Part shown: one piece after another, positions 1 to 64,000 of the stretch
Layout: every line of letters starts with the position of its first letter
Position numbering within the stretch: the first letter of the stretch is position 1
NCBI GenBank assembly: GCA_900317285.1
Contig: ONGA01000003.1
Location: forward strand, 48,197 to 112,196
Origin: an uncultured Bacteroidales bacterium
Lineage (GTDB): Bacteria; Bacteroidota; Bacteroidia; Bacteroidales; P3
Direction of reading: 5' to 3'
Length of the DNA: 64,000 nt
Program-made: the position numbers and the translations under genes
Notes under the pieces: model-generated
Database searches by the model: none
What the model was told of the DNA's origin: nothing
What the model saw: the letters and a program-made list of their open reading frames with translations, nothing else

Positions 1-1
1 G

Positions 2-643
2 AATGACCGCCTTGCTGCCGAGAATGCCCAGTTGCGTGCCCAGTTGGCCTCCTCCTACCTTAGCTATAACGACAGTGTCTTCGTTGTCAACGACACTACC
101 TACCGCCAGCGCTATTCCTATACCGAAGCACGCGTCATCAAAAACTCTTGGAGCCAGCAGAACAACTACATCATGATCAATAAGGGCAGTGCCCACGGCA
201 TCGAACCCGACATGGCTGTCATCTCTCCCGAAGGCATCGTCGGTGTTGTCATGTCAGTATCTACAAACTTCTCTACCATCATGCCTGTTCTTCACTCCGA
301 CAGCCGTAATAGTGTCAAGGTGCGTCGCACCGGTATCAGCGGTTCGCTCGTATGGGACGGTCTTGACTACCGTTACGCCCAGATTATCGATGTCCCCACC
401 ACCCACAAGTTCGAGGCTGATGACACCATCATCACTTCGGGTCTTGCCAACGATTTCCCCGAGGGCATACCCGTGGGCTATGTCAAGGACGCCGAGAATC
501 TCTCTGGCAGCGGATTCTACAGGGTACGTATCCGCCTCGCCACCGATTTTAACAAACTAGACCACGTATATATCATCAACAACCACTTCCGCGAGGAACA
601 GGAGAAACTGATGGAGAAAACAATTTTAAATGAAGAGAAATAG
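2..643 (+). CDS. mreC: Rod shape-determining protein MreC, 5'-truncated by the window edge
   Basis: MreC is a periplasmic scaffold that links the MreB cytoskeleton to the lateral wall synthesis machinery. The reading frame is open from base 2, so the cytoplasmic tail, membrane anchor and part of the coiled coil lie upstream. The first visible residues (NDRLAAENAQLRAQL) look like the end of the MreC heptad coiled coil. They are followed by the two-lobed beta domain with family motifs: INKGSAHGIEPDMAV, GIVGVV, and the late DxIITSGLANDFPEGIPVG stretch. About 213 residues are present. Adjacency to mreD, with one gene between them, supports the call. The stop overlaps the longest possible start of the next gene, indicating co-transcription. 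The start lies outside the window. Confidence 0.93.
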   Translation, partial: NDRLAAENAQLRAQLASSYLSYNDSVFVVNDTTYRQRYSYTEARVIKNSWSQQNNYIMINKGSAHGIEPDMAVISPEGIVGVVMSVSTNFSTIMPVLHSDSRNSVKVRRTGISGSLVWDGLDYRYAQIIDVPTTHKFEADDTIITSGLANDFPEGIPVGYVKDAENLSGSGFYRVRIRLATDFNKLDHVYIINNHFREEQEKLMEKTILNEEK

Positions 644-647
644 CGAT

Positions 648-1559
648 ATGAAAAAAATCATTGTTTGGGGTCTGATAGGCCTGATGGGTCTGATGGGTGG
701 CAGTGCGCAGGCACAGCTGCTCTATAAGATTTCGGGTAAGGGTTTGAAGGCACCGAGCTACATTGTGGGTACCTACCACCTGGCACCGGCCTCGTATGCC
801 GACAGCATTTCCGGTCTGCGTGCTGCTTTTGAAGCCACTGAGCAGGTCTGCGGCGAGGTGGATATGCTGGAGACCATGAAGCCGGAAAATTTAGCTAAAA
901 TGCAGGAGGCACAGATGCTTCCCGAGGGGAAGACTCTGTCGTCGCTCCTCACGGCAGAGCAGTTGGACCGCCTCAATGCACTGTTGCGAGAGGTAATGGG
1001 TGTGGACCTGACGAATCCCGCAATGGCAGGGCAACTCGACAAGGTGACGCCCATGGCGCTAGAGACCACACTGACGCTGCTGCTTTACATGAAAAACGTT
1101 GCAGGAATAAATCCGGCTGACATGATTGACACCTACTTCCAACGTGAGGCGATGAAAGGCGGCAAGAAGGTCATCGGATTCGAGACTGCCGATTTCCAGA
1201 TGGATATCCTCTACGGAGCCCCGCTGGAAAAGCAGGTAGAGGATCTGATGTGCTTTGTGGACAATTTTCAGGAACAGGTAGAGATGGCCGACTTCATCAC
1301 CGCCGCCTATTTCGCCCAGGACTTGGAACAACTCGAAGAATTGAATCTGGAGGAACAAAAAGGAACATGCACCTCCGATCCGGAAGACAACGACAAACTT
1401 CTCTATAACCGCAATGCCAATTGGGTGAAGGCCATGCCCGACATTATGAAAGAGCATTCTACATTTTTTGCTGTGGGCGCCGGCCATCTCTGTGGTGAGC
1501 GCGGCGTGTTGAGAATGCTCGAGGCCGATGGATACAAGATTGAAGCTGTAAAGAAATGA
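648..1559 (+). CDS. TraB/GumN family protein, exported
   Basis: About 303 residues beginning with a hydrophobic signal peptide (MKKIIVWGLIGLMGLMGG, likely cut after AQA). Family features are the opening LLYKISGKGLKAPSYIVGTYH with its GTYH motif, EVDM, and the C-terminal FFAVGAGHLCGERGVL, matching the GT.H and GA.HL.G signatures of TraB/GumN proteins, a fold related to Tiki metalloproteases. The biochemical role of bacterial members is poorly known. An ATG at 630 would add six residues and overlap mreC. The 648 start is preferred because it opens directly on the signal peptide. The stop overlaps the mreD start by 4 bases. Sitting between mreC and mreD is unusual and suggests co-expression with the shape operon. 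The family call is firm; the function is unknown. Confidence 0.85.
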   Translation: MKKIIVWGLIGLMGLMGGSAQAQLLYKISGKGLKAPSYIVGTYHLAPASYADSISGLRAAFEATEQVCGEVDMLETMKPENLAKMQEAQMLPEGKTLSSLLTAEQLDRLNALLREVMGVDLTNPAMAGQLDKVTPMALETTLTLLLYMKNVAGINPADMIDTYFQREAMKGGKKVIGFETADFQMDILYGAPLEKQVEDLMCFVDNFQEQVEMADFITAAYFAQDLEQLEELNLEEQKGTCTSDPEDNDKLLYNRNANWVKAMPDIMKEHSTFFAVGAGHLCGERGVLRMLEADGYKIEAVKK

Positions 1560-2074
1560 ATAAGAATATTTGGAAAATAATCGGACGTTTCGCCCTGCTG
1601 ATGGCAATACAGATGCTGGTGCTCAACCATGTATACCTGGGCGGCTATGTGATGCCAATGCTGTATGTACTGTTCATCCTGATGCTGCCTACTAACACAG
1701 GGCGCATCCCAATGCTGCTGATAGCCTTCGGCACGGGATTGCTGGTCGACATAATGAGCAACATGCTGGGTTTCCATGCTTTGGCCTGCACTGCGGTGGC
1801 AATGTTGCGCATACTTTATGCCGACCGCATTCTCACACGCAACGAGCCCGTCGTCATTGGCACCCCCAGCATCTATAGTGTCACCCCGCAGTATTTTATC
1901 ACCTATCTCCTCGTACTCTTTGGTTTCTTCTATTTTGTTTTCTTTACCATCGAGATTTTCGGTTTCCGCAGTTTCTGGAGTATTCTCTTCGCTACCATTT
2001 GCAGCACTGTCGTCTCCACGCTTCTTGCCGTACTCTACCAGTATATTTTCCTGAAAAAGGAGACCACGGTATGA
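1556..2074 (+). CDS. mreD: Rod shape-determining membrane protein MreD
   Basis: A 172-residue very hydrophobic protein with about five membrane segments, the usual size and character of MreD, the inner-membrane partner of MreC in the elongasome. The line YVMPMLYVLFILMLP followed by GLLVDIMSNMLGFHALA matches the conserved GLxxDxxxxxxGxxA pattern of the family. The ATG at 1556 overlaps the stop of the TraB/GumN gene by 4 bases, and its own stop overlaps the porZ start by 4 bases (ATGA). The gene is therefore translationally coupled on both sides. PBP2 and RodA genes often follow mreD in Bacteroidota but are absent here. Confidence 0.9.
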   Translation: MNKNIWKIIGRFALLMAIQMLVLNHVYLGGYVMPMLYVLFILMLPTNTGRIPMLLIAFGTGLLVDIMSNMLGFHALACTAVAMLRILYADRILTRNEPVVIGTPSIYSVTPQYFITYLLVLFGFFYFVFFTIEIFGFRSFWSILFATICSTVVSTLLAVLYQYIFLKKETTV

Positions 2075-4377
2075 ACGCCAAGATTCTGCTCACTTCCTTG
2101 CTGCTCACTGTCGTGGCTACCCAATCGCAAGCCCAAATGGCGATAGGAAAGTGGCGCGACTGCCTCGACCACTCCAAGGTCTATCATGTGGAGTACGCCG
2201 GCGACCGTGTATATGCTGCCTCCAAAGGGGGACTCTTCTATCTCGACCTCGACGACAATATCCTCAATACTCTTGGCAAAAGCAACGGACTCAGCGATGT
2301 GCGCATCTCTGCCATGGGCTACGATGCTGCTTCGAGAACCCTTGTGCTGGCCTACGACAACTCGAATATCGACATCCTCTGCAACGACCGTGTCTACAAT
2401 CTCTCCGACATCAAGCGTAGCGAATTGCCGGGCGACAAAAGCGTCTTCCACGTCCGTCTCCATGGTGGCAACGCCTACCTTGCCACGGGCTTCGGTGTGG
2501 TGGTGGTGAATCTCGCCCGTCGTGAAATCAAGGAAACTTGGTATCTTGGCACTGGCGGCACACGCACGCAGGTCTACGACATCGCTTTCTCTTCCGACAG
2601 CATTTATGTCGCTACGGGCGAAGGATTGAAGCATCTGGATATCAATAATACGCATCCCGCTGTCAACGACCGTTGGACTGTGGACCATCGCTTCGATTCC
2701 CTGACTGTGACGACCCTGCAAGTCTTTGGAAATAAACTGGTGGCGGCTGCCCACACCGGCAATCCGGCACAGCTCACGTTGTATGCCTCCGATGCCAATT
2801 CTTTCCATGCGTGGAATAAGGGGAATATCCTTTCCATGCGCGCCGACGGCTCGCTGCTTACGGTCACCCGCCTCAACAGCGTCTGCCGTTACAATACCTC
2901 TTTTACCCGCTACGACAGTATCAGTGACTATGTCTGGGGTACCTTGGCGGTGAACGATGCCCTCACGGCTCCCGACGGCTCCATCTGGGTGGGGCATGCA
3001 TGGGCGGGGATGCTCAATGTCACGCCGCAGGGCAATGCTGCCTCTTTCCTGCCCGAGGGTCCTTATTCGGGCGACAATGTCTATCGTTTGGTGCCTTTCA
3101 ACTACCGCATGATGCTCTGCCCCGGCGGTCACACCGTCACTTACTCCCGCAGTTACCTCGATCCCAATCTGCTTACCTCGCAGGGACTCAACTGGACAAT
3201 GCTTGACAAAAGCAACGGTGTGCTCGACGGCACGGGCGACCTGCTCGACGCTGCCGTCAATCCCTACGACACCACCGAGGTCGTCGCTGCCCTTTGGGGA
3301 CACGGCGTGGTCTCCATACGCAACAATGTGCCTCAGGTGCTCTATAACGCCTCCAACACCGGCGGTGCCCTCGTGCCCTTCTCCGATCCCAGCTATCCCA
3401 CCCTCAACACTGGCGCTTTGGCATTCGACAGGCAGGGCGACCTTTGGATTGCTGTCTCCCACAGCACCAACGGTCTTGCCGTTCGGCATCGCGACGGCAC
3501 TTGGAACAGTTTCTCCACCACCGCGGTGTCACCCACTTTAGAACTCGACAAGCTCGTCTGCGACAGCATTACAGGGTACAAATGGTTCTGCGGACGCGGC
3601 AACGTGATTTATGTCCACGATGGTGAATCCAAGTTTGCGCGTGTCGACCCCAACCGCGGCAGCAAACTCACCACCACCGCCGTTACAGCACTCGTGCAGG
3701 ACCAGTCGGGCAACCTCTGGGTAGGCACCAACAAGGGTATTAAGGTTATCTACGACGCCTACAAGGCATTCCAGAGCGGTGGCAATGGCGAGGTGTCTCC
3801 CGTCTCCTGCAGCAATATCACCATCACTAACGGTGAGTTTTCCGAGTATCTTATGGCTTACGAGAGCATCACCGCCATCGCCGTCGACGGCGCCAACCGC
3901 AAGTGGGTGGGCACCCAGAGCGGCGGTCTCTATCTCCTCTCTGCCAACGGCATGGATCAGTTGCAGCACTTCACGGCCGCCAATAGTCCCCTCTTCTCCG
4001 ACAAGATTATCGCCATCGGCATCAACGAGCGTACTGGCGAGGTGTTCATCGGGACCGACAAGGGCCTGCAGGTGTTCCGCGGAACCGCCACTTACGCTGT
4101 CAGCGAGCCCCTCGACGAGGTTTATGCTTTCCCCAATCCTGTGCGCCCCGACTACGACGGCCCCATCGCCATCAAGGGATTCACTCGCAACGGTCACGTC
4201 CACATCACCGATGCCTCCGGCCATACTGTCTATTCCACCACTGCCAACGGCGGCCAGGCCATCTGGTACGGTCGTACCCAGAACGGCGACCGTGTGGCAA
4301 GCGGCGTCTACTACGTCTTCGCAGCCGACGCTCAGGGCAATAACCGCTCTGTTGCCAAAATCCTCGTCATTCGTTAA
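2071..4377 (+). CDS. porZ: PorZ-like T9SS attachment-complex protein (beta-propeller)
   Basis: PorZ is a cell-surface component of the type IX secretion attachment complex that works with the PorU sortase when cargo is anchored to A-LPS. The 768-residue product starts with a signal peptide ending TQSQAQ, then the family opening IGKWRDCLDHSKVYHVEYAG. Two runs of propeller repeats follow (GGLFYLDLDDN, VGTNKGIKVIYDAY, IGTDKGLQVFRG). The C-terminus is a sorting-domain-like Ig fold with PNPVRPDYDGPIAIKGF, HITDASGHTVYST, NGDRVASGVYYVF and KILVIR, the same layout as P. gingivalis PorZ. Start choice: the ATG at 2071 overlaps the mreD stop and opens on the signal peptide; a longer frame to 1999 lies inside mreD. 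Presence of this gene implies a working T9SS in the organism. Confidence 0.85.
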   Translation: MNAKILLTSLLLTVVATQSQAQMAIGKWRDCLDHSKVYHVEYAGDRVYAASKGGLFYLDLDDNILNTLGKSNGLSDVRISAMGYDAASRTLVLAYDNSNIDILCNDRVYNLSDIKRSELPGDKSVFHVRLHGGNAYLATGFGVVVVNLARREIKETWYLGTGGTRTQVYDIAFSSDSIYVATGEGLKHLDINNTHPAVNDRWTVDHRFDSLTVTTLQVFGNKLVAAAHTGNPAQLTLYASDANSFHAWNKGNILSMRADGSLLTVTRLNSVCRYNTSFTRYDSISDYVWGTLAVNDALTAPDGSIWVGHAWAGMLNVTPQGNAASFLPEGPYSGDNVYRLVPFNYRMMLCPGGHTVTYSRSYLDPNLLTSQGLNWTMLDKSNGVLDGTGDLLDAAVNPYDTTEVVAALWGHGVVSIRNNVPQVLYNASNTGGALVPFSDPSYPTLNTGALAFDRQGDLWIAVSHSTNGLAVRHRDGTWNSFSTTAVSPTLELDKLVCDSITGYKWFCGRGNVIYVHDGESKFARVDPNRGSKLTTTAVTALVQDQSGNLWVGTNKGIKVIYDAYKAFQSGGNGEVSPVSCSNITITNGEFSEYLMAYESITAIAVDGANRKWVGTQSGGLYLLSANGMDQLQHFTAANSPLFSDKIIAIGINERTGEVFIGTDKGLQVFRGTATYAVSEPLDEVYAFPNPVRPDYDGPIAIKGFTRNGHVHITDASGHTVYSTTANGGQAIWYGRTQNGDRVASGVYYVFAADAQGNNRSVAKILVIR

Positions 4378-4407
4378 TACTTTAATATATTAATACATTA
4401 ATACATA
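4374..4407. repeat. Short AT-rich tandem tract (ATTAATAC units) at the porZ/recO junction
   Basis: The porZ stop is followed by a low-complexity tract built from near copies of the 8-mer ATTAATAC. It covers the place where the recO start codon should be and removes or replaces a normal start. Similar short-unit tandem tracts occur between queC and queD and near 59.6 kb. Confidence 0.6.
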
Positions 4408-5114
4408 CACCTGGTCTTGTCCTGCATGCCACTCCCTACTCCGAATCGTCGGTGGTGGCGAAGGTGTTCACACGCCATCTCGGCCTCCGCTCCTATATCA
4501 TCAAAGGGGTACGGGGACGCAGTGGCAAGGTGAAGCAGAACCTGCTGCAGCCGCTGTCGGCGCTCGACATGGTGGTGTACGACAACCCTAGAACCGAACT
4601 TAACTATATCAAGGAGATTTCCCCTCGCCATCCTGAGGCATTCATGCAGCAGGACAATCATGCTGTTGCCCATTCCCTTCGCTTCTTCATGACGGAGGTC
4701 CTCTATAAAGCACTCCGCGAGGCCGAGCCTATGCCAGACCTCTTCGACTATGTTGAGGAATCATCTAATTTTTTGATTTCCAATTCTCAATTTTCATTTT
4801 CCCAACTCCCCATCTCTTTTCTCCTCACCGTCTCCCGCCACCTGGGCATCGAGCCTTTGGACAACTGCTGCCCACGCGAGTCGCTGTTCGACCTTCATGA
4901 GGGCCGTTTTGTCTCCGCCCCTACCGAGACCACCCTCTCTCCCCATCTCTCCGAAACCCTCCACCACTACCTTAATTCGCCACTCCCTACTCTCCATTTT
5001 CCACTTGATGAGCGCACTGCACTTATCAATGCCCTAATTGCCTACTACCACCTCCATCTCAGTGGCTTCGACCACTTCCATAGTCATGAAATATTACATA
5101 CAATATTAAAATAA
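4389..5114 (+). CDS. recO: DNA repair protein RecO, start codon unclear
   Basis: RecO helps RecF and RecR load RecA on SSB-coated single-stranded DNA. The N-terminal OB-fold signature is intact: HTPGLVLHATPYSESS, then FTRHLGLRSYIIKGVRG. The first ATG/GTG/TTG in frame is the GTG at 4452, which would delete the first OB strand. The frame runs back to a stop at 4383, and only ATT (4389) or ATA (4401) precede the conserved residues. I placed the start at 4389 tentatively. The middle of the protein contains a low-complexity insert (SSNFLISNSQFSFSQLPISF, about residues 126-145) encoded by an AATT-type repeat, and the usual zinc-binding cysteine region looks reduced. The gene may be functional with a rare start or may be decaying. 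Confidence 0.75.
   Translation: MNTLIHTPGLVLHATPYSESSVVAKVFTRHLGLRSYIIKGVRGRSGKVKQNLLQPLSALDMVVYDNPRTELNYIKEISPRHPEAFMQQDNHAVAHSLRFFMTEVLYKALREAEPMPDLFDYVEESSNFLISNSQFSFSQLPISFLLTVSRHLGIEPLDNCCPRESLFDLHEGRFVSAPTETTLSPHLSETLHHYLNSPLPTLHFPLDERTALINALIAYYHLHLSGFDHFHSHEILHTILK
4766..4810. repeat. AATT-type low-complexity tract inserted in frame in recO
   Basis: A run of CAATTCTCAATTTTC-like units lies inside recO and is translated without breaking the frame. The same sequence style is present in the signal peptide of the next gene (5161-5190) and of the TPM protein (22759-22792). Confidence 0.6.
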
Positions 5115-5130
5115 CTAAATACGAGACAAA

Positions 5131-7470
5131 ATGAAAAAGTTTTCGTTTATTGCTTTAGTAATTCTCAGTTTTCAATTTTCAATTTTCAGTTCGGCGCAAG
5201 CCCAGCAGACCTACTGGGTCTTTCTTGCCGACAAGCAGGGTACCACTTTCGACCCCTACAGTTACTTCGATGCCAAGGCCATCGAGCGCTACCGTCAGTG
5301 CGGCGCCGACCTCTACGACATCTCCAACTACCCCGTCAGTACAGCTTATGAGCAGGGTGTCAGCGCCCTAGCTACCGAGGAAATCGGTGCCTCTCGCTGG
5401 ATGAACGCCCTGGGTGTCGTCGCTACTCCCGAGCAGGTTGCCGCCATCGAGGCTTTGCCCTATGTTCTTCGTGTCCAGATGATTGAAGGTAATGGAATGC
5501 AAATAGCCTCCAATCCCGAGATTCCTGGTCTTTCCGACTATGCCACCGTCGATGGCCCCCTCGAGGTACAGCTTGTCCGCATGGGCGGCAAGGCTTTCCG
5601 CGACAAGGGTATCGATGGTCGTGGCATCCGCATCGCTGTCTTCGACGGCGGTTTCCCGCAGGTCAACACCCACGACGCCTTCCGCCACCTGCGCGACAAC
5701 CACCAGATTCTCAAGACCTGGAACTTTCCCAACAAGAAGGAGAATGTCTACGGATGGAACTCCCACGGCACCATGACCCTCAGTTGCATCGCTGGCCGCA
5801 TGGGCGACAAGGACCTTGGCCTCGCCACTGGCGCCGAGTTCCTCCTGGCACGCACTGAGGTCAACTCCGAGCCCTTCAAGGAGGAAGTCTGGTGGCAGAT
5901 GGCAGTGGAATGGGCCGACAAGAACGGCGCCAATATCATCTCCTCCTCCCTCGGCTATGGCAAGGAACGCCACTACACACGCGATATGGATGGCACCTCC
6001 TATGTCGCCAAAGCCGGCAATCTCGCCGCGCGCAAGGGCATCCTCGTCTGCAACTCTGCAGGCAACGAGGCTGACGACAAGCAGTGGCGCACCATCATCA
6101 CTCCTGCCGATGCCGACAGCGTCCTATGCATCGGCGGCATCGAGAACAGCCTCACCGAGTACAACCACATTTCCTTCTCCTCCTACGGTCCCAGCGCCGA
6201 CGGTCGCCTCAAACCCAACGTCTGTGCTTTCGGCTATGCCCGCACCGCCAACACTGGCAAGGACGACGCCTACCACTATGTCCACGGCACCTCATTCTCC
6301 TGCCCCCTCGTGGCTGGTTTCGCCGCCTGTGCCTGGCAGGCCTCTCCCGGCAAGACCGCCATGGAGATGTTCCATCTCATTGAGCAGAGTGCTGACCTCT
6401 ACCCCTATGCCGACTACTCTTTCGGCTACGGTGTGCCCCAGGCCGACTACTTTGTGAACAACCGCAAGGTCTCCGAACCTACCTTCCGCTTTGTGAATGA
6501 GAGTAATAAGGTGTGTGTCATTCCCACGCGTGCCATCAAGCATTCTCACCTCTTCTACTCTCTCCGTCGTCCCGATGACAAATGTCTCGACTATTACGGC
6601 AAGATGGATGTGACCTATGCCGACGAGGGTGATACTATCCAATTCGCTAAGAATCATATCTTTGACCGCACGTTGATTGTCCATCTGGCCGGCTATACCG
6701 ATAGCCTGAGACTCTCTCGGGAAGAATACGAAAAGTGTTCGCCTGAGATGGTTGGCGGTCTCTGTTGGCCTTTTGTCAGCGAGAATGCCGTTACCTCGTC
6801 GCCTGTGAGCCGAAAAGCCGATATCGCCACCTCCAAGTGGGGCAGCAACAATATCTGGCGCTACAACGTTTTCTTCGGCCTCGGCCTCCCCGTCAAGTTC
6901 GACAATGCCGAGCTCACTTCCGACACCTGGTCACCTTCATGGTCCTTCGGTCTCCGCGTCCTCCGCTCCTTCAGCAAGTCCTACTGCCTTGGTGCCAGCA
7001 TCGAGGGCCACTTCACGCACTACCGTTTCAACGATGCCTCCGTCAACGCTCTCGAAACTTCCCTCGGCATCTCTCAGGCCAACATCGACGCCTTCAAGGA
7101 AGTCAGCAGCCGCAGCCTCGTCGCCACCGAGGCGGTGCTTGAAATCTTCCAGCGCGTGCGTCTCGTGCCTGGTGGCATCTGCGGCAACGGTCTCCACTGG
7201 GACCTCGGCATCTACGGCAGCCTCCTCGCCGACGCCTACACCCTGGGCGGTCTCCTGCCTTCCGGTAGCACCTCCGCCTCTGTCTCCACCGAATATGCCC
7301 TCGTCGATGCCCTCAGCGACCACCGGTGGAACTTCGGCGTCTCCACCCGACTTGTCAACGACTGGTACGGCATCTATGCCCGCTACCGCCTCAACAGCAT
7401 CGGCTCCGACCCCGCCACTGGCAAGGTCCTCCTTCCCCGCCTCACCGTCGGCCTCCTCCTGAACTTCTAA
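5131..7470 (+). CDS. S8 (subtilisin) family serine peptidase with C-terminal barrel-like domain
   Basis: A 779-residue exported protease. The signal peptide (residues 1-24, ending SSAQAQ) contains FQFSIF from an AATT-type repeat. A pro-region is followed by the subtilase domain with the catalytic triad: Asp172 in AVFDGG, His212 in NSHGTM, Ser388 in GTSFSCP, and oxyanion Asn312 in SAGNE. The domain ends near residue 440 and is followed by a beta-rich linker. From about residue 545 the sequence becomes alternating and aromatic (FFGLGLPVKFD, SWSFGLRVLRSF, GASIEGHFTHYRF, WNFGVSTRL, GIYARYRL) and ends LTVGLLLNF, the pattern of an outer-membrane beta-barrel with a terminal Phe. No T9SS sorting domain is visible. 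The barrel reading is inference from the pattern; the protease is firm. Confidence 0.88.
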   Translation: MKKFSFIALVILSFQFSIFSSAQAQQTYWVFLADKQGTTFDPYSYFDAKAIERYRQCGADLYDISNYPVSTAYEQGVSALATEEIGASRWMNALGVVATPEQVAAIEALPYVLRVQMIEGNGMQIASNPEIPGLSDYATVDGPLEVQLVRMGGKAFRDKGIDGRGIRIAVFDGGFPQVNTHDAFRHLRDNHQILKTWNFPNKKENVYGWNSHGTMTLSCIAGRMGDKDLGLATGAEFLLARTEVNSEPFKEEVWWQMAVEWADKNGANIISSSLGYGKERHYTRDMDGTSYVAKAGNLAARKGILVCNSAGNEADDKQWRTIITPADADSVLCIGGIENSLTEYNHISFSSYGPSADGRLKPNVCAFGYARTANTGKDDAYHYVHGTSFSCPLVAGFAACAWQASPGKTAMEMFHLIEQSADLYPYADYSFGYGVPQADYFVNNRKVSEPTFRFVNESNKVCVIPTRAIKHSHLFYSLRRPDDKCLDYYGKMDVTYADEGDTIQFAKNHIFDRTLIVHLAGYTDSLRLSREEYEKCSPEMVGGLCWPFVSENAVTSSPVSRKADIATSKWGSNNIWRYNVFFGLGLPVKFDNAELTSDTWSPSWSFGLRVLRSFSKSYCLGASIEGHFTHYRFNDASVNALETSLGISQANIDAFKEVSSRSLVATEAVLEIFQRVRLVPGGICGNGLHWDLGIYGSLLADAYTLGGLLPSGSTSASVSTEYALVDALSDHRWNFGVSTRLVNDWYGIYARYRLNSIGSDPATGKVLLPRLTVGLLLNF
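5161..5190. repeat. AATT-type low-complexity tract coding for part of a signal peptide
   Basis: Three near copies of a TTTTCAATTTTCAG-style unit encode the hydrophobic core of the S8 peptidase signal peptide just before the AQA cleavage site. The same arrangement is seen in the TPM protein at 22.8 kb. Confidence 0.6.
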
Positions 7471-7489
7471 CTACACCCTTGCGGATAAC

Positions 7490-7530
7490 GCGGGGCCGGA
7501 ATGAAAGATTCCGGCCCCGCATTCTTTTTT
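7490..7530 (+). terminator. Rho-independent terminator after the S8 peptidase
   Basis: A perfect 13-bp GC-rich stem (GCGGGGCCGGAAT with its complement, 7490-7502 and 7508-7520) around a 5-base loop, followed by a T tract (7522-7530). It closes the mreC-to-peptidase run. Confidence 0.93.
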
Positions 7531-7561
7531 CTCCCGCCGCCCTCCCTCGTCGCCCCCTCGA

Positions 7562-7616
7562 CATAGAAGCGATATAGGAGAAGAGTAAGAGTTCAGTAAG
7601 AGTTGATAGGTATAAT
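7562..7616 (+). repeat. Diverged 11-bp iterated element (third copy)
   Basis: Five consecutive 11-bp units, the second being TATAGGAGAAG, match the unit consensus CATAGGAGAAG of the longer elements at 11.9 and 23.7 kb. It lies directly after a terminator, as does the 11.9 kb copy. The flank CAGTGCTTTGTAAATCT resembles the flank CAGTGTTTTGCATCTTT of the 11.9 kb copy. Nothing else is recognisable between 7617 and 7740. Confidence 0.6.
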
Positions 7617-7763
7617 CTCCCTAGAATCAGTGCTTTGTAAATCTGGAAAAATGCCTTGAAACCGTCAATCGCTCCATTTTTTGTTCAAATTTTGTATCAT
7701 TATGTAAATCAAACTGTTGTATCACAAAACACAATCCTTTTCGACGGAATGGATTTTTTTGCG

Positions 7764-7771
7764 TACTTTTG
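7764..7771 (+). promoter_or_regulatory. Bacteroidota -7 promoter element TACTTTTG, 5 bases before an ATG
   Basis: Matches TAnnTTTG and is followed by CA, like the other promoters in the window. The -33 box is weak (around 7738-7743, TTTTCG). If this is the promoter of the following gene, its transcript would start at or next to the ATG at 7776, leaving almost no leader. Confidence 0.55.
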
Positions 7772-7775
7772 CATT

Positions 7776-9719
7776 ATGAAATGTAAAATCAACCTCTCCG
7801 ACTGTTTGACATTCCCTCCCGGCATCCCCCGTTGGCTCACGGCGGTCCTGGCTTTCCTCCTCGTGCTGCTTACCTATCCCGCCTTCGAACCCGACTTCGG
7901 CGTCGGTCTGGATTCCTCCTATGTGTGGGGACTTAACTACCTGTTCGACAACGACTACCCGACGCTGACCTCCCTCAGTCACCCCTACGGTCCCTTCGCC
8001 TGGCTCCGCCTCCCCGTGGTTGGCTGTGGCCATTATGCTTTCTTCCTCGTTTTCTTCTCATTGGCGAAATTTGCTTTCGCCTGGATGGTGCTCGAAATGT
8101 CTCGCCGTCGCCAGCAGCCGCTCCTCCTCGCCCTCGCCGCTCTTGTCCCAGCATGCCTCTTTGCCAACGTCGAAGTCCTCGTGGTCGCCGATGTGGCACT
8201 GTTGGTCGCCTCCGCCATCGAGCAGAAGAGTCTCTGGCGTTTCCTCCTGGCTGCCGCCCTCTCCCTCTTCGCCTTGAGCATCAAAATCTCCATCGGCACC
8301 TCCTCGTGCAGCATCCTCTTTGTTGGATGGCTGGTGATTGCCTTTTATCATAAGGATCTGAAATTCACTATTTCCACGGCAGCGTCCGTGCCACTTATGG
8401 CATTTGCTGTCGGTTTGGCGGTATGGCACACCTTCCCCGCGATGTGGAGCGCCTGTGTCGGCATGTTGCACCTTGTCGGCGGCTACACTGAAGCCGTCCT
8501 CATGCCCGAGCATCGCGGCTGGGCTCTAGTGCTCTTTCCCCTTTCCATAGTCGCTATGGCGTTGACTTTGAGGGGACGCTGGGCCCGTTGCCTCTTTCTG
8601 CTGCTTCTCATCCCGCTGTTCTCCTTTTGGAAATATGGCGTCACACGCGAGGACTTCTACCATTTCCGCCAGTTCCTTATGTTTGCCGTCTGCTTCATCG
8701 TGATGGTGGCGCTGGCGCAGGAACGCTTCCGCTGGCAACCTTGGCTGTTTGGCTTCGCGGCCTATATCCTCCTGACGGTCAACCTCTCGGCACTCAACAC
8801 TTCCGAGGTGCCCGTCATGACGGCAGGCCCCAAGAACTTGGTTACATGTGTGATAAACGGCAGAACCCTGGCCGACTCCAGTCAGGCCTACATCGACAAG
8901 TCCCTCTCCTCGCGCAAGCTCGACGGCAGGCTGTGTGAGATGATTGGCAACGCCACCGTCGACTGCTACCCATGGGAACATGTCTATGTCGCCGCCAACC
9001 ACCTCCGTTGGCAGCCCCACAGGAGCATCGAGCTCGCTTCTGGCAACTCGCTGTGGCTCAACCGCCAGTCGGCCATGAACTTTGGCCGTCAGCCCAGGGC
9101 TGTCGCCTTTGTGCTCCTGCACAGGGTGAACTACAGTGGCGAGGACGGTCTGCTTAGCCTCGACGGCCGTTACCTGCTCAACGACGAACCCGCCATCATC
9201 GACTCGATGCTGTGCAACTATTCCGTCGCCGACAGCGGGGGATGGTACGGTCTGCTGCTGCGGCATGGAGAGGGTCGCTATTCGGCCGACTCCGGTATTG
9301 TCGCAACGGCTGATATTCAATGGAATGAATGGGTGCCTGTGCCTCCGCATCCCGCTTCGACGGTTCTGCGTGCCGACCTTTTTTCCCGCACCTCCTTCGC
9401 CGGATGGCTGAAGGGAACGCTCTATAAGCCTGATATTTATTACGTTGACTACCGGATGCCCAATGGCGATATCTTCACCTACCGCTATTCACGCACGACG
9501 GCGGAGAATGGCCTCTGGCTGGGTCCCATGCTGGGTTCCTATGCCGCTCTGGCGGCATTTTTCGAGGGTAGGGCAGAGGCTCCCGCACCCACCGCCATCC
9601 GTTTCCGCACCGCCTCGATGAACGGCAGTGAGGCCCCCTCAAGGCTTCAAAAGCCCCGATTGACTATATGGTTCCGCAAAGCACTCACCCTGATGCAATT
9701 GACTCCTCCGACGGATTAA
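7776..9719 (+). CDS. Polytopic inner-membrane protein, GT-C glycosyltransferase-like, unrecognised
   Basis: A 647-residue protein whose first 370 residues hold about ten membrane segments. The first periplasmic loop (FEPDFGVGLDSSYVWGLNYL, then TSLSHPYGPFAWLRLP) carries an acidic residue just after the first segment, as GT-C fold glycosyltransferases and related sugar-lipid enzymes do. The second half (about 400-640) is soluble and contains repeated short strands and ADSS, HVYVAANHLRW and YYVDYRMPNGD. I cannot name the family. The ATG at 7776 is preferred; ATG 7749 and upstream frame would add residues over the promoter. The gene stands alone between a terminator and the urocanase gene, so context gives no function. 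Confidence 0.7.
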   Translation: MKCKINLSDCLTFPPGIPRWLTAVLAFLLVLLTYPAFEPDFGVGLDSSYVWGLNYLFDNDYPTLTSLSHPYGPFAWLRLPVVGCGHYAFFLVFFSLAKFAFAWMVLEMSRRRQQPLLLALAALVPACLFANVEVLVVADVALLVASAIEQKSLWRFLLAAALSLFALSIKISIGTSSCSILFVGWLVIAFYHKDLKFTISTAASVPLMAFAVGLAVWHTFPAMWSACVGMLHLVGGYTEAVLMPEHRGWALVLFPLSIVAMALTLRGRWARCLFLLLLIPLFSFWKYGVTREDFYHFRQFLMFAVCFIVMVALAQERFRWQPWLFGFAAYILLTVNLSALNTSEVPVMTAGPKNLVTCVINGRTLADSSQAYIDKSLSSRKLDGRLCEMIGNATVDCYPWEHVYVAANHLRWQPHRSIELASGNSLWLNRQSAMNFGRQPRAVAFVLLHRVNYSGEDGLLSLDGRYLLNDEPAIIDSMLCNYSVADSGGWYGLLLRHGEGRYSADSGIVATADIQWNEWVPVPPHPASTVLRADLFSRTSFAGWLKGTLYKPDIYYVDYRMPNGDIFTYRYSRTTAENGLWLGPMLGSYAALAAFFEGRAEAPAPTAIRFRTASMNGSEAPSRLQKPRLTIWFRKALTLMQLTPPTD

Positions 9720-9797
9720 TTTCTTTCCCCTGTGCAATAAAATTTCCTTCGCCACGTTCTCAACAAAATAAAAGAACAAAAATAAAATATCAACAAT

Positions 9798-11798
9798 ATG
9801 ACACTCGAAGAATTCCAGAATGAATTGCGCCTCGGTATCCCCGATCCGCTGCCCGAAATGCCTGCTTACGACCCCACGGTGAACCACGCTCCCAAGCGTA
9901 AGGACATCCTCACGCCCGCCGAGAAGAAGCTCGCCATCCGCAACGCCCTGCGCTACTTCCCCGCCAAGCACCACAAGATGCTCGCCAAGGAGTTCGCCGA
10001 GGAGCTGCAGAAATACGGCCGTATCTACATGTACCGTCTGCGCCCCACCTACAAGATGTACGCCCGCCCCATCGAGGAGTATCCCGCCAAGTGCCGTCAG
10101 GCTGCCGCCATCATGCTGATGATCCAGAACAACCTCGACCCCGCTGTGGCCCAGCATCCCCACGAGCTCATCACCTACGGTGGCAACGGTGCCGTCTTCC
10201 AGAACTGGGCCCAGTACCGCCTCGTGATGAAATATCTCAGCGAGATGACCGACGAGCAGACCCTCGTCATGTATAGCGGTCATCCCATGGGACTCTATCC
10301 CAGCCACAAGGACGCCCCGCGCGTGGTGGTCACCAACGGCATGATGATTCCCAACTACAGCAAGCCCGACGACTGGGAACGCTACAACGCCCTCGGCGTC
10401 ACGCAATATGGTCAGATGACCGCCGGTAGCTATATGTACATCGGCCCCCAGGGCATCGTCCACGGCACCACCATCACCGTGCTCAACGCTGCCCGCAAGC
10501 TCGGTGGTGGCACCGCTGGCAAGCTGTTCATTACCGCCGGTCTCGGTGGCATGAGCGGCGCCCAGCCCAAGGCTGGCGATATCGCCGGTGTGGTCTCCAT
10601 CACCGCTGAAATCAACCCCGCCGCCACGCAGAAACGCTACACCCAGGGCTGGGTTGACGAGGTGCACGATAACCTCGACGAGCTCTTCGTGGCCGTCAAC
10701 AAGTCCATCGCCGCCAAGGAGGCGAAGAGCTACGCCTACCAGGGCAACGTGGTTGACCTCTGGGAGTACTGCGCCGAGAAGGGCATCAAGGTTGACCTCG
10801 GTTCCGACCAGACCTCGTTGCACAACCCCTGGGCCGGTGGCTACTATCCCGTGGGTGTCAGCTTCGAGGATGCCAAGGTGATGATGGCCGAGAAACCCGA
10901 ACTCTTCAAGGAGAAAGTCCAGGAGTCTCTCCGTCGCCATGTGGCTGCCGTCAACAAGCTCACCGCCAAGGGTATGTACTTCTTCGACTACGGCAACGCC
11001 TTCCTGCTCGAGAGCAGCCGCGCCGGTGCCGACATCTGGAATGCAGATAAAACCGCTTTCCGCTATCCCTCCTACGTGCAGGACATCATGGGTCCGATGT
11101 GCTTCGACTACGGCTTCGGCCCCTTCCGCTGGGTCTGCACCAGTGGCAAGCCCGAAGACCTCGACAAGAGCGACCATATCGCCATGGAAGTCCTCGCCGA
11201 GATTGCTGCTACCGCTCCCGCCGAGATTCAGCAGCAGATGCACGACAATATCCAGTGGATCAAGGGCGCCAAGGAGAACCACCTCGTCGTGGGTTCCCAG
11301 GCCCGTATCCTCTATGCCGACTGCGAAGGCCGCACCAAGATTGCCGCCCGTTTCAACGAGGCTATCAAGAAGGGCGAAATCAGCGCACCCATCGTTCTCG
11401 GTCGCGACCACCACGACGTCAGCGGTACCGACAGCCCCTTCCGCGAGACCAGCAACATCTACGACGGTTCCAACCGCTGTGCCGATATGGCAGTTCAGAA
11501 TGTCATCGGTGACTCCTTCCGCGGTGCCACGTGGGTCTCTATCCACAACGGCGGTGGCGTAGGCTGGGGCGAGGTGATAAATGGTGGCTTCGGTATGGTG
11601 CTCGACGGCAGCGAAGCCTGCGACCGTCGTCTGCGCATGATGCTCCACTGGGACGTTAACAACGGCATCTCCCGCCGCTCCTGGGCCCGCAACGAAGGCG
11701 CCATGTTCGCCATCAAGCGCGCCATGGACATCTGCCCCGAACTCAAGGTCACCATGCCCAACCTCGTCGACGACTCCGTCCTCGAAGGCCTGTTCTAA
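9798..11798 (+). CDS. hutU: Urocanate hydratase (urocanase)
   Basis: HutU adds water to urocanate to give imidazolone propionate, the second step of histidine breakdown, using tightly bound NAD+. The 666-residue product is the long Bacteroidota form. Recognisable blocks are RYFPAKHHKMLAKEF, HELITYGGNGAVFQNWAQY, TLVMYSGHPMGLYPS, GPQGIVHGTTITVLNAAR, the glycine-rich ITAGLGGMSGAQPKA nucleotide-binding stretch, DQTSLHNPWAGGYYP, GPFRWVCTSG and SWARNEGAM. No hutH, hutI or formimidoyltransferase gene is adjacent, so the remaining pathway must be elsewhere or absent. The gene has its own terminator. Codon use is strongly C-ending, and long antisense open frames here are shadows. Confidence 0.96.
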   Translation: MTLEEFQNELRLGIPDPLPEMPAYDPTVNHAPKRKDILTPAEKKLAIRNALRYFPAKHHKMLAKEFAEELQKYGRIYMYRLRPTYKMYARPIEEYPAKCRQAAAIMLMIQNNLDPAVAQHPHELITYGGNGAVFQNWAQYRLVMKYLSEMTDEQTLVMYSGHPMGLYPSHKDAPRVVVTNGMMIPNYSKPDDWERYNALGVTQYGQMTAGSYMYIGPQGIVHGTTITVLNAARKLGGGTAGKLFITAGLGGMSGAQPKAGDIAGVVSITAEINPAATQKRYTQGWVDEVHDNLDELFVAVNKSIAAKEAKSYAYQGNVVDLWEYCAEKGIKVDLGSDQTSLHNPWAGGYYPVGVSFEDAKVMMAEKPELFKEKVQESLRRHVAAVNKLTAKGMYFFDYGNAFLLESSRAGADIWNADKTAFRYPSYVQDIMGPMCFDYGFGPFRWVCTSGKPEDLDKSDHIAMEVLAEIAATAPAEIQQQMHDNIQWIKGAKENHLVVGSQARILYADCEGRTKIAARFNEAIKKGEISAPIVLGRDHHDVSGTDSPFRETSNIYDGSNRCADMAVQNVIGDSFRGATWVSIHNGGGVGWGEVINGGFGMVLDGSEACDRRLRMMLHWDVNNGISRRSWARNEGAMFAIKRAMDICPELKVTMPNLVDDSVLEGLF

Positions 11799-11824
11799 GT
11801 CTCCAATAAGACCTATCAAATTCA

Positions 11825-11858
11825 AACAGGCGAGGCCATCCGGCCTCGCCTGTTTTTT
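11825..11858 (+). terminator. Rho-independent terminator of hutU
   Basis: A perfect 13-bp stem (AACAGGCGAGGCC, 11825-11837, pairing with 11842-11854), 4-base loop, then a T tract to 11857. Confidence 0.93.
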
Positions 11859-11890
11859 AGTAAAAATAACGGCTGGATTCCTTGCACCCC

Positions 11891-12040
11891 TGACATAGGA
11901 GCAACTAAGAAGCATCATATACGCATCATAGGAGAACCCAAGGAGAAGTATAGGAGAATGGTAGTACAGGCATAGGAGGCGTTTTTTCGGGATTTCGTCC
12001 CACTTTCTCCTATCCTTCATCCCAACCTTTCTCAGTACCA
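11891..12040 (+). repeat. 11-bp iterated intergenic element, copy 1
   Basis: After a TGA leader come eight consecutive units of exactly 11 bp (11894-11981; consensus CATAGGAGAAG, first unit CATAGGAGCAA, last CATAGGAGGCG). A unique tail of 42 bp (11982-12023) contains a GGGATTTCGTCCC mini-hairpin. The final unit and the tail are identical to copy 2 at 23.6 kb, 53 bases without a difference, and weaker similarity continues to about 12040. It fills most of the spacer between the hutU terminator and the SIMPL gene. The rest of the spacer (12041-12155) shows nothing beyond a possible promoter-like TTTTGCATCTTTG. Confidence 0.85.
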
Positions 12041-12155
12041 GTGTTTTGCATCTTTGTCCCTTTTGCCCGCCGAAAACAATATTTGAACCCCAAGGCAATA
12101 ATGTGCAAGAAACATCGTTAATGAAATACTCAATTGTGTAAAAAAACATTTTATC

Positions 12156-12863
12156 ATGAAAGGAAGTCAAATACCGTTCAAGAAGAACATGATCCAAGGC
12201 TCGGCCATCGTGCTGGCGGCCCTGGTGCTGGGTATCTTTATGGTCTGCACCGTGAAGACCTTCAAGTCGTACGACGACACCGTCAAGGTGCGTGGTCTCT
12301 GCGAGAAGGAGGTCCCCGCCGACCGTGTGGTGTGGCGCATCAGCTACAGCGAGAAGTCCAACGACCTCGCCGACCTGCGCAACACCATCCGCAAGAACAA
12401 CGACATCATTGTCAAGCAGCTGCGTGATGCAGGCTTCCCTGAGGAGGAAATCAAGGTGGGCAACGCCAGTTACGAGGACCGCTATTCGTGGGCCAACAAT
12501 CCCAATCAGATTCCCTTCCGCTACAATGCCAACCAGACCGTCACCGTCTTCACCAAGAATCTTGAACTGGTGCGCAAACTGCAGCAGACCCTTGAGACCG
12601 ACCTCGTCAACCAGAATATCCTGGCCAACACCTGGGCCGACTACCAGTACCTGGGTCTCAACGACATCAAGCCCGAGATGATTCGCGAAAGCCTCGAGAA
12701 TGCCCGCGTGGCAGCCGACGAGTTCGCCAACAACAGCCACAGCAAAATCGGCAAGATGCGTACCGCCTCGCAAGGCTATTTCGAAGTCGAGGACCTCGAC
12801 GAGAACACCCCGCAGGTGAAGAAGATCCGCGTGGTCACCACCGTGGAATACTACCTTAAATAA
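12156..12863 (+). CDS. SIMPL domain-containing protein (DUF541)
   Basis: A 235-residue protein with one N-terminal membrane segment (residues 17-35, SAIVLAALVLGIFMVCTV) and an exported SIMPL domain. Family features are the VKVRGLCEKEVPADRVVWRISY opening strand, the heptad-like middle helices (DLADLRNTIRKNNDIIVKQL), the regular GFPEEEIKV step and the closing VVTTVEYYLK. SIMPL proteins are periplasmic or anchored; the E. coli member YggE lowers oxidative stress, but the mechanism is unknown. The gene stands alone and ends in a strong hairpin. The start at 12156 is the ATG that leaves a short basic region before the membrane segment. Confidence 0.88.
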   Translation: MKGSQIPFKKNMIQGSAIVLAALVLGIFMVCTVKTFKSYDDTVKVRGLCEKEVPADRVVWRISYSEKSNDLADLRNTIRKNNDIIVKQLRDAGFPEEEIKVGNASYEDRYSWANNPNQIPFRYNANQTVTVFTKNLELVRKLQQTLETDLVNQNILANTWADYQYLGLNDIKPEMIRESLENARVAADEFANNSHSKIGKMRTASQGYFEVEDLDENTPQVKKIRVVTTVEYYLK

Positions 12864-12880
12864 GGTCACTTTCCGATAAC

Positions 12881-12915
12881 AAAAAACGACATGGTTTTGC
12901 CATGTCGTTTTTTTT
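12881..12915 (+). terminator. Terminator of the SIMPL gene, overlapping the queC -33 box
   Basis: A 14-bp stem (AAAAAACGACATGG, 12881-12894, with 12900-12913) and a TTTTG loop, followed by Ts. The loop and right arm also contain TTTTGCCATGTCG, the -33 region of the queC promoter, so one palindrome serves both ends. Confidence 0.85.
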
Positions 12916-12926
12916 GTGTACTTTTG
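12895..12926 (+). promoter_or_regulatory. queC operon promoter
   Basis: -33 box TTTTGC (12895-12900), 18-base spacer, -7 box TACTTTTG (12919-12926). The predicted start lies just before the riboswitch, so the leader is about 50-55 nt. Confidence 0.8.
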
Positions 12927-12946
12927 CACCCGCATTTTTGAACCGC

Positions 12947-12982
12947 AGGGGTACTTGATAACCCCCTTTAACAAAACAAGGA
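12947..12982 (+). promoter_or_regulatory. preQ1-I riboswitch controlling queCDEF
   Basis: A compact H-type pseudoknot. P1 is AGGGG (12947-12951) with CCCCT (12963-12967). P2 is CTTG in loop 1 (12954-12957) with CAAG in the tail (12977-12980). The tail TTTAACAAAACAAGG contains a 14-base stretch identical to the tail of the crystallised T. tengcongensis preQ1-I aptamer. By alignment with it, U952 (U6), C962 (C15) and A976 (A29) of the 12,000 block would be the ligand contacts. P2 uses the AAGGA just upstream of the queC ATG (12985), so ligand binding should hide the ribosome site: a translational off-switch. The base pairing is seen; the control is inferred from the class. Confidence 0.85.
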
Positions 12983-12984
12983 CA

Positions 12985-13677
12985 ATGACAGACAACAAGA
13001 TGGCAGCCGATGCCAGGCTGCGTGATTCAGTGATAATTTATTCGGGTGGACTGGATTCCACCACGCTTCTCTACGACGAACGCGACCGCGTGGCTTTGGC
13101 AGTCACGTTCGACTATGGCAGTAACCATGCAGTGCGCGAGATTGCCTGTGCACGGCATCATTGCGGGCAGTTGGGCATCGAGCATCTGGTGATTGAACTC
13201 GGCTTCATGGGCCGCTATTTCCATTCGTCGCTGCTCAGTGGTGGCGACGCCATCCCCTCGGGCAATTATGACGAAGAGAACATGAAGAGCACCGTGGTGC
13301 CGTTCCGCAACGGCATCATGCTCAGCATTGCCTGCGGGCTGGCCGAGAGCCGCGGACTGAAGCGTGTGCTGATAGCCAACCACGGCGGCGACCATGCCAT
13401 CTATCCCGACTGTCGGCCCTCCTTCATCAACGCCATGGATGCCGCCATGCGTGCCGGTACCTATGTCAATGTGGAGATTGCGGCGCCCTATACCCATCTG
13501 TCCAAGGCCGACATCGTGAGGCGTGGCACCCAACTTGGTGTCGACTACGGCGAGACCTATTCCTGCTACCGTGGCGGCGAGCATCACTGCGGCACCTGCG
13601 GCACCTGCAGCGAACGCCGCGAGGCGTTCCGCGAAGCCGGCATCCCCGACCCGACAGAATACGAAACGGGGCAATAG
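12985..13677 (+). CDS. queC: 7-cyano-7-deazaguanine (preQ0) synthase QueC
   Basis: QueC converts 7-carboxy-7-deazaguanine to preQ0 with ATP and ammonia. The 230-residue product has the PP-loop SGGLDST (residues 20-26), the conserved FDYGSNH, the VPFRNGIMLSIA block, the GGDHAIYPDCRP signature, and a zinc-binding C-terminus (HHCGTCGTCSERREAF). The ATG at 12985 sits 3-4 bases after AAGGA, which the riboswitch P2 helix covers; a longer frame to 12916 would run through the aptamer and is rejected. First gene of queC-queD-queE-queF. Confidence 0.96.
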   Translation: MTDNKMAADARLRDSVIIYSGGLDSTTLLYDERDRVALAVTFDYGSNHAVREIACARHHCGQLGIEHLVIELGFMGRYFHSSLLSGGDAIPSGNYDEENMKSTVVPFRNGIMLSIACGLAESRGLKRVLIANHGGDHAIYPDCRPSFINAMDAAMRAGTYVNVEIAAPYTHLSKADIVRRGTQLGVDYGETYSCYRGGEHHCGTCGTCSERREAFREAGIPDPTEYETGQ

Positions 13678-13715
13678 GCTTAACTACTTAACTACTGTCT
13701 ACTTAACTACAAAAG
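13678..13715. repeat. Short tandem tract (TTAACTAC units) between queC and queD
   Basis: Three near copies of TTAACTAC within 38 bases, filling the only real gap inside the que operon. Same style as the ATTAATAC tract before recO. Confidence 0.5.
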
Positions 13716-13718
13716 AAT

Positions 13719-14054
13719 ATGTATTACGTAACCAAGCATATCGAAGTCTCCGGTGCCCATCGCCTGGAGCTTGACTATCCCAGCAAGTGCACGCAGCTGC
13801 ACGGCCATAACTGGCAGATTACCATCTATTGCAAGTCCAGGGAGTTGGACCGAAACGGCATGGTGGTGGATTTCTCCAAGATTAAGAGCAGCATCACAGA
13901 CAAGCTGGACCACCAGGTGGTCAACGATGTCATCGGCTGTAACCCCACGGCCGAGAATATCGCCCGCTGGTGCCAGCAGCAGGTGCCCAACTGCTACCGT
14001 GTCGACGTGCAGGAGACCACCGGCAACACCGCCACCTACGAAATTGATGAATGA
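13719..14054 (+). CDS. queD: 6-carboxytetrahydropterin synthase QueD
   Basis: QueD turns dihydroneopterin triphosphate into 6-carboxy-5,6,7,8-tetrahydropterin, the second step to preQ0. The 111-residue protein has the zinc histidines of the PTPS fold (GAHRL His14; LHGHNW His28 and His30), a nearby Cys24, and GMVVDFSKIK, LDHQVVND, NPTAENIARW and QETTGNTATY, all in family order. Its stop overlaps the queE start by 4 bases. The missing first enzyme, GTP cyclohydrolase I, is not in the window. Confidence 0.95.
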   Translation: MYYVTKHIEVSGAHRLELDYPSKCTQLHGHNWQITIYCKSRELDRNGMVVDFSKIKSSITDKLDHQVVNDVIGCNPTAENIARWCQQQVPNCYRVDVQETTGNTATYEIDE

Positions 14055-14635
14055 TGAAGGTCAACGAGATATTCTACAGTCTCCAGGGCGAGGGATACCA
14101 CAGCGGCACTCCGGCAGTCTTTGTGCGCTTCAGTGGATGCAACCTGCGGTGCCCTTTCTGCGACACCCAGCATGAGGAGGGCATTGAGATGTCCGAGGCG
14201 GAGATTGTGGAAGCTGTGAAGACCTATCCCGCCAGTCTGGTGGTTGTCACGGGAGGTGAGCCTGCCATGCAGCTCACGGAGGGACTTGTCGACGCCCTCC
14301 ATGCCGCAGGCAAATATGTCTCCGTCGAAACCAACGGCACGCTCCCTTTGCCGAAGAATGTCGACTGGATTACCCTTTCACCCAAGGACAGTTGGGTCGG
14401 TTCCCAAGCCGCCCCGGTGCTCTCGCATGCCGATGAGCTGAAACTGCTCTTCGACGGCACGCACGAACCGTCGCAGTACAGCCATATCGCCGTTGCGCAT
14501 CGTTTCCTGCAGCCTTGCGATATGGGGAATAACGCCCGCAACGCCGAAATCATGCAGGCTGCGGTCGACTATATCAAGAAAAATCCTGCATGGAGACTGT
14601 CCTTGCAGATACACAAGATACTTAAAATCAGATAG
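14051..14635 (+). CDS. queE: 7-carboxy-7-deazaguanine synthase QueE (radical SAM)
   Basis: QueE rearranges carboxytetrahydropterin to 7-carboxy-7-deazaguanine using SAM, an iron-sulfur cluster and Mg2+. The 194-residue product carries FYSLQGEGYHSGTPAVFVRFSGC, the cluster motif C30-x3-C34-x2-C37 (CNLRCPFC), VVTGGEP, ETNG and LSLQIHK, which match the family. It overlaps queD by 4 bases and is 3 bases from queF. Confidence 0.95.
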   Translation: MMKVNEIFYSLQGEGYHSGTPAVFVRFSGCNLRCPFCDTQHEEGIEMSEAEIVEAVKTYPASLVVVTGGEPAMQLTEGLVDALHAAGKYVSVETNGTLPLPKNVDWITLSPKDSWVGSQAAPVLSHADELKLLFDGTHEPSQYSHIAVAHRFLQPCDMGNNARNAEIMQAAVDYIKKNPAWRLSLQIHKILKIR

Positions 14636-14638
14636 AAT

Positions 14639-15100
14639 ATGAGTAACCGCGAACAAGATAACCTTCAGGCGTTGGGACGCAAAAGCCAGATACCTGAAAC
14701 CTATGCAGCCGAGGTGCTTGAGGCCTTCGAGAACCAGCATCCCGACCGCGACTATTGGGTACAGTTCAATTGCCCCGAGTTCACCTCGCTTTGCCCCATC
14801 ACTGGACAGCCCGACTTCGCTGAGATTAAAATCATGTATATCCCCGACCGCCGCATGGTGGAGAGCAAGAGCCTCAAGCTTTACCTCTTCTCGTTCCGCA
14901 ACCATGGCGATTTCCATGAGGATTGCGTCAACATTATCATGAATGACTTGATCAAGCTGATGGATCCCCGCTACATTGAGGTTCTCGGTCTCTTCGTCCC
15001 CCGTGGAGGCATCAGCATCCATCCTTTTGCCAACTACGGACGCCCCGGCACCAAATACGAGGCCCTCGCCGAGCACCGCATGACCAACTACAAGCTATGA
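14639..15100 (+). CDS. queF: NADPH-dependent preQ0 reductase QueF
   Basis: QueF reduces the nitrile of preQ0 to preQ1, the riboswitch ligand. The 153-residue protein is the short unimodular form. It has the thioimide cysteine in [12 protein letters not shown] (Cys52, with Asp59), the substrate loop [22 protein letters not shown], and the closing [14 protein letters not shown]. Its stop overlaps the next ATG (ATGA), so the kinase gene downstream is coupled to it. Confidence 0.96.
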
Positions 15101-15942
15101 AGCAGATACTGCTTATCAACGACGTCGTCGGCCATAGCCACGTGGGCATGGTGGCCATGTGGCCCATACTCACCTACTACGGCCACGCCGTCTACAACCT
15201 GCCTACGGCCTTGGTGAGCAACAACTTCGACTACCGCGACTTCTCGGTCATGGAGACCACCGCCTACATGCGCGACACCATGCCCGTATGGCAGAAGCTG
15301 GGTTTCCGCTTCGACGCCGTATGCACAGGTTTCATGTTCAGCGACGAACAGGCTCGCCTCGTGGCCGACTACTGCCGGGGTCTGGCTGCTACAGGCACCG
15401 CCGTCTTCGTCGACCCCGTGATGGCCGATAGCGGCAGTCTCTACAATGGCCTCGACCAGCGCCACGTGGAGCTCATGCGCGACATGGTCAGCGTCGCCGA
15501 CCTCACCTTCCCCAACTACACCGAGGCATGCTACCTCACCGACACCCCCTTCAATCCCGAAGGAATGACATGGGACGAAGCCTGCCGTATGCTCGACGCC
15601 ATTGCCGCCCTCGGCGCCAAGGCGGTGGTCATCACCAGTGCCAAGGTCGACGGACAGTCGTGCGTGGTGGGACGCCGCAGCGACAGCCAGCTCGCCGGCA
15701 TAGCACAGGAACACGCCGACGGCCGCTATTTCCGCCTCGACTACGACGAGATCCCGCTCACCTTCCCCGGCACGGGCGACATCTTCTCCTCAGTCCTCAT
15801 AGGTCACCTCATGAACGGCGAGACCCTCCGCCAGAGCACCCAGACGGCCATGACCGTCGTCAGCCGCCTCATCGACCGCAACCGCAATCAGGACGACATC
15901 CGTCTCGGCATCCCCATCGAGCAATGCCTCGACCTTCTTTGA
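15097..15942 (+). CDS. Pyridoxamine/pyridoxal kinase-like protein (PfkB superfamily)
   Basis: A 281-residue ribokinase-fold kinase resembling the PdxY/pyridoxamine kinase group, which phosphorylates B6 vitamers. Support comes from the opening [37 protein letters not shown], the [10 protein letters not shown] motif, [11 protein letters not shown], and the catalytic [21 protein letters not shown] with its GTGD anion hole and base. HMP kinases share the fold and cannot be excluded. It overlaps queF by 4 bases and therefore falls under the same promoter and riboswitch, although no direct link between B6 and queuosine is known to me. No terminator is evident between it and the convergent gene. Confidence 0.82.
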
Positions 15943-15979
15943 CACGACGCCCCTCCGTACCCTCTGCGGATACGGTCCG

Positions 15980-16915
15980 CTACCGGCGTTTCGCTAACAG
16001 CGCTGCAACACCGGCAATGGGAAGCAGTGTAAGTATGACGGCCCACCAGTTGACGACGTTGGCGTGCTCCTCAATCACATAGTCGCCCCCTATCATGCGG
16101 TCGGCGCTGACCATGTGCTCCGACATGCGTCCGCCAGGCAGTTGTATGCGCCACAGCACCCACCTGTTGAGTTCCCAAAGGTCTTGGGACTTCTGTAGTG
16201 CCTCGAAGCCTACACTGTTGATCCTGTTGATGAATTCCAGCTCGGGGAAGGCAGTGGATACATTGCTTGCCGATTTGAATTCGTTGGGCAGCTCGGCGAG
16301 GGTGAGGACTAAGAGGGTGTCGTGGTATTTGTCCAGCAGGGCTCGTTGCGTGCTGTCGCAGACGGCGGCATAAGCTGCCATCTCTCTCTCGAACAGACAG
16401 TGGCTCCACCACCGTACATACTTGGTGTTCAGATTGTCGAGCATGCCGTAGAGGTCGTTGCCGTTCCAGTCGGCGGGCAGCTCGCTGTGGGAGAAGAGCA
16501 GCCGCTGCTCGTCTTCGGTGAGGTAGTCACCGATGGGTACCGGCAGGCTGTCGAGCTGTGGGAAACGGGCTGTGTAGCTATAGCGGGTGGTGAACCAGCG
16601 GAAGCTTTTGCCGACGGTCACCTCGGGTTGCAGCAGGCGCGGCATGCTGTCGTATTGCGTGCTCCATCCGCCGTTGATAATATCAATGGTGTAGGAGTAA
16701 CGCATGGTGTCTTTCTCACTGCGGAAGTCGAAAGGCAGCGGCGTGGCGAGGCTGTCTTCCTGCCACCCTTTGAAGAGGGCGGTGTCGCTGTGTGAGGTTA
16801 AAATGCTGCGTGAGCCGTCCAGTTGGCGTGTCACGCTGTCGGTGGCCACATAGTGTGCGGCGCACGAGGCCAGCAGCAGAGATACCGCTGCGATGATGAT
16901 GGAATGACGTTTCAT
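15980..16915 (-). CDS. Lipoprotein with C-terminal membrane segment, third gene of an ECF sigma operon
   Basis: A 311-residue protein of unknown family. It starts with a lipobox signal (MKRHSIIIAAVSLLLASCAA, Cys18). The body is rich in Trp, Tyr and short acidic strands (FRWFTTRYSYTARFPQLDSLPVP, KYVRWWSHCLFEREMAAYAAV). The last 26 residues form a membrane helix ending in KRR (NWWAVILTLLPIAGVAALLAKRR). A lipid anchor at one end and a helix with basic tail at the other would tether both ends, an odd layout. Its ATG overlaps the stop of the small membrane protein by 4 bases, so it belongs to the sigma operon. Function unknown; a sensor or target of the sigma system is a guess. Confidence 0.7.
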   Translation of the reverse strand: MKRHSIIIAAVSLLLASCAAHYVATDSVTRQLDGSRSILTSHSDTALFKGWQEDSLATPLPFDFRSEKDTMRYSYTIDIINGGWSTQYDSMPRLLQPEVTVGKSFRWFTTRYSYTARFPQLDSLPVPIGDYLTEDEQRLLFSHSELPADWNGNDLYGMLDNLNTKYVRWWSHCLFEREMAAYAAVCDSTQRALLDKYHDTLLVLTLAELPNEFKSASNVSTAFPELEFINRINSVGFEALQKSQDLWELNRWVLWRIQLPGGRMSEHMVSADRMIGGDYVIEEHANVVNWWAVILTLLPIAGVAALLAKRR

Positions 16916-17217
16916 ATTACGGTATGTATTTGATGGTTGCGAAGCGAGTTTCTGTAGCCTGCAAGGGGCGCCGGTAGGTCGTTGGGCGAGGATGGGAGCG
17001 TCGCACTGACGGTCTCGGCGAGGGTGGGCTTGGGCGTGGTGTCAGCTATGGGTAATGCCAGCGGTACAATGGCCAGCAACAGGCATGCTGCAGCCACTAA
17101 TGCCTGGCGTTGTCTGCTGCGGTGCATTTTGCGGCGCATGCCGGCGAGGATGGCATCGGTGTCAGGGGTGTCGACAGGCTGGTGCTGTATTTTTGCTATG
17201 AGTTCATTGTATTCCAT
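16912..17217 (-). CDS. Small single-pass membrane protein, candidate anti-sigma factor
   Basis: 101 residues: a 38-residue N-terminal cytoplasmic region (MEYNELIAKIQHQPVDTPDT, then basic MRRKMHRSRQRQ), one membrane helix (ALVAAACLLLAIVPLALPIA) and a short outer tail. This is the plan of a minimal anti-sigma factor, although no known anti-sigma domain is visible. The gene overlaps the upstream sigma gene by 14 bases and the downstream lipoprotein gene by 4, so the three are tightly coupled. The role is inferred only from position and topology. Confidence 0.7.
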   Translation of the reverse strand: MEYNELIAKIQHQPVDTPDTDAILAGMRRKMHRSRQRQALVAAACLLLAIVPLALPIADTTPKPTLAETVSATLPSSPNDLPAPLAGYRNSLRNHQIHTVI

Positions 17218-17740
17218 ATTGCTTCAGTTTTTCGCGGACGGCGGTGCGTGCCACGTATAGGTTGGCTTTCACATTGTCGGCGCTCATGCGGGTGGCTACG
17301 GCTACCTCGTCGGCGCTGAGGCCTTCTATTTCGCGCAGTTGGTAGACTATACGCTGTTTGGGTGGAAGTGAGGCGACGGCTTGTTGCAGCAGGTTGAGGA
17401 GCTCGTCGGCGGCCATGTCGTCGGGATTTACTGCTTCAGTGTGCAGGGTGGTGATGAGTGAGAAGTGTCGGTACCTACGGCGCAGCTCGTCGTAGCAGCG
17501 CCGGGCGCAGATGGTGCAGAGCCATGTGGACAGGCTTTGGCGTGGGTCGTAGCGCCGTGAGTGCCGCCAGAGCCGTATGAAGGTCTCTTGGACGGCATCG
17601 CCGGCAGCGTCGCAGTCGCCCAGCAGGCCGTAGGCCAGTCGGAAGAGGCGTTCGCGGTGGCGCTCGATGAGTTGGCGCAGGGCTGCCTCGCTGCCGCCAC
17701 GCAGCTGCTGCATCAGTTCTATGTCCGTTGAGCTGCTCAT
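17204..17740 (-). CDS. ECF-type RNA polymerase sigma factor
   Basis: 178 residues with both ECF regions. Region 2 spans roughly residues 20-90 (LIERHRERLFRLAYGLLGD, then DAVQETFIRLWRHSRRYDP and WLCTICARRCYDELRRR). Region 4 spans about 115-170 (LLQQAVASLPPKQRIVYQLREIEGLSADEVA, then MSADNVKANLYVARTAVREKL). It directs core polymerase to an alternative promoter set in response to an envelope or other signal. It is first in a three-gene minus-strand operon with a small membrane protein and a lipoprotein. No promoter of the TAnnTTTG type is obvious in the 50 bases upstream. Confidence 0.92.
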   Translation of the reverse strand: MSSSTDIELMQQLRGGSEAALRQLIERHRERLFRLAYGLLGDCDAAGDAVQETFIRLWRHSRRYDPRQSLSTWLCTICARRCYDELRRRYRHFSLITTLHTEAVNPDDMAADELLNLLQQAVASLPPKQRIVYQLREIEGLSADEVAVATRMSADNVKANLYVARTAVREKLKQYGIQ

Positions 17741-17790
17741 TTGCCTATTATACGCCTGGACATGGCTTAGGTAAAATTGTGGAGATTAAA

Positions 17791-20421
17791 TTATTCTTCC
17801 CGTATCTTGCCGTCCCCGCTGCGGCGGTACAGGGTGAAGTGGCTCTTGACTTTCTCAAGGAAGGGGCTGAGGGCATGTGTTGAGCGCCCGTAGTACTCGT
17901 CATAGGTAATGCAGAGGCGCTTCTTCGAGCGCGAGAGGGCTACGAAGAGGCGTCGGGCATCTTCTTGAATTTGCTTCTCGGTCCAGCTGCGCGACCCCGG
18001 ATAGTTGCCGTCGACAGCACGGTAGACTATCACCGTGTCGAATTCCAATCCCTTGGCTTTGTGAACGGTGGATATGATGTAGCGCTCCTCAAGTGAGGAG
18101 CTGCACATGTCGGCCTCCTTGCTGGTGTTGAGGTCGGTGATATAGCGTTCGAGCTGTAGCGGCAGGGTGGGGTAGAGGTCGGTGCGGATGACGTCTTTCT
18201 CCAGGTAGCGGAGCAGATGATTCCATTTGTCAACGGGCTCTATGAGATTGCGTTCTAGTAATTTCCCGTAGACAAACTGCATCTCATCCACGATGCCGGT
18301 GCCTTGGTGTGCGTGGAGGTAGAGGTCGGCGTAGCGTTCGCGGAACTTGGCAATCTGCTTTTTGTGGTTCTCTGCAAAGAGATGCTGCTCCCCGATGAGC
18401 TGTATGGCGTTCTTGTGGCAGAAGTTGAGCAGCGAGAGTGTCGCCAGGATGTCGTCGTCGGCACGGTGGCTGTTCTGCCCTTCAAGATGCAGCACTTCGA
18501 GCAGGTGCACCAGCTTGTAGTGGCGGAGGCGCGGCCGCACGAGGCGGATGTATTTCAGCGTGTCGAAATAACGCGGGCAGAGTTCCTCAAGGACGAGGGA
18601 GGGACAGCTGCGTCGCAGGTTGTGGGAGAGGATTTGGTAGTCGTATTCCACGTTGTGACCCACCAGTGTGGCCCCCTGGCAGTAGTCCAGGAACTTCCGC
18701 AATCCTTCCTCGCGGGAGTGGCGTTTGCTGTTGCGGTAGACCTCAATCATGGGGTTGGGATGCCCGCCGACGGTCGTAGGAAGCTCTTTGTCGGTTTCAA
18801 GGATGATGTCGAAAGGCTTGCCCACCACTTTCCCTTGACGCACACGTACGGCAGCAATCTGAATGATGTCGTCTTCGCGGGGGTTGAGCCCTGTGGTCTC
18901 GGTATCGAAGATGACAAGTTCCTCGGTATCGTAGGCGTGTACAAACTCCTGAATATAGGAGCTGTCCGGATGCACAAGGAAATCGGAAGGCAGCAGGGCA
19001 AGTTTGCGCAGGTCGCGCATCATGGCGCGTGCTGCGGTATAGGTGGGAGTGATGTTAAGCCCCCACAGCAGGCGAGCCCATGCGATGAAAACCGTCTCGT
19101 CGGTGAGCACGCTCAGGTGTGCGATGATGAGCCGCATGGCCGGCAGGGAAAAAAGGTCGGTGCCGCTGATTTTGAAATGAGGTATGCCCATGCCACTCAT
19201 CACCTCGCCGATGTCGTCGGCTTCGCGGTTGGTGCTGACCAGAATGGCCACACGTCCGTCGGCGTCCATCTCCCCGTAGCGTTTGGCAAAACGGGCGGTG
19301 TAGTAGCTTTCCAATTGTGAGTCGCCGACATTCAGCAGGCAGAGGTCTTCGGGGCTGCGCAGGGGCGCATCTCCTGGCTTGCCCGTCCCTTCTTCGGGCG
19401 TACACGGGAGTACGCCTTTACAATTCAGGTTGCGTGAGGCGAAGTCGTTCTGCAGGTCGAGGAGATATTTGGGCGAACGGTAGTTGGTGTGCAGATAATG
19501 GATGTTGTCTTTGCAGCGATGTTTCAGCGCCTGCAGGGTTTCCAGTTTGGCGCCGATGAACGAGAAGATGGCCTGCTGTTCGTCGCCGAGGTATACAATG
19601 GTGGCGTCGGACGCTGCCAAGAGGTCCACCAAGGCGAATTGCAGGGTGTTGAGGTCCTGGACCTCGTCAATCTCTATCCAGGAATACCGATTCCCGCTTT
19701 CCTCTTTCATCTTTCCGCTTAAATGCTGGTAGGCGAGTATGAGCAGGTCGTCGTAGTCCAGCAGGTCGTTGTCTTCCTTATAGTGCTCGTAGTTTTTCGC
19801 CAAGAGCATCATGTTGGCAGCCGGCAGTTCGGCGAGTACGCTGTAGCGCTGCATCAGGGGCTCGATTTCCTGATAGATGGCGGCAATGTTCTCCTCGTCG
19901 AAGGGGCGGCCGAGGACATCGCAGAGTTTCGCCACGCCGCCGGCATGGAACAGCTCTCCGTGCAGCACGAGGTCGCCCCGCATGCCGAGAACCATCTGCT
20001 GCAAACCGTGCTGGAAGCGCATCAGTTCGGTGGTGCGGCTGTTGATGTTGAGTTTCTTGCAGAGCTCTTCCTGGATGATGTTTTCCATGTCGCCCTCGTC
20101 GATGATGGCGCAGTTGTGGTTGACCACGCCCTCGTTGAAGAGCATCTGGGAACAGAAGCGGTGGATGTTGCCCACGAAGAGGTCGTCGGGCACAGGGTTT
20201 CCCGTGCGGTCGGCGATGCGTTGCGCCATTCCCTTGGCGGCGCGGTTGGTGAAGGTGAGGCACAGCATGTCGCGATACTCCACGCCGTTCTCATGGGCGT
20301 GAACCACGCGTTCTGTCAGGATGTCGGTCTTGCCGCATCCCGGAGGCGCCAGCACCAGGTGCCGCCCACTGCTGATTTCTATCGCTTCCCGCTGCCACGG
20401 GTCGAATTGCCGCTCCTGCAT
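17791..20421 (-). CDS. UvrD/Rep-type helicase with an internal DnaQ-like 3'-5' exonuclease domain
   Basis: An 876-residue fusion. The SF1 helicase core has Walker A APPGCGKT (25-32), LTFTNRAAKGMAQRI (motif Ia), Walker B IDEVQD (251-256), GDEQQAIFSFIGA (motif III, 279-291), HTNYRSP (motif IV), then motif V STVHKAKGLEFD (784-795) and motif VI DARRLFVALSRSKKRL (821-836). Between motifs IV and V sits a complete DEDDh exonuclease: FDTETTG (505-511), VGHNVEYD (587-594) and HRADDD (652-657). The combination suggests unwinding coupled to 3'-end trimming in repair. The gene follows the sigma operon on the same strand but has its own start. Nine bases separate it from the channel gene upstream. Confidence 0.9.
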   Translation of the reverse strand: MQERQFDPWQREAIEISSGRHLVLAPPGCGKTDILTERVVHAHENGVEYRDMLCLTFTNRAAKGMAQRIADRTGNPVPDDLFVGNIHRFCSQMLFNEGVVNHNCAIIDEGDMENIIQEELCKKLNINSRTTELMRFQHGLQQMVLGMRGDLVLHGELFHAGGVAKLCDVLGRPFDEENIAAIYQEIEPLMQRYSVLAELPAANMMLLAKNYEHYKEDNDLLDYDDLLILAYQHLSGKMKEESGNRYSWIEIDEVQDLNTLQFALVDLLAASDATIVYLGDEQQAIFSFIGAKLETLQALKHRCKDNIHYLHTNYRSPKYLLDLQNDFASRNLNCKGVLPCTPEEGTGKPGDAPLRSPEDLCLLNVGDSQLESYYTARFAKRYGEMDADGRVAILVSTNREADDIGEVMSGMGIPHFKISGTDLFSLPAMRLIIAHLSVLTDETVFIAWARLLWGLNITPTYTAARAMMRDLRKLALLPSDFLVHPDSSYIQEFVHAYDTEELVIFDTETTGLNPREDDIIQIAAVRVRQGKVVGKPFDIILETDKELPTTVGGHPNPMIEVYRNSKRHSREEGLRKFLDYCQGATLVGHNVEYDYQILSHNLRRSCPSLVLEELCPRYFDTLKYIRLVRPRLRHYKLVHLLEVLHLEGQNSHRADDDILATLSLLNFCHKNAIQLIGEQHLFAENHKKQIAKFRERYADLYLHAHQGTGIVDEMQFVYGKLLERNLIEPVDKWNHLLRYLEKDVIRTDLYPTLPLQLERYITDLNTSKEADMCSSSLEERYIISTVHKAKGLEFDTVIVYRAVDGNYPGSRSWTEKQIQEDARRLFVALSRSKKRLCITYDEYYGRSTHALSPFLEKVKSHFTLYRRSGDGKIREE

Positions 20422-20429
20422 GGATCTTC

Positions 20430-21206
20430 TTATTTGTTGTCCTGCGATTTCTCAAGCAATTGCTGCAGGGTGTCGAGTTTCTTCTCCAACTGGTCGAGTT
20501 TGGCTTTCACGTCGTCGTTGTTGTCGGCGGCGAGGGCGTCGACAAAGATGGAGTTGATGAGCGACATGCCGATGATGCCGCCTCCGAAGAGCAGCAGACA
20601 GAAGTAGGTGCGCACGATGTGCAGCCACACGGGGGGCATGCTGCCCGCTACGGCATTGGGTATCTCGTACCAGCCTTCGACGGTGAACATCTGGAACATG
20701 GAGTAGATGCCGTCCAGGGGGGTGGAGAAGTATTCCGGCGCCGCCTTGCCGAAGAGGGCGCAGTTGAACATGGCGACGACCACGATGATGACGAAATAGC
20801 CGAGCAGGAAGGCTGCCGACTGCCGCAGGGCGAGGCGGAAGCCCATCCAGATCTCTTTGAGGTTCGGGAAGCGCCGTGCGGTGCGGAACAGCTTGAAGAC
20901 GCGCAGGGCGCGGAAGGCGATGATGAAGCTGTAGTCGGACAGGGCGGGGGTGAAGTAGGTCAGCAGTGCCGGCAGGGAGATGATGGTCACCACGCCGTCA
21001 AGCACGTTCCATCCGTCGTGCCAATAGCCCTTGACGCCATAGGCGAAATGTTTCAGAATCATTTCGACAACAAAGAGCACTGTGCAGGCGATGTCTGTCA
21101 CGTTGAGCAGCGCGGAGTCCAGCCCGCATTCTTGCAGGAAGATGACTGCCACGTTGAGCAGCACCACGAACAGCATGGATTTGTCGTTGAAGAACAGTTT
21201 TTTCAT
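20430..21206 (-). CDS. Voltage-gated ion channel, NaChBac-like
   Basis: 258 residues with the single-repeat 6-TM plan of prokaryotic voltage-gated cation channels. S1-S3 occupy about residues 10-85 (acidic residue in FVVEMILKHF). The voltage sensor S4 is RALRVFKLFRTARRF with Arg/Lys every third residue. S5 is FLLGYFVIIVVVAMFNCALFG. The pore carries the selectivity-filter stretch FTVEGWYEI (NaChBac has TLESWAS at this place), followed by S6 ending MSLINSIFVDALA. The C-terminus (VKAKLDQLEKKLDTLQQLLEKS) is a leucine-heptad coiled coil, the tetramer bundle of this family. The glutamate in the filter favours Na+ or mixed cation flow, but the glycine after it is unusual. Confidence 0.88.
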   Translation of the reverse strand: MKKLFFNDKSMLFVVLLNVAVIFLQECGLDSALLNVTDIACTVLFVVEMILKHFAYGVKGYWHDGWNVLDGVVTIISLPALLTYFTPALSDYSFIIAFRALRVFKLFRTARRFPNLKEIWMGFRLALRQSAAFLLGYFVIIVVVAMFNCALFGKAAPEYFSTPLDGIYSMFQMFTVEGWYEIPNAVAGSMPPVWLHIVRTYFCLLLFGGGIIGMSLINSIFVDALAADNNDDVKAKLDQLEKKLDTLQQLLEKSQDNK

Positions 21207-21212
21207 GTTTTG

Positions 21213-21689
21213 CTATTTGATTTCTTTTCCGTTGAGGGTGGCCGAGGCCATTTCGTCGTGCTCGTAGACGAGCTTGAGGGAGAAAAAGGGGGTGGCGCTG
21301 TCGAGGAGGAGGCGGAGGAAGATGCGGTCGCCTTCCCAGAGGTTGAGGTCCATCAGATTGGCTTTGGGAATCCATGCGAGGGTGCCCTCGTCGTCGATGC
21401 TCATGTCGGGCTCGCCGCGCCAGGCGGTGGCGGTGAAGAGGTGCATGTATTCGTTGGGCCACGTGTCGGAGATGAAGGTGACGATGCCGCGGTAGTGCCA
21501 CTCGGTGATGTCCAGGCCTGTCTCCTCCTTCACCTCGCGCAGCATGCACTCGTCGGGGCTCTCGTCGGCTTCGCACTTGCCACCCACGCCAATCCACTTG
21601 CCGTGGCTGGCGTCGTTCTCTTTCTTGACGCGGTGCAGCATGAGGTAGCTGTCGCCGTTGTCAATGTAGCAGAGGGTTGTCTGTTTCAT
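21213..21689 (-). CDS. Nudix hydrolase (MutT-like)
   Basis: 158 residues with a full Nudix box, GGKCEADESPDECMLREVKEETGLDI (about 36-61), fitting GX5EX7REUXEEXGU. Other features, such as LMLHRVKKENDASHGKWIGVG before the box and WIPKANLMDLNLWEGDRIFL after it, match the 8-oxo-dGTP diphosphatase subgroup that cleans oxidised nucleotides; the real substrate is not certain. The gene lies 6 bases upstream of the channel gene on the same strand, so they are probably co-transcribed. Confidence 0.9.
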   Translation of the reverse strand: MKQTTLCYIDNGDSYLMLHRVKKENDASHGKWIGVGGKCEADESPDECMLREVKEETGLDITEWHYRGIVTFISDTWPNEYMHLFTATAWRGEPDMSIDDEGTLAWIPKANLMDLNLWEGDRIFLRLLLDSATPFFSLKLVYEHDEMASATLNGKEIK

Positions 21690-21695
21690 AATACC

Positions 21696-21723
21696 AAAAA
21701 AGCCCGACGTGTCGGGCTCTTTT
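21696..21723 (-). terminator. Hairpin terminator after the 45-aa gene
   Basis: AGCCCGA (21701-21707) pairs with TCGGGCT (21712-21718) and is flanked by A and T runs, so it can work on both strands. It separates the small gene at 21746-21883 from the Nudix gene. Confidence 0.75.
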
Positions 21724-21745
21724 CATTGATTCTGTTGTGAAGGAA

Positions 21746-21883
21746 TTAGTCCTCAGCGTTGATGATGGCTTTGTGGACAGCGTTCCAGCCGGCAGCGGTG
21801 ATACCCCAGTTGTTGGTGGAGTTCTTGTTACCATTGATGCGGACCTTTCTTCTCTTCACTTTTTTGTTAGCATTGATACCCAT
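21746..21883 (-). CDS. 45-residue basic small protein
   Basis: Translates as a complete short protein beginning MGINANKKVKRRKVRINGN, continuing KNSTNNWGITAAGWNAVHKA and ending IINAED. The first half is very basic (KKVKRRKVR); the second half is neutral with two tryptophans in GI/GW contexts. It is framed by its own elements: a textbook promoter (21958-21989, minus strand) about 75-80 bases upstream and a hairpin terminator 23 bases after the stop. Codons are regular (AAC, GGT, ATC, GCC), like expressed neighbours. I do not recognise the family. Nucleic-acid or ribosome binding is a guess from the charge. It is below most gene-caller length cut-offs. Confidence 0.75.
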   Translation of the reverse strand: MGINANKKVKRRKVRINGNKNSTNNWGITAAGWNAVHKAIINAED

Positions 21884-21957
21884 GGTGTATAATTTTTATT
21901 GTTTATTTACTTGATAATCAGTTTGTAATTGGCATGCTGCCCAAAACAAACGTGCTG

Positions 21958-21989
21958 CAAAGATACACACTTTTTCTGAACCGGCAAAA
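21958..21989 (-). promoter_or_regulatory. Promoter of the 45-aa gene
   Basis: Read on the minus strand: -33 TTTTGC (21989-21984), exactly 18 bases, -7 TATCTTTG (21965-21958), followed by CA. One of the best matches to the Bacteroidota consensus in the window. Confidence 0.85.
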
Positions 21990-22022
21990 TTTTTTTAACA
22001 GAGGGATGTTATTTTCGTTGTG

Positions 22023-22832
22023 TCAGAAGCGTCCGGAAGCGCCGCCGCCGCCGAAGCTGCCGCCTCCAAAACCGCCGAATCCCCCTCCGAATCCGCCTCC
22101 GCGACCGCCGCCGAAGCCGCCGGGGAAGCCTCCGATGAAGATGCCGCCTCCGGGACCGCGATGGTTGTTGCCGTTGTTGTTGAATTGTTCGGGGTGTTTC
22201 TTGACGTAGCGGCGGAGCAGGATGAAGGCTACGGCGATGAGCGCGAGGAAGGTGCCGAGGCTGATGAGCGCGGCACGGCGCCCGTCGCGGCGGTACTGTG
22301 CGTAGCTGTATTCGCCGGCCATCACGGGTTGGATGATGTCGAGGGCCTTGACGACGGCCTTGTAGTAGTCACCGTCGCTGAGCTGCGGTATCATCTCGTC
22401 GTCGATGATGCGTTTGCAGAAGAGGTCGGGCAGCGCGCCCTCGACCCCGTAGCCGGTGGAAATGGCCACGGCGCCCCAGTTCTCGTCCTGGGTCTTGCTT
22501 TTGATGAGGATGACGACGCCGTTGTTGAAGTCTTGCTGGCCCACGCCCCAAGTCTGGCCGATGCGTTGCGCCACGGCGTTCTCGTCGTCGCCTCCAAGGG
22601 TGGGGGTGATGACGACGAGTATCTGGTTGGAGGTGGAGTCGTTGAAGGCTACCAGCCTTTGCTCCAGTGTGTTGCGCTGCTTGTCGGACAGGATGCCCGA
22701 GTAGTCGTTCACCAGCCGGTGGGTCTTCTCCGGCAGCCACCCCGTCTGCGCCTGAAGGGAATTGAGAATTGATAATTGAGAATTGAAAATTATGCTTGCG
22801 CAGATTGCAAGTCGCAATAATCTTTGTATCAT
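22023..22832 (-). CDS. TPM domain (YgcG-like) membrane protein
   Basis: About 269 residues. After a signal peptide comes the TPM domain (roughly 28-170), which begins VNDYSGILSDKQRNTLEQRL and carries ILVVITPTLGGDDENAVAQRIGQTWGVG and NGVVILI. A membrane helix (ALISLGTFLALIAVAFILL) and a glycine-rich tail with FGGG repeats follow, the standard YgcG layout. TPM proteins usually pair with LemA, as here; their cellular function is unresolved. The signal peptide core (IIFNSQLSILNSLQAQ) is encoded by an AATT-type repeat. An ATG at 22847 would add five residues but lies in repeat sequence. Confidence 0.88.
   Translation of the reverse strand: MIQRLLRLAICASIIFNSQLSILNSLQAQTGWLPEKTHRLVNDYSGILSDKQRNTLEQRLVAFNDSTSNQILVVITPTLGGDDENAVAQRIGQTWGVGQQDFNNGVVILIKSKTQDENWGAVAISTGYGVEGALPDLFCKRIIDDEMIPQLSDGDYYKAVVKALDIIQPVMAGEYSYAQYRRDGRRAALISLGTFLALIAVAFILLRRYVKKHPEQFNNNGNNHRGPGGGIFIGGFPGGFGGGRGGGFGGGFGGFGGGSFGGGGASGRF
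22759..22792. repeat. AATT-type low-complexity tract in the TPM signal peptide
   Basis: Four near copies of AATTGAGAATTGATAATTG-style units encode the hydrophobic core of the signal peptide immediately before LQAQ. A second, shorter tract of the same kind (22838-22862) lies between this gene and lemA. Confidence 0.65.
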
Positions 22833-22869
22833 CTTTCTAATTGTCAATTATCAATTATCGGTTCTCGGT

Positions 22870-23469
22870 TTAGAAGTCGAATTCCACGTTCACGGGTTCG
22901 GCAGCCTCTTCGGGGGCGGTGAAGTAGCCTTTCTTCTCGAAGCCCAGCATGCCTGCGATGAGGCTGGCGGGGAAGCGGCGCAGCTTGGTGTTGTAGGCCT
23001 GGACGGCTTCGTTGAATTTGCCGCGCTCGACGGTGATGCGGTTCTCGGTGCCCTCAAGCTGGGTCTGCAGGTCGCGGAAGCCCTGGGTGGCAGTGAGTTC
23101 GGGGTAGCGCTCGACGGTGACCTTGATGGTGTTGGCGAGGGCCTTGGAGAGGTTGTCCTGGGCTTTCTGGTAGGCGCGGACCTGTTCTTCGGTGAGCTGC
23201 GAGGGGTCCACCTGGGTCTGCTGCACGCCGGCGCGGGCGTTGGTGACCTCGGTGAGGACGCCCTTCTCGTAGTTGGCGGCACCTTTGACGGTGTTGACGA
23301 GCTGCGGGATGAGATCCATGCGGCGTTTGTAGACGTTCTCGACCTGGCTCCAGGCCTTGGCAACGTTTTCTTCGTTGGTTACGAGGCGGTTGTTGACGCT
23401 GACGCCCCAGAGGAAGATGAGGGCCACGACGCCCACGATGGAGAGGATGGTGATGGTTCCTTTTTTCAT
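22870..23469 (-). CDS. lemA: LemA family protein
   Basis: 199 residues: an N-terminal membrane helix (ITILSIVGVVALIFLWGV), then the all-helical LemA domain with the signature NRLVTNEENVAKAWSQVENVYKRRMDLIPQLVNTVKG, followed by YEKGVLTEVTNARAG, YPELTATQGFRDLQTQLEGTENRI and FNEAVQAYNTKLRRFP. The last 25 residues are acidic. It is a membrane-anchored protein, usually paired with TPM proteins; molecular role unknown. It precedes the TPM gene by about 37 bases on the same strand. No clear promoter is visible in the 120 bases upstream, which are G-rich and T-rich without other features. Confidence 0.92.
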   Translation of the reverse strand: MKKGTITILSIVGVVALIFLWGVSVNNRLVTNEENVAKAWSQVENVYKRRMDLIPQLVNTVKGAANYEKGVLTEVTNARAGVQQTQVDPSQLTEEQVRAYQKAQDNLSKALANTIKVTVERYPELTATQGFRDLQTQLEGTENRITVERGKFNEAVQAYNTKLRRFPASLIAGMLGFEKKGYFTAPEEAAEPVNVEFDF

Positions 23470-23595
23470 TTTTCGGATTGTTTTTCTTCCTTAACGCGGT
23501 CGGGAGGGTTTTATTATATTGGAGTGTGATTTTTTGGATTGAGGCGGATTTTTGGCCCCTTGACCCCCGGAAATGGGGTGGGGGGGGTAAACGGT

Positions 23596-23745
23596 TGGTA
23601 ATGAGAATGGATGGGATGAAGGATAGGAGAAAGTGGGACGAAATCCCGAAAAAACGCCTCCTATGCTTGTACTACCATTTTCCTATGGTTCTCCTTAGCT
23701 TCTCCTATACCGCTTATTAGTTGCTCCTATGATGCTCCTATGTCA
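23596..23745 (-). repeat. 11-bp iterated intergenic element, copy 2 (inverted relative to copy 1)
   Basis: On the minus strand, a TGA leader is followed by eight 11-bp units (consensus CATAGGAGAAG) and the same 42-bp tail as copy 1; the last unit plus tail (23613-23665) is identical over 53 bases. The unit order differs at the start, where two full CATAGGAG units stand next to each other, but spacing is exactly 11 throughout. Located in the 457-bp spacer between lemA and the FISUMP-type gene. The remaining spacer (23470-23595) is G/T-rich with no recognised feature. Confidence 0.85.
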
Positions 23746-23803
23746 CCGAAAAATTAAAATTCCGTAAAACTATGGAGCCGAAAAAGGGATGGCATAAAAT
23801 AAA

Positions 23804-23835
23804 TTTGGTGGATTCATTTTTTCTTCGTAACTTTG
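23804..23835 (+). promoter_or_regulatory. Promoter of the FISUMP-type lipoprotein gene
   Basis: -33 TTTGGT (23804-23809), 18 bases, -7 TAACTTTG (23828-23835). The gene starts at 23927, giving a leader of about 85 nt. Confidence 0.7.
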
Positions 23836-23926
23836 CAAATATGTTTTTTGAAAAAATGTTGTGCTGATTTAGAATGATTATGAAAGAAAAGAATAAAGAA
23901 ATGTCAAACGTTAAACATTAAACACC

Positions 23927-24670
23927 ATGATTAAAGCAAGAAGACTTTTGGCTTTTGCCATGGCTGCTGTTGTAGCTATGGGCGCAGTGTCGTGCGACAA
24001 GGACGAGAGCAGTGCATCATCCAACTCAAATAACGGGGCCTCTGGCAATGGCGAGATTACCGCCGGCGACTGGGTCGACCTTGGTCTGCCGAGTGGCCTG
24101 CTGTGGGCCTCGCGCAACATCGGTGCCAACCAACCGACCGACGACGGACAGTTCTTCGCATGGGGCGAGACGCAGCCCAAGATGGAATATAGCTGGGAGA
24201 CCTACGCCTACGGACACAGCTATTCGGAGTTGACAAAGTACTGCAACAACGAAGTTTTCGGCTACAACGGCTACACCGACGACCTGACCACCCTGCAGCC
24301 TGGCGACGATGCCGCCACGGTCAACTGGGGCAACGGCGCACGCACGCCCACCATGGAAGAAATCAAGGAACTGTGTGACAACTGCACCAGCGAATGGGTC
24401 ACGCTGAATGGCGCGAAAGGACGCAAATTCACCGGCACCAACGGCAACAGCATCTTCATCCCGGCCGCCGGTTACATTGACGAGGACGGAAGCAGCGCTT
24501 TTTCCTTGGAAAACTATGGCTACTATTGGTCGTCGTCGCTTCGCACCGACGGCTTCTGCAACACTGCATGGGAGCTCGAATTCAATCCGGGTACTGCCCG
24601 TCCGTCTAGTTCCAGCGGACACCACCGTTACTATGGTTACACCGTGCGTGCAGTGCGCTCCGCAAAGTAG
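23927..24670 (+). CDS. Lipoprotein with FISUMP-like domain
   Basis: 247 residues. A lipobox signal (LLAFAMAAVVAMGAVSCDK, Cys25 region) is followed by a Ser/Asn-rich linker and one domain with the features of Fibrobacter succinogenes major paralogous (FISUMP) domains: VDLGLPSGLLWASRNIGA, FFAWGETQPK, GARTPTMEEIKELCDNC, FIPAAGYIDEDG, YYWSSS and a closing GYTVRAVRSAK. These are surface lipoproteins of unknown ligand, common and often multiplied in gut Bacteroidota. The gene has its own promoter and terminator. Confidence 0.85.
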   Translation: MIKARRLLAFAMAAVVAMGAVSCDKDESSASSNSNNGASGNGEITAGDWVDLGLPSGLLWASRNIGANQPTDDGQFFAWGETQPKMEYSWETYAYGHSYSELTKYCNNEVFGYNGYTDDLTTLQPGDDAATVNWGNGARTPTMEEIKELCDNCTSEWVTLNGAKGRKFTGTNGNSIFIPAAGYIDEDGSSAFSLENYGYYWSSSLRTDGFCNTAWELEFNPGTARPSSSSGHHRYYGYTVRAVRSAK

Positions 24671-24713
24671 TGAATCGTGATTTCATGAGTTAGTCTTTTT
24701 ATTCACTTAACAG

Positions 24714-24745
24714 CCTCCGGGGAGAGATTCCCGGAGGTTTTTTTT
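24714..24745 (+). terminator. Terminator of the FISUMP-type gene
   Basis: An 8-bp stem CCTCCGGG/CCCGGAGG (24714-24721, 24730-24737) with 8-base loop and an eight-T tract. Confidence 0.9.
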
Positions 24746-24860
24746 GCTGAAATGCGGTGGGATTCAGGATTGTTGTTGGGCGAAATAGTTTCGTGAGGTG
24801 TAAAAACAGGGGCAGCCTGGTATGCCCATGAGCACCGCTGAAATTTTTTTTTCAAAAATG

Positions 24861-24892
24861 TTTTGTCAATTCAATTATTTGTATTACTTTTG
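24861..24892 (+). promoter_or_regulatory. Promoter of the toxin-antitoxin operon
   Basis: -33 TTTTG (24861-24865), about 19 bases, -7 TACTTTTG (24885-24892), 28 bases before the antitoxin ATG. The repeated CAATTGAAAGTA/CAATTGAAAG around 24893 and 24932 could serve autoregulation, but no clear operator was defined. Confidence 0.75.
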
Positions 24893-24919
24893 CAATTGAA
24901 AGTATTTAAATGTAATACA

Positions 24920-25174
24920 ATGATGAATACTGCAATTGAAAGAAAACCAGCATCTTTTCGCCTCAGAGCCGATCTCTTGGAGAGACTGAGGAGGAATGCC
25001 GTTCGTCAAAACAGAACCCTCAACAACTATGTTGAGAGTATCCTGCTCGATATAGTGTACAATGAGCCCAACGACACAACCCATGTCGCCATCGAGGAGG
25101 CAATGTCCGGCCGCAACCGCAACAAGGTCTATGCAAGTGCCGATGAGATGATGGGTGACATTCTCAACGACTAG
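24920..25174 (+). CDS. Antitoxin of a YafQ-type toxin-antitoxin pair
   Basis: 84-85 residues. The N-terminal half, ERKPASFRLRADLLERLRRNAVRQNRTLNNYVESIL, has the ribbon-helix-helix pattern (strand, basic helix, NNYVE) of RelB/ParD-like antitoxins that bind their own operator. The C-terminal half (EEAMSGRNRNKVYASADEMMGDILND) is the flexible toxin-binding tail. Two adjacent ATGs (24920 and 24923) are possible starts; a longer frame to 24863 would cover the promoter. The stop is two bases before the toxin ATG, the usual antitoxin-first order. Confidence 0.85.
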   Translation: MMNTAIERKPASFRLRADLLERLRRNAVRQNRTLNNYVESILLDIVYNEPNDTTHVAIEEAMSGRNRNKVYASADEMMGDILND

Positions 25175-25176
25175 GG

Positions 25177-25452
25177 ATGAAACAGTTACATCCCACCATC
25201 CAGTTCAAGAAAGACCTGAAGCGGTACAAGCATCAGCCCAAGTTGCTCGCGGAGTTGAAGGTCCTTTTGGACCTGCTGATTAACGAGCAGCCGATACCCG
25301 AAGCGTACTTTCCACATCCGCTTGTCGGCAATTACAAGGGGTGTTTGGAATGTCACATCGAGAGTGATTACTTGTTGATATGGATTGACGACAAGCGAGA
25401 TATCATAGAGTTGGTGCGACTGGGTACGCACTCGGAACTCTTTGGGAAATAG
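25177..25452 (+). CDS. YafQ family type II toxin (mRNA interferase)
   Basis: 91 residues of the RelE/YafQ fold. HPTIQFKKDLKRYKHQP at the N-terminus, LLINEQPIPEAYFPHPLVGNYKGCLECHIESDYLLIWI in the middle and the closing VRLGTHSELFGK match YafQ toxins, which cut mRNA on the ribosome at in-frame codons. His84-type catalytic residue lies in GTHSELF, with additional His in FPHPL and ECHIE. It follows the antitoxin by two bases. Confidence 0.92.
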   Translation: MKQLHPTIQFKKDLKRYKHQPKLLAELKVLLDLLINEQPIPEAYFPHPLVGNYKGCLECHIESDYLLIWIDDKRDIIELVRLGTHSELFGK

Positions 25453-25475
25453 AGTCTCACATTACTATAAAAATT

Positions 25476-25505
25476 GGGGCGACCTACTCGAGGTCGCCCC
25501 TCTTC
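25476..25505. terminator. Hairpin after the toxin gene
   Basis: A perfect 10-bp stem GGGGCGACCT/AGGTCGCCCC around a 5-base loop. The T tract is poor on the + strand, so termination strength is uncertain. Confidence 0.6.
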
Positions 25506-25587
25506 ACATTAAAAAATAGGGTTGTTCGCTGGATTGTCATGATTTATAAGGTGCTCATGGCCTCCGGCATATGAAAAACCTTTATTG

Positions 25588-28500
25588 CTAATCAAATTTC
25601 AGCTTGGGTAATGCGTTTACAATATCCACCGTCTGGACGCTGACGTTGATAACGCTCAGCAGCAGGTCGAGGATGTATCGCGGCTGGTTGTGTTCGCGAG
25701 ACCAATCGTTGGCGTCGTTCTTGATGAGCGATTTCTTGTCCTGACTGACGCAGTAGCGTTCCACTATCCATTCGATGGCGCTCTTGCCGTTCACTACATA
25801 TTCGTAGGCCTTTTCGGGGATATTCTCTATTACGATATTGCCGTTGTAGATGATGGTGCTCTTGTCGGTCTTTGATTTGAAGCGCATCTTGTCCCACACG
25901 CGGAAGTAGTCGTAGTCGCTATCATCGCCAGTCACTTTCCTGTCACCTTTTACCACCACATCCGGATAGGGTGCCACAGATTCATAGTTGAGGTGAAGGT
26001 CAGCGAGTTTCTTGCCGTATTGGTAGAAGTCCATAAAGTCGTTCAGGTTCTCCACGATGGGAATACGGGGCAAACTCTTCTTTAGGTCGGCAGCAAAGCG
26101 GGTGCGGTAGTCTTCTGAGTGCAACAAGCCATAAACGTAGTAGAAAATCATCTCCTTGGTGATATTGCTGGCGTGGTAGCGGCTGCGCACTTCTTTCAGA
26201 ATCCAATCTGTGATACCGTCTCTGCGGATGTATTTCTCGTCAGTTTCTTCATCGAAGAGGGTGCGTTGGATGTTCTTGTTTTTTTCGTACCAGTAGAGGG
26301 GGAAGCTCTGGCAATTCATCATCAACTGATAGTCGGGAAGGCAGTCTGTAATAATGCAAGAGAAACCCTTGCTTGAACCAACACCTGATACACATAATGT
26401 CAGATTTTTACTCTCGAAAGAAGGAAATGAGTGTTTCATACTAATGCCACCTCGCTCTATAAAATTAATATCAAAGTAATAATGTTGTTTTAAGAACGGG
26501 CGATATAAAGCAACTCTTACATCGTTAGTTAGCGCTTGAACTTTATGTTTATCATAATTCTTGAGCAGGTTTACAGTCCAACTAACTTTTGTGGGATCAT
26601 TTTTATATTCTTCAGAAGGTTTTGTTTCTAGCATTGTATTGTAATGACTGATCATTGAAGCCATGTTGTTTTTTAGAACTTCTTTTGAATTATTATAAAC
26701 CCAAACATCACGTCCAGTTGCTACAGCAGGACCATTTAACATGAAAAATGATTTGTTATTCTTATGCAAACGTGTTTCAGGATAAATTGGTATTAACACA
26801 TCATAGATGCCATCTCTTATATTAATCCAATCATTTTTTTCATTAGGGATGATTTCTTTCCATTCCACATTTTCTATGGAATGAAAATCTTGTATCATTT
26901 TTAATTTTTGTTCACGGGTTAGGTAATCGCCGATATCGTGATAGTAAATGGTTGCTTTACCCTTTTTAATAGGATTTTTTACAAGAAGAGTAATGGTAAT
27001 TGGAGTACGAGTTCCTTCACCAAATACACTGCCATTCTCTTTTCGACGTTGTTCGCCACTTGTTCTTGCATTACCTCGAAGATTAAACACATAGATGGAT
27101 GTAAATTCATCTTGAAGGCATTTACGCATACCATCTAACGCACTCCCATCTATCCATGCACCATTACTAATATAACAGATTATCCCTCCTTCTTTTATTA
27201 AAGAGAGTCTATCGCTTGCCCACCTAAATGCCTTTACATAACTATCATAAATTGATTTTCCTAAATTTGCTGTTGATTTTGCTGAATAACTTTCTGCAAT
27301 CCTTCTTTCCAATCTAGGATAATACAAGTTTTGCGCGTTGTCATTTGCTGATTTTTGACCTATAGAATACGGCGGATTTCCAATAATCACTCTTATCGGT
27401 GCTTTTTTCTGCTTTTTCAACCGTTCTGAGTTTTCTGGGAAGAGCTGTGAGAAAATATCGTTATCGCCGTGTTCGTTGAGCTGGAAGGTGTCGGTGAGGC
27501 AGATGCCGTCAAACATCTCGTATTTATCTGGGTGTATCAGGTCGTGATAGACGGCTTCGATATTCACATCAGCAATATAGTAAGCCAGAAGCACAATCTC
27601 GTTGCAATGTATCTCGTTGAGGTACTTGCGACGCATATCCTCTTTCTTGATAAGACCGCTTTGCAGCAAGCGGGTGATAAAAGTACCCGTACCCGTGAAT
27701 GGATCGAGGATATGCACGTTTTCGTTGGTTAGGGAGGTGTTGAACTCGCTTTGCAGAATATCTTCGACCGAGTGAATGATAAAGTCCACACACTCTACAG
27801 GCGTATAGACAATACCCAGTTTCTCAACCGTCAACGGGAAGGCTCCTTTGAAAAATTTCTCATAGAGGTTCTTGATAATGGTTTGTTTGGCTTCCAGATT
27901 GTCGATATTGCTAACGTTGTTGCGTACCGAGGTATAGAACTTGTCCAATACCGCAGTATCCATCTCCATCCCCTCATTCTCCAGTACTTCCAGCATGTCC
28001 TGCATCGAGCGGCTGACGGCATTGTTGTTCACAAACTGGTATTCTTTGAACAGCGCATCGAATACAGGGCGGGTAATCATGTGTTGAGCCAGCATCTCAA
28101 TGGCCTGTCCTTCATCAATGCTGTCGTTGATATTCTTATGCAGGCCTGCGACAAAACCTTCAAAGTACTGGCGTGCATTCTCGTTTTCTTTGATGAGCAG
28201 CGCGATGCGGTCGATAAACTTTTTGGCAATCTCGCCAATCGACTTAGCCCAGTTTTCCCAATACATCTTGTCACCCACCTCCTCGACCAATCGGGCATAG
28301 ATACCATCCTGAAGGGTGCCAAATCGCAATTCGAGCTGTTTGGCCACCTCCTCGTCGGTCAAATTGACGGCTTTGTCATTTGGACTGCCTTTACCGATGG
28401 AGTATTGACCACGAGGCACACCCCCCACTACAATTTTAGGTGGTTTTTTCTTGTTGAGATTAATTTGGTTCACATGGGCGTTGAAGTTCTCGTCATGCGA

Positions 28501-30486
28501 ACGGAGAGCGTTCAAAATTGTCCAAACCACCTTGAAGCGTTCGTTGTCGTTCAACGCCTCTTCTGGCTTCACGTCGTTGGGAACGATGACAGGAATAATG
28601 ATATAGCCGTAGTTCTTACCCTTGAAGGTGCGCATCACACGGCCAACCGACTGAACTACCTCCACCTCGCTGTTGCGCGGAGAAAGGAACAGCACAGCAT
28701 CCAAAGCGGGCACATCCACGCCCTCAGAGAGGCAACGAACATTACACAATACACGACACTCGTTGGGGTCGTCGGTCTCCTGCTTCAACCAGGCAATCTT
28801 CTCATTGCGAGTGTTGGCATCCATCGAGCCGTCGATATGCTGGGCTTTGATGTTCACCACCTCTTTGCTCTCTTCGGCCGACAGAGTGGATTTGTACTCC
28901 TGCCCCACGGCACCGAAGTATTTTGCCATCTGGGTACTGGAGAAGGTGGGATTCTTCTTTGATGGATTGATGGTTTGGCAGAAAGCGACAGCACGGCGCA
29001 TCATCAATGGGTCTTGCTGCTTGGTGATACCCTCGTCGCCTTTAATGCGTTTGGAAAGGCCGTTGATGCAGCCGATGAGCTTGGTGGCATCGTCGAAGTT
29101 TAGTTCTTTCAGTTTGTCTTTCTCCGAGGCCTTTGCGTATTGCTCCTTTATGTTGGTGCGGATGCTTTCGGGGATATCCTCTTCGCTGACGGTCAGCACC
29201 AGCACTTTGTAGTCGGTCAATAGCCCTTGTGCAACAGCATCGTTGAAAGTGAGTCGGTGGAACTCCTGACCATACCACTCTTCATCATCCATCGAGCAGA
29301 GAACATCGATACGCTCGTTTTCTTTTGCGCGGACCTTGATATTGGCGCTATAAAGGCGCGGAGTAGCGGTCATATAAAGACGTTTCTTCGCCTTGATAAA
29401 ATCATTCTTATGGACTTTGGTGAAGTTGCTCTCCTCCTTATCTTTCAGCACTACACCTGTGGTACGATGTGCTTCGTCGCAGATAATCAAATCCAACTCG
29501 CGTTTGTAGAGGTCGATAGCCTCTTTCACAACGTCGATGCTTTGGTAGGTGGAGAATATGACGGTACGGTTCTGCTCTTTGTCGTATTTCTTCAGTTGTC
29601 GCAGAATCTTGCGGGTGTCGGTAGTGGCAGGAACAGCAAGGTCGACGATGCTGGCGTCTTCATCGTCGGCATCCTTCATTTCACGTGTGACCTTTGCATC
29701 CGAACAGACGCAGATGGCTCGCATATCGTCAGTTTTGTCAGCCATCCATGCATTCAGCGTTTGACCTAGTAGGGCGATGCTTGGAACCAAGAAGAGGACG
29801 AAACCATCCTGCGGAGTCATTTGCTCCATTATCTTCAACGAGGTGAAAGTCTTTCCCGTGCCACAAGCCATAATAAGCTTTCCGCGCTCGTTTTCATTCG
29901 TCACAAAGTATTCGTAGGCTTTTGACATGGCCTCCAACTGGTGACGGAGAGGCTTTTTGCCCGGCAATTTGGCTTTTTCGCCCCAAAGACCTTTCTTCAG
30001 CTTTTCCCAATCAACAGGAGAAATCTCCAAGTCGTAGAGCGAGATACGGTTAAACGGCTTGCTCAATCCTTGAATGGCCGTTTCTGCGTTCACACCCCAG
30101 CGTTTGCGTGAAGTCTGCACCCATACAAGGTTGGAAAACTCGCGTGTTTGGAATGTATCGGGGTCGGTAAAAGTGCGGCTGGCGTTGGACAGGAAACTAT
30201 CTACAGCCCCTTTGTCGATGGTGGCATCCTCTGCGTAGCATTTGCATTGGATTGCCCAGTAATCGCCATATTCAGTACGGGCAACCAGGTCTATACCGAG
30301 GTCTTTCCCGCCGAAGTCCTTGCGTCCGGGAAACTCTTCCCAAAGCCATACTTTTTCAAGATCATTGTATCGTGGGTCTGTTTGGAACCACAATTTCATC
30401 AGTCGTTCGAAGTCAGTACCCTTTTCCTTCTCGGTAGTGGCTTTCAAACGAATATCAAAAAGGATTTCGTTTATGGTAGTGGCCAT
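25588..30486 (-). CDS. Single-polypeptide type ISP restriction-modification enzyme
   Basis: A 1632-residue protein with the full order of type ISP enzymes such as LlaGI and LlaBIII: Mrr-like nuclease (GIDLVAR 64-70 with QCKCY 80-84), SF2 translocase (ACGTGKT 207-213, ICDEAH 335-340, MTATPR 372-377, and SVGRVMRTF), a coupling region, an N6-adenine methyltransferase (DPFTGTGTF 928-936, NPPYSIGQ 1037-1044) and a target-recognition C-terminus. One protein cuts, moves along and methylates DNA. No separate specificity subunit is present. DNA coding for residues about 1020-1365 (26390-27420) is clearly richer in A and T than the rest, suggesting exchange of the methyltransferase/recognition part. 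The start MATTINEI is at 30486. Confidence 0.92.
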   Translation of the reverse strand: MATTINEILFDIRLKATTEKEKGTDFERLMKLWFQTDPRYNDLEKVWLWEEFPGRKDFGGKDLGIDLVARTEYGDYWAIQCKCYAEDATIDKGAVDSFLSNASRTFTDPDTFQTREFSNLVWVQTSRKRWGVNAETAIQGLSKPFNRISLYDLEISPVDWEKLKKGLWGEKAKLPGKKPLRHQLEAMSKAYEYFVTNENERGKLIMACGTGKTFTSLKIMEQMTPQDGFVLFLVPSIALLGQTLNAWMADKTDDMRAICVCSDAKVTREMKDADDEDASIVDLAVPATTDTRKILRQLKKYDKEQNRTVIFSTYQSIDVVKEAIDLYKRELDLIICDEAHRTTGVVLKDKEESNFTKVHKNDFIKAKKRLYMTATPRLYSANIKVRAKENERIDVLCSMDDEEWYGQEFHRLTFNDAVAQGLLTDYKVLVLTVSEEDIPESIRTNIKEQYAKASEKDKLKELNFDDATKLIGCINGLSKRIKGDEGITKQQDPLMMRRAVAFCQTINPSKKNPTFSSTQMAKYFGAVGQEYKSTLSAEESKEVVNIKAQHIDGSMDANTRNEKIAWLKQETDDPNECRVLCNVRCLSEGVDVPALDAVLFLSPRNSEVEVVQSVGRVMRTFKGKNYGYIIIPVIVPNDVKPEEALNDNERFKVVWTILNALRSHDENFNAHVNQINLNKKKPPKIVVGGVPRGQYSIGKGSPNDKAVNLTDEEVAKQLELRFGTLQDGIYARLVEEVGDKMYWENWAKSIGEIAKKFIDRIALLIKENENARQYFEGFVAGLHKNINDSIDEGQAIEMLAQHMITRPVFDALFKEYQFVNNNAVSRSMQDMLEVLENEGMEMDTAVLDKFYTSVRNNVSNIDNLEAKQTIIKNLYEKFFKGAFPLTVEKLGIVYTPVECVDFIIHSVEDILQSEFNTSLTNENVHILDPFTGTGTFITRLLQSGLIKKEDMRRKYLNEIHCNEIVLLAYYIADVNIEAVYHDLIHPDKYEMFDGICLTDTFQLNEHGDNDIFSQLFPENSERLKKQKKAPIRVIIGNPPYSIGQKSANDNAQNLYYPRLERRIAESYSAKSTANLGKSIYDSYVKAFRWASDRLSLIKEGGIICYISNGAWIDGSALDGMRKCLQDEFTSIYVFNLRGNARTSGEQRRKENGSVFGEGTRTPITITLLVKNPIKKGKATIYYHDIGDYLTREQKLKMIQDFHSIENVEWKEIIPNEKNDWINIRDGIYDVLIPIYPETRLHKNNKSFFMLNGPAVATGRDVWVYNNSKEVLKNNMASMISHYNTMLETKPSEEYKNDPTKVSWTVNLLKNYDKHKVQALTNDVRVALYRPFLKQHYYFDINFIERGGISMKHSFPSFESKNLTLCVSGVGSSKGFSCIITDCLPDYQLMMNCQSFPLYWYEKNKNIQRTLFDEETDEKYIRRDGITDWILKEVRSRYHASNITKEMIFYYVYGLLHSEDYRTRFAADLKKSLPRIPIVENLNDFMDFYQYGKKLADLHLNYESVAPYPDVVVKGDRKVTGDDSDYDYFRVWDKMRFKSKTDKSTIIYNGNIVIENIPEKAYEYVVNGKSAIEWIVERYCVSQDKKSLIKNDANDWSREHNQPRYILDLLLSVINVSVQTVDIVNALPKLKFD

Positions 30487-30585
30487 ATGTCTGCGTTTGA
30501 GGCGGGCTTATCTCTCCGACATGCAGGCAATCACAAAGGGCCTAAAAAAACAGAGACGTGGAACCGTTCAATCTGACTTATCCAC

Positions 30586-30704
30586 GCCCTGAGGCCCTAG
30601 GAACTGCCCACTGTTGTTGATAAGTCACGTCCACGCTCTGCAACGCAGACGCTCGCTGACTTATTCACTACAACAGTATCTTGAAATTTCCTAGGTTTCA
30701 GGGC
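30586..30704. repeat. Large imperfect inverted repeat in the leader of the restriction gene
   Basis: Arms of about 42-48 bases (30586-30627 and 30657-30704) share GCCCTGA, CCTAGGAA, ACTGTTGT and ATAAGTCA in inverted order, with short differences between these blocks. The centre holds a smaller inverted pair (CACGCTCTG / CAGACGCTCG region). It also contains a direct repeat, CTGACTTATCCA/CTGACTTATTCA. It lies in the roughly 300-base transcribed leader of the type ISP gene. Nothing else is recognised at 30487-30585 or 30705-30800. Confidence 0.6.
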
Positions 30705-30803
30705 CGTATCGAATAATTCGCTCGCGTTCTTAAACTAATCGTTATCTAATTATTTCTGTTTTTATGATGTTTCCGTTTATAATAAACTATTTATTTCGAG
30801 CTG

Positions 30804-30836
30804 CAAAGATACGCATATTTTCTGAATCAGCGGCAA
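30804..30836 (-). promoter_or_regulatory. Promoter of the type ISP gene
   Basis: On the minus strand: TTGCC (30836-30832), about 20 bases, TATCTTTG (30811-30804), then CA. The coding start is at 30486, leaving a leader of about 310 nt that contains the inverted repeat. Confidence 0.65.
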
Positions 30837-30862
30837 TTATTTTGTTTGCGAGTGCGTGGGAA

Positions 30863-30892
30863 TAAAAAAAGTGGTCGGATTCGACCACTTTT
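30863..30892 (-). terminator. Terminator downstream of the DUF4301 gene
   Basis: A 10-bp stem AAAGTGGTCG/CGACCACTTT (30868-30877, 30882-30891) with 4-base loop; on the minus strand it is followed by a T run (complement of 30863-30870). Confidence 0.8.
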
Positions 30893-30894
30893 AT

Positions 30895-30950
30895 GTTGTT
30901 TCTTTTGCGGAGGAGGTTGTTGATTGTCTGGGGGAGGAACCAAGACTTGG
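30895..30950 (-). pseudogene. Remnant of a DUF4301-like 3' end
   Basis: On the minus strand this encodes QTINNLLRKRNN, closely similar to KTVNDLLRKEHREG at the true C-terminus of the DUF4301 protein 190 bases away, and nucleotide identity extends over about 30 bases (ACA-TCAAC-ACCTCCTCCG). No complete reading frame surrounds it. It is best read as a leftover of a duplicated or deleted paralogue. Confidence 0.45.
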
Positions 30951-30967
30951 TGCCTGTTCCATAAATA

Positions 30968-30999
30968 TTTGCCGATATCGGCAAAAAATTATATCTTTG
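30968..30999 (+). promoter_or_regulatory. Orphan promoter with an 18-bp perfect palindrome on the -33 box
   Basis: TTTGCCGATATCGGCAAA (30968-30985) is a perfect palindrome whose left half is the -33 box. The -7 box TATCTTTG (30992-30999) follows at 18 bases. Transcription would run toward the 3' end of the DUF4301 gene; the only ATG downstream (31004) opens an 8-codon frame. GCCGATA recurs at 31023. Possibly left over from a lost gene, or an antisense RNA promoter. Confidence 0.55.
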
Positions 31000-31038
31000 C
31001 AGCATGTTTTTATTGAAAACTTGCCGATAAGATGGGTT

Positions 31039-31100
31039 CTCAGCCTTCGCGGTGCTGACTGCGTCTTTCGGACAAACTATCGCTCAGCCTTCGCGGTGCT
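31039..31100. repeat. 18-bp direct repeat at the end of the DUF4301 gene
   Basis: CTCAGCCTTCGCGGTGCT occurs at 31039-31056 and 31083-31100. The second copy contains the stop codon and last codons of the DUF4301 gene, so its 3' tip has been duplicated. Confidence 0.8.
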
Positions 31101-32610
31101 CTTTTCGGAGGAGGTCGTTGACTGTTTTAACGGGGTTGAAGGTGGCGACGGGTACCTCGACGAAGAGGGTGATCCAGTCGGCCATGGCGCCGTTCCAGAG
31201 GCCGGGCAGTTCCTGCGACTTGACGGTGAGGGCACCCTTGGTCTTCTTGCTGATGAAGCCCGTCTGTGGGTCGACGAACTGGCGGAGGTCGAAATAGCGT
31301 CCGCGGTAGTTCTTGGTGCTGCACACCAGGTCGACGGGGTTGAAGTGGGTCGACGCCTGGAAGATTTTCTCCTGCTGTGGGTCGTTGTGGTTGACCTGTG
31401 CCGATTCAACTACCTGAAGACTTCTTCTTCCCTTGGTATCAATGGTGTAGAAGGGACCGCCACCGGGTTCGCCAAGGTTTTTCACCATGCCGCAGATGCG
31501 CATGGGACGGTTGAGGAGTGCATGGAGTGTTTTGGCATCGCAACCTTCTGGTACCATGATATTAAGCTCGTCTTTTGCGAAGCGGACGAGCTTGTTGAGA
31601 GCCTTTTTGTCGGGACGATTGTCGAGGGTGTGCAGGGCATCGAAGACTTTTTCGCGGAGTTCGAGGAGCATTCCGGCAAGCACTTGCTTGTAAATCACGG
31701 TGGTGTGTTTCATCCAGTCGGGCACGACGTTGTCGATGTTCTTGATGAAGATGAGGTCGGCACGTTGCTCGTTAAGGTTCTCAATGAGTGCGCCATGTCC
31801 GCCCGGGCGGAAGATGAGGCTTCCGTTCTCGTCGCGAACGGGAATGTTCTGCTCGTCGACGGCGATGATGTCAGTGTAATGTTTTTGTTCAGAGAAGGTT
31901 ATTTTCAATTTGATACCGAAGGTGGATTCGTAGTACTGTTTGACTTCGGCTATTTTTTTACGGAAGCCCGCACGGTGTTCGGGGGAGATGGTAAAGTGCA
32001 GGTTGACAGTGCTGTCAGTATTGCGTGCGTAGAGTGCACCTTCAACGATGTGCTCCTCGAGGGGTGTGCGCTGTACTTCGCCGTAGCGGTGGAATTTGAG
32101 GAGCGCTTTGGGTAGGCTGCCGTAGCCGAGGTATTGTTCTTTGAGAAGGAAATTGATGACGGTGGAGTAGTCGCCGCGGTGCAGGTAGTCCTCAATGTCG
32201 AGGTCTGCTTTTAACATGCATGCTTTCAGGTCGTTGAAGAAGGCGAAGGAATGGATGTTCTCGAGGAATGTTTTTACCTCGGGGAATTCCTTGCCGAAGT
32301 TTCCCGCCACGCCGAAATAGGTGGACGAGAAACTGTAAAGGTCTTTGAACATGCGTGTTGCAGCACCCGAAGCAGGGACGAATTTGAGGATTTTCTTGTC
32401 TTTGCCGAGTGTGCGGTATTGTTTTTCATAGCGGGTGATTTCCTTGTCGGAGAGGCAGCGGATGCCGTTGTTGTCGGGTGTCGCTGCAGCATCTAGATGA
32501 CTTTTTGGGAACCCCTCTTTGAAATGGTCTATCTGTTGCTGCACACGTTCGGGCGAGAGGGAGAGGGCCTGGAGCTGTTCCAGGTCTTTTTTTGTGGGCT
32601 TAAAAGTCAT
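31084..32610 (-). CDS. DUF4301 family protein
   Basis: 508 residues, full length for this Bacteroidota-specific family. Recognisable segments are KILKFVPASGAATRMFKDLY near residue 75 (a nucleotidyltransferase-like loop), LPKALLKFHRYGEVQRTPLEEH, IFRPGGHGALIENLNEQRADLIFIKNIDNVVPD, RICGMVKNLGEPGGGPFY and WNGAMADWITLFVEVPVATFNPVKTVNDLL. The pattern SGAATRM plus GxxGHGALxENLN plus KNIDN resembles sugar-nucleotide pyrophosphorylases, but no reaction has been established to my knowledge. It is the first gene after a small lipoprotein on the same strand, 21 bases away. Confidence 0.9.
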   Translation of the reverse strand: MTFKPTKKDLEQLQALSLSPERVQQQIDHFKEGFPKSHLDAAATPDNNGIRCLSDKEITRYEKQYRTLGKDKKILKFVPASGAATRMFKDLYSFSSTYFGVAGNFGKEFPEVKTFLENIHSFAFFNDLKACMLKADLDIEDYLHRGDYSTVINFLLKEQYLGYGSLPKALLKFHRYGEVQRTPLEEHIVEGALYARNTDSTVNLHFTISPEHRAGFRKKIAEVKQYYESTFGIKLKITFSEQKHYTDIIAVDEQNIPVRDENGSLIFRPGGHGALIENLNEQRADLIFIKNIDNVVPDWMKHTTVIYKQVLAGMLLELREKVFDALHTLDNRPDKKALNKLVRFAKDELNIMVPEGCDAKTLHALLNRPMRICGMVKNLGEPGGGPFYTIDTKGRRSLQVVESAQVNHNDPQQEKIFQASTHFNPVDLVCSTKNYRGRYFDLRQFVDPQTGFISKKTKGALTVKSQELPGLWNGAMADWITLFVEVPVATFNPVKTVNDLLRKEHREG

Positions 32611-32631
32611 GGTCTATGGCGTTTATGTGAT

Positions 32632-33021
32632 TTAAGGGAGCTTGATGACGCGGGTAACGGTCTCGCCGTCGACAAGGCGAGCACTGGTGGATTGGGTGCG
32701 GTAGCCGTCGATGACCATCATGGGCGGGGTGTAAGCGGAATCGAGGTGATAGAGAGCGAGTTTGGCCTCAATTTCGATATTGGCGGGAGCGTTGAAGCGG
32801 TGGGAGTAGACACCATTGGAGCCGGTGACACCGTGGATATCGATGGAGCCGCCCGTCTGGTGAATCCAGATTTCGGCACCCGAAATTGCTTTTTCCGTGA
32901 ACGCATCAACCACTTTTACGTCCAGATAGCTGTGGGTATCCTTGTCGCAGCTGGCAAAAAATGTTACGGATAAGATGCTGAAAAACAGCATGGCGGAAAG
33001 GATGGGGAGTTTTTTCTTCAT
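32632..33021 (-). CDS. Small lipoprotein, hypothetical
   Basis: 129 residues. The signal peptide ends in a lipobox (ILSVTFFASCDK, Cys25). The mature part looks like one Ig or carboxypeptidase-regulatory-like beta domain: YLDVKVVDAFTEKAISGAEIWIH, GVTGSNGVYSHRF, ANIEIEAKLALYHLDS, DGYRTQSTSARLVDGETVTRVIKLP. The start is set at 33021 because it opens the signal peptide; the longer frame (to 33189) runs through the divergent promoter region. It lies upstream of the DUF4301 gene on the same strand and is divergent from the cyclophilin gene. Confidence 0.8.
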   Translation of the reverse strand: MKKKLPILSAMLFFSILSVTFFASCDKDTHSYLDVKVVDAFTEKAISGAEIWIHQTGGSIDIHGVTGSNGVYSHRFNAPANIEIEAKLALYHLDSAYTPPMMVIDGYRTQSTSARLVDGETVTRVIKLP

Positions 33022-33062
33022 AAAAGTATGAATTTTTGGCTTGTTGTTTCTTTTTTTCTTCT

Positions 33063-33070
33063 TATTTTTG
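33063..33070 (+). promoter_or_regulatory. -7 element of the cyclophilin-pheS-folB promoter
   Basis: TATTTTTG followed by CA, 34 bases before the ATG at 33104; a T/G-rich -33 region (TTGGC/TTGTTG, 33036-33046) lies upstream. Confidence 0.6.
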
Positions 33071-33103
33071 CATGCAAAATTAGTAATTTTTATTTTAACG
33101 TTG

Positions 33104-33787
33104 ATGAAAAAAATATATTTTTTGACATTTTTTTTGCTGACAGCTATGATAGGTAATGCACAAACTGCTGAGAAACAGAATGTAATCACCCATAAGGGAG
33201 TGAGTGTTAAAATGGTTACTAACTACGGTGACATGGTGCTTTTGCTCTATGATGAGACCCCTTTGCACCGTGACAATTTCGTGAAATTGGTGAAGGATGG
33301 CACGTATAACGGTCTTCTTTTTCACCGTGTCATCGAGCATTTCATGGTGCAGGCCGGCGATCCCCAGTCGCGTGATGCCAAGCCTGGCGTGCGCTTGGGT
33401 GCCGGTACCCTCGGCTATACCGTTCCCGCGGAAATTAAACCCGGCCTCTTCCATAAACGTGGTGCCCTCTGTGCTGCGCGACAGGGCGATGAGGTGAATC
33501 CCAAGCGTGAGTCATCGGCATCGCAATTCTATATTGTTCAAGGAAATGTGTGGTCGGAGGCCGACCTTAACATGATGGAGCAGCGCTTTGGTAAGCATTT
33601 TACCGACGAGCAGCGCCAGGTGTATACTACTCTCGGCGGCACCCCTCATCTCGACGGCGACTACACGGTGTTTGGCGAACTTGTTGAGGGAATGGATGTT
33701 GTGAATAAAATTGCTGCCGCTCCACGCGACAGGTTTGACCGCCCAGTGGAGGATATCCGTATTATCAGTGTTGAAGTGATTAAATAA
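33104..33787 (+). CDS. Peptidyl-prolyl cis-trans isomerase, cyclophilin type, exported
   Basis: 227 residues. A signal peptide (MKKIYFLTFFLLTAMIGNAQ) precedes a cyclophilin domain with VKMVTNYGDMVLLLYDETPLHRDNFVKLVKDGTYNGLLFHRVI, the substrate-site stretch FMVQAGDPQSRD, SSASQFYIVQG and DGDYTVFGELVEGMDVV. It speeds proline isomerisation in periplasmic or outer-membrane folding. The catalytic Arg of the FHRV motif and the Gln of QAGDP are present. The start at 33104 is chosen over the in-frame 33041 because it begins the signal peptide after the promoter. It is 11 bases from pheS. Confidence 0.93.
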   Translation: MKKIYFLTFFLLTAMIGNAQTAEKQNVITHKGVSVKMVTNYGDMVLLLYDETPLHRDNFVKLVKDGTYNGLLFHRVIEHFMVQAGDPQSRDAKPGVRLGAGTLGYTVPAEIKPGLFHKRGALCAARQGDEVNPKRESSASQFYIVQGNVWSEADLNMMEQRFGKHFTDEQRQVYTTLGGTPHLDGDYTVFGELVEGMDVVNKIAAAPRDRFDRPVEDIRIISVEVIK

Positions 33788-33798
33788 CAAATAGATAG

Positions 33799-34839
33799 AT
33801 GAAAAGTCTTATTGCTCAGTACATCGAAGAAATTAAAGCCACCCATATCGAAAACTTCAAGGACCGGGCGGCAGAGGTGGAACAGTTCCGTATCAAGTTC
33901 CTCGGCCGCAAAGGCGTTATGACAGAGCTTTTTGAGAAGTTTAAGACCCTCCCCGGCGACCAGAAGAAAGAGATGGGCATCGCCCTCAATGAGTTGAAGA
34001 ACGCCGCCATGGCCAAAGTGGAGGAATTCAAGAACTTCGTCGAGGAGCAGCAGGATGTCGAAGACCGTCATGACTTGACGTTGCCTGCCGACTTCGCACA
34101 GCGTGGTAGCCGACATGTTTTGTCAGTGACGATGAATGAGATAGCCGATATCTTCGCCCGCATCGGATTTACTGTTGAGGAAAGTGTGGAGATCGAGGAT
34201 GACTGGCATCTCTTCTCTGCCCTGAATTTCCCTCCCGACCATCCCGCCCGTGATATGCAAGATACTTTCTTCGTGCAGAAGGAAGAGGGCAAAATGGATG
34301 TCGCCCTCCGTACCCATACTTCGTCGGTGCAGGTGCGTGTGATGGAAACCCACAAGCCTCCTATCCGCATCATCGCTCCGGGAAGAGTGTTTAGGAATGA
34401 GGCGATTAGTGCCCGTGCTCACTGCATCTTTCACCAGGTGGAGGCACTTTATGTGGACAAAAAGGTTACTTTTGCAGACCTCAAGCAGACGTTGCTCTAT
34501 TTTGCCAAAGAGATGTTTGGTGAAGATACTCAGATAAGGCTGAGACCCAGCTATTTCCCATTTACTGAGCCTTCGGCTGAGATGGATATCTCGTGCAATA
34601 TCTGTGGTGGCAAGGGGTGCAATATCTGTAAGGGTACGGGTTGGCTCGAGATCCTGGGCTGCGGCATGGTTGATCCCAATGTGCTCGAAGCTTGTGGCAT
34701 TGACAGTAAGGAATATAGCGGCTTTGCTCTTGGTATGGGTGTGGAACGTATGGCAATGCTTAAATACCAGATTCGAGACCTCCGCCTGTACTTCGAGAAC
34801 GACCTCCGTTTCCTGCACCAGTTTGACAATATCATCTAA
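33799..34839 (+). CDS. pheS: Phenylalanine-tRNA ligase alpha subunit
   Basis: 346 residues, the catalytic subunit that charges tRNA-Phe together with PheT. It has the N-terminal coiled coil (KDRAAEVEQFRIKFLGRKGVMTELF), class II motif 1 (PPDHPARDMQDTFF), motif 2 (GRVFRNEAISARAHCIFHQVEALYVD) and motif 3 (GFALGMGVERMAML). Between motifs 2 and 3 a cysteine-rich knuckle, CNICGGKGCNICKGTGW, precedes EILGCGMVDPNVL; this looks like a zinc site and is typical of the Bacteroidota form. pheT is not adjacent. The stop and the folB ATG share one base (TAATG). Confidence 0.97.
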   Translation: MKSLIAQYIEEIKATHIENFKDRAAEVEQFRIKFLGRKGVMTELFEKFKTLPGDQKKEMGIALNELKNAAMAKVEEFKNFVEEQQDVEDRHDLTLPADFAQRGSRHVLSVTMNEIADIFARIGFTVEESVEIEDDWHLFSALNFPPDHPARDMQDTFFVQKEEGKMDVALRTHTSSVQVRVMETHKPPIRIIAPGRVFRNEAISARAHCIFHQVEALYVDKKVTFADLKQTLLYFAKEMFGEDTQIRLRPSYFPFTEPSAEMDISCNICGGKGCNICKGTGWLEILGCGMVDPNVLEACGIDSKEYSGFALGMGVERMAMLKYQIRDLRLYFENDLRFLHQFDNII

Positions 34840-35198
34840 TGTCGCTTATCGAAATCAACGATATGCGCTTTTATGCGCATCACGGCTGTTTTGAGGAGGA
34901 GCGCCTTATTGGCACTCATTTTCGTGTCGATCTCGCGCTCCATACTGACACCTCAGAGGCGGAAGTGTCTGATCACATAGCAGATACGGTGAACTATCTG
35001 GAGGTTTACCAAGTGGTGAAACAGCAGATGGAGGCTCCTTCGCACCTATTGGAGCATGTGGCGCGCAGAGTAGGGGAGACTGTAATGGCACAATTCGCTG
35101 CTGTTGATGATGTTACGGTGAAGGTGAGCAAACTGAATCCTCCGCTTGGCGGGCAGATGCAGTCGGTCAGCGTGAGCGTCGAAGTGAGTCGCCGATAG
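34839..35198 (+). CDS. folB: Dihydroneopterin aldolase
   Basis: 119 residues of the FolB tunnel fold. FolB splits 7,8-dihydroneopterin to 6-hydroxymethyl-dihydropterin in folate synthesis. Family features: the opening IEINDMRFYAHHGCFEEERLIGTHFRVD with the conserved Glu in EEER, DTVNYLEVYQVV with the substrate-binding Tyr, SHLLEHVARRV, and the catalytic Lys in VKVSKLNPPLGGQ. It overlaps pheS by one base, so it is translationally coupled to it, and converges on radC. Confidence 0.94.
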   Translation: MSLIEINDMRFYAHHGCFEEERLIGTHFRVDLALHTDTSEAEVSDHIADTVNYLEVYQVVKQQMEAPSHLLEHVARRVGETVMAQFAAVDDVTVKVSKLNPPLGGQMQSVSVSVEVSRR

Positions 35199-35200
35199 GG

Positions 35201-35914
35201 TTAGGCTAGCCCGTTGTCGTGGAAGCTATAGTAGTCGGGTTTTCCTGATGGGGCGATGCCAATGATTATGTGCTCCAGAAGTTTGATATCCAGCAGATTT
35301 CCTGCTTCTTTGATGCGCTCGGTGAGCGATTTGTCGTCGCGGCTGGGCTTGAGGTCACCTGATGGGTGGTTGTGACACACCATCAAATGCGTCGCCTTGC
35401 ATTCCAAAGCTCCTCGTAACATGATTCTTATGTCGACTGGGGTGGCGGTTATTCCTCCCATGGAGATGCGTTGCCTCCCTAGCACTTTCCTACGGTTGCT
35501 CAGATACACCGCCCAGAACTCCTCATGATCCAGATCGGCAAGCATTCGCACCATGTAATTAAACAGTCCCTGACTGTCGTTGATGACCGGTTGCCTGCTT
35601 CCGTTCATCTCTCCCAGCATGCGCCATCCCAGTTCCAGTGCTGCCATGAGGGTTGTCGCCTTTGCAGAACCAAGTCCTTTTATGCCGCTTAATTGGCTGA
35701 ATTCCATTTGTGAAAGCGTCGTCAGGCTGTTGTCGGCGGAGGTGAGTACCTCCATCGCCATGTCGACGGCGCTTTTCCCTTGTCGGCCGCTCCGCAGCAG
35801 GATAGCGATGAGCTCGGCATTGGTGAGGGACTTTTTGCCCTTGTCAAGCATTTTTTCGCGAGGTTTGTCCTCATCGGCCCACTCCTTGAGTGTCAAAGAA
35901 AAATTTTCGTTCAT
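35201..35914 (-). CDS. radC: RadC family JAB-domain protein
   Basis: 237 residues: an N-terminal helix-hairpin-helix region (PREKMLDKGKKSLTNAELIAILLRSGRQGKSAVDMA, then LSGIKGLGSAKATTLMAALELG) and a JAB/MPN metal domain with EEFWAVYLSNRRKVLG, a catalytic Glu and HNHPSGDLKPSRDD, the JAMM signature. Historically named for DNA repair, but the function is not established. The start is set at 35914 (MNENFSLTLKEW), about 29 bases after the -7 element; the frame to 35953 runs through the promoter. Confidence 0.93.
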   Translation of the reverse strand: MNENFSLTLKEWADEDKPREKMLDKGKKSLTNAELIAILLRSGRQGKSAVDMAMEVLTSADNSLTTLSQMEFSQLSGIKGLGSAKATTLMAALELGWRMLGEMNGSRQPVINDSQGLFNYMVRMLADLDHEEFWAVYLSNRRKVLGRQRISMGGITATPVDIRIMLRGALECKATHLMVCHNHPSGDLKPSRDDKSLTERIKEAGNLLDIKLLEHIIIGIAPSGKPDYYSFHDNGLA

Positions 35915-35942
35915 ATCTAGCTGTAACTCTACAATTTTTGTG

Positions 35943-35950
35943 CAAAGATA
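35943..35950 (-). promoter_or_regulatory. -7 element of the radC promoter
   Basis: On the minus strand TATCTTTG followed by CA, 29 bases before the radC ATG. No good -33 box at the usual distance. Confidence 0.65.
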
Positions 35951-35993
35951 CATGTTTTTTTTTGAATTTGCTTTCTATATCATAAAAAATTCT

Positions 35994-36001
35994 TATCTTT
36001 G
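35994..36001 (+). promoter_or_regulatory. -7 element of the secDF promoter
   Basis: TATCTTTG followed by CA, 48 bases before the secDF ATG, with TTTGC (35967-35971) as a distant -33 candidate (22 bases). Confidence 0.65.
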
Positions 36002-36048
36002 CACATTCAAAGTAGTGTAATAAAAAAACATAAATTTATAGATAAAGT

Positions 36049-39000
36049 ATGCAGAATAAAGGACTTATCAAATTTTTAGCTTGGGCATTTGCTCTGGTTT
36101 GTTTGTTCCAATTGTCGTTTACGGTTGCAACAAATGCTGTTCAGAGCAAGGCGAAAGCCGATGCCAAAAACTACATCAACAGTGAGCAGGTGAAAAAAAT
36201 GGTTGCTGCCAGAACCAGCGACGCACTCGAAGCACAAATCCTCACGGACTCCATCCAGACTGCCCGCGAAGCTCACTACCTCGACTCAATGGCCTCCGAA
36301 AAGGTCTACCTCGGCTACACCTACCGTCAGTGCCAGGGTCGCGAGATTAACCTCGGTCTTGACCTGAAGGGCGGTATGAACGTCATGCTTGAGGTCTCTA
36401 CCGTCGACGTGGTTCGCGCCCTCGCCGGTAATACCGAGGATCCCCTCTTCAACAAGGCTATCGACAATGCCTTGGCGAAGCAGAAGGTGACCACCAACCG
36501 CGATTTCGTCTCCCTCTTCTACGAGGAGATTACCGCCCTCGACCGCAATGTCTCTCTGGCTTCTTACTTCATCAGCGGCGACCTCCGCGACAAAATCAAG
36601 ATGGGTGACAAGAACGAGGATGTTATCAAAGCTGTTCAGACGGAAGCTTCCGACGCCTATGAGCGCACCTATCAGATTATCAGCAAGCGTATCGATAAGT
36701 TCGGCGTTGCTCAGCCTACCATCCAGAAGCTTAGCGCTTCCGAGCGTATTCTTGTCGAGCTTCCCGGTGTGAAGGAGCCCGAACGTGTCCGCAAGCTCCT
36801 CAAGGGTACTGCCCAGTTGGAGTTCTGGCAGACCTATGATAATGCTGAAGCTATCGGCTTCCTCGATGCCGCCAACAAATACCTTGCCTCTGTTGCCGAC
36901 GGTGAGAACGTCGAGCAGAAAGAGGAAGTTGCTACCGAGGAAACCAATGGCGATACCGCCAACCTCGTGGACCAGCTCGCCATTGACGGCGCTACCCCTG
37001 CTGCCGCAGCCGAGGATGGGACGTCGATGAAGAATAATCCCCTCTTCTCCAAACTGATGCTCAATGTCGACGAGAACTATCAGCCCCGTCCGGGGCCCGT
37101 TGTCGGCTTGGCTCACGAGAAGGATCGCGACGCCATTAGCGCCATGCTTGCCCAGGCTGCCGCCAGAAAGGTCTTCGACTCTCGCACTGTCAAGTTCCTT
37201 TGGTCGCCCAAGGCTGACGAACACTACACTGGTGGTAACATTTACACCCTCTATGCCATCAAGGTGACCACCCGTGACGGCGCCGCCCTGCTCGACGGCA
37301 GTTGCATCTCCGATGCTCGCCAGGACTTCTCCACCAATGGTAAGAGTGAGATTTCTATGACAATGAATAGCGCGGGCGCGCGTGAGTGGAAGCGTATCAC
37401 CGGTGAGAATGTCGGCAAATGCATCGCTATCGTTCTTGACGATCTGGTTTACTCCGCTCCCGTTGTCAACGGCGAGATTGCTGGTGGCCGTTCGTCCATT
37501 ACCGGAGACTTCTCTCTTGAAGAAGCCAAGGACCTTGCCAACATCCTCAAGTCAGGTAAGCTCCCCGCTCCTGCCAACATCGTTTCCGAGGCTGTTGTCG
37601 GTCCCTCGCTGGGTCAGGAGTCTATCCATAACGGACTTATCTCCTTCATCCTTGCCTTCATCGTGGTGCTCATCTACATGGTGATTTTCTACAACCGTGC
37701 CGGTTGGGTCTCCGTGGCAGCCCTTATTACTAATGTATTCCTTCTTATTGGAGTTCTGGCTTCCATTGGATCTGTGCTGACATTGCCCGGTATCGCCGGT
37801 ATCGTTCTTACCATGGCTATGGCTGTCGATGGCAATGTTATTATTTATGAGCGCGTGAAAGAGGAACTCCGTGCTGGCTCGAGCTTGTCGAATGCCGTTG
37901 AGAACGGATTTAAGAATGCTTACTCCGCCATCATCGATGGCCAGGTGACCACTTTCTTGCTCGGTATTGTGCTGATTATGTTCGGCTCTGGTGCTGTCCA
38001 GGGCTTTGCCGTCACCCTCTGTATCGGTATTGTTACCTCCCTCTTTACTTCCATCTTCATCACCCGCTTGCTCATCGATTCCAACTTGAACCACAAGCGC
38101 AACATGAGTTTCTCCTTCTCTTTCTCTGAGAACTTCCTCCGTAATGTGCACTTCGATTTCCTCGGCAAACGCAAATTGTTCTACGCTATTGCCGGTGTCG
38201 CAATTGTTATCTGCATTGCTAGTTTCGCTGTGCGCGGTCTGAGTTTCGGTATTGACTTCACCGGTGGTCGCACCTATGTCGTCCGTTTCGATCAGCCTGT
38301 CAGCGTGCTTGATGTCCGTTCCGACCTTGGCAAACAGTTTGAGGAAGCTCCTGAGGTGAAAACTTACGGTCCCTCGAATCAGTTGAAGGTGACCACCAAA
38401 TACAAAATCGATCAGGATGGTGATGAAGTGAAGAGCGAAATTGTTTCCAAACTGTATGAAGGTACCAAGGGTCATTTCTCGAAACAGATTACCCTCGATG
38501 AGTTCCAGTCTGCCGAGAGTAATCCTCTGGGTATCATTCAGGCTGACCAGTTCGGCAAGGGCGTCGCTCACGACAACCTCATCCACTCCATCTGGGCTGT
38601 TATCGGCGGTCTCCTTGTGATGTTTGTCTACATTGGACTTCGCTTCCGCAGCTGGCGTTTCGGTCTTGGCAGTGTCGCCGCTCTGACCCACGATACCATC
38701 TTGGTTATTGGACTCTTCTCCTTGCTCTATGGTCTGCTGCCCTTCAACCTTGAGGTTGACCAGTACTTCATCTCTGCCGTGTTGACAGTTATTGGTTACT
38801 CCATCAACGCCACTGTGGTTATTTTCGACCGCGTCCGTGAGTATCGCAAGCTTTACCCGAAACGCGACCTGATGACCCATATGAACGACGCAATCAACTC
38901 CACTCTTGCCCGTACTGTAAACACCTCTGGCACCACTTTCGTTACTTTGCTGATGATGTTTATCTTCGGTGGTGAGGTTATCCGCGGATTCATCTTCGCG

Positions 39001-39105
39001 CTCCTCGTGGGTGTCCTCGTGGGTGTCTTCTCCTCTCTCTGCATTGCCTGTGCCGTGGTTTATGAAATCTCTGGCAAAGCTAAAACCAAAGAGTTGGCTC
39101 AATAA
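36049..39105 (+). CDS. secDF: Fused protein translocase subunit SecDF
   Basis: 1018 residues, SecD and SecF in one chain as is usual in Bacteroidota. It uses proton flow to pull exported proteins through SecYEG. The SecD part has INLGLDLKGGMNVMLEVS, the periplasmic P1 domain with RIDKFGVAQPTIQKL and ILVELPGVKEPERVRKLLKGTAQLEFW, and the membrane block with GIVLTMAMAVDGNVIIYERVKEELRAG. The SecF part begins near residue 690 (NVHFDFLGKRKLFYAIAG, then GLSFGIDFTGGRTYVVRF) and has VIGYSINATVVIFDRVREYRK and the closing GGEVIRGFIFALLVGVLVG. An Ala/Glu-rich insertion (about 285-330) sits in the P1 head. Codons here shift to GGT and GTT, consistent with high expression. Confidence 0.97.
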   Translation: MQNKGLIKFLAWAFALVCLFQLSFTVATNAVQSKAKADAKNYINSEQVKKMVAARTSDALEAQILTDSIQTAREAHYLDSMASEKVYLGYTYRQCQGREINLGLDLKGGMNVMLEVSTVDVVRALAGNTEDPLFNKAIDNALAKQKVTTNRDFVSLFYEEITALDRNVSLASYFISGDLRDKIKMGDKNEDVIKAVQTEASDAYERTYQIISKRIDKFGVAQPTIQKLSASERILVELPGVKEPERVRKLLKGTAQLEFWQTYDNAEAIGFLDAANKYLASVADGENVEQKEEVATEETNGDTANLVDQLAIDGATPAAAAEDGTSMKNNPLFSKLMLNVDENYQPRPGPVVGLAHEKDRDAISAMLAQAAARKVFDSRTVKFLWSPKADEHYTGGNIYTLYAIKVTTRDGAALLDGSCISDARQDFSTNGKSEISMTMNSAGAREWKRITGENVGKCIAIVLDDLVYSAPVVNGEIAGGRSSITGDFSLEEAKDLANILKSGKLPAPANIVSEAVVGPSLGQESIHNGLISFILAFIVVLIYMVIFYNRAGWVSVAALITNVFLLIGVLASIGSVLTLPGIAGIVLTMAMAVDGNVIIYERVKEELRAGSSLSNAVENGFKNAYSAIIDGQVTTFLLGIVLIMFGSGAVQGFAVTLCIGIVTSLFTSIFITRLLIDSNLNHKRNMSFSFSFSENFLRNVHFDFLGKRKLFYAIAGVAIVICIASFAVRGLSFGIDFTGGRTYVVRFDQPVSVLDVRSDLGKQFEEAPEVKTYGPSNQLKVTTKYKIDQDGDEVKSEIVSKLYEGTKGHFSKQITLDEFQSAESNPLGIIQADQFGKGVAHDNLIHSIWAVIGGLLVMFVYIGLRFRSWRFGLGSVAALTHDTILVIGLFSLLYGLLPFNLEVDQYFISAVLTVIGYSINATVVIFDRVREYRKLYPKRDLMTHMNDAINSTLARTVNTSGTTFVTLLMMFIFGGEVIRGFIFALLVGVLVGVFSSLCIACAVVYEISGKAKTKELAQ

Positions 39106-39113
39106 CACGCATA

Positions 39114-39139
39114 TATAATATTATTGATTCAATATTATA
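39114..39139. other. AT-only inverted repeat after secDF
   Basis: TATAATATT (39114-39122) pairs with AATATTATA (39131-39139) around an 8-base loop. It is too AT-rich and lacks a T tract, so it may be a weak terminator or a chance structure. Confidence 0.35.
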
Positions 39140-39158
39140 AAAAGGAAGCAGCATAGAA

Positions 39159-39518
39159 ATGAGTATAGGTACTCTTATCTTCGTCGTGTTGGCACTCGTC
39201 CTGCCTCTCTACTCCAAATACAAGAAAACTCTTGCTGAGGTGGAAGAGGATGGGGCATTTGTAGATGCCGACGATGAGAGTTTCTTCTCGGTAGAAGACC
39301 AAGAGTATGAGGAAGAACCTGAAGAAAATGATGCCTATCCTTATTTTACCTATGAGAAAGAATCTCCTGCCCCGGTTCAGAAGCCTCGTGCTTCTGAACC
39401 AAGGGCGGAAAAGACTGCCGCCATGGTTGTTGAACAGGATGAGCCCCGTTTCGATCTCCGTCAGGCGGTTATCAGCAAGGTGATATTGGACAATAAATAT
39501 ATTGGAGAAATAAATTAA
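39159..39518 (+). CDS. Small membrane-anchored acidic protein, hypothetical
   Basis: 119 residues: one N-terminal membrane helix (IGTLIFVVLALVLPLYS), then a very acidic stretch (EVEEDGAFVDADDESFF, EYEEEPEENDAYPY), a Pro/Ala/Lys linker, and a C-terminal FDLRQAVISKVILDNKYIGEIN that resembles a short strand-helix tail. I do not recognise the family. It lies between secDF and the TonB-dependent receptor on the same strand (53 and 29 bases away), so it may be read with either. Confidence 0.75.
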   Translation: MSIGTLIFVVLALVLPLYSKYKKTLAEVEEDGAFVDADDESFFSVEDQEYEEEPEENDAYPYFTYEKESPAPVQKPRASEPRAEKTAAMVVEQDEPRFDLRQAVISKVILDNKYIGEIN

Positions 39519-39547
39519 TTAAAATAAACTCTTAACATGTAAACGCA

Positions 39548-42500
39548 ATGAGAATGTTTAGAAAAGTACTATTGACATTCGGACTCTTGCTGATGGCGGA
39601 AATGGTCGCCCTCGCTCAAGGAACGATGAAGGGAACCATCATTGACGCCAAGACAAAGGAGCCTCAGCCCTTTGTCAACGTCATCGTCAAGCAAGACGGC
39701 AAACAAGTTCATGGCGGTACTACCGACTTCGACGGTGTGTTCACCATCAAGCCTTTGGCTGTGGGTACATACGATGTGGAAGTCTCTTCCGTGGGTTATG
39801 CACGCTATGTACAGAAAGGCATCCATGTGAAAGCTTCGGGCTTTACCGTTGTCGATGTCGAACTGACTCCCACAGCCACAAACCTTGATGAGGTTGTGAT
39901 TGTGGAAAAGAAAGTGCCTGTGATCGAAATCGGCTCTGCCGAACAAGGTGCTCGTCTTTCTAGTGAGGACCTTGCCCGTATGCCGGCCACCTCGGTTGAC
40001 GGTATTGTCGCCACAGTTGGCGGTATGGGTTATAGCGATGGTGGTTCCGGTACGGCCCGTGGTGAATCTGGTATGGTGACCATGCAGAATGGTGTCGTCC
40101 GTCGCGGTGGCGCTGTCCAGCCGCCCAAGGATGCTATCGCTGAGATTCAGGTTATTCTTGGTGGTACGCCTGCCAGCATTGGTGAAGCTATCGGCGGTAC
40201 CCAGATTATTACCTTGAAACCGCCAACCAGTCAGTTTAAGGGTTTGGTGCGTTGGGAAGGCTACCTTGACTATCGTCTTCTCAACACTCTTCAGGTATAC
40301 TTGACAGGTCCTGTCTATAAGATGAAAATCAAGGACGAAAACGGTAATGTTACCGGTGACCGCACCTTCCTCGGTTTCCGTCTCTCTGGTCAAGCCCAGT
40401 ATGAAAAGTCTCCTTTCTATCGTGTCAAGGGTTATCGCTATCAGATTGTCAATGATGAGCTTGTCCGCCAGTTTGAGGATGCTCCTCTTACGTACGATCC
40501 TCTGACGGGCAGTGTGAACTACGCAGCGGAGACAAATCTGCGCAGAGGAGACTTCCATGAAATCACTCGCCTTTCTGCAGATGATTTCACTTCGGCAAGT
40601 CGTGTCCCCGACCTTCAGTACTATTCTGTGGCTCTCGAAGGCGCTCTCGATTTCCGTTTCTCGGAGTACACCAGTTTAATCCTTACTGGTGAGTTCAGCG
40701 CTGCCCACTCCCCCAGTGCTTCCATCTCTCCTCTTTCGATGCCCCTGTCGGGCTCTATGGTAAGCACTTCTCGGAGCATGGCATTGACCGTCGACTTTAC
40801 TCAGCGTTTCCGTGATGCTGAGTCCTCTGGTGAGGATGAAGCTAAAAGTTCTTCTCCCATCAAGAACGTGATGTACAACATTACTGGTATGGTTCAACGT
40901 GGTGTTTCCAAGTCCTATAATGAGAATTTTGGTAGTAGTATTGACGACATCTTCAAATATGGTTACATCGGACAGTTTCTCACCAACAAGGAACCTAACT
41001 ACGAATTGAAGAAGTACAGCTCTAACGGTATCGAACGTCTGGCTTATGTCCAGAATAACTGGTACGATGTTGTGGAATATGTTCCCGGCAGCGGCTCGAA
41101 GTACAACCCCATTCTTGCAAATTACAACGAGCAGCTCTTCACCAGTGACGAGTTCAGCGGAATTCGCAATGCCGGTTATCTCTCAACGATGGATTATATC
41201 CGTCAGTTCAAAGGCCTCTACAACGGTGACTCCCCTTCGAGCATCTACGGTCTTATTTCGAACGTTGGTGTCCAGAGTGCCAGCTATGCCACTTCTCAGT
41301 CCGACTTCCTCTACTTGCAGGCAAAGGCCTCTGCCGACATTCTTGGACATGAGGTTGAAATTGGTTTCCAGTATGACCAGTCCTGGAGCTCCTCCTACTC
41401 GGTGAGCGCCTATGGCATCTGGACACTGATGCGCAACATTGCCAATACCCATATTTCCCAGATGGATGAAGACAATCCTCATGAGAGATGGGTGGGAACG
41501 CAGCTTTATGTCGACTACGACCGTCGTCTTGACCCCGACCAACAGACCTATTTTGACAAGGCATTCCGTAAATACCTTAAGGAAAATTATTTTGCGAGCA
41601 CTTCTGCTTCCGAATTTGAGCGCACGTGGATTGACATCGACCGCTACATGCCTGACGATTTCGTGAAAGCTGGTGGTCTTGACATGTTCTCCTCGGATGA
41701 ACTCTACAACAGTGGTAACGCTTATGTCTCGTATATCGGTTACGATCATACCGGTGAACTTTACAATGGTTCCAACTGGAGCCTTGACAAGTTCTTCAAC
41801 CCGACGGATGGCAAGTACCGCTATCTCCCGTCTTTCTCCCCGATTTATGCTGCCGGTTATATCCAGGATAAGTTCTACTTCCAAGACCTTATCTTCAATA
41901 TTGGTGTTCGTGTCGACTATTTTAACGGCAACCAGTATGTGATGAAAGACCCCTATCTGCTGTATGAATCCTACACTGTTAGTGATATCCGCAATAACAC
42001 CAGCCTGATTAGCGGCGGTGGTCAATATCTTGAAAATGCCGGCGGCGACTGGGTACCCTATGTGGACCAGGTTTCTGCTGAGCGTGTAACCAAGCCCGTC
42101 ATTGTGGGTTACCGTGATCCCGAAGGTAAATGGTATAATGCCAACGGTGTTGAGGTCTCATCTCCGAGTTCCGTCAGCGGTGTTTCGGGTAAACCTACCC
42201 CCTACTACACCAATAATGGTCTGGATGCTATCAAGAACCGCACTGTGGGTACTAGCGCCTTTGAGCGTTACACTCCCCAGATTGTGGCCATGCCGCGTAT
42301 TGCATTTTCCTTCCCCATTGGTGAGAAGTCGCAGTTTAAGGCTAGTTATGACATTATTGCCCGTCGTCCCTCCAGTGGTTGGCAGGCTAGCTACGTCAGC
42401 TACCTTTTCATGTCGCAGATTTCTACTATTACCAACCCCAACCTGAAACCTGAACGCATCACCAACTATGAGTTGGGCTTCCAGCAGGCTCTTAACGAGA

Positions 42501-43348
42501 ATTCGGCTATTAGCGCTTCCGCTTACTATAAGGAGACTCGTGACCTGATTCAAATTGTCCAGTATGCTGGTGCTGACCCCAATCCTAACTATTACAGTTA
42601 TGATAACAAGGACTTCCGTACCACTAAAGGTGTTACCTTGGCCTATGACCTCCGTCAGACCAAGAACATCCGTATCAATGCCAACTACACGTTGCAGTAT
42701 GCTGAAGGTACCGGTCTTTCTTCAACCACGATGACTGAACTTATCAAGGAAGGTTATACCACGCTTAAGATGCTCAACCCCATCGCTGATGACCGTCGCC
42801 ACGAGTTCAAGGCCAATGTTGACTTCCGCTATGCAAGCGGTCCCAAATACAATGGTCCTGTGATTACCCGCGTTGTGACTGACAAGGCAACTGGTGAAAA
42901 GCGTAAGAAAGAGATCAAACTGCTTGAGAACTTTGGTATCAACTTCATGGCTGTTGCCCAGTCGGGTCGCCCCTATACCAAACAGCTCTCCAATTCGCAG
43001 GCTACGATTGTCGGTAGTTACCGTGGCGCCCGTCTGCCGTGGGGGTTCTATTTCAATGTGATTGCCGACAAGGTGTGGCCCATCAAGGTGGGTAAGCGTG
43101 ATACTTATCTCTCTGTTGCTCTCACGATCAACAACCTGTTTGATATCCGCAACGTCCTTGGCGTCTTCCCCGTTACCGGTAACCCGGAAGACAATGGTTA
43201 CTTGACCGATCCCGAATCGCAGCAGGTTATCAATGCCTATCTCGATCCTCAGGCGTTCCGTGACATCTACTCCATCGTTCTTCGTAATGGCACCTGGAAT
43301 TATTCCAGCCCGCGCACTTTCAAATTGTCTCTGACCTATAACTTCTAA
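39548..43348 (+). CDS. TonB-dependent outer-membrane receptor with carboxypeptidase-like N-terminal domain (Oar-like)
   Basis: 1266 residues. Signal peptide to about residue 23 (ending VALAQ), then a CarboxypepD_reg domain (GTMKGTIIDAKTKEPQPFVNVIVKQDGK, GVFTIKPLAVGTYDVEVSSVGYA), a plug domain (about 110-225: EQGARLSSEDLARMPATSVDGIVATVGG, PKDAIAEIQVILGGTPASIGEAIGG), and a large barrel ending in the terminal aromatic FKLSLTYNF. The size and the lack of the SusC signature favour the Oar/TonB receptor type that works with T9SS surface proteins rather than a SusC porin. Barrel blocks such as NPNLKPERITNYELGFQQAL and YTLQYAEGTG support it. First gene of a three-gene operon with the giant protein and a PorV-like barrel. 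Confidence 0.9.
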   Translation: MRMFRKVLLTFGLLLMAEMVALAQGTMKGTIIDAKTKEPQPFVNVIVKQDGKQVHGGTTDFDGVFTIKPLAVGTYDVEVSSVGYARYVQKGIHVKASGFTVVDVELTPTATNLDEVVIVEKKVPVIEIGSAEQGARLSSEDLARMPATSVDGIVATVGGMGYSDGGSGTARGESGMVTMQNGVVRRGGAVQPPKDAIAEIQVILGGTPASIGEAIGGTQIITLKPPTSQFKGLVRWEGYLDYRLLNTLQVYLTGPVYKMKIKDENGNVTGDRTFLGFRLSGQAQYEKSPFYRVKGYRYQIVNDELVRQFEDAPLTYDPLTGSVNYAAETNLRRGDFHEITRLSADDFTSASRVPDLQYYSVALEGALDFRFSEYTSLILTGEFSAAHSPSASISPLSMPLSGSMVSTSRSMALTVDFTQRFRDAESSGEDEAKSSSPIKNVMYNITGMVQRGVSKSYNENFGSSIDDIFKYGYIGQFLTNKEPNYELKKYSSNGIERLAYVQNNWYDVVEYVPGSGSKYNPILANYNEQLFTSDEFSGIRNAGYLSTMDYIRQFKGLYNGDSPSSIYGLISNVGVQSASYATSQSDFLYLQAKASADILGHEVEIGFQYDQSWSSSYSVSAYGIWTLMRNIANTHISQMDEDNPHERWVGTQLYVDYDRRLDPDQQTYFDKAFRKYLKENYFASTSASEFERTWIDIDRYMPDDFVKAGGLDMFSSDELYNSGNAYVSYIGYDHTGELYNGSNWSLDKFFNPTDGKYRYLPSFSPIYAAGYIQDKFYFQDLIFNIGVRVDYFNGNQYVMKDPYLLYESYTVSDIRNNTSLISGGGQYLENAGGDWVPYVDQVSAERVTKPVIVGYRDPEGKWYNANGVEVSSPSSVSGVSGKPTPYYTNNGLDAIKNRTVGTSAFERYTPQIVAMPRIAFSFPIGEKSQFKASYDIIARRPSSGWQASYVSYLFMSQISTITNPNLKPERITNYELGFQQALNENSAISASAYYKETRDLIQIVQYAGADPNPNYYSYDNKDFRTTKGVTLAYDLRQTKNIRINANYTLQYAEGTGLSSTTMTELIKEGYTTLKMLNPIADDRRHEFKANVDFRYASGPKYNGPVITRVVTDKATGEKRKKEIKLLENFGINFMAVAQSGRPYTKQLSNSQATIVGSYRGARLPWGFYFNVIADKVWPIKVGKRDTYLSVALTINNLFDIRNVLGVFPVTGNPEDNGYLTDPESQQVINAYLDPQAFRDIYSIVLRNGTWNYSSPRTFKLSLTYNF

Positions 43349-43373
43349 TCCTAACGCGTAAAATATTATAGAT

Positions 43374-46300
43374 ATGAAAAGTATATATAGCAAATTAGTT
43401 TTGGTCTCTTTGCTTCTTGTCTCCCTCTCGGGTTCGGTCTACGCCCGTGAGTGTATAGAGTGCAAGAGAACCAATGCGAAACACGCTGTTGTGAAGAGCA
43501 AGGCCGCCGCATGTAAGCGTGCACAGAGTACGGCTGAACTCAACATCAACAATGTCCGCGCTTTGATTAACGGCTATGGCAATATGTGGTACGATGGTAG
43601 TGTCGCCCAGTATCACTTGCCGAAGAATAACAACACATGCCCGTTGTTCTGTGCCGCACTTTGGATTGGTGGTACCGACGTCAATGACCAGCTCCGTATT
43701 GCTGCTCTTCGCTTTGGTTCTGAAGGTGACGATTACTGGCCTGGTCCTCTGAAGATCAATGGTACTGCTACCATCACCCCCGAGGTTTGTAATTATTACG
43801 ACCAGCACTGGATTATCACCAAGGCGGAGGTGCTCTCCCTGATGGAGCATTTTTCCTATGGTGACTCCACGGTAACCCGTATTTCTGACCCCAGTAGCGA
43901 TATCACCGATGTTATCCGCAACTGGCCTGCCCATGGTCATGGTGATGACCTCACCAGCTATTTGGCACCTTTCTTTGATGCTGATAATGATGGTGTGTAC
44001 AATCCTGATCAGGGAGACTATCCTTATTATGATTTCGAGAATAAACTTTGCCCCCGTACACTCAAGGCTCTCAATCCCGACAAAAACATTGTGGCTATCC
44101 CCACGCGTGAGACGAGAGAAAACATTGTCAAGGGTGGTATTCTTTCCGACCAGGTGCTGAAAGGTGACCAGACCATTTGGTGGGTCTTTAACGATATGGG
44201 TAATACCCATACCGAGACTCAGGGTCAGCCTATCGGTCTCGAAATCCGTGCCCAGGCATTTGCTTTCTCGACAAATGACGAGATTAACAACATGACCTTT
44301 TACTCGTACGAGATTATCAACCGTTCGACCTATGAATTGCGTGAGACCTACTTCAGTCAGTGGGTTGACCCGGATTTGGGTTATGCATGGGACGACTATG
44401 TGGGATGCGATGTGCGTCGTGGTCTTGGCTATTGCTACAATGGTAAGGCTACTGATACTCCTGGCTCCGGTTCCTATACTGGCATTCCCCCCGCAGTCGG
44501 TATTGACTTCTTCCAGGGACCCTACATGGATGCTGACGGCAAGGATAACCCCAAGATCGATATTCCTTGGATTAAGGACCATGGTTCGGCTCCTCTTCAG
44601 CAGCTGCTTGCCACATATGCTCGTACAGACTCCCTTGGTCGCTTCGAGTATGACACGATTGCCCTCTCCTATGACGCTGACAAGTTCTTTGCTATCGACC
44701 CCATGAGTTGGTATAATCCTAAGAACCATCCTGGCGATAGAATTGGAAACTGCGCTATCAATGGTGTGAACTTTGGTAACAACATTATTGATGATGAACG
44801 TTTTGGTATGCGTCGCTTTGTTTATTATGACAACGGCTCTTCTTCCATCAATGGTGAGCCCTCCAAGGCTAGTGACTACTACAACTATTTGCGTGGTTAC
44901 TGGAAGGATAACCGCCGCATGAAATTCGGTGGCAATGCCATCTCCAAGGGTACTACTGATTACGAGTGTGACTTTATGTTCCCCGGTGATAGCGACCCGT
45001 GGGATTGGGGTACTGATGGTCAGGATCCCGGAGTGGACTATGGCTCCCGTGGTTGGACAGACCAAACTGCTGGTAACGACCCGAATGACCGTCGTTTCAT
45101 GCAGTCCGCAGGCCCCTTCACTCTGAAGCCCGGTGCTTTGAACTACATTACTGTGGGTATTCCTTTTGCGCAGGCTACTTCTGGCGAGCCTTGGTCTTCT
45201 GTAGAGATGCTCCGTCAGATTGATGATGTTTGCCAGGCTCTGTTCGAGAACTGCTTCAAGGTGCTGGATGGTCCCGATGCTCCTACACTGACTGCTCAGG
45301 AACTCAGCAACGAGATTATTCTGTATCTCACCTATGAGAATCCTCAGTCGAACAACTATGGCGAGTCTTATTCCGAATTGGATCCCTCCATTGTTTCGTC
45401 CTACTACGATGAGGAGTTAGATAGCCTCATCTCTTATCCTCAGGATGCTCTTAAATATAAATTTGAGGGATATCAGATTTATCAGCTGGTCGATGCAAAT
45501 GCTTCTATCGCCGATATTAATGACCCCACCAAGGCACGTCTTGTCGCCCAGTGCGATATTGAGAACTACTATGACACGCTTATTGGTACGCGTGTTGCTT
45601 ATCTCACCTCTTCGGGAGATACTGCATACAAGATGAATTATACGGTTAACACCAATCCCACTCTGCCGATTGGTACTTTGGTTAACTACACCACCAATTC
45701 CGCTACTGGTATTCTTTCTGGTGAGGTGATGGTGCAGGGCGCGAACAAGGGCATTCAGCATGTGTTCCGTATCACTAACGACCAGTTTGCTACAGGATCC
45801 ACCTCTAAACTTGTCAACAACAGGGAATACTACTTTATTGCTGTTGCCTATGCGCACAACAGATATAAAGAATATTCGCAGACCGATGCGTCGTATCTGG
45901 ATGGACAGAAAGAGCCCTATCTTGCTGGCCGCAAGAATGAACGTGGCGGTAGTATCACTCCCATTACCGTAATTCCTCACAGTCCTGCTGCTGAGGATGG
46001 TGGTAAAGTGGCTCAGGCTGAATTTGGTCTCTGCCCCAATGTCATTCGTCTGGGCGGTTATGGTAACGGTGGTTCTATCCTCCGTCTCTCCGAGTCGTCC
46101 ATTCAGGAACTTATGGGTGCTCCCGGTCAGCCTGGTATGGCTCCCGGCACGCTGACCGATGGCATGAACTTCACTACGGGTATCGACGCTAGCAAGATGA
46201 CTAACCCCTGCATCATCGCCAACCCGATGTATGAAGAGAACTATGGTCCTATCAATGTTCGCGTTATCGACCCGCTCAAAGTGCATGAAGGTCGTTACAA

Positions 46301-48395
46301 TATCCTTATCGCCAACGCTCATCGCGATGCCAATAAGAACTGGGTGTGTGATAACACCTTGGGTATTGACTCCACAACTCGTTGGTGCATTGTGAGCGAA
46401 GACCCCACCAAACATTTTGACTCTGTGGTGGAGAATGGTGTTACCAAGTATATTGATACCATTTGGTCCGACTTCCTCCTCTCCCGTTACAATGAGCAGC
46501 TTTTCCTCGACCTCGGTCTTGCTGTTACTTTGGTCAATCCCAAGAAGATTGCCTCCGACATGAATTATGTTACGGGTAAGGGCTATTATGGCGGCTATGT
46601 CAGCAAAGGTGCACTCATCGGTTCAGAGAGATTGTTCGCCGATGACCACAAGCAGTGGCTTTCTGCTGTCTCCGATAACGATGCAAGTGTGTTGACCAAC
46701 TGGATTCGTTCGGGCGCACAGTTTGCAGGTAGCACTTATAAGAACTTTATCTCAGGCTCTACTCCCTATTCTTTGAGCGAACCTTACCTCGACGAGGACT
46801 TCTTCAAATCCACCGAGGGTCGTGGTACAGCTCTTGAAACTTTCCCCATGGATAAGGAACAGGTGTTTGAAGGTGTTGTGGGCGGTACATGGGCTCCGTA
46901 CAATTTGGTCTCCCGCCTGCCGTTCCATCCCGGTTTCAACCTCTCCTACTATATGGCAAGCGATGACACTCTTCAGGCTTACGGTATCAACAAATACAAC
47001 CTCCAGCGTCAACTGATGGCTGTTAAGTATGACTATTCATTTAATTTTAATGATATGTCTAATCTGCCCAGCGTCCGTGTGGTCTTCACATCGGATACTT
47101 CCAAGTGGACCCGTTGTCCGGTTATTGAGGAGTGTGACGATCACACCCAGTCGGAAGGCAATGCCCGCCGCTTTAGCGCTCGTAAGCATGCTTCTGTCAA
47201 CAAACTTGGTAAAACCAAGGCTGAAATGATTGCCCAGGGTCTCTCCTTTGTTGCTGGCAGTGTCGACGACCCCGAATACATCGCTGCCAATGGTATGGGT
47301 TGGTTCCCTGGATATGCCATCAACACTGTCACTGGTGAGCGTTTGAACATCATGTTCGGTGAGGATTCCCGCTATGCACAATACAATGGTGCTGATATGA
47401 TGTGGAACCCCACCAGTAACTCTGTCGAGGGTGTCGACAACTATGTCTTTGGTGGCCGCCACTACATTTATGTGATGAACGCTACACGTCATCCTTACTA
47501 CAACCTTGCTTTCCCCGGCGGCTCCATTCGTATGACCCAGTATGTCACGCCTTCTTATGACGCTGGCCGTTGGGCAATGAAGATGCTTGGTACCGCCGAC
47601 CGTATCATGAGCCAGACTCTGACTCTTGGTATGCCGGCTCTGCGCCACGGTATCGTTATGCCGTTGAACAATGAGCAGGACCACATCCCCGCATGCGACT
47701 CGCTGGCACTGCTTTATGCCTCTGTCGCATGGGTCAACATGCCTTTTGTCAACCCTGCAAGCATTACTGGCAATACCAGCAGTTCCTCTTGGAATCCTAT
47801 GCAGATTCCGTGCGACGTGACGGTTAATATCGATGTCCGTGCCCCCTATGGTACCTATATGTCGAGCAACCACACTTCCTCGACTGATGTCGGAATGTCC
47901 GCTCCCAAGAACATTGAGATGCCTGCCTATCAGTTCGTGCTTAATCCTTCCGATGCTGTCCTTGTGGGTCTTGCCACTTCGTCCAACGCTCACCAGGATT
48001 ACATCGATTCCCTCCTCGGACAAATCAATGTGGTCCCCAACCCGTACTACAGCTATTCGCAGTACGAGACCAGTAGCCAGCTCGAGACGAAGGTTCGCAT
48101 TGTCAACCTGCCTACCGGTATTGAAAACGGTCGTCCTCAGGGCTGTCTGATTCGTATCTACACCGTCGACGGTACTCTGGTCCGCACCCTCGGTCCCACT
48201 GCAGTTTCTCGCGAGGTGACCACGGGCCACTATGCAGAGAGCACCACCGTTGACTGGGATCTCCACAACCAATCCGGTATCCCCATCGCTGGCGGTATGT
48301 ATCTGATACATGTCAGTGTGCCGGGTATCGGTGAACGCGTCATCAAGTGGTTCGGCACGATGCGTCCTGTCGACCTTAACTCTTTCCAATTCTAA
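43374..48395 (+). CDS. Giant secreted surface protein with C-terminal FlgD/T9SS-like domain
   Basis: 1673 residues with a signal peptide (MKSIYSKLVLVSLLLVSLSG). The N-terminal part matches a set of large Bacteroidota exported proteins: LNINNVRALINGYGNMWYDG, CAALWIGGTDVNDQLRIAALRFG, DDYWPGPL, the Ca-binding-like DADNDGVYNPDQGDYPYYD, and TIWWVFNDMGNTHTETQG. The middle has no clear domain. The C-terminus reads INVVPNPYYSYSQYE, CLIRIYTVDGTLVRTL, TTVDWDLHNQSGIPIAGGMYLIHV and ERVIKWFGTMRP, an Ig-like fold of the FlgD/T9SS sorting type. It lies 25 bases after the TonB receptor gene and 32 before the PorV-like gene. A T9SS cargo or surface partner of the receptor is the likeliest role; ligand unknown. 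Confidence 0.82.
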   Translation: MKSIYSKLVLVSLLLVSLSGSVYARECIECKRTNAKHAVVKSKAAACKRAQSTAELNINNVRALINGYGNMWYDGSVAQYHLPKNNNTCPLFCAALWIGGTDVNDQLRIAALRFGSEGDDYWPGPLKINGTATITPEVCNYYDQHWIITKAEVLSLMEHFSYGDSTVTRISDPSSDITDVIRNWPAHGHGDDLTSYLAPFFDADNDGVYNPDQGDYPYYDFENKLCPRTLKALNPDKNIVAIPTRETRENIVKGGILSDQVLKGDQTIWWVFNDMGNTHTETQGQPIGLEIRAQAFAFSTNDEINNMTFYSYEIINRSTYELRETYFSQWVDPDLGYAWDDYVGCDVRRGLGYCYNGKATDTPGSGSYTGIPPAVGIDFFQGPYMDADGKDNPKIDIPWIKDHGSAPLQQLLATYARTDSLGRFEYDTIALSYDADKFFAIDPMSWYNPKNHPGDRIGNCAINGVNFGNNIIDDERFGMRRFVYYDNGSSSINGEPSKASDYYNYLRGYWKDNRRMKFGGNAISKGTTDYECDFMFPGDSDPWDWGTDGQDPGVDYGSRGWTDQTAGNDPNDRRFMQSAGPFTLKPGALNYITVGIPFAQATSGEPWSSVEMLRQIDDVCQALFENCFKVLDGPDAPTLTAQELSNEIILYLTYENPQSNNYGESYSELDPSIVSSYYDEELDSLISYPQDALKYKFEGYQIYQLVDANASIADINDPTKARLVAQCDIENYYDTLIGTRVAYLTSSGDTAYKMNYTVNTNPTLPIGTLVNYTTNSATGILSGEVMVQGANKGIQHVFRITNDQFATGSTSKLVNNREYYFIAVAYAHNRYKEYSQTDASYLDGQKEPYLAGRKNERGGSITPITVIPHSPAAEDGGKVAQAEFGLCPNVIRLGGYGNGGSILRLSESSIQELMGAPGQPGMAPGTLTDGMNFTTGIDASKMTNPCIIANPMYEENYGPINVRVIDPLKVHEGRYNILIANAHRDANKNWVCDNTLGIDSTTRWCIVSEDPTKHFDSVVENGVTKYIDTIWSDFLLSRYNEQLFLDLGLAVTLVNPKKIASDMNYVTGKGYYGGYVSKGALIGSERLFADDHKQWLSAVSDNDASVLTNWIRSGAQFAGSTYKNFISGSTPYSLSEPYLDEDFFKSTEGRGTALETFPMDKEQVFEGVVGGTWAPYNLVSRLPFHPGFNLSYYMASDDTLQAYGINKYNLQRQLMAVKYDYSFNFNDMSNLPSVRVVFTSDTSKWTRCPVIEECDDHTQSEGNARRFSARKHASVNKLGKTKAEMIAQGLSFVAGSVDDPEYIAANGMGWFPGYAINTVTGERLNIMFGEDSRYAQYNGADMMWNPTSNSVEGVDNYVFGGRHYIYVMNATRHPYYNLAFPGGSIRMTQYVTPSYDAGRWAMKMLGTADRIMSQTLTLGMPALRHGIVMPLNNEQDHIPACDSLALLYASVAWVNMPFVNPASITGNTSSSSWNPMQIPCDVTVNIDVRAPYGTYMSSNHTSSTDVGMSAPKNIEMPAYQFVLNPSDAVLVGLATSSNAHQDYIDSLLGQINVVPNPYYSYSQYETSSQLETKVRIVNLPTGIENGRPQGCLIRIYTVDGTLVRTLGPTAVSREVTTGHYAESTTVDWDLHNQSGIPIAGGMYLIHVSVPGIGERVIKWFGTMRPVDLNSFQF

Positions 48396-48427
48396 CAGTG
48401 TAAGATAACAACAAAAAATTCACAGAA

Positions 48428-49501
48428 ATGAATAGAATATTAAAAATATTTGCTGTAGTTGTGATTCTCTCGGCGCTTACTGCCCCTGCCGCGCAGGCTG
48501 GCAATGATCAACGCCGTGGAACGGCCGGCGCCTCGGAATTGCTTATCAATCCCTGGGCTCGTAGCACTGGTTGGGGTGGAGTTAACATCGCCAATGTACG
48601 TGGTATCGACGCTATGTTCAATAATGTGGCAGGCCTCGCTTTCCTCGACAATATCGAAGTGAGTTATACGAACACCATGCTTTATGGCGGTCGCAATGGC
48701 CTCTCCAGTGGCGCTACAATCAACACCTTCGGTCTCGGTATTCGTGTTTTCGATGCCGGTGTCCTTGGTGTCTATGTCATGTCGATGGGCTTCGGTGACA
48801 TTGATATTACGAAATATGATAGCCCTGAGTTGGGTACTAACGGTACCTTTTCGCCGAGCTATATGAATATCAATGTGGCTTATTCCCATAGTTTCACCCG
48901 TAGTATTCATGGCGGTATCAATATGAAGGTCGTTACCGAGAGCACCGACAACGTGTCGGCTTCTGGTTTCGCCATCGACGCTGGTATCCAGTATGTCACG
49001 GGTGAGTTCGACGAGTTGAAGTTCGGTATCGCTCTGAAGAACTGGGGACCCTCCATGTCCTTTGGTGGTACGGGTCTGTCCCTTCAGATGGTAGGCGTCG
49101 GCGGTAACAACTTTACTGTCGAAACCCGCGCTGCAGAGATAGAGCTCCCCACCTGTCTCAATATAGGTCTGTCCTATGACTTCCTTTTCGAAAAATGGGA
49201 CCAGCGCCTCACTATTGCGGGTGCCTTTACCTCCAATGCTTTCTTGCGCGACAATTACACTCTCGGTCTTGAGTATGCGCTGCTGAACATGTTCCAACTC
49301 CGTTGTGGTTACATTTTCCAGCCTGGTCTCTGGAACGACGATGCCGCCACCGCTAACAACGGTTTCTGCGCCGGTGCTTCGGTGGACATCCCTCTGTCGA
49401 AGAAAGAAGGCAATAAGACTGGTATCTCTATCGACTATTCCTATCGCACGGCCGACCCGCTCAAGGGCACGCATGCCTTTGGCGCCACGCTGCGCTTCTA
49501 A
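48428..49501 (+). CDS. PorV/PorQ family outer-membrane beta-barrel protein
   Basis: 357 residues with a signal peptide ending APAAQAG. The start of the mature protein, GTAGASELLINPWARSTGWGGVNIANVRGIDAMFNNVAGLAFLDNIEVSYTN, carries the ASELLIN..AR..G.GG......G.DA...N.AGLA pattern of PorV (LptO)-like FadL-fold barrels. Later strands (FGLGIRVFDAGVLGVYVMSMGFG, FSPSYMNINVAYSHSFT, FKFGIALKNWG-like) and the terminal HAFGATLRF fit a 14-strand barrel. PorV shuttles T9SS cargo from the translocon to the attachment complex. Because this copy follows the giant surface protein, it may be a dedicated carrier for it. It is followed by a terminator. Confidence 0.85.
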   Translation: MNRILKIFAVVVILSALTAPAAQAGNDQRRGTAGASELLINPWARSTGWGGVNIANVRGIDAMFNNVAGLAFLDNIEVSYTNTMLYGGRNGLSSGATINTFGLGIRVFDAGVLGVYVMSMGFGDIDITKYDSPELGTNGTFSPSYMNINVAYSHSFTRSIHGGINMKVVTESTDNVSASGFAIDAGIQYVTGEFDELKFGIALKNWGPSMSFGGTGLSLQMVGVGGNNFTVETRAAEIELPTCLNIGLSYDFLFEKWDQRLTIAGAFTSNAFLRDNYTLGLEYALLNMFQLRCGYIFQPGLWNDDAATANNGFCAGASVDIPLSKKEGNKTGISIDYSYRTADPLKGTHAFGATLRF

Positions 49502-49527
49502 TCGGATAGAAGAGACATGATCCTTGT

Positions 49528-49562
49528 TGGGAAAGGCTTTTCTGAAGCCTTTCCCACTTTTT
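49528..49562 (+). terminator. Terminator of the receptor/giant protein/PorV operon
   Basis: A perfect 12-bp stem TGGGAAAGGCTT/AAGCCTTTCCCA (49528-49539, 49545-49556), 5-base loop, then Ts. Confidence 0.9.
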
Positions 49563-49586
49563 AAAACCCAATAAAAACGTATCAAG

Positions 49587-50060
49587 ATGTCAGAAATCAA
49601 ATATTACAGTGAAGAAGGTCTCCAGAAGCTGAAAGACGAGCTGCATCAGCTAATCGCTGTCGACCGTCCTGCGGCATCGGCAGCCATCGCTGAGGCTCGC
49701 GACAAGGGCGACCTCTCGGAGAATGCTGAGTATGATGCGGCTAAAGAAGCTCAAGGACACCTTGAGGCACGCATCTCGAAACTTCAGGAACTGGTAGCAA
49801 ACGCCCGTTTGCTCGATGAATCGAAAATCGATACATCGAAAGTGTTGCTGCTTTCCATTATTACCATTCGTAACACGAAAAATAATATGAAGCAGACCTA
49901 CACGATTGTTCCTGAAAGCGAGGCAAACCTCAAGCAGGGTAAGATTAGTATCACCTCTCCCTTTGCCTCGGCATTCCTCGGCCATAAAGTCGGCGATATG
50001 GTCGAAGTCAACGTCCCCGCTGGCAAAATGACCTTTGAACTCACCAAAATCGAACGCTAG
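49587..50060 (+). CDS. greA: Transcription elongation factor GreA
   Basis: 157 residues. GreA enters the secondary channel of RNA polymerase and triggers cleavage of backtracked RNA. The N-terminal coiled coil (EEGLQKLKDELHQLIAVDRPAASAAIAEARDKGDLSENAEYDAAKEAQGHLEARISKL region) carries the acidic tip in DLSENAEYD. The C-terminal FKBP-like domain has YTIVPESEANLKQGKISITSPFASAFLGHKVGDMVEVNVPAG. It lies 24 bases after the terminator and 26 before the HIT gene. Confidence 0.96.
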   Translation: MSEIKYYSEEGLQKLKDELHQLIAVDRPAASAAIAEARDKGDLSENAEYDAAKEAQGHLEARISKLQELVANARLLDESKIDTSKVLLLSIITIRNTKNNMKQTYTIVPESEANLKQGKISITSPFASAFLGHKVGDMVEVNVPAGKMTFELTKIER

Positions 50061-50086
50061 TTCACAATTAAACCTTAATTCACATT

Positions 50087-50479
50087 ATGGCAAGTATATT
50101 CTCAAAAATCGTTGCAGGCGAAATTCCCTGTTACAAGGTTGCCGAAACCGACCAGTTCCTGGCTTTCCTCGATATTAACCCTGTCGTACGTGGGCATGTG
50201 CTCTGTATCCCTAAGAAAGAGGTGGATTATATTTTTGACCTCGACGACGAACTGTTCTGTGACCTTCACCTTTTCGTCAAGCGTGTTGCCAAAGGGCTGA
50301 AAAAGGTGTGCCCCTGCATCAAAGTGGGCGAGGCTGTGGTAGGTATCGATGTGCCACATGTGCATATCCATCTGATGCCTCTGAATAAGCCTGGCGACCT
50401 GAACTTTGGCCACCACGTGGAGATGTCTCCCGACGAGCTGAAGGTTCTGGCTGCCGAAATAGGCGCTGCTATTGAATAA
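50087..50479 (+). CDS. HIT family protein
   Basis: 130 residues of the histidine-triad fold: SIFSKIVAGEIPCYKVAETDQFLAFLDINPVVRGHVLCIPKKEVDYIFDLDD at the N-terminus and the active-site HVHIHLMPL near residue 86-94. Members hydrolyse AMP linked to amines or lysine (HinT-like). The second half is shorter and carries no other domain. It probably shares a transcript with greA. Confidence 0.94.
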   Translation: MASIFSKIVAGEIPCYKVAETDQFLAFLDINPVVRGHVLCIPKKEVDYIFDLDDELFCDLHLFVKRVAKGLKKVCPCIKVGEAVVGIDVPHVHIHLMPLNKPGDLNFGHHVEMSPDELKVLAAEIGAAIE

Positions 50480-50584
50480 TGTGGTTAAATGCCCTGTATT
50501 GGGCACCTTTTATTAATATTGCCACTGTTTTTGGTGCTCGAACTTTCTTAAGGACTGTTAAAAATATCATTTCTTCAAAAAAAA

Positions 50585-50616
50585 CTTTGTCAGTTTAAGA
50601 ATTAGTTGTATTTTTG
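50585..50616 (+). promoter_or_regulatory. rpsO promoter
   Basis: -33 CTTTGT (50585-50590), 18 bases, -7 TATTTTTG (50609-50616), 50 bases before the rpsO ATG. The leader is A-rich. Confidence 0.8.
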
Positions 50617-50665
50617 CACCCGAAACGAGAACAAAAAAATAGAATAAAATAAAACGTAACACGTT

Positions 50666-50935
50666 ATGTATCTGACAAAAGAAAAGAAAGAAGAGATTTT
50701 TGCCCAGTATGGCAAATCCGCAAAAGATAGTGGTACTACCGAGGCTCAGATTGCCCTGTTCACCTATCGCATCCAGCACCTCACCGAGCTGATGAAGCAG
50801 AACAAGAAAGACCAGGTCAGTGAGCGCGCCCTCGTCGGTCTCGTCGGCAAACGTCGTCGTATGCTTGACTACCTGAAAGAGAAAGACATTGAGCGCTACC
50901 GCGCCATCGTCAAACAGCTTGGCCTGCGTAAATAA
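50666..50935 (+). CDS. rpsO: 30S ribosomal protein S15
   Basis: 89 residues, the standard length. S15 binds 16S rRNA helices 20-22 and bridge B4. Family blocks: KKEEIFAQYGKSAKDSGTTEAQIALFTYRIQHLTELMKQNKKD and LVGLVGKRRRMLDYLKEKDIERYRAIVKQLGLRK. Single-gene unit with its own promoter and terminator. In E. coli rpsO is next to pnp; here pnp is 10 kb away. Confidence 0.98.
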   Translation: MYLTKEKKEEIFAQYGKSAKDSGTTEAQIALFTYRIQHLTELMKQNKKDQVSERALVGLVGKRRRMLDYLKEKDIERYRAIVKQLGLRK

Positions 50936-50997
50936 TCGTATCAGGCTGCTCACAACCAAGAAGAAAATAGTTTTTCATATTTATTTGGTTATGGTTG

Positions 50998-51031
50998 GGT
51001 TTCCCCAGGTTCTCTGGGGAAACCTTTTTTT
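50998..51031 (+). terminator. rpsO terminator
   Basis: An 11-bp perfect stem GGTTTCCCCAG/CTGGGGAAACC with 5-base loop and a seven-T tract. Confidence 0.93.
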
Positions 51032-51063
51032 AGTCCATTGCTCGCTGCTCCTCATCTGAAAAG

Positions 51064-51095
51064 TTTCGCCGGTTCAAAAAAAAATCTTATCTTTG
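51064..51095 (+). promoter_or_regulatory. Promoter of the aldo/keto reductase gene
   Basis: -33 TTTCGC (51064-51069), 18 bases, -7 TATCTTTG (51088-51095). The segment GCCGGTTCA after the -33 box is shared with the promoter of the 45-aa gene at 21.9 kb. Confidence 0.75.
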
Positions 51096-51121
51096 CATCG
51101 TCAATTTAAACAATGGTAAAA

Positions 51122-52342
51122 ATGAAGAAACTGGTATTCCGTTTGATTTCCGCAATCATGCTTGTCGCTGTTGTCGCCTGTGGGCAGCAGAAAAAAGAGA
51201 GCGACATGAAATTCCGCCCGCTGGGCAGCACCGGTCTGATGGTGAGTGAAATCAGTATCGGCTGTGGTGGCTTCGAGAAGCTCGACAGTGCAGCATCGCT
51301 CGAGTTGATGACCATGGCACTCGATAGTGGCATGAACTATATCGACATCTATGACGCCAACCCCAAGACACGTTCCAATATTGGATATGCGCTGCAGGGA
51401 CGTCGCGACGAGATGATTATCCAAGGCCATATAGGCACCGTCTGGGCTAACGGACAGCATACCCGGACCCGTGACCTTGACTCGACACGTGTCGGCTTCG
51501 AGGACCTCCTTGCACGACTCGGCACCGACCACATTGAGGTGGGCATGATTCATATCACCGACAGCCACGAAGAGTGGGATGAGTTGGAAGGGAGCCCCTT
51601 CCTTGACTATGTTTTCCAGTTGAAGAAGGAAGGGAAGATCAAACATATCGGCGTCAGCAGCCACAATGCCGAGGTGGCGCTGCGTGCCGCCAAGAGCGGC
51701 TGGATAGAGGTCATCATGTTTAGCCTCAATCCGGCGTTCGACCGTCTGCGTGGCGGCGCCATCCCGTGGGAGAAGGGTGCCATGGAGAACCTGCAGGGCG
51801 GCATAGACCCCGTGCGTGTGGAACTCTATGACTATTGCGCCACGCACAGTATCGCCATTACGGTCATGAAGACTTTTGGCGGCGGTGGTCGTCTCCTCGA
51901 CGAAAAAGCTTCGCCCCTGGGCGTGGCCTACACCCCCGAGCAGTGCATTGCCTACTGCCTCTCCAAGCCTTGCATCAGCACCTGCATCCTCGGTATCGAC
52001 AACCTCGACGAGCTGAAGCGCGACCTCCACTGGCTCCATGCCACCGAGGCCGAAAAGGATTACTCGAAAGTGGGACCGCGTGCCGCTGCCGACAAAGGAG
52101 GCGACTGCACCTACTGCAACCACTGCTCTCCCTGCTCGGTAGGTATCCCTATTGCCAAGGTCAACGAACTGCTCGACAAGGCCGGGCGCGACGGCTTGAC
52201 CTCTGAACTGCAGGCCCAGTACGATGCCTTGCCGCATCATGCTGGCGAGTGCACCCACTGTGGCGCCTGTCTCAGCCGCTGTCCATTCGGCGTCGACATC
52301 CCCGGTCAGATGGACAAGGCCAAGGAGGTGTTTGGGAAATAG
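51122..52342 (+). CDS. Lipoprotein aldo/keto reductase with C-terminal 4Fe-4S domain
   Basis: About 406 residues. The N-terminus is a lipobox signal (LISAIMLVAVVACGQQ), unusual for an NAD(P)-dependent fold because it places the enzyme outside the inner membrane. The barrel has MKFRPLGSTGLMVSEISIGCGGFEKLD and GMIHITDSHEEWDELE with the catalytic-position His. At the place of the active-site Tyr it has YDANPKTRSNIG, and at the Lys position IIQGHIG, so the usual Tyr and Lys are not there. The C-terminus has two Cys clusters, CTYCNHCSPC and CTHCGACLSRCPFGVDI, for iron-sulfur binding. ATG 51113 (three codons earlier) is an alternative start. It lies convergent to the DUF362 gene. Confidence 0.85.
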   Translation: MKKLVFRLISAIMLVAVVACGQQKKESDMKFRPLGSTGLMVSEISIGCGGFEKLDSAASLELMTMALDSGMNYIDIYDANPKTRSNIGYALQGRRDEMIIQGHIGTVWANGQHTRTRDLDSTRVGFEDLLARLGTDHIEVGMIHITDSHEEWDELEGSPFLDYVFQLKKEGKIKHIGVSSHNAEVALRAAKSGWIEVIMFSLNPAFDRLRGGAIPWEKGAMENLQGGIDPVRVELYDYCATHSIAITVMKTFGGGGRLLDEKASPLGVAYTPEQCIAYCLSKPCISTCILGIDNLDELKRDLHWLHATEAEKDYSKVGPRAAADKGGDCTYCNHCSPCSVGIPIAKVNELLDKAGRDGLTSELQAQYDALPHHAGECTHCGACLSRCPFGVDIPGQMDKAKEVFGK

Positions 52343-52424
52343 AACCGCCACCCGAAGGTGGCGGTAAAGGCTATGCGTTAAGTATCGGCTGGCGCCTTTT
52401 TCTCACACTCACACAACTGCTATA

Positions 52425-53456
52425 TCATTTGTCGATACTCACTAGGTTGTACTTTCTGGTACCCAGCCCGATGGCTTCGGCGTGCTCGATGGTGTGGATG
52501 CCGTGCTGCTTGTCGATGCGACTGAGCAGGTCGGTGGGATCGTTGGTGGCGGTCACCTCCTGGTTGTTGATGATGTCGATGCAGGCCTGGTCGAGAGCCA
52601 CGGGGTCGGTGCTGGCCAGAATGCCGTAGTCCTCAAGCTTCACAGGGGCGGGATGGTCGACACAGTCGCAGTCGATACTCATGTTGTTCATCACGCTGAT
52701 GTAGATGATACCCTGCTTTTTCTGGAAGTAGTTCGTCACAGCCTGAGCCGCTGCTGCCATGCTCTCGAGGAATCCGTTTTGGTCGCCGATGAACTCGGGT
52801 GTCCAGAGCTTGGCGATGTCGAGCACTTCCATCTTGCCGGAGGAGTGTATATAGGCTTTGCCGTTGCTGCTGGCGCAACCGATGGAGAGGTTCTTCAACG
52901 CTCCGCCGTAGCCACCCATGGGATGTCCCTTGAAGTGGTTGAGGGCAATCATGAAGTCGTAGTTGGCCATGTGGCTTCCCACGATGTCGTACTTGATATG
53001 TGTGGAGTCCACCACGGGGATACGTATCTCGCCCTCTTCGTCCATGATGTCCACCCTGAACAGGGGCTTGAAGCCGTGGCGTTCGATAACCTTCCAGTGG
53101 TTGGCCGAGGTGGTGCGCTCGTCTTTCTCGTTGCCGGGGCCGCTGCTATAAGCCGTGTTGCACTCCACGATGGTGCCGTCGACCAGCATCACGAGGTCTT
53201 TGATGAGCTCGGGCTTCAGGTAGTTGGGGTTGCTCCCCTCGCCGGTGGAGATCTTCACTGCCACGCGGCCCTTGGCGTCCACTCCCAATGCTTGGTAGAT
53301 TTTCACCAGCGCCTCGGGGTTGATGTCGCGGGTTATGTAGACGGTTGCGGTCTCCTCGCTGACGGTTGTTGTATCCTCGACGGGAGTTTCCTGTTTCTGC
53401 TTGCAGCCCACGAAAACCATTGTGGCTGCAAAGATAGCTATCAAAGTCTTTTTCAT
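52425..53456 (-). CDS. DUF362 domain lipoprotein
   Basis: 343 residues. A lipobox (AIFAATMVFVGCKQK) and a Thr/Glu linker precede a DUF362 domain: VAVKISTGEGSNPNYLKPELIKDLV, TIVECNTAYSSGPGNEKDERT, FMIALNHFKGHPMGGYGGALKNLSIGCASSNGKAYIHSSG, VMNNMSIDCDCVDHPAPV and GILASTDPVALDQACIDIIN. DUF362 proteins are often iron-sulfur flavoprotein associated; here the CDCVDHP motif is present, but no ferredoxin extension. The start 53456 opens the lipobox; an upstream frame to 53564 lies inside the promoter. It belongs to the redox-rich minus-strand block but has its own promoter. Confidence 0.88.
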   Translation of the reverse strand: MKKTLIAIFAATMVFVGCKQKQETPVEDTTTVSEETATVYITRDINPEALVKIYQALGVDAKGRVAVKISTGEGSNPNYLKPELIKDLVMLVDGTIVECNTAYSSGPGNEKDERTTSANHWKVIERHGFKPLFRVDIMDEEGEIRIPVVDSTHIKYDIVGSHMANYDFMIALNHFKGHPMGGYGGALKNLSIGCASSNGKAYIHSSGKMEVLDIAKLWTPEFIGDQNGFLESMAAAAQAVTNYFQKKQGIIYISVMNNMSIDCDCVDHPAPVKLEDYGILASTDPVALDQACIDIINNQEVTATNDPTDLLSRIDKQHGIHTIEHAEAIGLGTRKYNLVSIDK

Positions 53457-53489
53457 TGTGTTATTTTGTTTGTTTGATAATTTTGATTG

Positions 53490-53521
53490 CAAAAGTACGC
53501 TTTTTTTTGACATGGTACAAA
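53490..53521 (-). promoter_or_regulatory. Promoter of the DUF362 gene
   Basis: On the minus strand -33 TTTGTA (53521-53516), 18 bases, -7 TACTTTTG (53497-53490), then CA. CCATGTC (53514-53508 with neighbours) directly follows the -33 box, as in the queC and pnp promoters. Confidence 0.75.
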
Positions 53522-53556
53522 AAAAAAGCTCTCGTACAAACAGCCGTCGCAGAGAA

Positions 53557-54318
53557 TCATGCACCGGCCTGCATGTCGCCGACCTTCACTTTCGGGTGGT
53601 GGTACTGGTTGTCTTTTAGGGTGGGTTTGCGGTTGAGTTCGACGGCCTGCTGTGGGCAGAAGTGAACGCAGGCGAGGCATTGTGTACAGTCGTTGCCGCA
53701 ATGGGCTTTACTGTCGGTGAATGTGATATTGTCCTGCGGGCAGACATCTTTGCAGATGCCACAGGCGATGCACTTGTCGACGTTTACAGCCGGGGTGAGC
53801 ATGGGCAGCGTGCGGCGCTGCACAGCGGGGAGGGCACACAAGGCTCCTGCCACCCCCCACCAGGCATAGTGGCAGCGGCGCACCCCGGCGGCGATGTCGG
53901 CGGCGATGCGTTCCAAGCGTCCGGCATAGCGGTCGAACTTCCACACCTGGTCGTTGGGGTTGCGGCCGAAGCCTACGGCGCTGTTGTCGGGCACACGTAT
54001 CTTGTGGCTGTAGGCAACATCTATACCTTTGGCAGCCAGCATCCGCCGCACCGTCCAGATGGCATTGCCCGCTTGAGCGCCGCAAGGAATGACAATGAAG
54101 ACGTATGCATCATTCGGCAACCGCAGACGCGACAGCAGATCGGTCACCGCACGCGGCGCGTTGAACCAGTAGCAGGGGAACACAAGACCTATCCGCCTTT
54201 CCTGCGACAGGTCGTGCTTCACCGCCAGGCCTAACGGCATCACCTGCTCGCCAAGCCTCTCTGCCAACTGGCGGCTGATGGCCAGGCTGTTCCCGGTGCC
54301 CGAAAAATAGAGTATCAT
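53557..54318 (-). CDS. EFR1-type flavodoxin-ferredoxin protein
   Basis: 253 residues. The N-terminal flavodoxin-like domain begins MILYFSGTGNSLAISRQLAERLG with the FMN phosphate loop SGTGNS, and continues LVFPCYWFNAPRAVTDLLSRL and VIPCGAQAGNA. The C-terminal part has two 4Fe-4S motifs, CIACGICKDVCPQDNI and CTQCLACVHFCPQQAV. It is a one- or two-electron carrier; partner unknown. Three bases separate it from the flavodoxin-family gene upstream, so they are co-transcribed. Confidence 0.92.
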   Translation of the reverse strand: MILYFSGTGNSLAISRQLAERLGEQVMPLGLAVKHDLSQERRIGLVFPCYWFNAPRAVTDLLSRLRLPNDAYVFIVIPCGAQAGNAIWTVRRMLAAKGIDVAYSHKIRVPDNSAVGFGRNPNDQVWKFDRYAGRLERIAADIAAGVRRCHYAWWGVAGALCALPAVQRRTLPMLTPAVNVDKCIACGICKDVCPQDNITFTDSKAHCGNDCTQCLACVHFCPQQAVELNRKPTLKDNQYHHPKVKVGDMQAGA

Positions 54319-54321
54319 GGC

Positions 54322-54858
54322 TTAAATGTTTTTGCCCATTTCGTAGGCTTCCTGCAGCTTGGCATTACCTGCAATCTCGTTTGGGGCACCCATGCCACCG
54401 CAGAAAAGGTGGCCTTTGAGCGACGACTTGCCGAAGCAGTCAATCCAGCCCTGCAAGCCGCTCTCGGCACGCACGGGGACGTGTGCCTCATTCTCGAAGG
54501 CGGTGGTGAGCAGGTAGATGTCGCGGAAGCGATAATCCTTGGTGTACATGGCGTTCATGCGGTCGATGAGAGTCTTCATCTGACCGCTCATCTCGTAGTA
54601 GTAGATGGGGGTGGCCCAGCAGACGACATCGGCGTCGAGGACGCGCTCCATGATGGCGGGCACATCGTCCTTGAAGATACAGGCGCCCGTCTGCTGGCAC
54701 GAGAGACAGCCGACGCAGAATTTTATCTCTTTGCCGCGCAACGAGATAAGCTCCACCTGATGCCCTGCGGCTTCAGCACCGCGGGCAAACTGCTCCGCCA
54801 TAGCGTGGCTGTTCGAGCCCGGACGGAGACTTGTAGATATTACGACAACTTTCTTCAT
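54322..54858 (-). CDS. Flavodoxin family / NAD(P)H-dependent FMN oxidoreductase
   Basis: 178 residues with MKKVVVISTSLRPGSNSHAMAEQF (FMN phosphate loop S-x-RPGSNS), VELISLRGKEIKFCVGCLSCQQTGACIFKDD and VVCWATPIYYYEMSGQMKTLIDRM, the pattern of the iron-sulfur-flavoprotein-like FMN reductases. The CVGCLSCQQTGAC cysteines may bind a cluster or be redox-active. Next to the EFR1 gene (3 bases) and the alpha/beta hydrolase gene (12 bases) on the same strand. Confidence 0.9.
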   Translation of the reverse strand: MKKVVVISTSLRPGSNSHAMAEQFARGAEAAGHQVELISLRGKEIKFCVGCLSCQQTGACIFKDDVPAIMERVLDADVVCWATPIYYYEMSGQMKTLIDRMNAMYTKDYRFRDIYLLTTAFENEAHVPVRAESGLQGWIDCFGKSSLKGHLFCGGMGAPNEIAGNAKLQEAYEMGKNI

Positions 54859-54870
54859 GCCGGAATGGTT

Positions 54871-55971
54871 TTATAGGTTCTTGTTAAAGAAGGCAGCCAG
54901 CGTGTCCCATGGGATATAATTGTTTGAACCACCGTCGTAGAGGTCGCAATGGGTGGCGCCGGGGATGATGAGCAGCTGCTTGTTCTCGGGGTTGGGATTG
55001 GGCTTGCCGACGAAATTGTAGCCTTCGGCTTTTCCTTCCACCATATAGTGGTAGGCGGCTTCGCCAAAATAGCGTGAATGGGCCTCCGCACCGTGCATCA
55101 CGAGGACGGCTGAGCGTATCTCGTTAATGTAGTAAAGGAAACGGGCATTGGCGTAGGCCTGGGTACCGATGGTGCGCCAACCGTCGTTGCTGTTGCCGCT
55201 GCGCTTGTGGTAGCCGCGCGGAGTTTTGTAGTAGGCATGATAGTCTTTGACAAACTGGGGTACCTCCTCAGGTAGCGGGTCAATGACGCCGCCGGCCATC
55301 GCCATCGGGTCGGCGAGGCGCTGCTTGCCCATCGCCTCGCGGGCAGCGTGGCGCGACTCCTCCTTGTCCTCACTGTCGTAGTAGCCGTTGCCGCTGATGC
55401 GGGTCATGTCATACATTGTGGAGGCAACTGTGGCCTTGATACGGGTGTCGGCAGCGGCAGCGTTGAGGGCGATGCCGCCCCAGCCACAGATGCCGATGAT
55501 GCCGATGCGCTCGGGGTCGACATTCTCCAGTTTGGAGAGGTAGTCGACGGCAGCCATAAAGTCTTCGGTGTTGATGTCGGGCGATGCCGTGCGGCGGGGT
55601 TCACCGCTGCTTTCGCCAGTATAGGAGGGGTCGAAGGCCAGCGCCACAAAGCCTCGCTCAGCCATCCGCATGGCATAGAGTCCGCTGCTCTGCTCCTTGA
55701 CGGCACCGAAGGGACCGCTCACGGCGATAGCCGCCAGTTTGCCTTTGGCATCCTTGGACGTATAGAGGTCGGCGGCCAGCGTCAGCCCATACTGCGTCTC
55801 AAACGTCACCTTGCGGTGGTTCACCTTCTCGCTCAGCGGGAACACCTTGTCCCACTCTTGAGTCAGTTCCAATTTTGTCATAGTCGTTTCTTTTTGTTCG
55901 TTTGTTGTCGTCTGGTGGCACGCTGTCAGCACAGCGCCGAGCAGCATGGCCGCTAATAAGGTCTTTTTCAT
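54871..55971 (-). CDS. Alpha/beta hydrolase lipoprotein (dienelactone-hydrolase-like)
   Basis: 366 residues. A lipobox (AMLLGAVLTACHQ) precedes a hydrolase fold with VTFETQYGLTLAADLYT, LAAIAVSGPFGAVKEQSSGLYAMRMAERGFVALAFDPSYTGESSGEP, the nucleophile elbow GIIGICGWGGIALN, AVLVMHGAEAHSRYF and the late GATHCDLYD. The elbow residue is Cys (GICGWG), as in dienelactone hydrolases, not Ser. Asp and His partners can be placed in HGAEAHS and GATHCD. Substrate unknown. Upstream of the flavodoxin gene by 12 bases; 45 bases after the radical SAM gene. Confidence 0.88.
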   Translation of the reverse strand: MKKTLLAAMLLGAVLTACHQTTTNEQKETTMTKLELTQEWDKVFPLSEKVNHRKVTFETQYGLTLAADLYTSKDAKGKLAAIAVSGPFGAVKEQSSGLYAMRMAERGFVALAFDPSYTGESSGEPRRTASPDINTEDFMAAVDYLSKLENVDPERIGIIGICGWGGIALNAAAADTRIKATVASTMYDMTRISGNGYYDSEDKEESRHAAREAMGKQRLADPMAMAGGVIDPLPEEVPQFVKDYHAYYKTPRGYHKRSGNSNDGWRTIGTQAYANARFLYYINEIRSAVLVMHGAEAHSRYFGEAAYHYMVEGKAEGYNFVGKPNPNPENKQLLIIPGATHCDLYDGGSNNYIPWDTLAAFFNKNL

Positions 55972-56016
55972 TTGATTTAGGGATTACATGGTTGTTCTGC
56001 TCCTTTGGCCGAACGC

Positions 56017-56919
56017 TCAGCAACAGATGCGGGTTTGGCGCAGCTGCTCTTTGCGGGCCGAGGGGATTATCTCTTCGTGGTAGAAGTAGTTGACCACCAC
56101 CGGGGGCTCGCCGTGGCGGGCGTGGGTGGTGTCGTCGTTGCGTACGTAGCGCAGGCCGCGGTCGGCGCAGAAGTGGCTCAGGTCGGCGTTGAGTTCGTGC
56201 CAGTAGGTGCGGTCTTTGCGGGTGTAGATGTCGTGGTAGAGGGTGTCGAGCCTGGGATGGTGTTCATGCACCCACTGCAGTATGCGCCCTTTGTAGTCGC
56301 CGCGCAGGTTGAGATTCTCCAGCCACACGAGGTTACACTGACCCTTGGCGTGTTCGATGATGGCCTCCACGTCGGTGATGCCGGGGAAGATGGGCGAGAT
56401 GAAGCAGGTGGTGTCGATGCCGGCCTCGTAGAACTGGCGCATGGCCTCCAAACGGCGTTCAATGCTCACGCCGCGGTCCATCTCGCGACGGAATTCATCG
56501 TCGAGGGTGTTGATGCTCCAACTGACGCGGGCGCCGGGGAATGTCTTTATCAGGTCGAGGTCGCGCAGCACGAGGTCGCTCTTGGTGGCGATGCTGATGC
56601 GTATGCCGCTGCCTTGAAGCTGTTCCAGCAGGGCGCGGGTGCGCTTGTATTTGGCCTCGCAGGGCTGGTAGCAGTCGGTCACCGAGCCGAGAAAAGCCTC
56701 CTTGCCGACATAGCGCTTGGCGTTCTTGATGTCGGGCCACAGCTTCACGTCAATGAAGTCGCCCCACGGCTCGGGGTGGTTGGTGAAACGTTTCATGAAC
56801 GAGGCGTAGCAGTACTTGCAGGCGTGGGCGCATCCCACATACGTATTGACCGAGAAGTCGCTGACCGGCAGGTTCGACTTGGTCATCACACTCTTGACGT
56901 CGATTTCTTTGATTGTCAT
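56017..56919 (-). CDS. SPL-like radical SAM protein
   Basis: 300 residues. The cluster motif CAHACKYC (Cys30, Cys34 and Cys37) follows NLPVSDFSVNTYVG, the opening of the Rv2578c/spore-photoproduct-lyase-like subgroup. Further blocks: WGDFIDVKLWPDI, FLGSVTDCYQPCEAKYKRTRALLEQL, ISIATKSDLVLRDLDLI, VSWSINTLDDEFRREMD, and GIDTTCFISPIFPGITDVEAI. Substrate unknown; the family is widespread in bacteria and often called by its SPL similarity. Seven bases from the acetyltransferase gene on the same strand. Confidence 0.88.
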   Translation of the reverse strand: MTIKEIDVKSVMTKSNLPVSDFSVNTYVGCAHACKYCYASFMKRFTNHPEPWGDFIDVKLWPDIKNAKRYVGKEAFLGSVTDCYQPCEAKYKRTRALLEQLQGSGIRISIATKSDLVLRDLDLIKTFPGARVSWSINTLDDEFRREMDRGVSIERRLEAMRQFYEAGIDTTCFISPIFPGITDVEAIIEHAKGQCNLVWLENLNLRGDYKGRILQWVHEHHPRLDTLYHDIYTRKDRTYWHELNADLSHFCADRGLRYVRNDDTTHARHGEPPVVVNYFYHEEIIPSARKEQLRQTRICC

Positions 56920-56926
56920 AAAAAAG

Positions 56927-57481
56927 TTAGTTTATATGAGCGGTTTTTTGATTGATTTCGCGAATCACCTTGGCAGGTGTTCCGGCCACGACCATATTGT
57001 CGGGCACGTCCTTGGTGACCACGCTGCCGGCGGCGACGATGGCGTTCTCGCCGATGGTGACACCGGCCAGTACCTTGACGTCGGCGCCCAGCCAGGCGTT
57101 GCGGCCGATGACGATGGGCTTGGTGAGCAGCGTGTGGCGCGCGGCGGGGTCCTCAGGGTGATACTCGGTGGCCAGCACACAATGGGGGCCGATGAAGGCG
57201 CCGTCGCCGATGGTGATGCCGCCAAGGGCGAGAAGTGTGCATCCGAAGTTGAGGAAGCAGTCGTCGCCGAAGCACACTCCGGGGCCGTAGTTGATGTTAA
57301 GCGGTGTGAAGACACGCACGGTGTCGGGCACCTCGCTACGGGTAATCTCGCGCAGGCAGTCGCGCACCTCGGCCTCGGAATGATAGCCGCTGTTCATCTC
57401 GGCACAGAGCCGCATGGTGCGCTGTACATCAGTGTATAGATCGTCACTTCCGACGTAGGTTTTTCCTGTAGGTGTATTCAT
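56927..57481 (-). CDS. Sugar O-acetyltransferase (Maa/LacA-type, left-handed beta-helix)
   Basis: 184 residues. N-terminal helices (YTDVQRTMRLCAEMNSGYHSEAEVRDCLREIT) followed by hexapeptide repeats: PLNINYGPGVCFGDDCFLNFGCTLLALGGITIGDGAFIGPHCVLAT, with the active-site His in EYHPEDP, IVIGRNAWLGADVKVLAGVTIGENAIVAAGSVVTKDVPDNMVVAGTPAKVI. Transfers acetyl from acetyl-CoA to a sugar or similar acceptor. Its ATG overlaps the MmcQ-like gene by 4 bases. Confidence 0.95.
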   Translation of the reverse strand: MNTPTGKTYVGSDDLYTDVQRTMRLCAEMNSGYHSEAEVRDCLREITRSEVPDTVRVFTPLNINYGPGVCFGDDCFLNFGCTLLALGGITIGDGAFIGPHCVLATEYHPEDPAARHTLLTKPIVIGRNAWLGADVKVLAGVTIGENAIVAAGSVVTKDVPDNMVVAGTPAKVIREINQKTAHIN

Positions 57482-57846
57482 TGATTTAAGGTTCTTGATT
57501 TATATTTTCGATGGTACTTCTCGCGGACGAGGTTGTATGAGTTCAGCGTCAGCTCTCTCAATAGGACATCGGAGGCGATTGCAGGGTCGACGCCGATCCA
57601 GTATCGGGGCGACTCGTTGAATGGTTTGCCAATGCAAGAGTGCCGTTCCTTCAGTTCTTCAATGCGGTCGGGCTGGCACTTGAGGGTGACAACACTGAAA
57701 TTGTTGCAGTCGAAGAAAGAGAACATGTGGCCACAGACATAGAAGACCAGCACCTCGCTGGCGTAGCAGAAAGCCCTGAAGGGCATCCGTTCCTCTACGT
57801 CGTCGCCCAGCGAAAGGCAGTAGTTGCGATAGTCCTCGATATTCAT
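57478..57846 (-). CDS. MmcQ/YjbR family protein
   Basis: 122 residues of the CyaY-like DNA-binding fold: MNIEDYRNYCLSLGDDVEERMPFRAF, VLVFYVCGHMFSFFDCNNFSVVTLKCQPDRIEELKERH and YWIGVDPAIASDVLLRELTLNSYNLVREK. Function unresolved; DNA binding has been proposed for the E. coli homologue. First gene of the minus-strand run MmcQ-acetyltransferase-radical SAM-hydrolase-flavodoxin-EFR1. Confidence 0.92.
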   Translation of the reverse strand: MNIEDYRNYCLSLGDDVEERMPFRAFCYASEVLVFYVCGHMFSFFDCNNFSVVTLKCQPDRIEELKERHSCIGKPFNESPRYWIGVDPAIASDVLLRELTLNSYNLVREKYHRKYKSRTLNQ

Positions 57847-57877
57847 AAGTCAAAGTCAATTATAATAAAAAACGCTG

Positions 57878-57885
57878 CAAGGGTA
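57878..57885 (-). promoter_or_regulatory. Candidate -7 element for the MmcQ-led run
   Basis: On the minus strand TACCCTTG followed by CA, 32 bases before the MmcQ ATG. Weaker than the others because the conserved third T is C. Confidence 0.4.
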
Positions 57886-58011
57886 CACCGCTGGCACAAT
57901 TCCAAGGTTTTTTTTCATTGTTTTATCTTTTTTATTGTGTTACAAATGATTGTTATTTCCGAAGAAACGCCAATCCTGCGAAAATATTATTTGATCCTGT
58001 TTACGTCAGGT

Positions 58012-58137
58012 TTAGAATCGACGCAATGTCTTCTGTAATTGTTGCTTCCCCGCCAAATCGGTCCGGATGTCGGCCTGAGTGTGGTTCTGCTCCAGCAGGT
58101 AGCGGATGCAGAAGTCTATGTTCTCAATCCTGTCCAT
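58012..58137 (-). pseudogene. Truncated gene start, resembles the N-terminus of macrodomain ADP-ribose hydrolases
   Basis: A 41-codon frame beginning MDRIENIDFCIRYLLEQNHT and continuing QADIRTDLAGKQQLQKTLRR before an early stop. The pattern RI..ID..I.YLLEQ....DI..D..GKQ.L...L fits the N-terminal helix of protein-ADP-ribose hydrolases with a macrodomain; the macrodomain itself is absent. The frame overlaps the end of the hxlR gene by 14 bases, so the two were probably coupled before the deletion. The family link rests on this short stretch only. Confidence 0.45.
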
Positions 58138-58498
58138 AGTATTTCTCTCTATCGGTTACGATGTCGTGGAGGTTGTTGTAGGCCCAGTCAAGCAGTTGTT
58201 GCATGACGGGCATGAAGCTGCGACCACGGTCGGTGAGGGCGTACTCCACGCGCGGCGGCATCTCGGCATAGACAGTGCGGCTCACAAGCCCGTCGGCCTC
58301 GAGGCCGCGGAGGGTCTGCGTCAGCATCTTCTGCGAGCAGTCGGGATTCTTCTGTTCTATGTCGCGGAATCGCATTGGGCTGTCGCTGCCACCGAGGGTG
58401 TAGAGCACCGCCAGCGTCCACTTGCCACCAATGCGCACCAGGATGTTGCGGATGGGACACTCTGGGAAGAAAGGGTCTTTGATGAAGTCTTTGTTCAT
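58124..58498 (-). CDS. HxlR family transcriptional regulator
   Basis: 124 residues with the winged-helix HxlR signature: CPIRNILVRIGGKWTLAVLYTLGGSDSPMRFRDIEQKNPDCSQKMLTQTLRGLEADGLVSRTVYAEMPPRVEYALTDRG in blocks from residue 15 to 100. The N-terminal Cys (PECPIRN) is the position often used for redox or electrophile sensing in this family. The start at 58498 (MNKDFIKDP) lies 19 bases after the -7 element; the frame to 58519 overlaps the promoter. Neighbours are a cupin gene and flavin/iron-sulfur genes, so it may control them. Confidence 0.93.
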   Translation of the reverse strand: MNKDFIKDPFFPECPIRNILVRIGGKWTLAVLYTLGGSDSPMRFRDIEQKNPDCSQKMLTQTLRGLEADGLVSRTVYAEMPPRVEYALTDRGRSFMPVMQQLLDWAYNNLHDIVTDREKYYGQD

Positions 58499-58516
58499 AT
58501 CGATGTTTTGGAGGTG

Positions 58517-58524
58517 CAAAGATA
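58517..58524 (-). promoter_or_regulatory. -7 element of the hxlR promoter
   Basis: On the minus strand TATCTTTG followed by CA, 19 bases before the ATG. The -33 region is poor, which may mean control by an activator. Confidence 0.65.
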
Positions 58525-58593
58525 CAACTTTTTATTAAAACAGGCGGACAATCCATCCTGTCCGCCTGCCATGATGCTGATTGTGTCAAGCCG

Positions 58594-59046
58594 TTACCAA
58601 GTCAGCGGCTCGCTGAGGATGTTGCCGTCGGTCATAGGGCTGTCGGCCTCGGTGAAGGCGTTGGCCTTGTACTGGATGCAGAGCATCGTCAGGTTCTCGC
58701 TGCCGGTGTTCTTCAGGGCGCGACGGCCGTCGGGGCTGACGCGAATCACGGTACCCTCGCTGACAGGAAACTGCTCGCCGTCGACCTGATAGGTGCCGTT
58801 GCCGCGCAGGATGATGTAGAGCTCCTCATGGGTCTTGTGGGTGTGCAGGAATCCGCTGTCCTGACCCGGCACAAGCGTCTGGAACGACAGCTCGCTGCCG
58901 GTGGCACCCACGGCTTGTCCCACGAACACCTTGCCCTGTATGACGTTGGGGCCCATCGGGAGCTGGTGCTCAATAATCTGGTCGATACTTCCTACGTTGA
59001 CGGCGGCATAGTTGCGACCGCTCTTAATGTTTTCGATTGTTCTCAT
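58594..59046 (-). CDS. Cupin domain protein
   Basis: 150 residues of a single cupin barrel: LPMGPNVIQGKVFVGQAVGATGSELSFQTLVPGQDSGFLHTHKTHEELYIILRGNGTYQVDGEQFPVSEGTVIRVSPDGRRALKNTG in order. The metal site is HTHKTHEELY (two or three His and a Glu) with the second motif PVSEGTVIRVSPDGRR. A small cytosolic enzyme or sensor, substrate unknown. It precedes the hxlR gene on the same strand and has its own promoter. Confidence 0.92.
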   Translation of the reverse strand: MRTIENIKSGRNYAAVNVGSIDQIIEHQLPMGPNVIQGKVFVGQAVGATGSELSFQTLVPGQDSGFLHTHKTHEELYIILRGNGTYQVDGEQFPVSEGTVIRVSPDGRRALKNTGSENLTMLCIQYKANAFTEADSPMTDGNILSEPLTW

Positions 59047-59087
59047 TGCTGTTCTTTTTTAAGGTTTTTTGATTGATTTTTCGGTTG

Positions 59088-59119
59088 CAAAAATACAATG
59101 CTTTCCGAAACCCCGCAAG
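59088..59119 (-). promoter_or_regulatory. Promoter of the cupin gene
   Basis: On the minus strand CTTGCG (59119-59114), 18 bases, TATTTTTG (59095-59088), then CA. Confidence 0.7.
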
Positions 59120-59209
59120 AGGGTACCTGTGCGTAAGCCACTTACTTTGGGGTAAGTAATATCGTAACTGCAAGAAACCGCTACAGGCACTTTAACACTT
59201 TTTTAACAC

Positions 59210-59237
59210 AAAAGGCCGTCGGAAAGACGGCCTTTTT
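59210..59237 (-). terminator. Hairpin between the decayed locus and the cupin gene
   Basis: AAAAGGCCGTC pairs with GACGGCCTTTT around a GGAAA loop; it can work on both strands. Confidence 0.8.
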
Positions 59238-59294
59238 ATGCTTAATCGAGCTGCGAAGTTCCCTTTTTTATCTATCGCAGCCACCATCGAGATA

Positions 59295-59497
59295 TCAATA
59301 TCCCATTTCTTTCAGCCATTTTCCCACCTTGGCTTTGCCCGAACGGACTTCGTGGCCGTAGATGGAGAAGCCTTGGGTAACGGTGGCCTTGGGGAAGGCT
59401 TTCTTCACGTCGCTGACGCAGTTGGCCAGGCCGCTGCCTTCGTGGGTGGTGAAGGGGATGACGGTCTTGCCTGCGAGGTCGATGGCATCCTGCAGAA
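59295..59497 (-). pseudogene. Flavodoxin C-terminal fragment
   Basis: Reads LQDAIDLAGKTVIPFTTHEG, SGLANCVSDVKKAFPKATVT, then QGFSIYGHEVRSGKAKVGKW, the last third of a flavodoxin (DLAGKTVIPFTTHEGSG is the region before the last strand). The N-terminal FMN-binding part is missing. It is joined at 59486-59497 to a fragment of a different gene, so no complete flavodoxin is encoded here. Confidence 0.7.
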
Positions 59498-59590
59498 CTT
59501 GCAGCTGTTGTGGGTGCACCCTTGAGTGACTTGGATGAACGGCCACGTGGGCCAATAGGGGTTGCGGTAGAGGGGTTCAGTGATATGCAT
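59488..59590 (-). pseudogene. Radical SAM N-terminal fragment
   Basis: Starts MHITEPLYRNPYWPTWPFIQ and continues VTQGCTHNSCKFCRM, the N-terminus of a radical SAM enzyme with the CTHNSCKFC cluster motif, then breaks and runs into flavodoxin sequence in another frame. Confidence 0.7.
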
Positions 59591-59705
59591 ATATATTAAT
59601 GCGTTAGTGCGTTAGTGCGTTTGCTTTTCCAGGTCGCAGGTCGTGTCTCCTGCGGAGCCAGACAGAATGCGTAAGTGATTGTCGAATTAGCAAATTAACG
59701 AATTA
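59591..59705. repeat. Spacer with short tandem tracts
   Basis: Contains GCGTTAGT units (59601-59622) and AATTA units (59686-59707) of the same short-unit style as before recO and queD. No gene or promoter seen. Confidence 0.45.
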
Positions 59706-59990
59706 TCATTTTTCGAACTCAAAACGTTCCACTTTCATCTCGCCGCATTGGCGCATCATGGGCGAGTATTTCTTGAACTCGGGCGTGGCGGAGTGCTTCT
59801 CGAGCGAGGCGGCGTCCGTCCATGTCTCGCAGATGAGGAACACATCCGTCCGTGTGGCGCTCTGGAAGACATCGTAGGCGATGCAGCCTTCGTGGTGCTG
59901 AGAATGGCCGGTAAGAGCTTTGGCGGCCTCCAGCGCAGTCTTGTACTGCTCGCCGTCATGGGCCTTGAAAAAACAATTCAGTCGTATCAT
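59706..59990 (-). CDS. Antibiotic biosynthesis monooxygenase (ABM) domain protein
   Basis: 94 residues of the dimeric alpha/beta-barrel ABM fold: MIRLNCFFKAHDGEQYKTALEAAKALTGHSQHHEGCIAYDVFQSATRTDVFLICETWTDAASLEKHSATPEFKKY in blocks, close to the putative quinol monooxygenase group (YgiN-like). The motif ETWTDAASLEKH matches the family helix. The start is placed at 59990 (MIRLNCF); the longer frame to 60065 has no domain sequence. No promoter of the standard type is evident. Downstream of it on the same strand are the two gene fragments. Confidence 0.88.
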   Translation of the reverse strand: MIRLNCFFKAHDGEQYKTALEAAKALTGHSQHHEGCIAYDVFQSATRTDVFLICETWTDAASLEKHSATPEFKKYSPMMRQCGEMKVERFEFEK

Positions 59991-60162
59991 AATTAAATCA
60001 TGTGTTAAATACACATATTTAACGCTGAAATACAAGATTTGTTGTGTCAACAGGTTGTATGACAACTATCATGGTCAATTCATGCATCGGACTTCATTTA
60101 TATCCTTTTGACGGCAATAAAAACGGCGATTAGGCGTTATGTTTCAAAAGTCCAATTGATAT

Positions 60163-60867
60163 ATGTACACCCTCAAATACAAAGTCACCACCAGCACCTG
60201 CGACAGCGAAGGGCAACTCAAGCTGTATTCCGCCTTGCAGATGATGCAGGACTGCTCGGAGATGTGGATAGACAGCGAGCCGGAGGTGAAGGCCTACTTT
60301 GCCAATGAGAATATGACACAGTTGCTGGCCTCGCGACAGGTGGAGGTGCTGCGTGTGCCCGGCTTCAAGGAGGAGCTCACCGTCACCACCTCTGTCTTCG
60401 ATGTCAAGTCGATGTTCGGCTACCGTAATACCTTCATCTATGATGCCGATGGAAGACCTTGCTATCGAACATGGAGCATGGGAGCTTTCGTAGACAAGGC
60501 TACCGGCAAGTTGAAGCGTGTAGATGATACCGTTGCCAAATCCCTCTGCATTGAGCCGCAGCTTGAGATGAACTATCGTGACCGCCGCATCATCCTGCCC
60601 AAGGAAGGCGGTGAGATCTGTGCCCCCGTTCATGTCATGCGCGCCGATATCGACTACAACCGCCATGTCAACAACGCTAACTACATCCGGATGGCTATGG
60701 AGCTGCTGCCCGGGGATTTCGTCGTCAAGGGCATGCGTGTGGAGTACCGTGTAGCTGCCAAGCTGGGCGACACGCTGACTCCCAGGGTGCACCACACTGC
60801 CGACGGCATCATCATCGCCCTTGCCATAGGCGATGAGACCAGCGCCATCGTGGAGTTCACAAGATAG
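60163..60867 (+). CDS. Acyl-ACP thioesterase family protein
   Basis: 234 residues of a double hotdog fold like plant FatA/FatB. The N-terminal half starts MYTLKYKVTTSTCDSEGQLKLYSALQMMQDCSEMW and has QLLASRQVEVLRVPGFKEELTVTTSVFD. The C-terminal half has the active-site stretch RADIDYNRHVNNANYIRMAMELLP, with the Asn and His of the FatA-type N-x-H/HVNN site. It releases fatty acids from acyl carrier protein. Chain-length preference cannot be read from sequence. It lies upstream of the duplicated pnp promoters. Confidence 0.9.
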   Translation: MYTLKYKVTTSTCDSEGQLKLYSALQMMQDCSEMWIDSEPEVKAYFANENMTQLLASRQVEVLRVPGFKEELTVTTSVFDVKSMFGYRNTFIYDADGRPCYRTWSMGAFVDKATGKLKRVDDTVAKSLCIEPQLEMNYRDRRIILPKEGGEICAPVHVMRADIDYNRHVNNANYIRMAMELLPGDFVVKGMRVEYRVAAKLGDTLTPRVHHTADGIIIALAIGDETSAIVEFTR

Positions 60868-60927
60868 CCCGAACTTTAGTGTCCCCGTTGTTCAAATCAC
60901 GCAACTTCCAGATATGTCGAAATAAAA

Positions 60928-60959
60928 TTTTGCCATATCGTTCATTTTTTGTATCTTTG
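60928..60959 (+). promoter_or_regulatory. pnp promoter P1
   Basis: -33 TTTTGC (60928-60933), 18 bases, -7 TATCTTTG (60952-60959). An inverted repeat GATATG...CATATC (60911-60916, 60934-60939) brackets the -33 box. Confidence 0.75.
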
Positions 60960-61010
60960 GCTCATCAAGGTCGCCGGCGTTACTTCATTTCGGACATGTC
61001 AAAAAAAATT

Positions 61011-61042
61011 TTTTGCCATGTCGCTCAACTTTCGTAACTTTG
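61011..61042 (+). promoter_or_regulatory. pnp promoter P2
   Basis: -33 TTTTGC (61011-61016), 18 bases, -7 TAACTTTG (61035-61042). An inverted repeat GACATG...CATGTC (60993-60998, 61017-61022) brackets the -33 box, in the same position as in P1 but with changed bases on both arms. The downstream leader to pnp is about 120 nt. Confidence 0.75.
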
Positions 61043-61166
61043 CATTTTCTTTTTGCCGGTCTTTGATGCCCGACGATGGAGATAGAACTTTGAATATTAA
61101 CACTTTTATGGGTCTTGGGGACGGTCCCCAGGACTGCGGTAAAGTAAACGAAAACAATAAAAAACA

Positions 61167-63443
61167 ATGAACATTATCACTAAAAAATTCGATCTCGGCG
61201 ACGGCCGCATGATTGAAATTGAGACCGGCAAGCTGGCCAAGCAGGCCGACGGTGCTGCCGTGGTCCGCATGAACGACACGATGCTCCTGGCTACCGTTTG
61301 CTCCAAGAAAGAAGTGGGAGAGAACGTTGACTTCATGCCTCTCACCGTTGACTATCAGGAAAAATACGCCGCCATGGGTCGCTTCCCCGGCGGTTTCTTC
61401 AAGCGCGAGGCCCGTCCCTCGGAGCATGAGATCCTCATCGCCCGTCTGGTCGACCGTGCCCTGCGTCCCCTCTTCCCCGACAATTTCCACGCCGAGGTGC
61501 AGGTACAGATCACCCTCATCAGCGGCGACAAAGACACCATGCCCGACCAGCTGGCAGCTCTGGCTGCTGCTTCGGCCCTCGCCGTCAGCGACATCCCCTT
61601 CAACGGCCCCGTCAGCGAGGTGCGCGTGAGCTACCTCGATGGTAAGTATGTTATCAACACCCCCATGGAGGACATCGAGCGCGCCGACCTCGACCTCATC
61701 GTGGCCGCCACTGCCGACAACATCATGATGGTGGAAGGCGAGATGAAGGAAGTCTCCGAAGACGTCATGCTCAACGCACTCAAGGCCGCCCACGAAGCCA
61801 TCAAGATCCAGTGCCGCGTGCTTGACGAACTCACCATTGAGGCTGGTAAGACCGAGAAACGCGAGTACTGCCATGAGGTGAACGACGAGGAATTGCGCCA
61901 ACGCCTCCATGACGCCGTCTACCAGAAATGCTACGACTTCAGCAAGCAGGGCATTGCCAACAAGCACCAGCGAGAGGACGGTTTTGCCGCCATCAAACAG
62001 GAATTCATCGATGCCAACTATACCGAGGAGACCCTCACCGACGAGATCAAGTTCATGATCGACCGCTACTATCATGACACCGAGCGTGAGGCCATGCGCG
62101 ACATGGTGCTCAACGAGCGCACCCGTCTCGACGGTCGTCAGCTCGACGAGATTCGCCCCATTTGGTGTGAGACCGACTACTTGCCTTCTGCCCACGGTAG
62201 CGCCATCTTCACCCGCGGTGAGACCCAGTCCCTCTCCACATGTACCCTCGGCACTAAGCTTGACGAGCAGAAAATCGACGGCGCTGTCATCGAAGGTATG
62301 CGCCGCTTCCTGCTGCACTACAACTTCCCCGGCTTTGCCACCGGTGAGGTGAAACGCTCCGGCAGCACCAGCCGCCGCGAGGTGGGTCACGGTCACCTGG
62401 CCTGGCGCGCCCTCAAGGAGGTCCTGCCCACCGAGGAGGAGTGCCCCTACACCATCCGTGTGGTCTCCGACATCCTCGAGTCCAACGGCTCCAGCTCCAT
62501 GGCCACCGTCTGTGCCGGCTGTATGGCGCTGATGGATGCCGGCGTCAAGTTGCGCAAGCCTGTGGCCGGTATCGCCATGGGATTGATCTCGAAGGGTGAC
62601 AAATGGGCCGTGCTTTCCGATATCCTTGGCGACGAGGACCACCTCGGCGACATGGACTTCAAGGTCTGCGGCACCGCCGACGGTATCACCGCCTGCCAGA
62701 TGGACATCAAGGTCGACGGCCTCAGCTACGACGTGCTGGCCAAGGCCCTCGAGCAGGCCCGTCAGGGTCGTCTCTACATCCTCGGCAAGATCCTCGAGAC
62801 CATCCCCGAGCCCCGTCAGGACTACAAGGACTTCGTGCCCCGCATCGAGCAGATCAAGATTCCGAAAGACTTCATCGGTGCCGTCATCGGCAAGGGTGGC
62901 GAGGTCATTCAGAAGATTCAGGCCGAGACCAACACCATCATTAATATCGAAGAAGAAGGCGAGTTCGGCATTGTCGACGTTGCCTCGTCGAACAAGGACG
63001 ACATCGCTGCCGCCCTCAAGTGGATCAAGGACATCTGCACCGTTCCCGAGGTTGGTGATATCTTCAATGCCAAGGTCGTCTCGATTGTTGAGTTTGGCGC
63101 CTTCATGGAGTTCCTGCCCGGCAAGGAAGGCCTGATGCACATCAGCGAGTACGAGTGGGGTCACCCCGCAACCCTCGAAGGTCTCATCAAGGAAGGCGAC
63201 GAGTTCCAGGTGAAGGTCATCGCCTTCGACGAGAAGAACGGCAAGATCAAGCTCAGCCGCAAGGCCCTCCTGCCCAAGCCCGAAGGCTACGTGGAGGAGA
63301 AGCCCGCCCGTGGCCCGCGCCGCGAAGGTGGTGACCGTGGTCCCCGTAAGGACGGCGACCGTGGCCATGGCCGTCGCGAAGGCGGTAACGGTGGCGAGCG
63401 CCGCTCCTCCGGCAACGGCAACGGTGAAGGCCGCCGCCGTTAA
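61167..63443 (+). CDS. pnp: Polyribonucleotide nucleotidyltransferase (PNPase)
   Basis: 758 residues. PNPase degrades RNA from the 3' end by phosphorolysis. Order: first RNase PH domain (1-150; [53 protein letters not shown]), helical domain, second RNase PH domain (about 310-540; [36 protein letters not shown], and the catalytic Asp region [20 protein letters not shown]), KH domain ([24 protein letters not shown]), S1 domain ([33 protein letters not shown]). The last 40 residues are a glycine/arginine-rich basic tail ([14 protein letters not shown]), longer than in E. coli and probably RNA-binding. Two tandem promoters lie upstream. Confidence 0.98.
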
Positions 63444-63470
63444 GCGCAGCGGAAAACAACATAGAAAAGG

Positions 63471-63506
63471 AAAAGAGGATGTCCCGCATGGGCATCCTCT
63501 TTTTTG
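63471..63506 (+). terminator. pnp terminator
   Basis: AAGAGGATG (63473-63481) pairs with CATCCTCTT (63493-63501), with an inner CCC/GGG pair and a six-T tract. Confidence 0.88.
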
Positions 63507-63722
63507 CACAATAAAATCCATCCCCATCCGTTATCTATTAAACAAGGAAACGATGTAAGGTCTTGTCCGATGCCTATCTGCTGTAGGATGAGGGTGGTGG
63601 CCGACGTTAAATGATGTTAAATCCAGGGCTGCCCGTCAACAATCACAGGATTTTCTTGTCTCTAGGAGAGGAAAAACAACTTATTAATTAAACCTTATAA
63701 ACAATTAAAACTACTTTTAACC

Positions 63723-64000
63723 ATGAAACACCTCCCTTTGGGTATTCTCATCACACTTTTCTCCCTTCTGGGCTACTGCACCCCGCTCCATGCCCAGAAC
63801 AGCGACACCACCTCGAACGTTGACTGCCCTCCCATTACCTTGCCTTTGGAAGAGAATTTCGACACTATCCCGGCAGTGAACTACAATGCCACCAATGGTA
63901 GGTTGCCTAACTGCTGGCACAGCTATTGGAATGGCTCAAATGGCAATCTCGCTCCTCATGTTATTAATAACTATCTTCAACGCACTCGCATCCAGTCTTA
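63723..64000 (+). CDS. Secreted choice-of-anchor J-type surface protein, 3'-truncated by the window edge
   Basis: The frame starting at ATG 63723 stays open to the last base (92 codons visible). A signal peptide (HLPLGILITLFSLLGYCTPLHAQ) is followed by CPPITLPLEENFDTIPAVNYNATNG and LPNCWHSYWNGSNG, the usual start of choice-of-anchor J domains (LPy.EnFD...G.LP.CW). Such proteins are commonly T9SS cargo or adhesins in Bacteroidota; the sorting domain would lie beyond the window. The 279-base spacer before it contains the pnp terminator and no other recognised element; no TAnnTTTG box is clear. Confidence 0.8.
   Translation, partial: MKHLPLGILITLFSLLGYCTPLHAQNSDTTSNVDCPPITLPLEENFDTIPAVNYNATNGRLPNCWHSYWNGSNGNLAPHVINNYLQRTRIQS

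Follow-up and report, generated by a model that had tools for sequence, protein, structure and literature searches.

Family A, an 11-bp tandem array, belongs to a genus-wide class of intergenic elements that may offer one protein site per helical turn

The nearest described relative of the elements reported here is the BrickBuilt MITE of Porphyromonas gingivalis, a single family with 23-nt tandem units known from P. gingivalis and P. gulae, for which 19 copies in one strain, terminal inverted repeats, 4-bp target duplications and promoter activity are reported (PMC4596501). Like BrickBuilt (PMC4596501), our elements occur in Bacteroidales, are dispersed and intergenic, set tandem direct repeats between a leader and a tail, gain or lose whole units (between strains there, between sister species here) and have a limited host range. 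Unlike BrickBuilt (PMC4596501), they have a unit of 11 bp rather than 23 nt, several families per genome and units that differ between species, and we saw by eye neither the terminal inverted repeats nor the target duplications that BrickBuilt possesses. Among the papers that full-text searches of a PubMed Central library listed, none described intergenic arrays of 11-bp units from Bacteroidales. As a mechanism, the closest analog would be ParR-parC, in which the parC repeats bound by ParR measure 11 bp in R1, 10 bp in pB171 and 20 bp in pSK41 (PMC9426499). The resemblance lies in direct repeats at steps of about one or two turns, a position upstream of a promoter or flanking it and a system-specific sequence (PMC9426499), whereas parC is a plasmid locus beside parM and parR and the present arrays form 85 chromosomal loci (families A–C) beside unrelated genes. 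No parM or parR was found among ten window proteins and ten proteins encoded downstream of family A (Pfam), or by eye among the other downstream proteins; by analogy, the 21-bp arrays of sister genera described below recall the two-turn parC variants. REPs and REPINs with their RAYTs likewise comprise many short intergenic repeats, often palindromic, and REPs are not known to have an 11-bp tandem step. PhoB/OmpR-type operators are head-to-tail 11-bp half-sites upstream of promoters, few per site and attached to the genes of a regulon; the present arrays, unlike them, reach about 15 units and adjoin unrelated genes. Dispersed intergenic repeats are already known as a kind, and what is possibly new is one with an 11-bp unit and perhaps a mechanism of its own.

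The window, by which we mean the whole 64,000-nucleotide stretch of DNA analysed, from an uncultured gut bacterium, contains three such elements. Two of them are present where an earlier note on this DNA had placed them, at 11891-12040 (copy 1) and, on the minus strand, at 23596-23745 (copy 2); taking as edges the points outside which conservation across copies falls (~11888 and ~12024), copy 1 spans 11888..12024 on the plus strand, and copy 2 spans 23612..23745 on the minus strand, in the gap between divergent genes upstream of lemA. Copy 1 is made up of a leader CCCTGA, eight 11-bp units at 11894-11981 (in 11-base steps, CATAGGAGCAA, CTAAGAAGCAT, CATATACGCAT, CATAGGAGAAC, CCAAGGAGAAG, TATAGGAGAAT, GGTAGTACAGG and CATAGGAGGCG) and a tail ending in TTCATCCCA. 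The description of the units as eight and exact is right for their spacing, since both copies advance in eight exact 11-bp steps after the TGA, but not for their sequence, which in units such as CATATACGCAT and GGTAGTACAGG follows the consensus only in part. The identity between the last units and tails of the two copies is also real and extends over 55 bases (11970-12024 in copy 1) instead of 53. In copy 1, CATAGGAG (11971-11978) can pair with CTCCTATC (12007-12014) in a 3′ hairpin (11971..12014, plus strand). The third element (copy 3; 7560..7609, plus strand; exact-pattern locus G000:C23:55781-55803) reads GACATAGAAGC GATATAGGAGA AGAGTAAGAGT TCAGTAAGAGT TGATAG; it keeps the 11-bp step, as had been noticed, but is not a decayed copy 1 and belongs to a separate family C with GTAAGAGTTNAGTAAGAGTTGAT. 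It may be followed by a degenerate 3′ anchor (TAGAATCAGTGCTTTGTAAATC; 7622..7643, plus strand; compare TAGTATCAGNNNGTTACAAATC in relatives), which was aligned by eye and is not matched by the strict anchor pattern. Terminator-like hairpins with T-runs do precede two of the copies as judged by eye, one at 11826..11858 (plus strand) belonging to the urocanase gene upstream of copy 1, and one at 7490..7530 (plus strand) 5′ of copy 3. The genes downstream of copies 1 and 2 code respectively for a SIMPL (DUF541) protein (12156..12863, plus strand; Pfam PF04402) and a LemA family protein (22870..23469, minus strand; Pfam PF04011); the one downstream of copy 3 (7776..9719, plus strand; ATG start picked by eye) has no Pfam match. 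Roughly 70 bases separate the end of copy 1 from a CAATAA ... CGTTA string (12096..12120, plus strand) that is the putative promoter of the SIMPL gene, its type being conjectural. By eye, ACAATAA followed after about a dozen bases by CGTT(A) recurs near the starts of several SIMPL and lemA orthologs (e.g., L156-L158, L250-L253 and L268), and this string may be a promoter for an alternative (ECF-like) sigma factor.

Copy 1 has 42 matches in its own genome (2,069,581 bases in 28 contigs), of which 41 have E ≤ 4e-24; we regard the last (16 bases, E 6.3) as a chance match. Because two of the 41 adjoin each other, they make up 40 loci, which we call family A. Many copies with sharp ends had been named as something that would support a repeat family, and conservation across the copies does have an edge at both ends, dropping upstream of CCCCGACATAGG and about ten bases past CTCCTATCC (20 common-tail copies); relatives, with the best few matches per genome considered, yielded none. 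Specifically, when a 140-base family A query was run against the taxonomic family, it matched none of 189 genomes other than its own, with the best four or fewer matches per genome scored and with 4 of the 41 own-genome copies recovered, so that family A elsewhere could be missed. The window's genome has 129 instances of the pattern GACATAGGA and 7 of its reversed form, far beyond chance. The order of units is fixed, most columns being invariant or nearly so in an ungapped alignment of 33 heads; the eight of 41 copies outside it are cut, shortened or duplicated, among them L014, which is without exactly one 11-bp unit, and L022, with a 12-base deletion, and one locus (L021/L026) carries a partial duplication. 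Copies other than the 20 with the common tail have different or cut tails, and by eye several of these pair CTCCTAT with the last ATAGGAG, a CTCCTAT-like arm being kept in several copies despite a different loop sequence; the stem scores of 39 family A copies range from 5 to 11. Four copies lie at contig ends (C4, C15, C21 and C23 of G000), so the repeat probably breaks the assembly. Two further 11-bp families of the same genome share a unit, GACATAGGAG, near their start: family B, whose 94 overlapping matches were counted as 33 loci, and family C, with 12 exact-pattern loci including copy 3 of the window. A fourth form, D, is present in nine of 40 fetched loci. Carriage by phage or plasmid was rejected because copy 1 has no blastn match in phage or plasmid collections and a 31-base tail string has no exact match in viral contigs.

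Family A proved to be one family of a genus-wide class of 11-bp intergenic elements. A protein search gave 79 named loci; in L156-L216 the SIMPL identity is 58-95%, and these loci come from Bacteroidales/Bacteroidetes metagenome-assembled genomes, of ruminant origin wherever a source is given (RUG names are presumably those of rumen genomes). The trinucleotide TAG, repeated five times at 11-bp steps, was found in 53 of 118 other genomes of the genus versus 1 of 70 of other genera (55 of 189 in total, the window's own genome included), with a reversed control that is itself unclean, being frequent in, for example, G113, G034 and G087, and GAT-step arrays (as in L153) are 11-bp arrays too. The unit sequence is species-specific (e.g., TAGGATATGCT, TAGGAGTTGAG, TAGAATTACCC and TAGAAGTACCG), and the 11-bp step is kept across the genus. 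The sole genome outside the genus with TAG-step matches, G132, has 19, all on one strand. A sequence-blind scan of the intergenic DNA predicted at 80 same-genus or close loci (109 kb) recovered 45 arrays at lag 11, 32 at lag 22 and at most 7 at any other lag from 8 to 30, some of them orthologs and so not all independent, as 16 pairs of stretches from close species share long identical pieces. No lag-11 array turned up in 726 kb of CDS or in any of five shuffles, and lag 21 is nearly absent in the genus (1 array). The strict scan flags no copy within the window itself, so these counts understate degenerate arrays; low-complexity arrays were dropped here and from the counts given below for SIMPL regions, stops and polarity, hairpins, G020, curvature, tetramers, GTATCAG and pooled placement. 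In the relative G020 (400 kb), 25 arrays lie in 37 kb of intergenic DNA versus 1 in 363 kb of CDS, and the longest array noted, of up to about 15 units, is on its contig C3. Loci of other genera gave no lag-11 array in 16 kb (L217-L234), and a further set (L116-L135) gave one in 37 kb, with 21 bp the leading step (7 arrays). Sister genera of the same taxonomic family carry intergenic tandem arrays of 21 or 22 bp, about two turns (L126, L130, L116, L117 and L133), for example CATTATAACCTGTAATAATTT and close variants repeated about eight times. Across the sampled genomes, then, the arrays form families of similar copies that are nearly absent from predicted genes and may differ by a whole unit.

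The arrays lie mostly in gaps that hold the 5′ end of a gene, judged with genes from a home-made codon-usage caller and, for context counts, with a called gene required on both sides of the gap. The 41 family A matches comprise 19 tandem and co-directional with the downstream gene, 1 tandem and opposed, 14 divergent, 1 convergent and 6 of unknown context. Tandem polarity is accordingly 19:1 by matches and 18:1 by loci; in the 40 fetched loci it is 8:1 for family B and 4:0 for each of C and D, and for families A–D together 35 are co-directional and 2 opposed (binomial p 1e-8, one A locus being counted twice). A downstream gene was called for 39 family A cases, and in 21 of them the motif TAnnTTTG, which we take to be the Bacteroidales promoter motif, stands between the element and that gene, versus 0/39 for the reversed motif and 3/39 for the other strand; where the motif is seen in the window's genome, the array lies upstream of it. 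The distance from element to promoter varies in family A from 13 to 284 bp (excluding L013, whose called gene is 1.2 kb away), unlike that of a classical activator. The genes downstream of family A are a mixed housekeeping set and not a regulon: Pfam scans of ten of their products found, among others, glycerol-3-phosphate dehydrogenase, an S1-domain protein, an acetokinase-family kinase, phosphofructokinase, a phosphoglucomutase family member, MraZ, RsfS and a TetR regulator, and the remaining proteins were judged by eye. In the relatives, pooled with stretch L140 (part of L283-L284) counted once, 31 arrays occupy divergent, 28 tandem and 4 convergent gaps (n=63), or 1.00, 0.37 and 0.22 per kb, an enrichment in divergent gaps (p 3e-5) and a depletion in convergent ones (p 0.04). 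In G020, divergent gaps hold 17 arrays, tandem gaps 6 and convergent gaps 2, the gaps with an array being 15/29, 6/111 and 2/18, respectively. The relatives show no common polarity (TAG 32 sense versus 42 antisense in 23 tandem-context arrays), so the polarity seen in the window's genome is not general. We also considered and rejected a translation-stop array, with a stop codon every 11 bp closing all frames: in the same 23 arrays there are 64 sense stops versus 69.0 expected and 75 antisense stops versus 65.9 expected.

The element is an array of 11-bp units, about a fifth of the time with an inverted hairpin partner and in one type with a 3′ anchor, GTATCAGNNNGTTACAAA. The anchor matches exactly at nine places, spread over 7 of 189 genomes, each a member of this genus, and the reversed control matches at four, in other genera. 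Eight of the nine lie, by eye, just 3′ of an 11-bp array, with the units ACTAGGTCAAT, GAGTAGGAGTT, GTAAGAGGAGA, GGTAGTTGATA and TCGGAGTTGAG being unrelated to one another; in L305 (G115) the anchor stands upstream of a gene without an array and is possibly a remnant. The downstream gene is co-directional with the anchor in 7 of 9 matches. In two copies of G087 the similarity stops right after the anchor and the flanks diverge, so the anchor is probably the 3′ end of the element. The string GTATCAG was found within 70 bases of 6/76 arrays versus 3/2738 control windows. A fixed-length spelling of the anchor (TATCAGTGGTTACAAAT) had no match in 152 flanks, and the spelling with a free 3-base gap was set after viewing the flanks and then tested over the taxonomic family. 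The exact anchor pattern does not match the window's genome, and family A lacks the anchor. We dropped a wider Bacteroidales motif, ATCAGTGNTTTNCAA, suggested in part by copy 3: it matches 32 of 119 genomes of the order, never more than three times in any of them, and does not match the window's genome, with no sign of a repeat family.

Within the 11-bp step certain tetramers recur. In 43 arrays (G020 excluded) those spaced at 11 bp were TAGG in 11, CGGA in 9, GGAG in 13 and GTTG in 11, versus 4.1, 2.3, 5.9 and 3.6 in column-shuffled arrays, most of these tetramers having been picked after inspecting largely overlapping arrays; CTAG, the strongest with G020 included, is unenriched without it (2 versus 1.3 expected). 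Because of the exact helical-turn step, the core tetramers recurring at that step, the near-absence from genes and the placement upstream of promoters, we tentatively favor, with confidence a little short of even, the view that these spreading elements are platforms offering a protein one site per helical turn; the spread and the geometry are observed, and the protein is conjectured from them. An oligomeric, sequence-specific DNA-binding protein would sit once per turn along one face of the array, and upstream of promoters such a platform might affect transcription or the local organization of the DNA; protein and unit sequence would change together, and copies would spread by transposition-like insertion or gene conversion. 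Against a platform weigh the mixed downstream genes, the lack of a common polarity in relatives, the variable promoter distance, the empty orthologous sites described next, and the anchor, which is missing from family A and rare in its exact form. Of the three readings that the earlier note left open, a dispersed repeat is supported, a binding platform is compatible with what we found, and a structured RNA is unsupported for copies 1 and 2.

Comparison of orthologous sites bears on the gain and loss of arrays. The copy 2 spacer with both flanks, searched in 118 genomes of the genus (E 1e-20, best three matches per genome), matched 88 genomes, its own included, mostly via lemA; among the matches listed, the element part otherwise matched only two own-genome copies. 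Of 29 lemA loci, 28 were readable (L278 is too near a contig end); with the low-complexity filter off, nine of these have a lag-11 array within 420 bp upstream, its units unlike family A by eye and one of the nine (L261, 317 bp away) intergenic by assumption, and 19 have none. Upstream regions of SIMPL carry arrays in four relatives (L163, L189, L190 and L215). Enrichment of arrays at a single orthologous gene, SIMPL or lemA, is not claimed as selection. Arrays are mostly absent from orthologous sites, so no single site is essential. A presence/absence comparison of spacers, as had been suggested, could be made once, for an array of relatives and not for family A: among nine of the 29 lemA loci, chosen by eye for an alignable divergent neighbor, L275 and L276 have inserts of ~148 and ~137 bases between alignable flanks and seven orthologous spacers have no insert. 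These two spacers differ by an 11-base gap inside the array and are otherwise near-identical, and L299 and L302 differ by 11 bases in the array and by a 2-base gap outside it. The variable unit number that the earlier note had named as support for a repeat family is seen as one-unit differences at two loci of one pair of sister species (G020/G059), but family A itself is nearly fixed at eight units.

Such turnover is what would be expected of selfish or neutral dispersed repeats (MITE-like, REPIN-like or trapped minisatellites in the BrickBuilt manner) that are tolerated upstream of promoters and owe the 11-bp step to unit copying or slippage, a reading to which we give a considerable, if minority, chance. 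It accommodates the many near-identical copies in the window's genome and the families of similar arrays in G020, the restriction of family A to one genome among the best few matches from 189 others, the insert present or absent between aligned flanks, the one-unit length changes in G020/G059, the inverted arms in 10/45 arrays versus 1/287 control windows (stem score ≥ 16; two of the ten being the arms of one hairpin) and the common 3′ end with diverging flanks in G087. One would, however, expect a neutral repeat to turn up in convergent gaps as well, and these hold few arrays (4/63); neither target-site duplications nor terminal inverted repeats are evident by eye in the flanks of family A or in the one filled/empty alignment. 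Moreover, plain slippage leaves unexplained why the step is 11 bp rather than 10 or 12 across unrelated units. A REP/RAYT origin is unsupported, as six array-rich genomes with 13 to 37 TAG-step matches have no match to the Y1 transposase of REP type (PF01797, E 0.001): G024, G040 and G092, which are 97% complete, and G054, G082 and G104, which are only 82-88% complete. Y1 matches occur in 40 of 59 genomes of the genus, including one in the window's own. The platform and the selfish reading need not conflict: unit turnover and mixed downstream genes fit a selfish repeat too, and a dispersing element may carry a protein platform.

That phased repeats act through DNA shape or topology, bending DNA or extruding cruciforms and so insulating neighbors or tuning supercoiling without any sequence-specific protein, appears improbable. 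It would suit the concentration in divergent gaps (15/29 in G020), the steps of 11 bp here and 21 bp in sister genera, close to one and two turns, and the hairpins of about a fifth of the arrays. The modeled curvature of the arrays also exceeds that of other intergenic windows (49.8 versus 31.8 in a wedge model, with 2 of 71 arrays, both from L140, counted twice); yet any 11-bp repeat is curved by construction, and the real units rank at a mean of just 0.59 ± 0.03 against column-permuted units, where 0.5 is expected, a weak trend on which curvature was dismissed as a selected trait. Nor does shape alone predict the enriched core tetramers, and the near-absence of lag 21 in the genus is at odds with a 10.5-bp phasing that would permit it. 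A structured RNA, meaning that the array gives a transcript, either a small RNA or a leader, with the 11 bp per turn of an A-form helix, is very improbable: long hairpins in some relatives (38/39 positions paired in L178) and the agreement of family A polarity with the downstream gene would fit it, but neither copy 1 nor copy 2 folds more stably than its shuffled versions (z -0.84 and -0.63), the window has no Rfam match at gathering score (sub-threshold matches of microRNA models to long hairpins being taken as chance), the promoter-like motif lies between array and gene in 21/39 family A cases, and one would not expect transcription of an array that lies between divergent promoters.

Returning to the platform, we consider a stronger version of it on the unlikely side, namely that geometry and not sequence is what is conserved genus-wide, with the arrays and a putative array-reading protein co-evolving so fast that units become species-specific, the 11-bp step being retained throughout and the 3′ anchor in one type. 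Were it true, bacteria would have, across a whole chromosome, a counterpart to the nucleoprotein arrays of the parC kind. It is unusual for spacing to be conserved when sequence is not, and this points to a protein that gauges helical turns as it reads the arrays; in compact bacterial genomes, arrays upstream of genes at roughly one every 16 kb (25 in the 400 kb of G020) call for explanation. Should a protein be found, it would amount to a new binding system acting chromosome-wide, in a gut lineage that has received little study; failing that, the arrays would be a class of repeats that evolve fast but keep their unit length fixed. Shorter simple repeats also occur between genes in the genus. 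L137 (G008, same genus) has an intergenic 6-bp step (lags 6, 12, 18 and 24), with no lag-11 window among its top lags. In 10 of the 41 copies of family A (L002, L003, L006, L009 and L011 among them; two of the 41 being without upstream sequence), a 7-bp array, NTAAACC (TTAAACCGTAAACC...), is seen by eye to lie immediately 5′ of the element; it is a second simple intergenic repeat, and similar runs are present in the relatives L165, L203 and L214.
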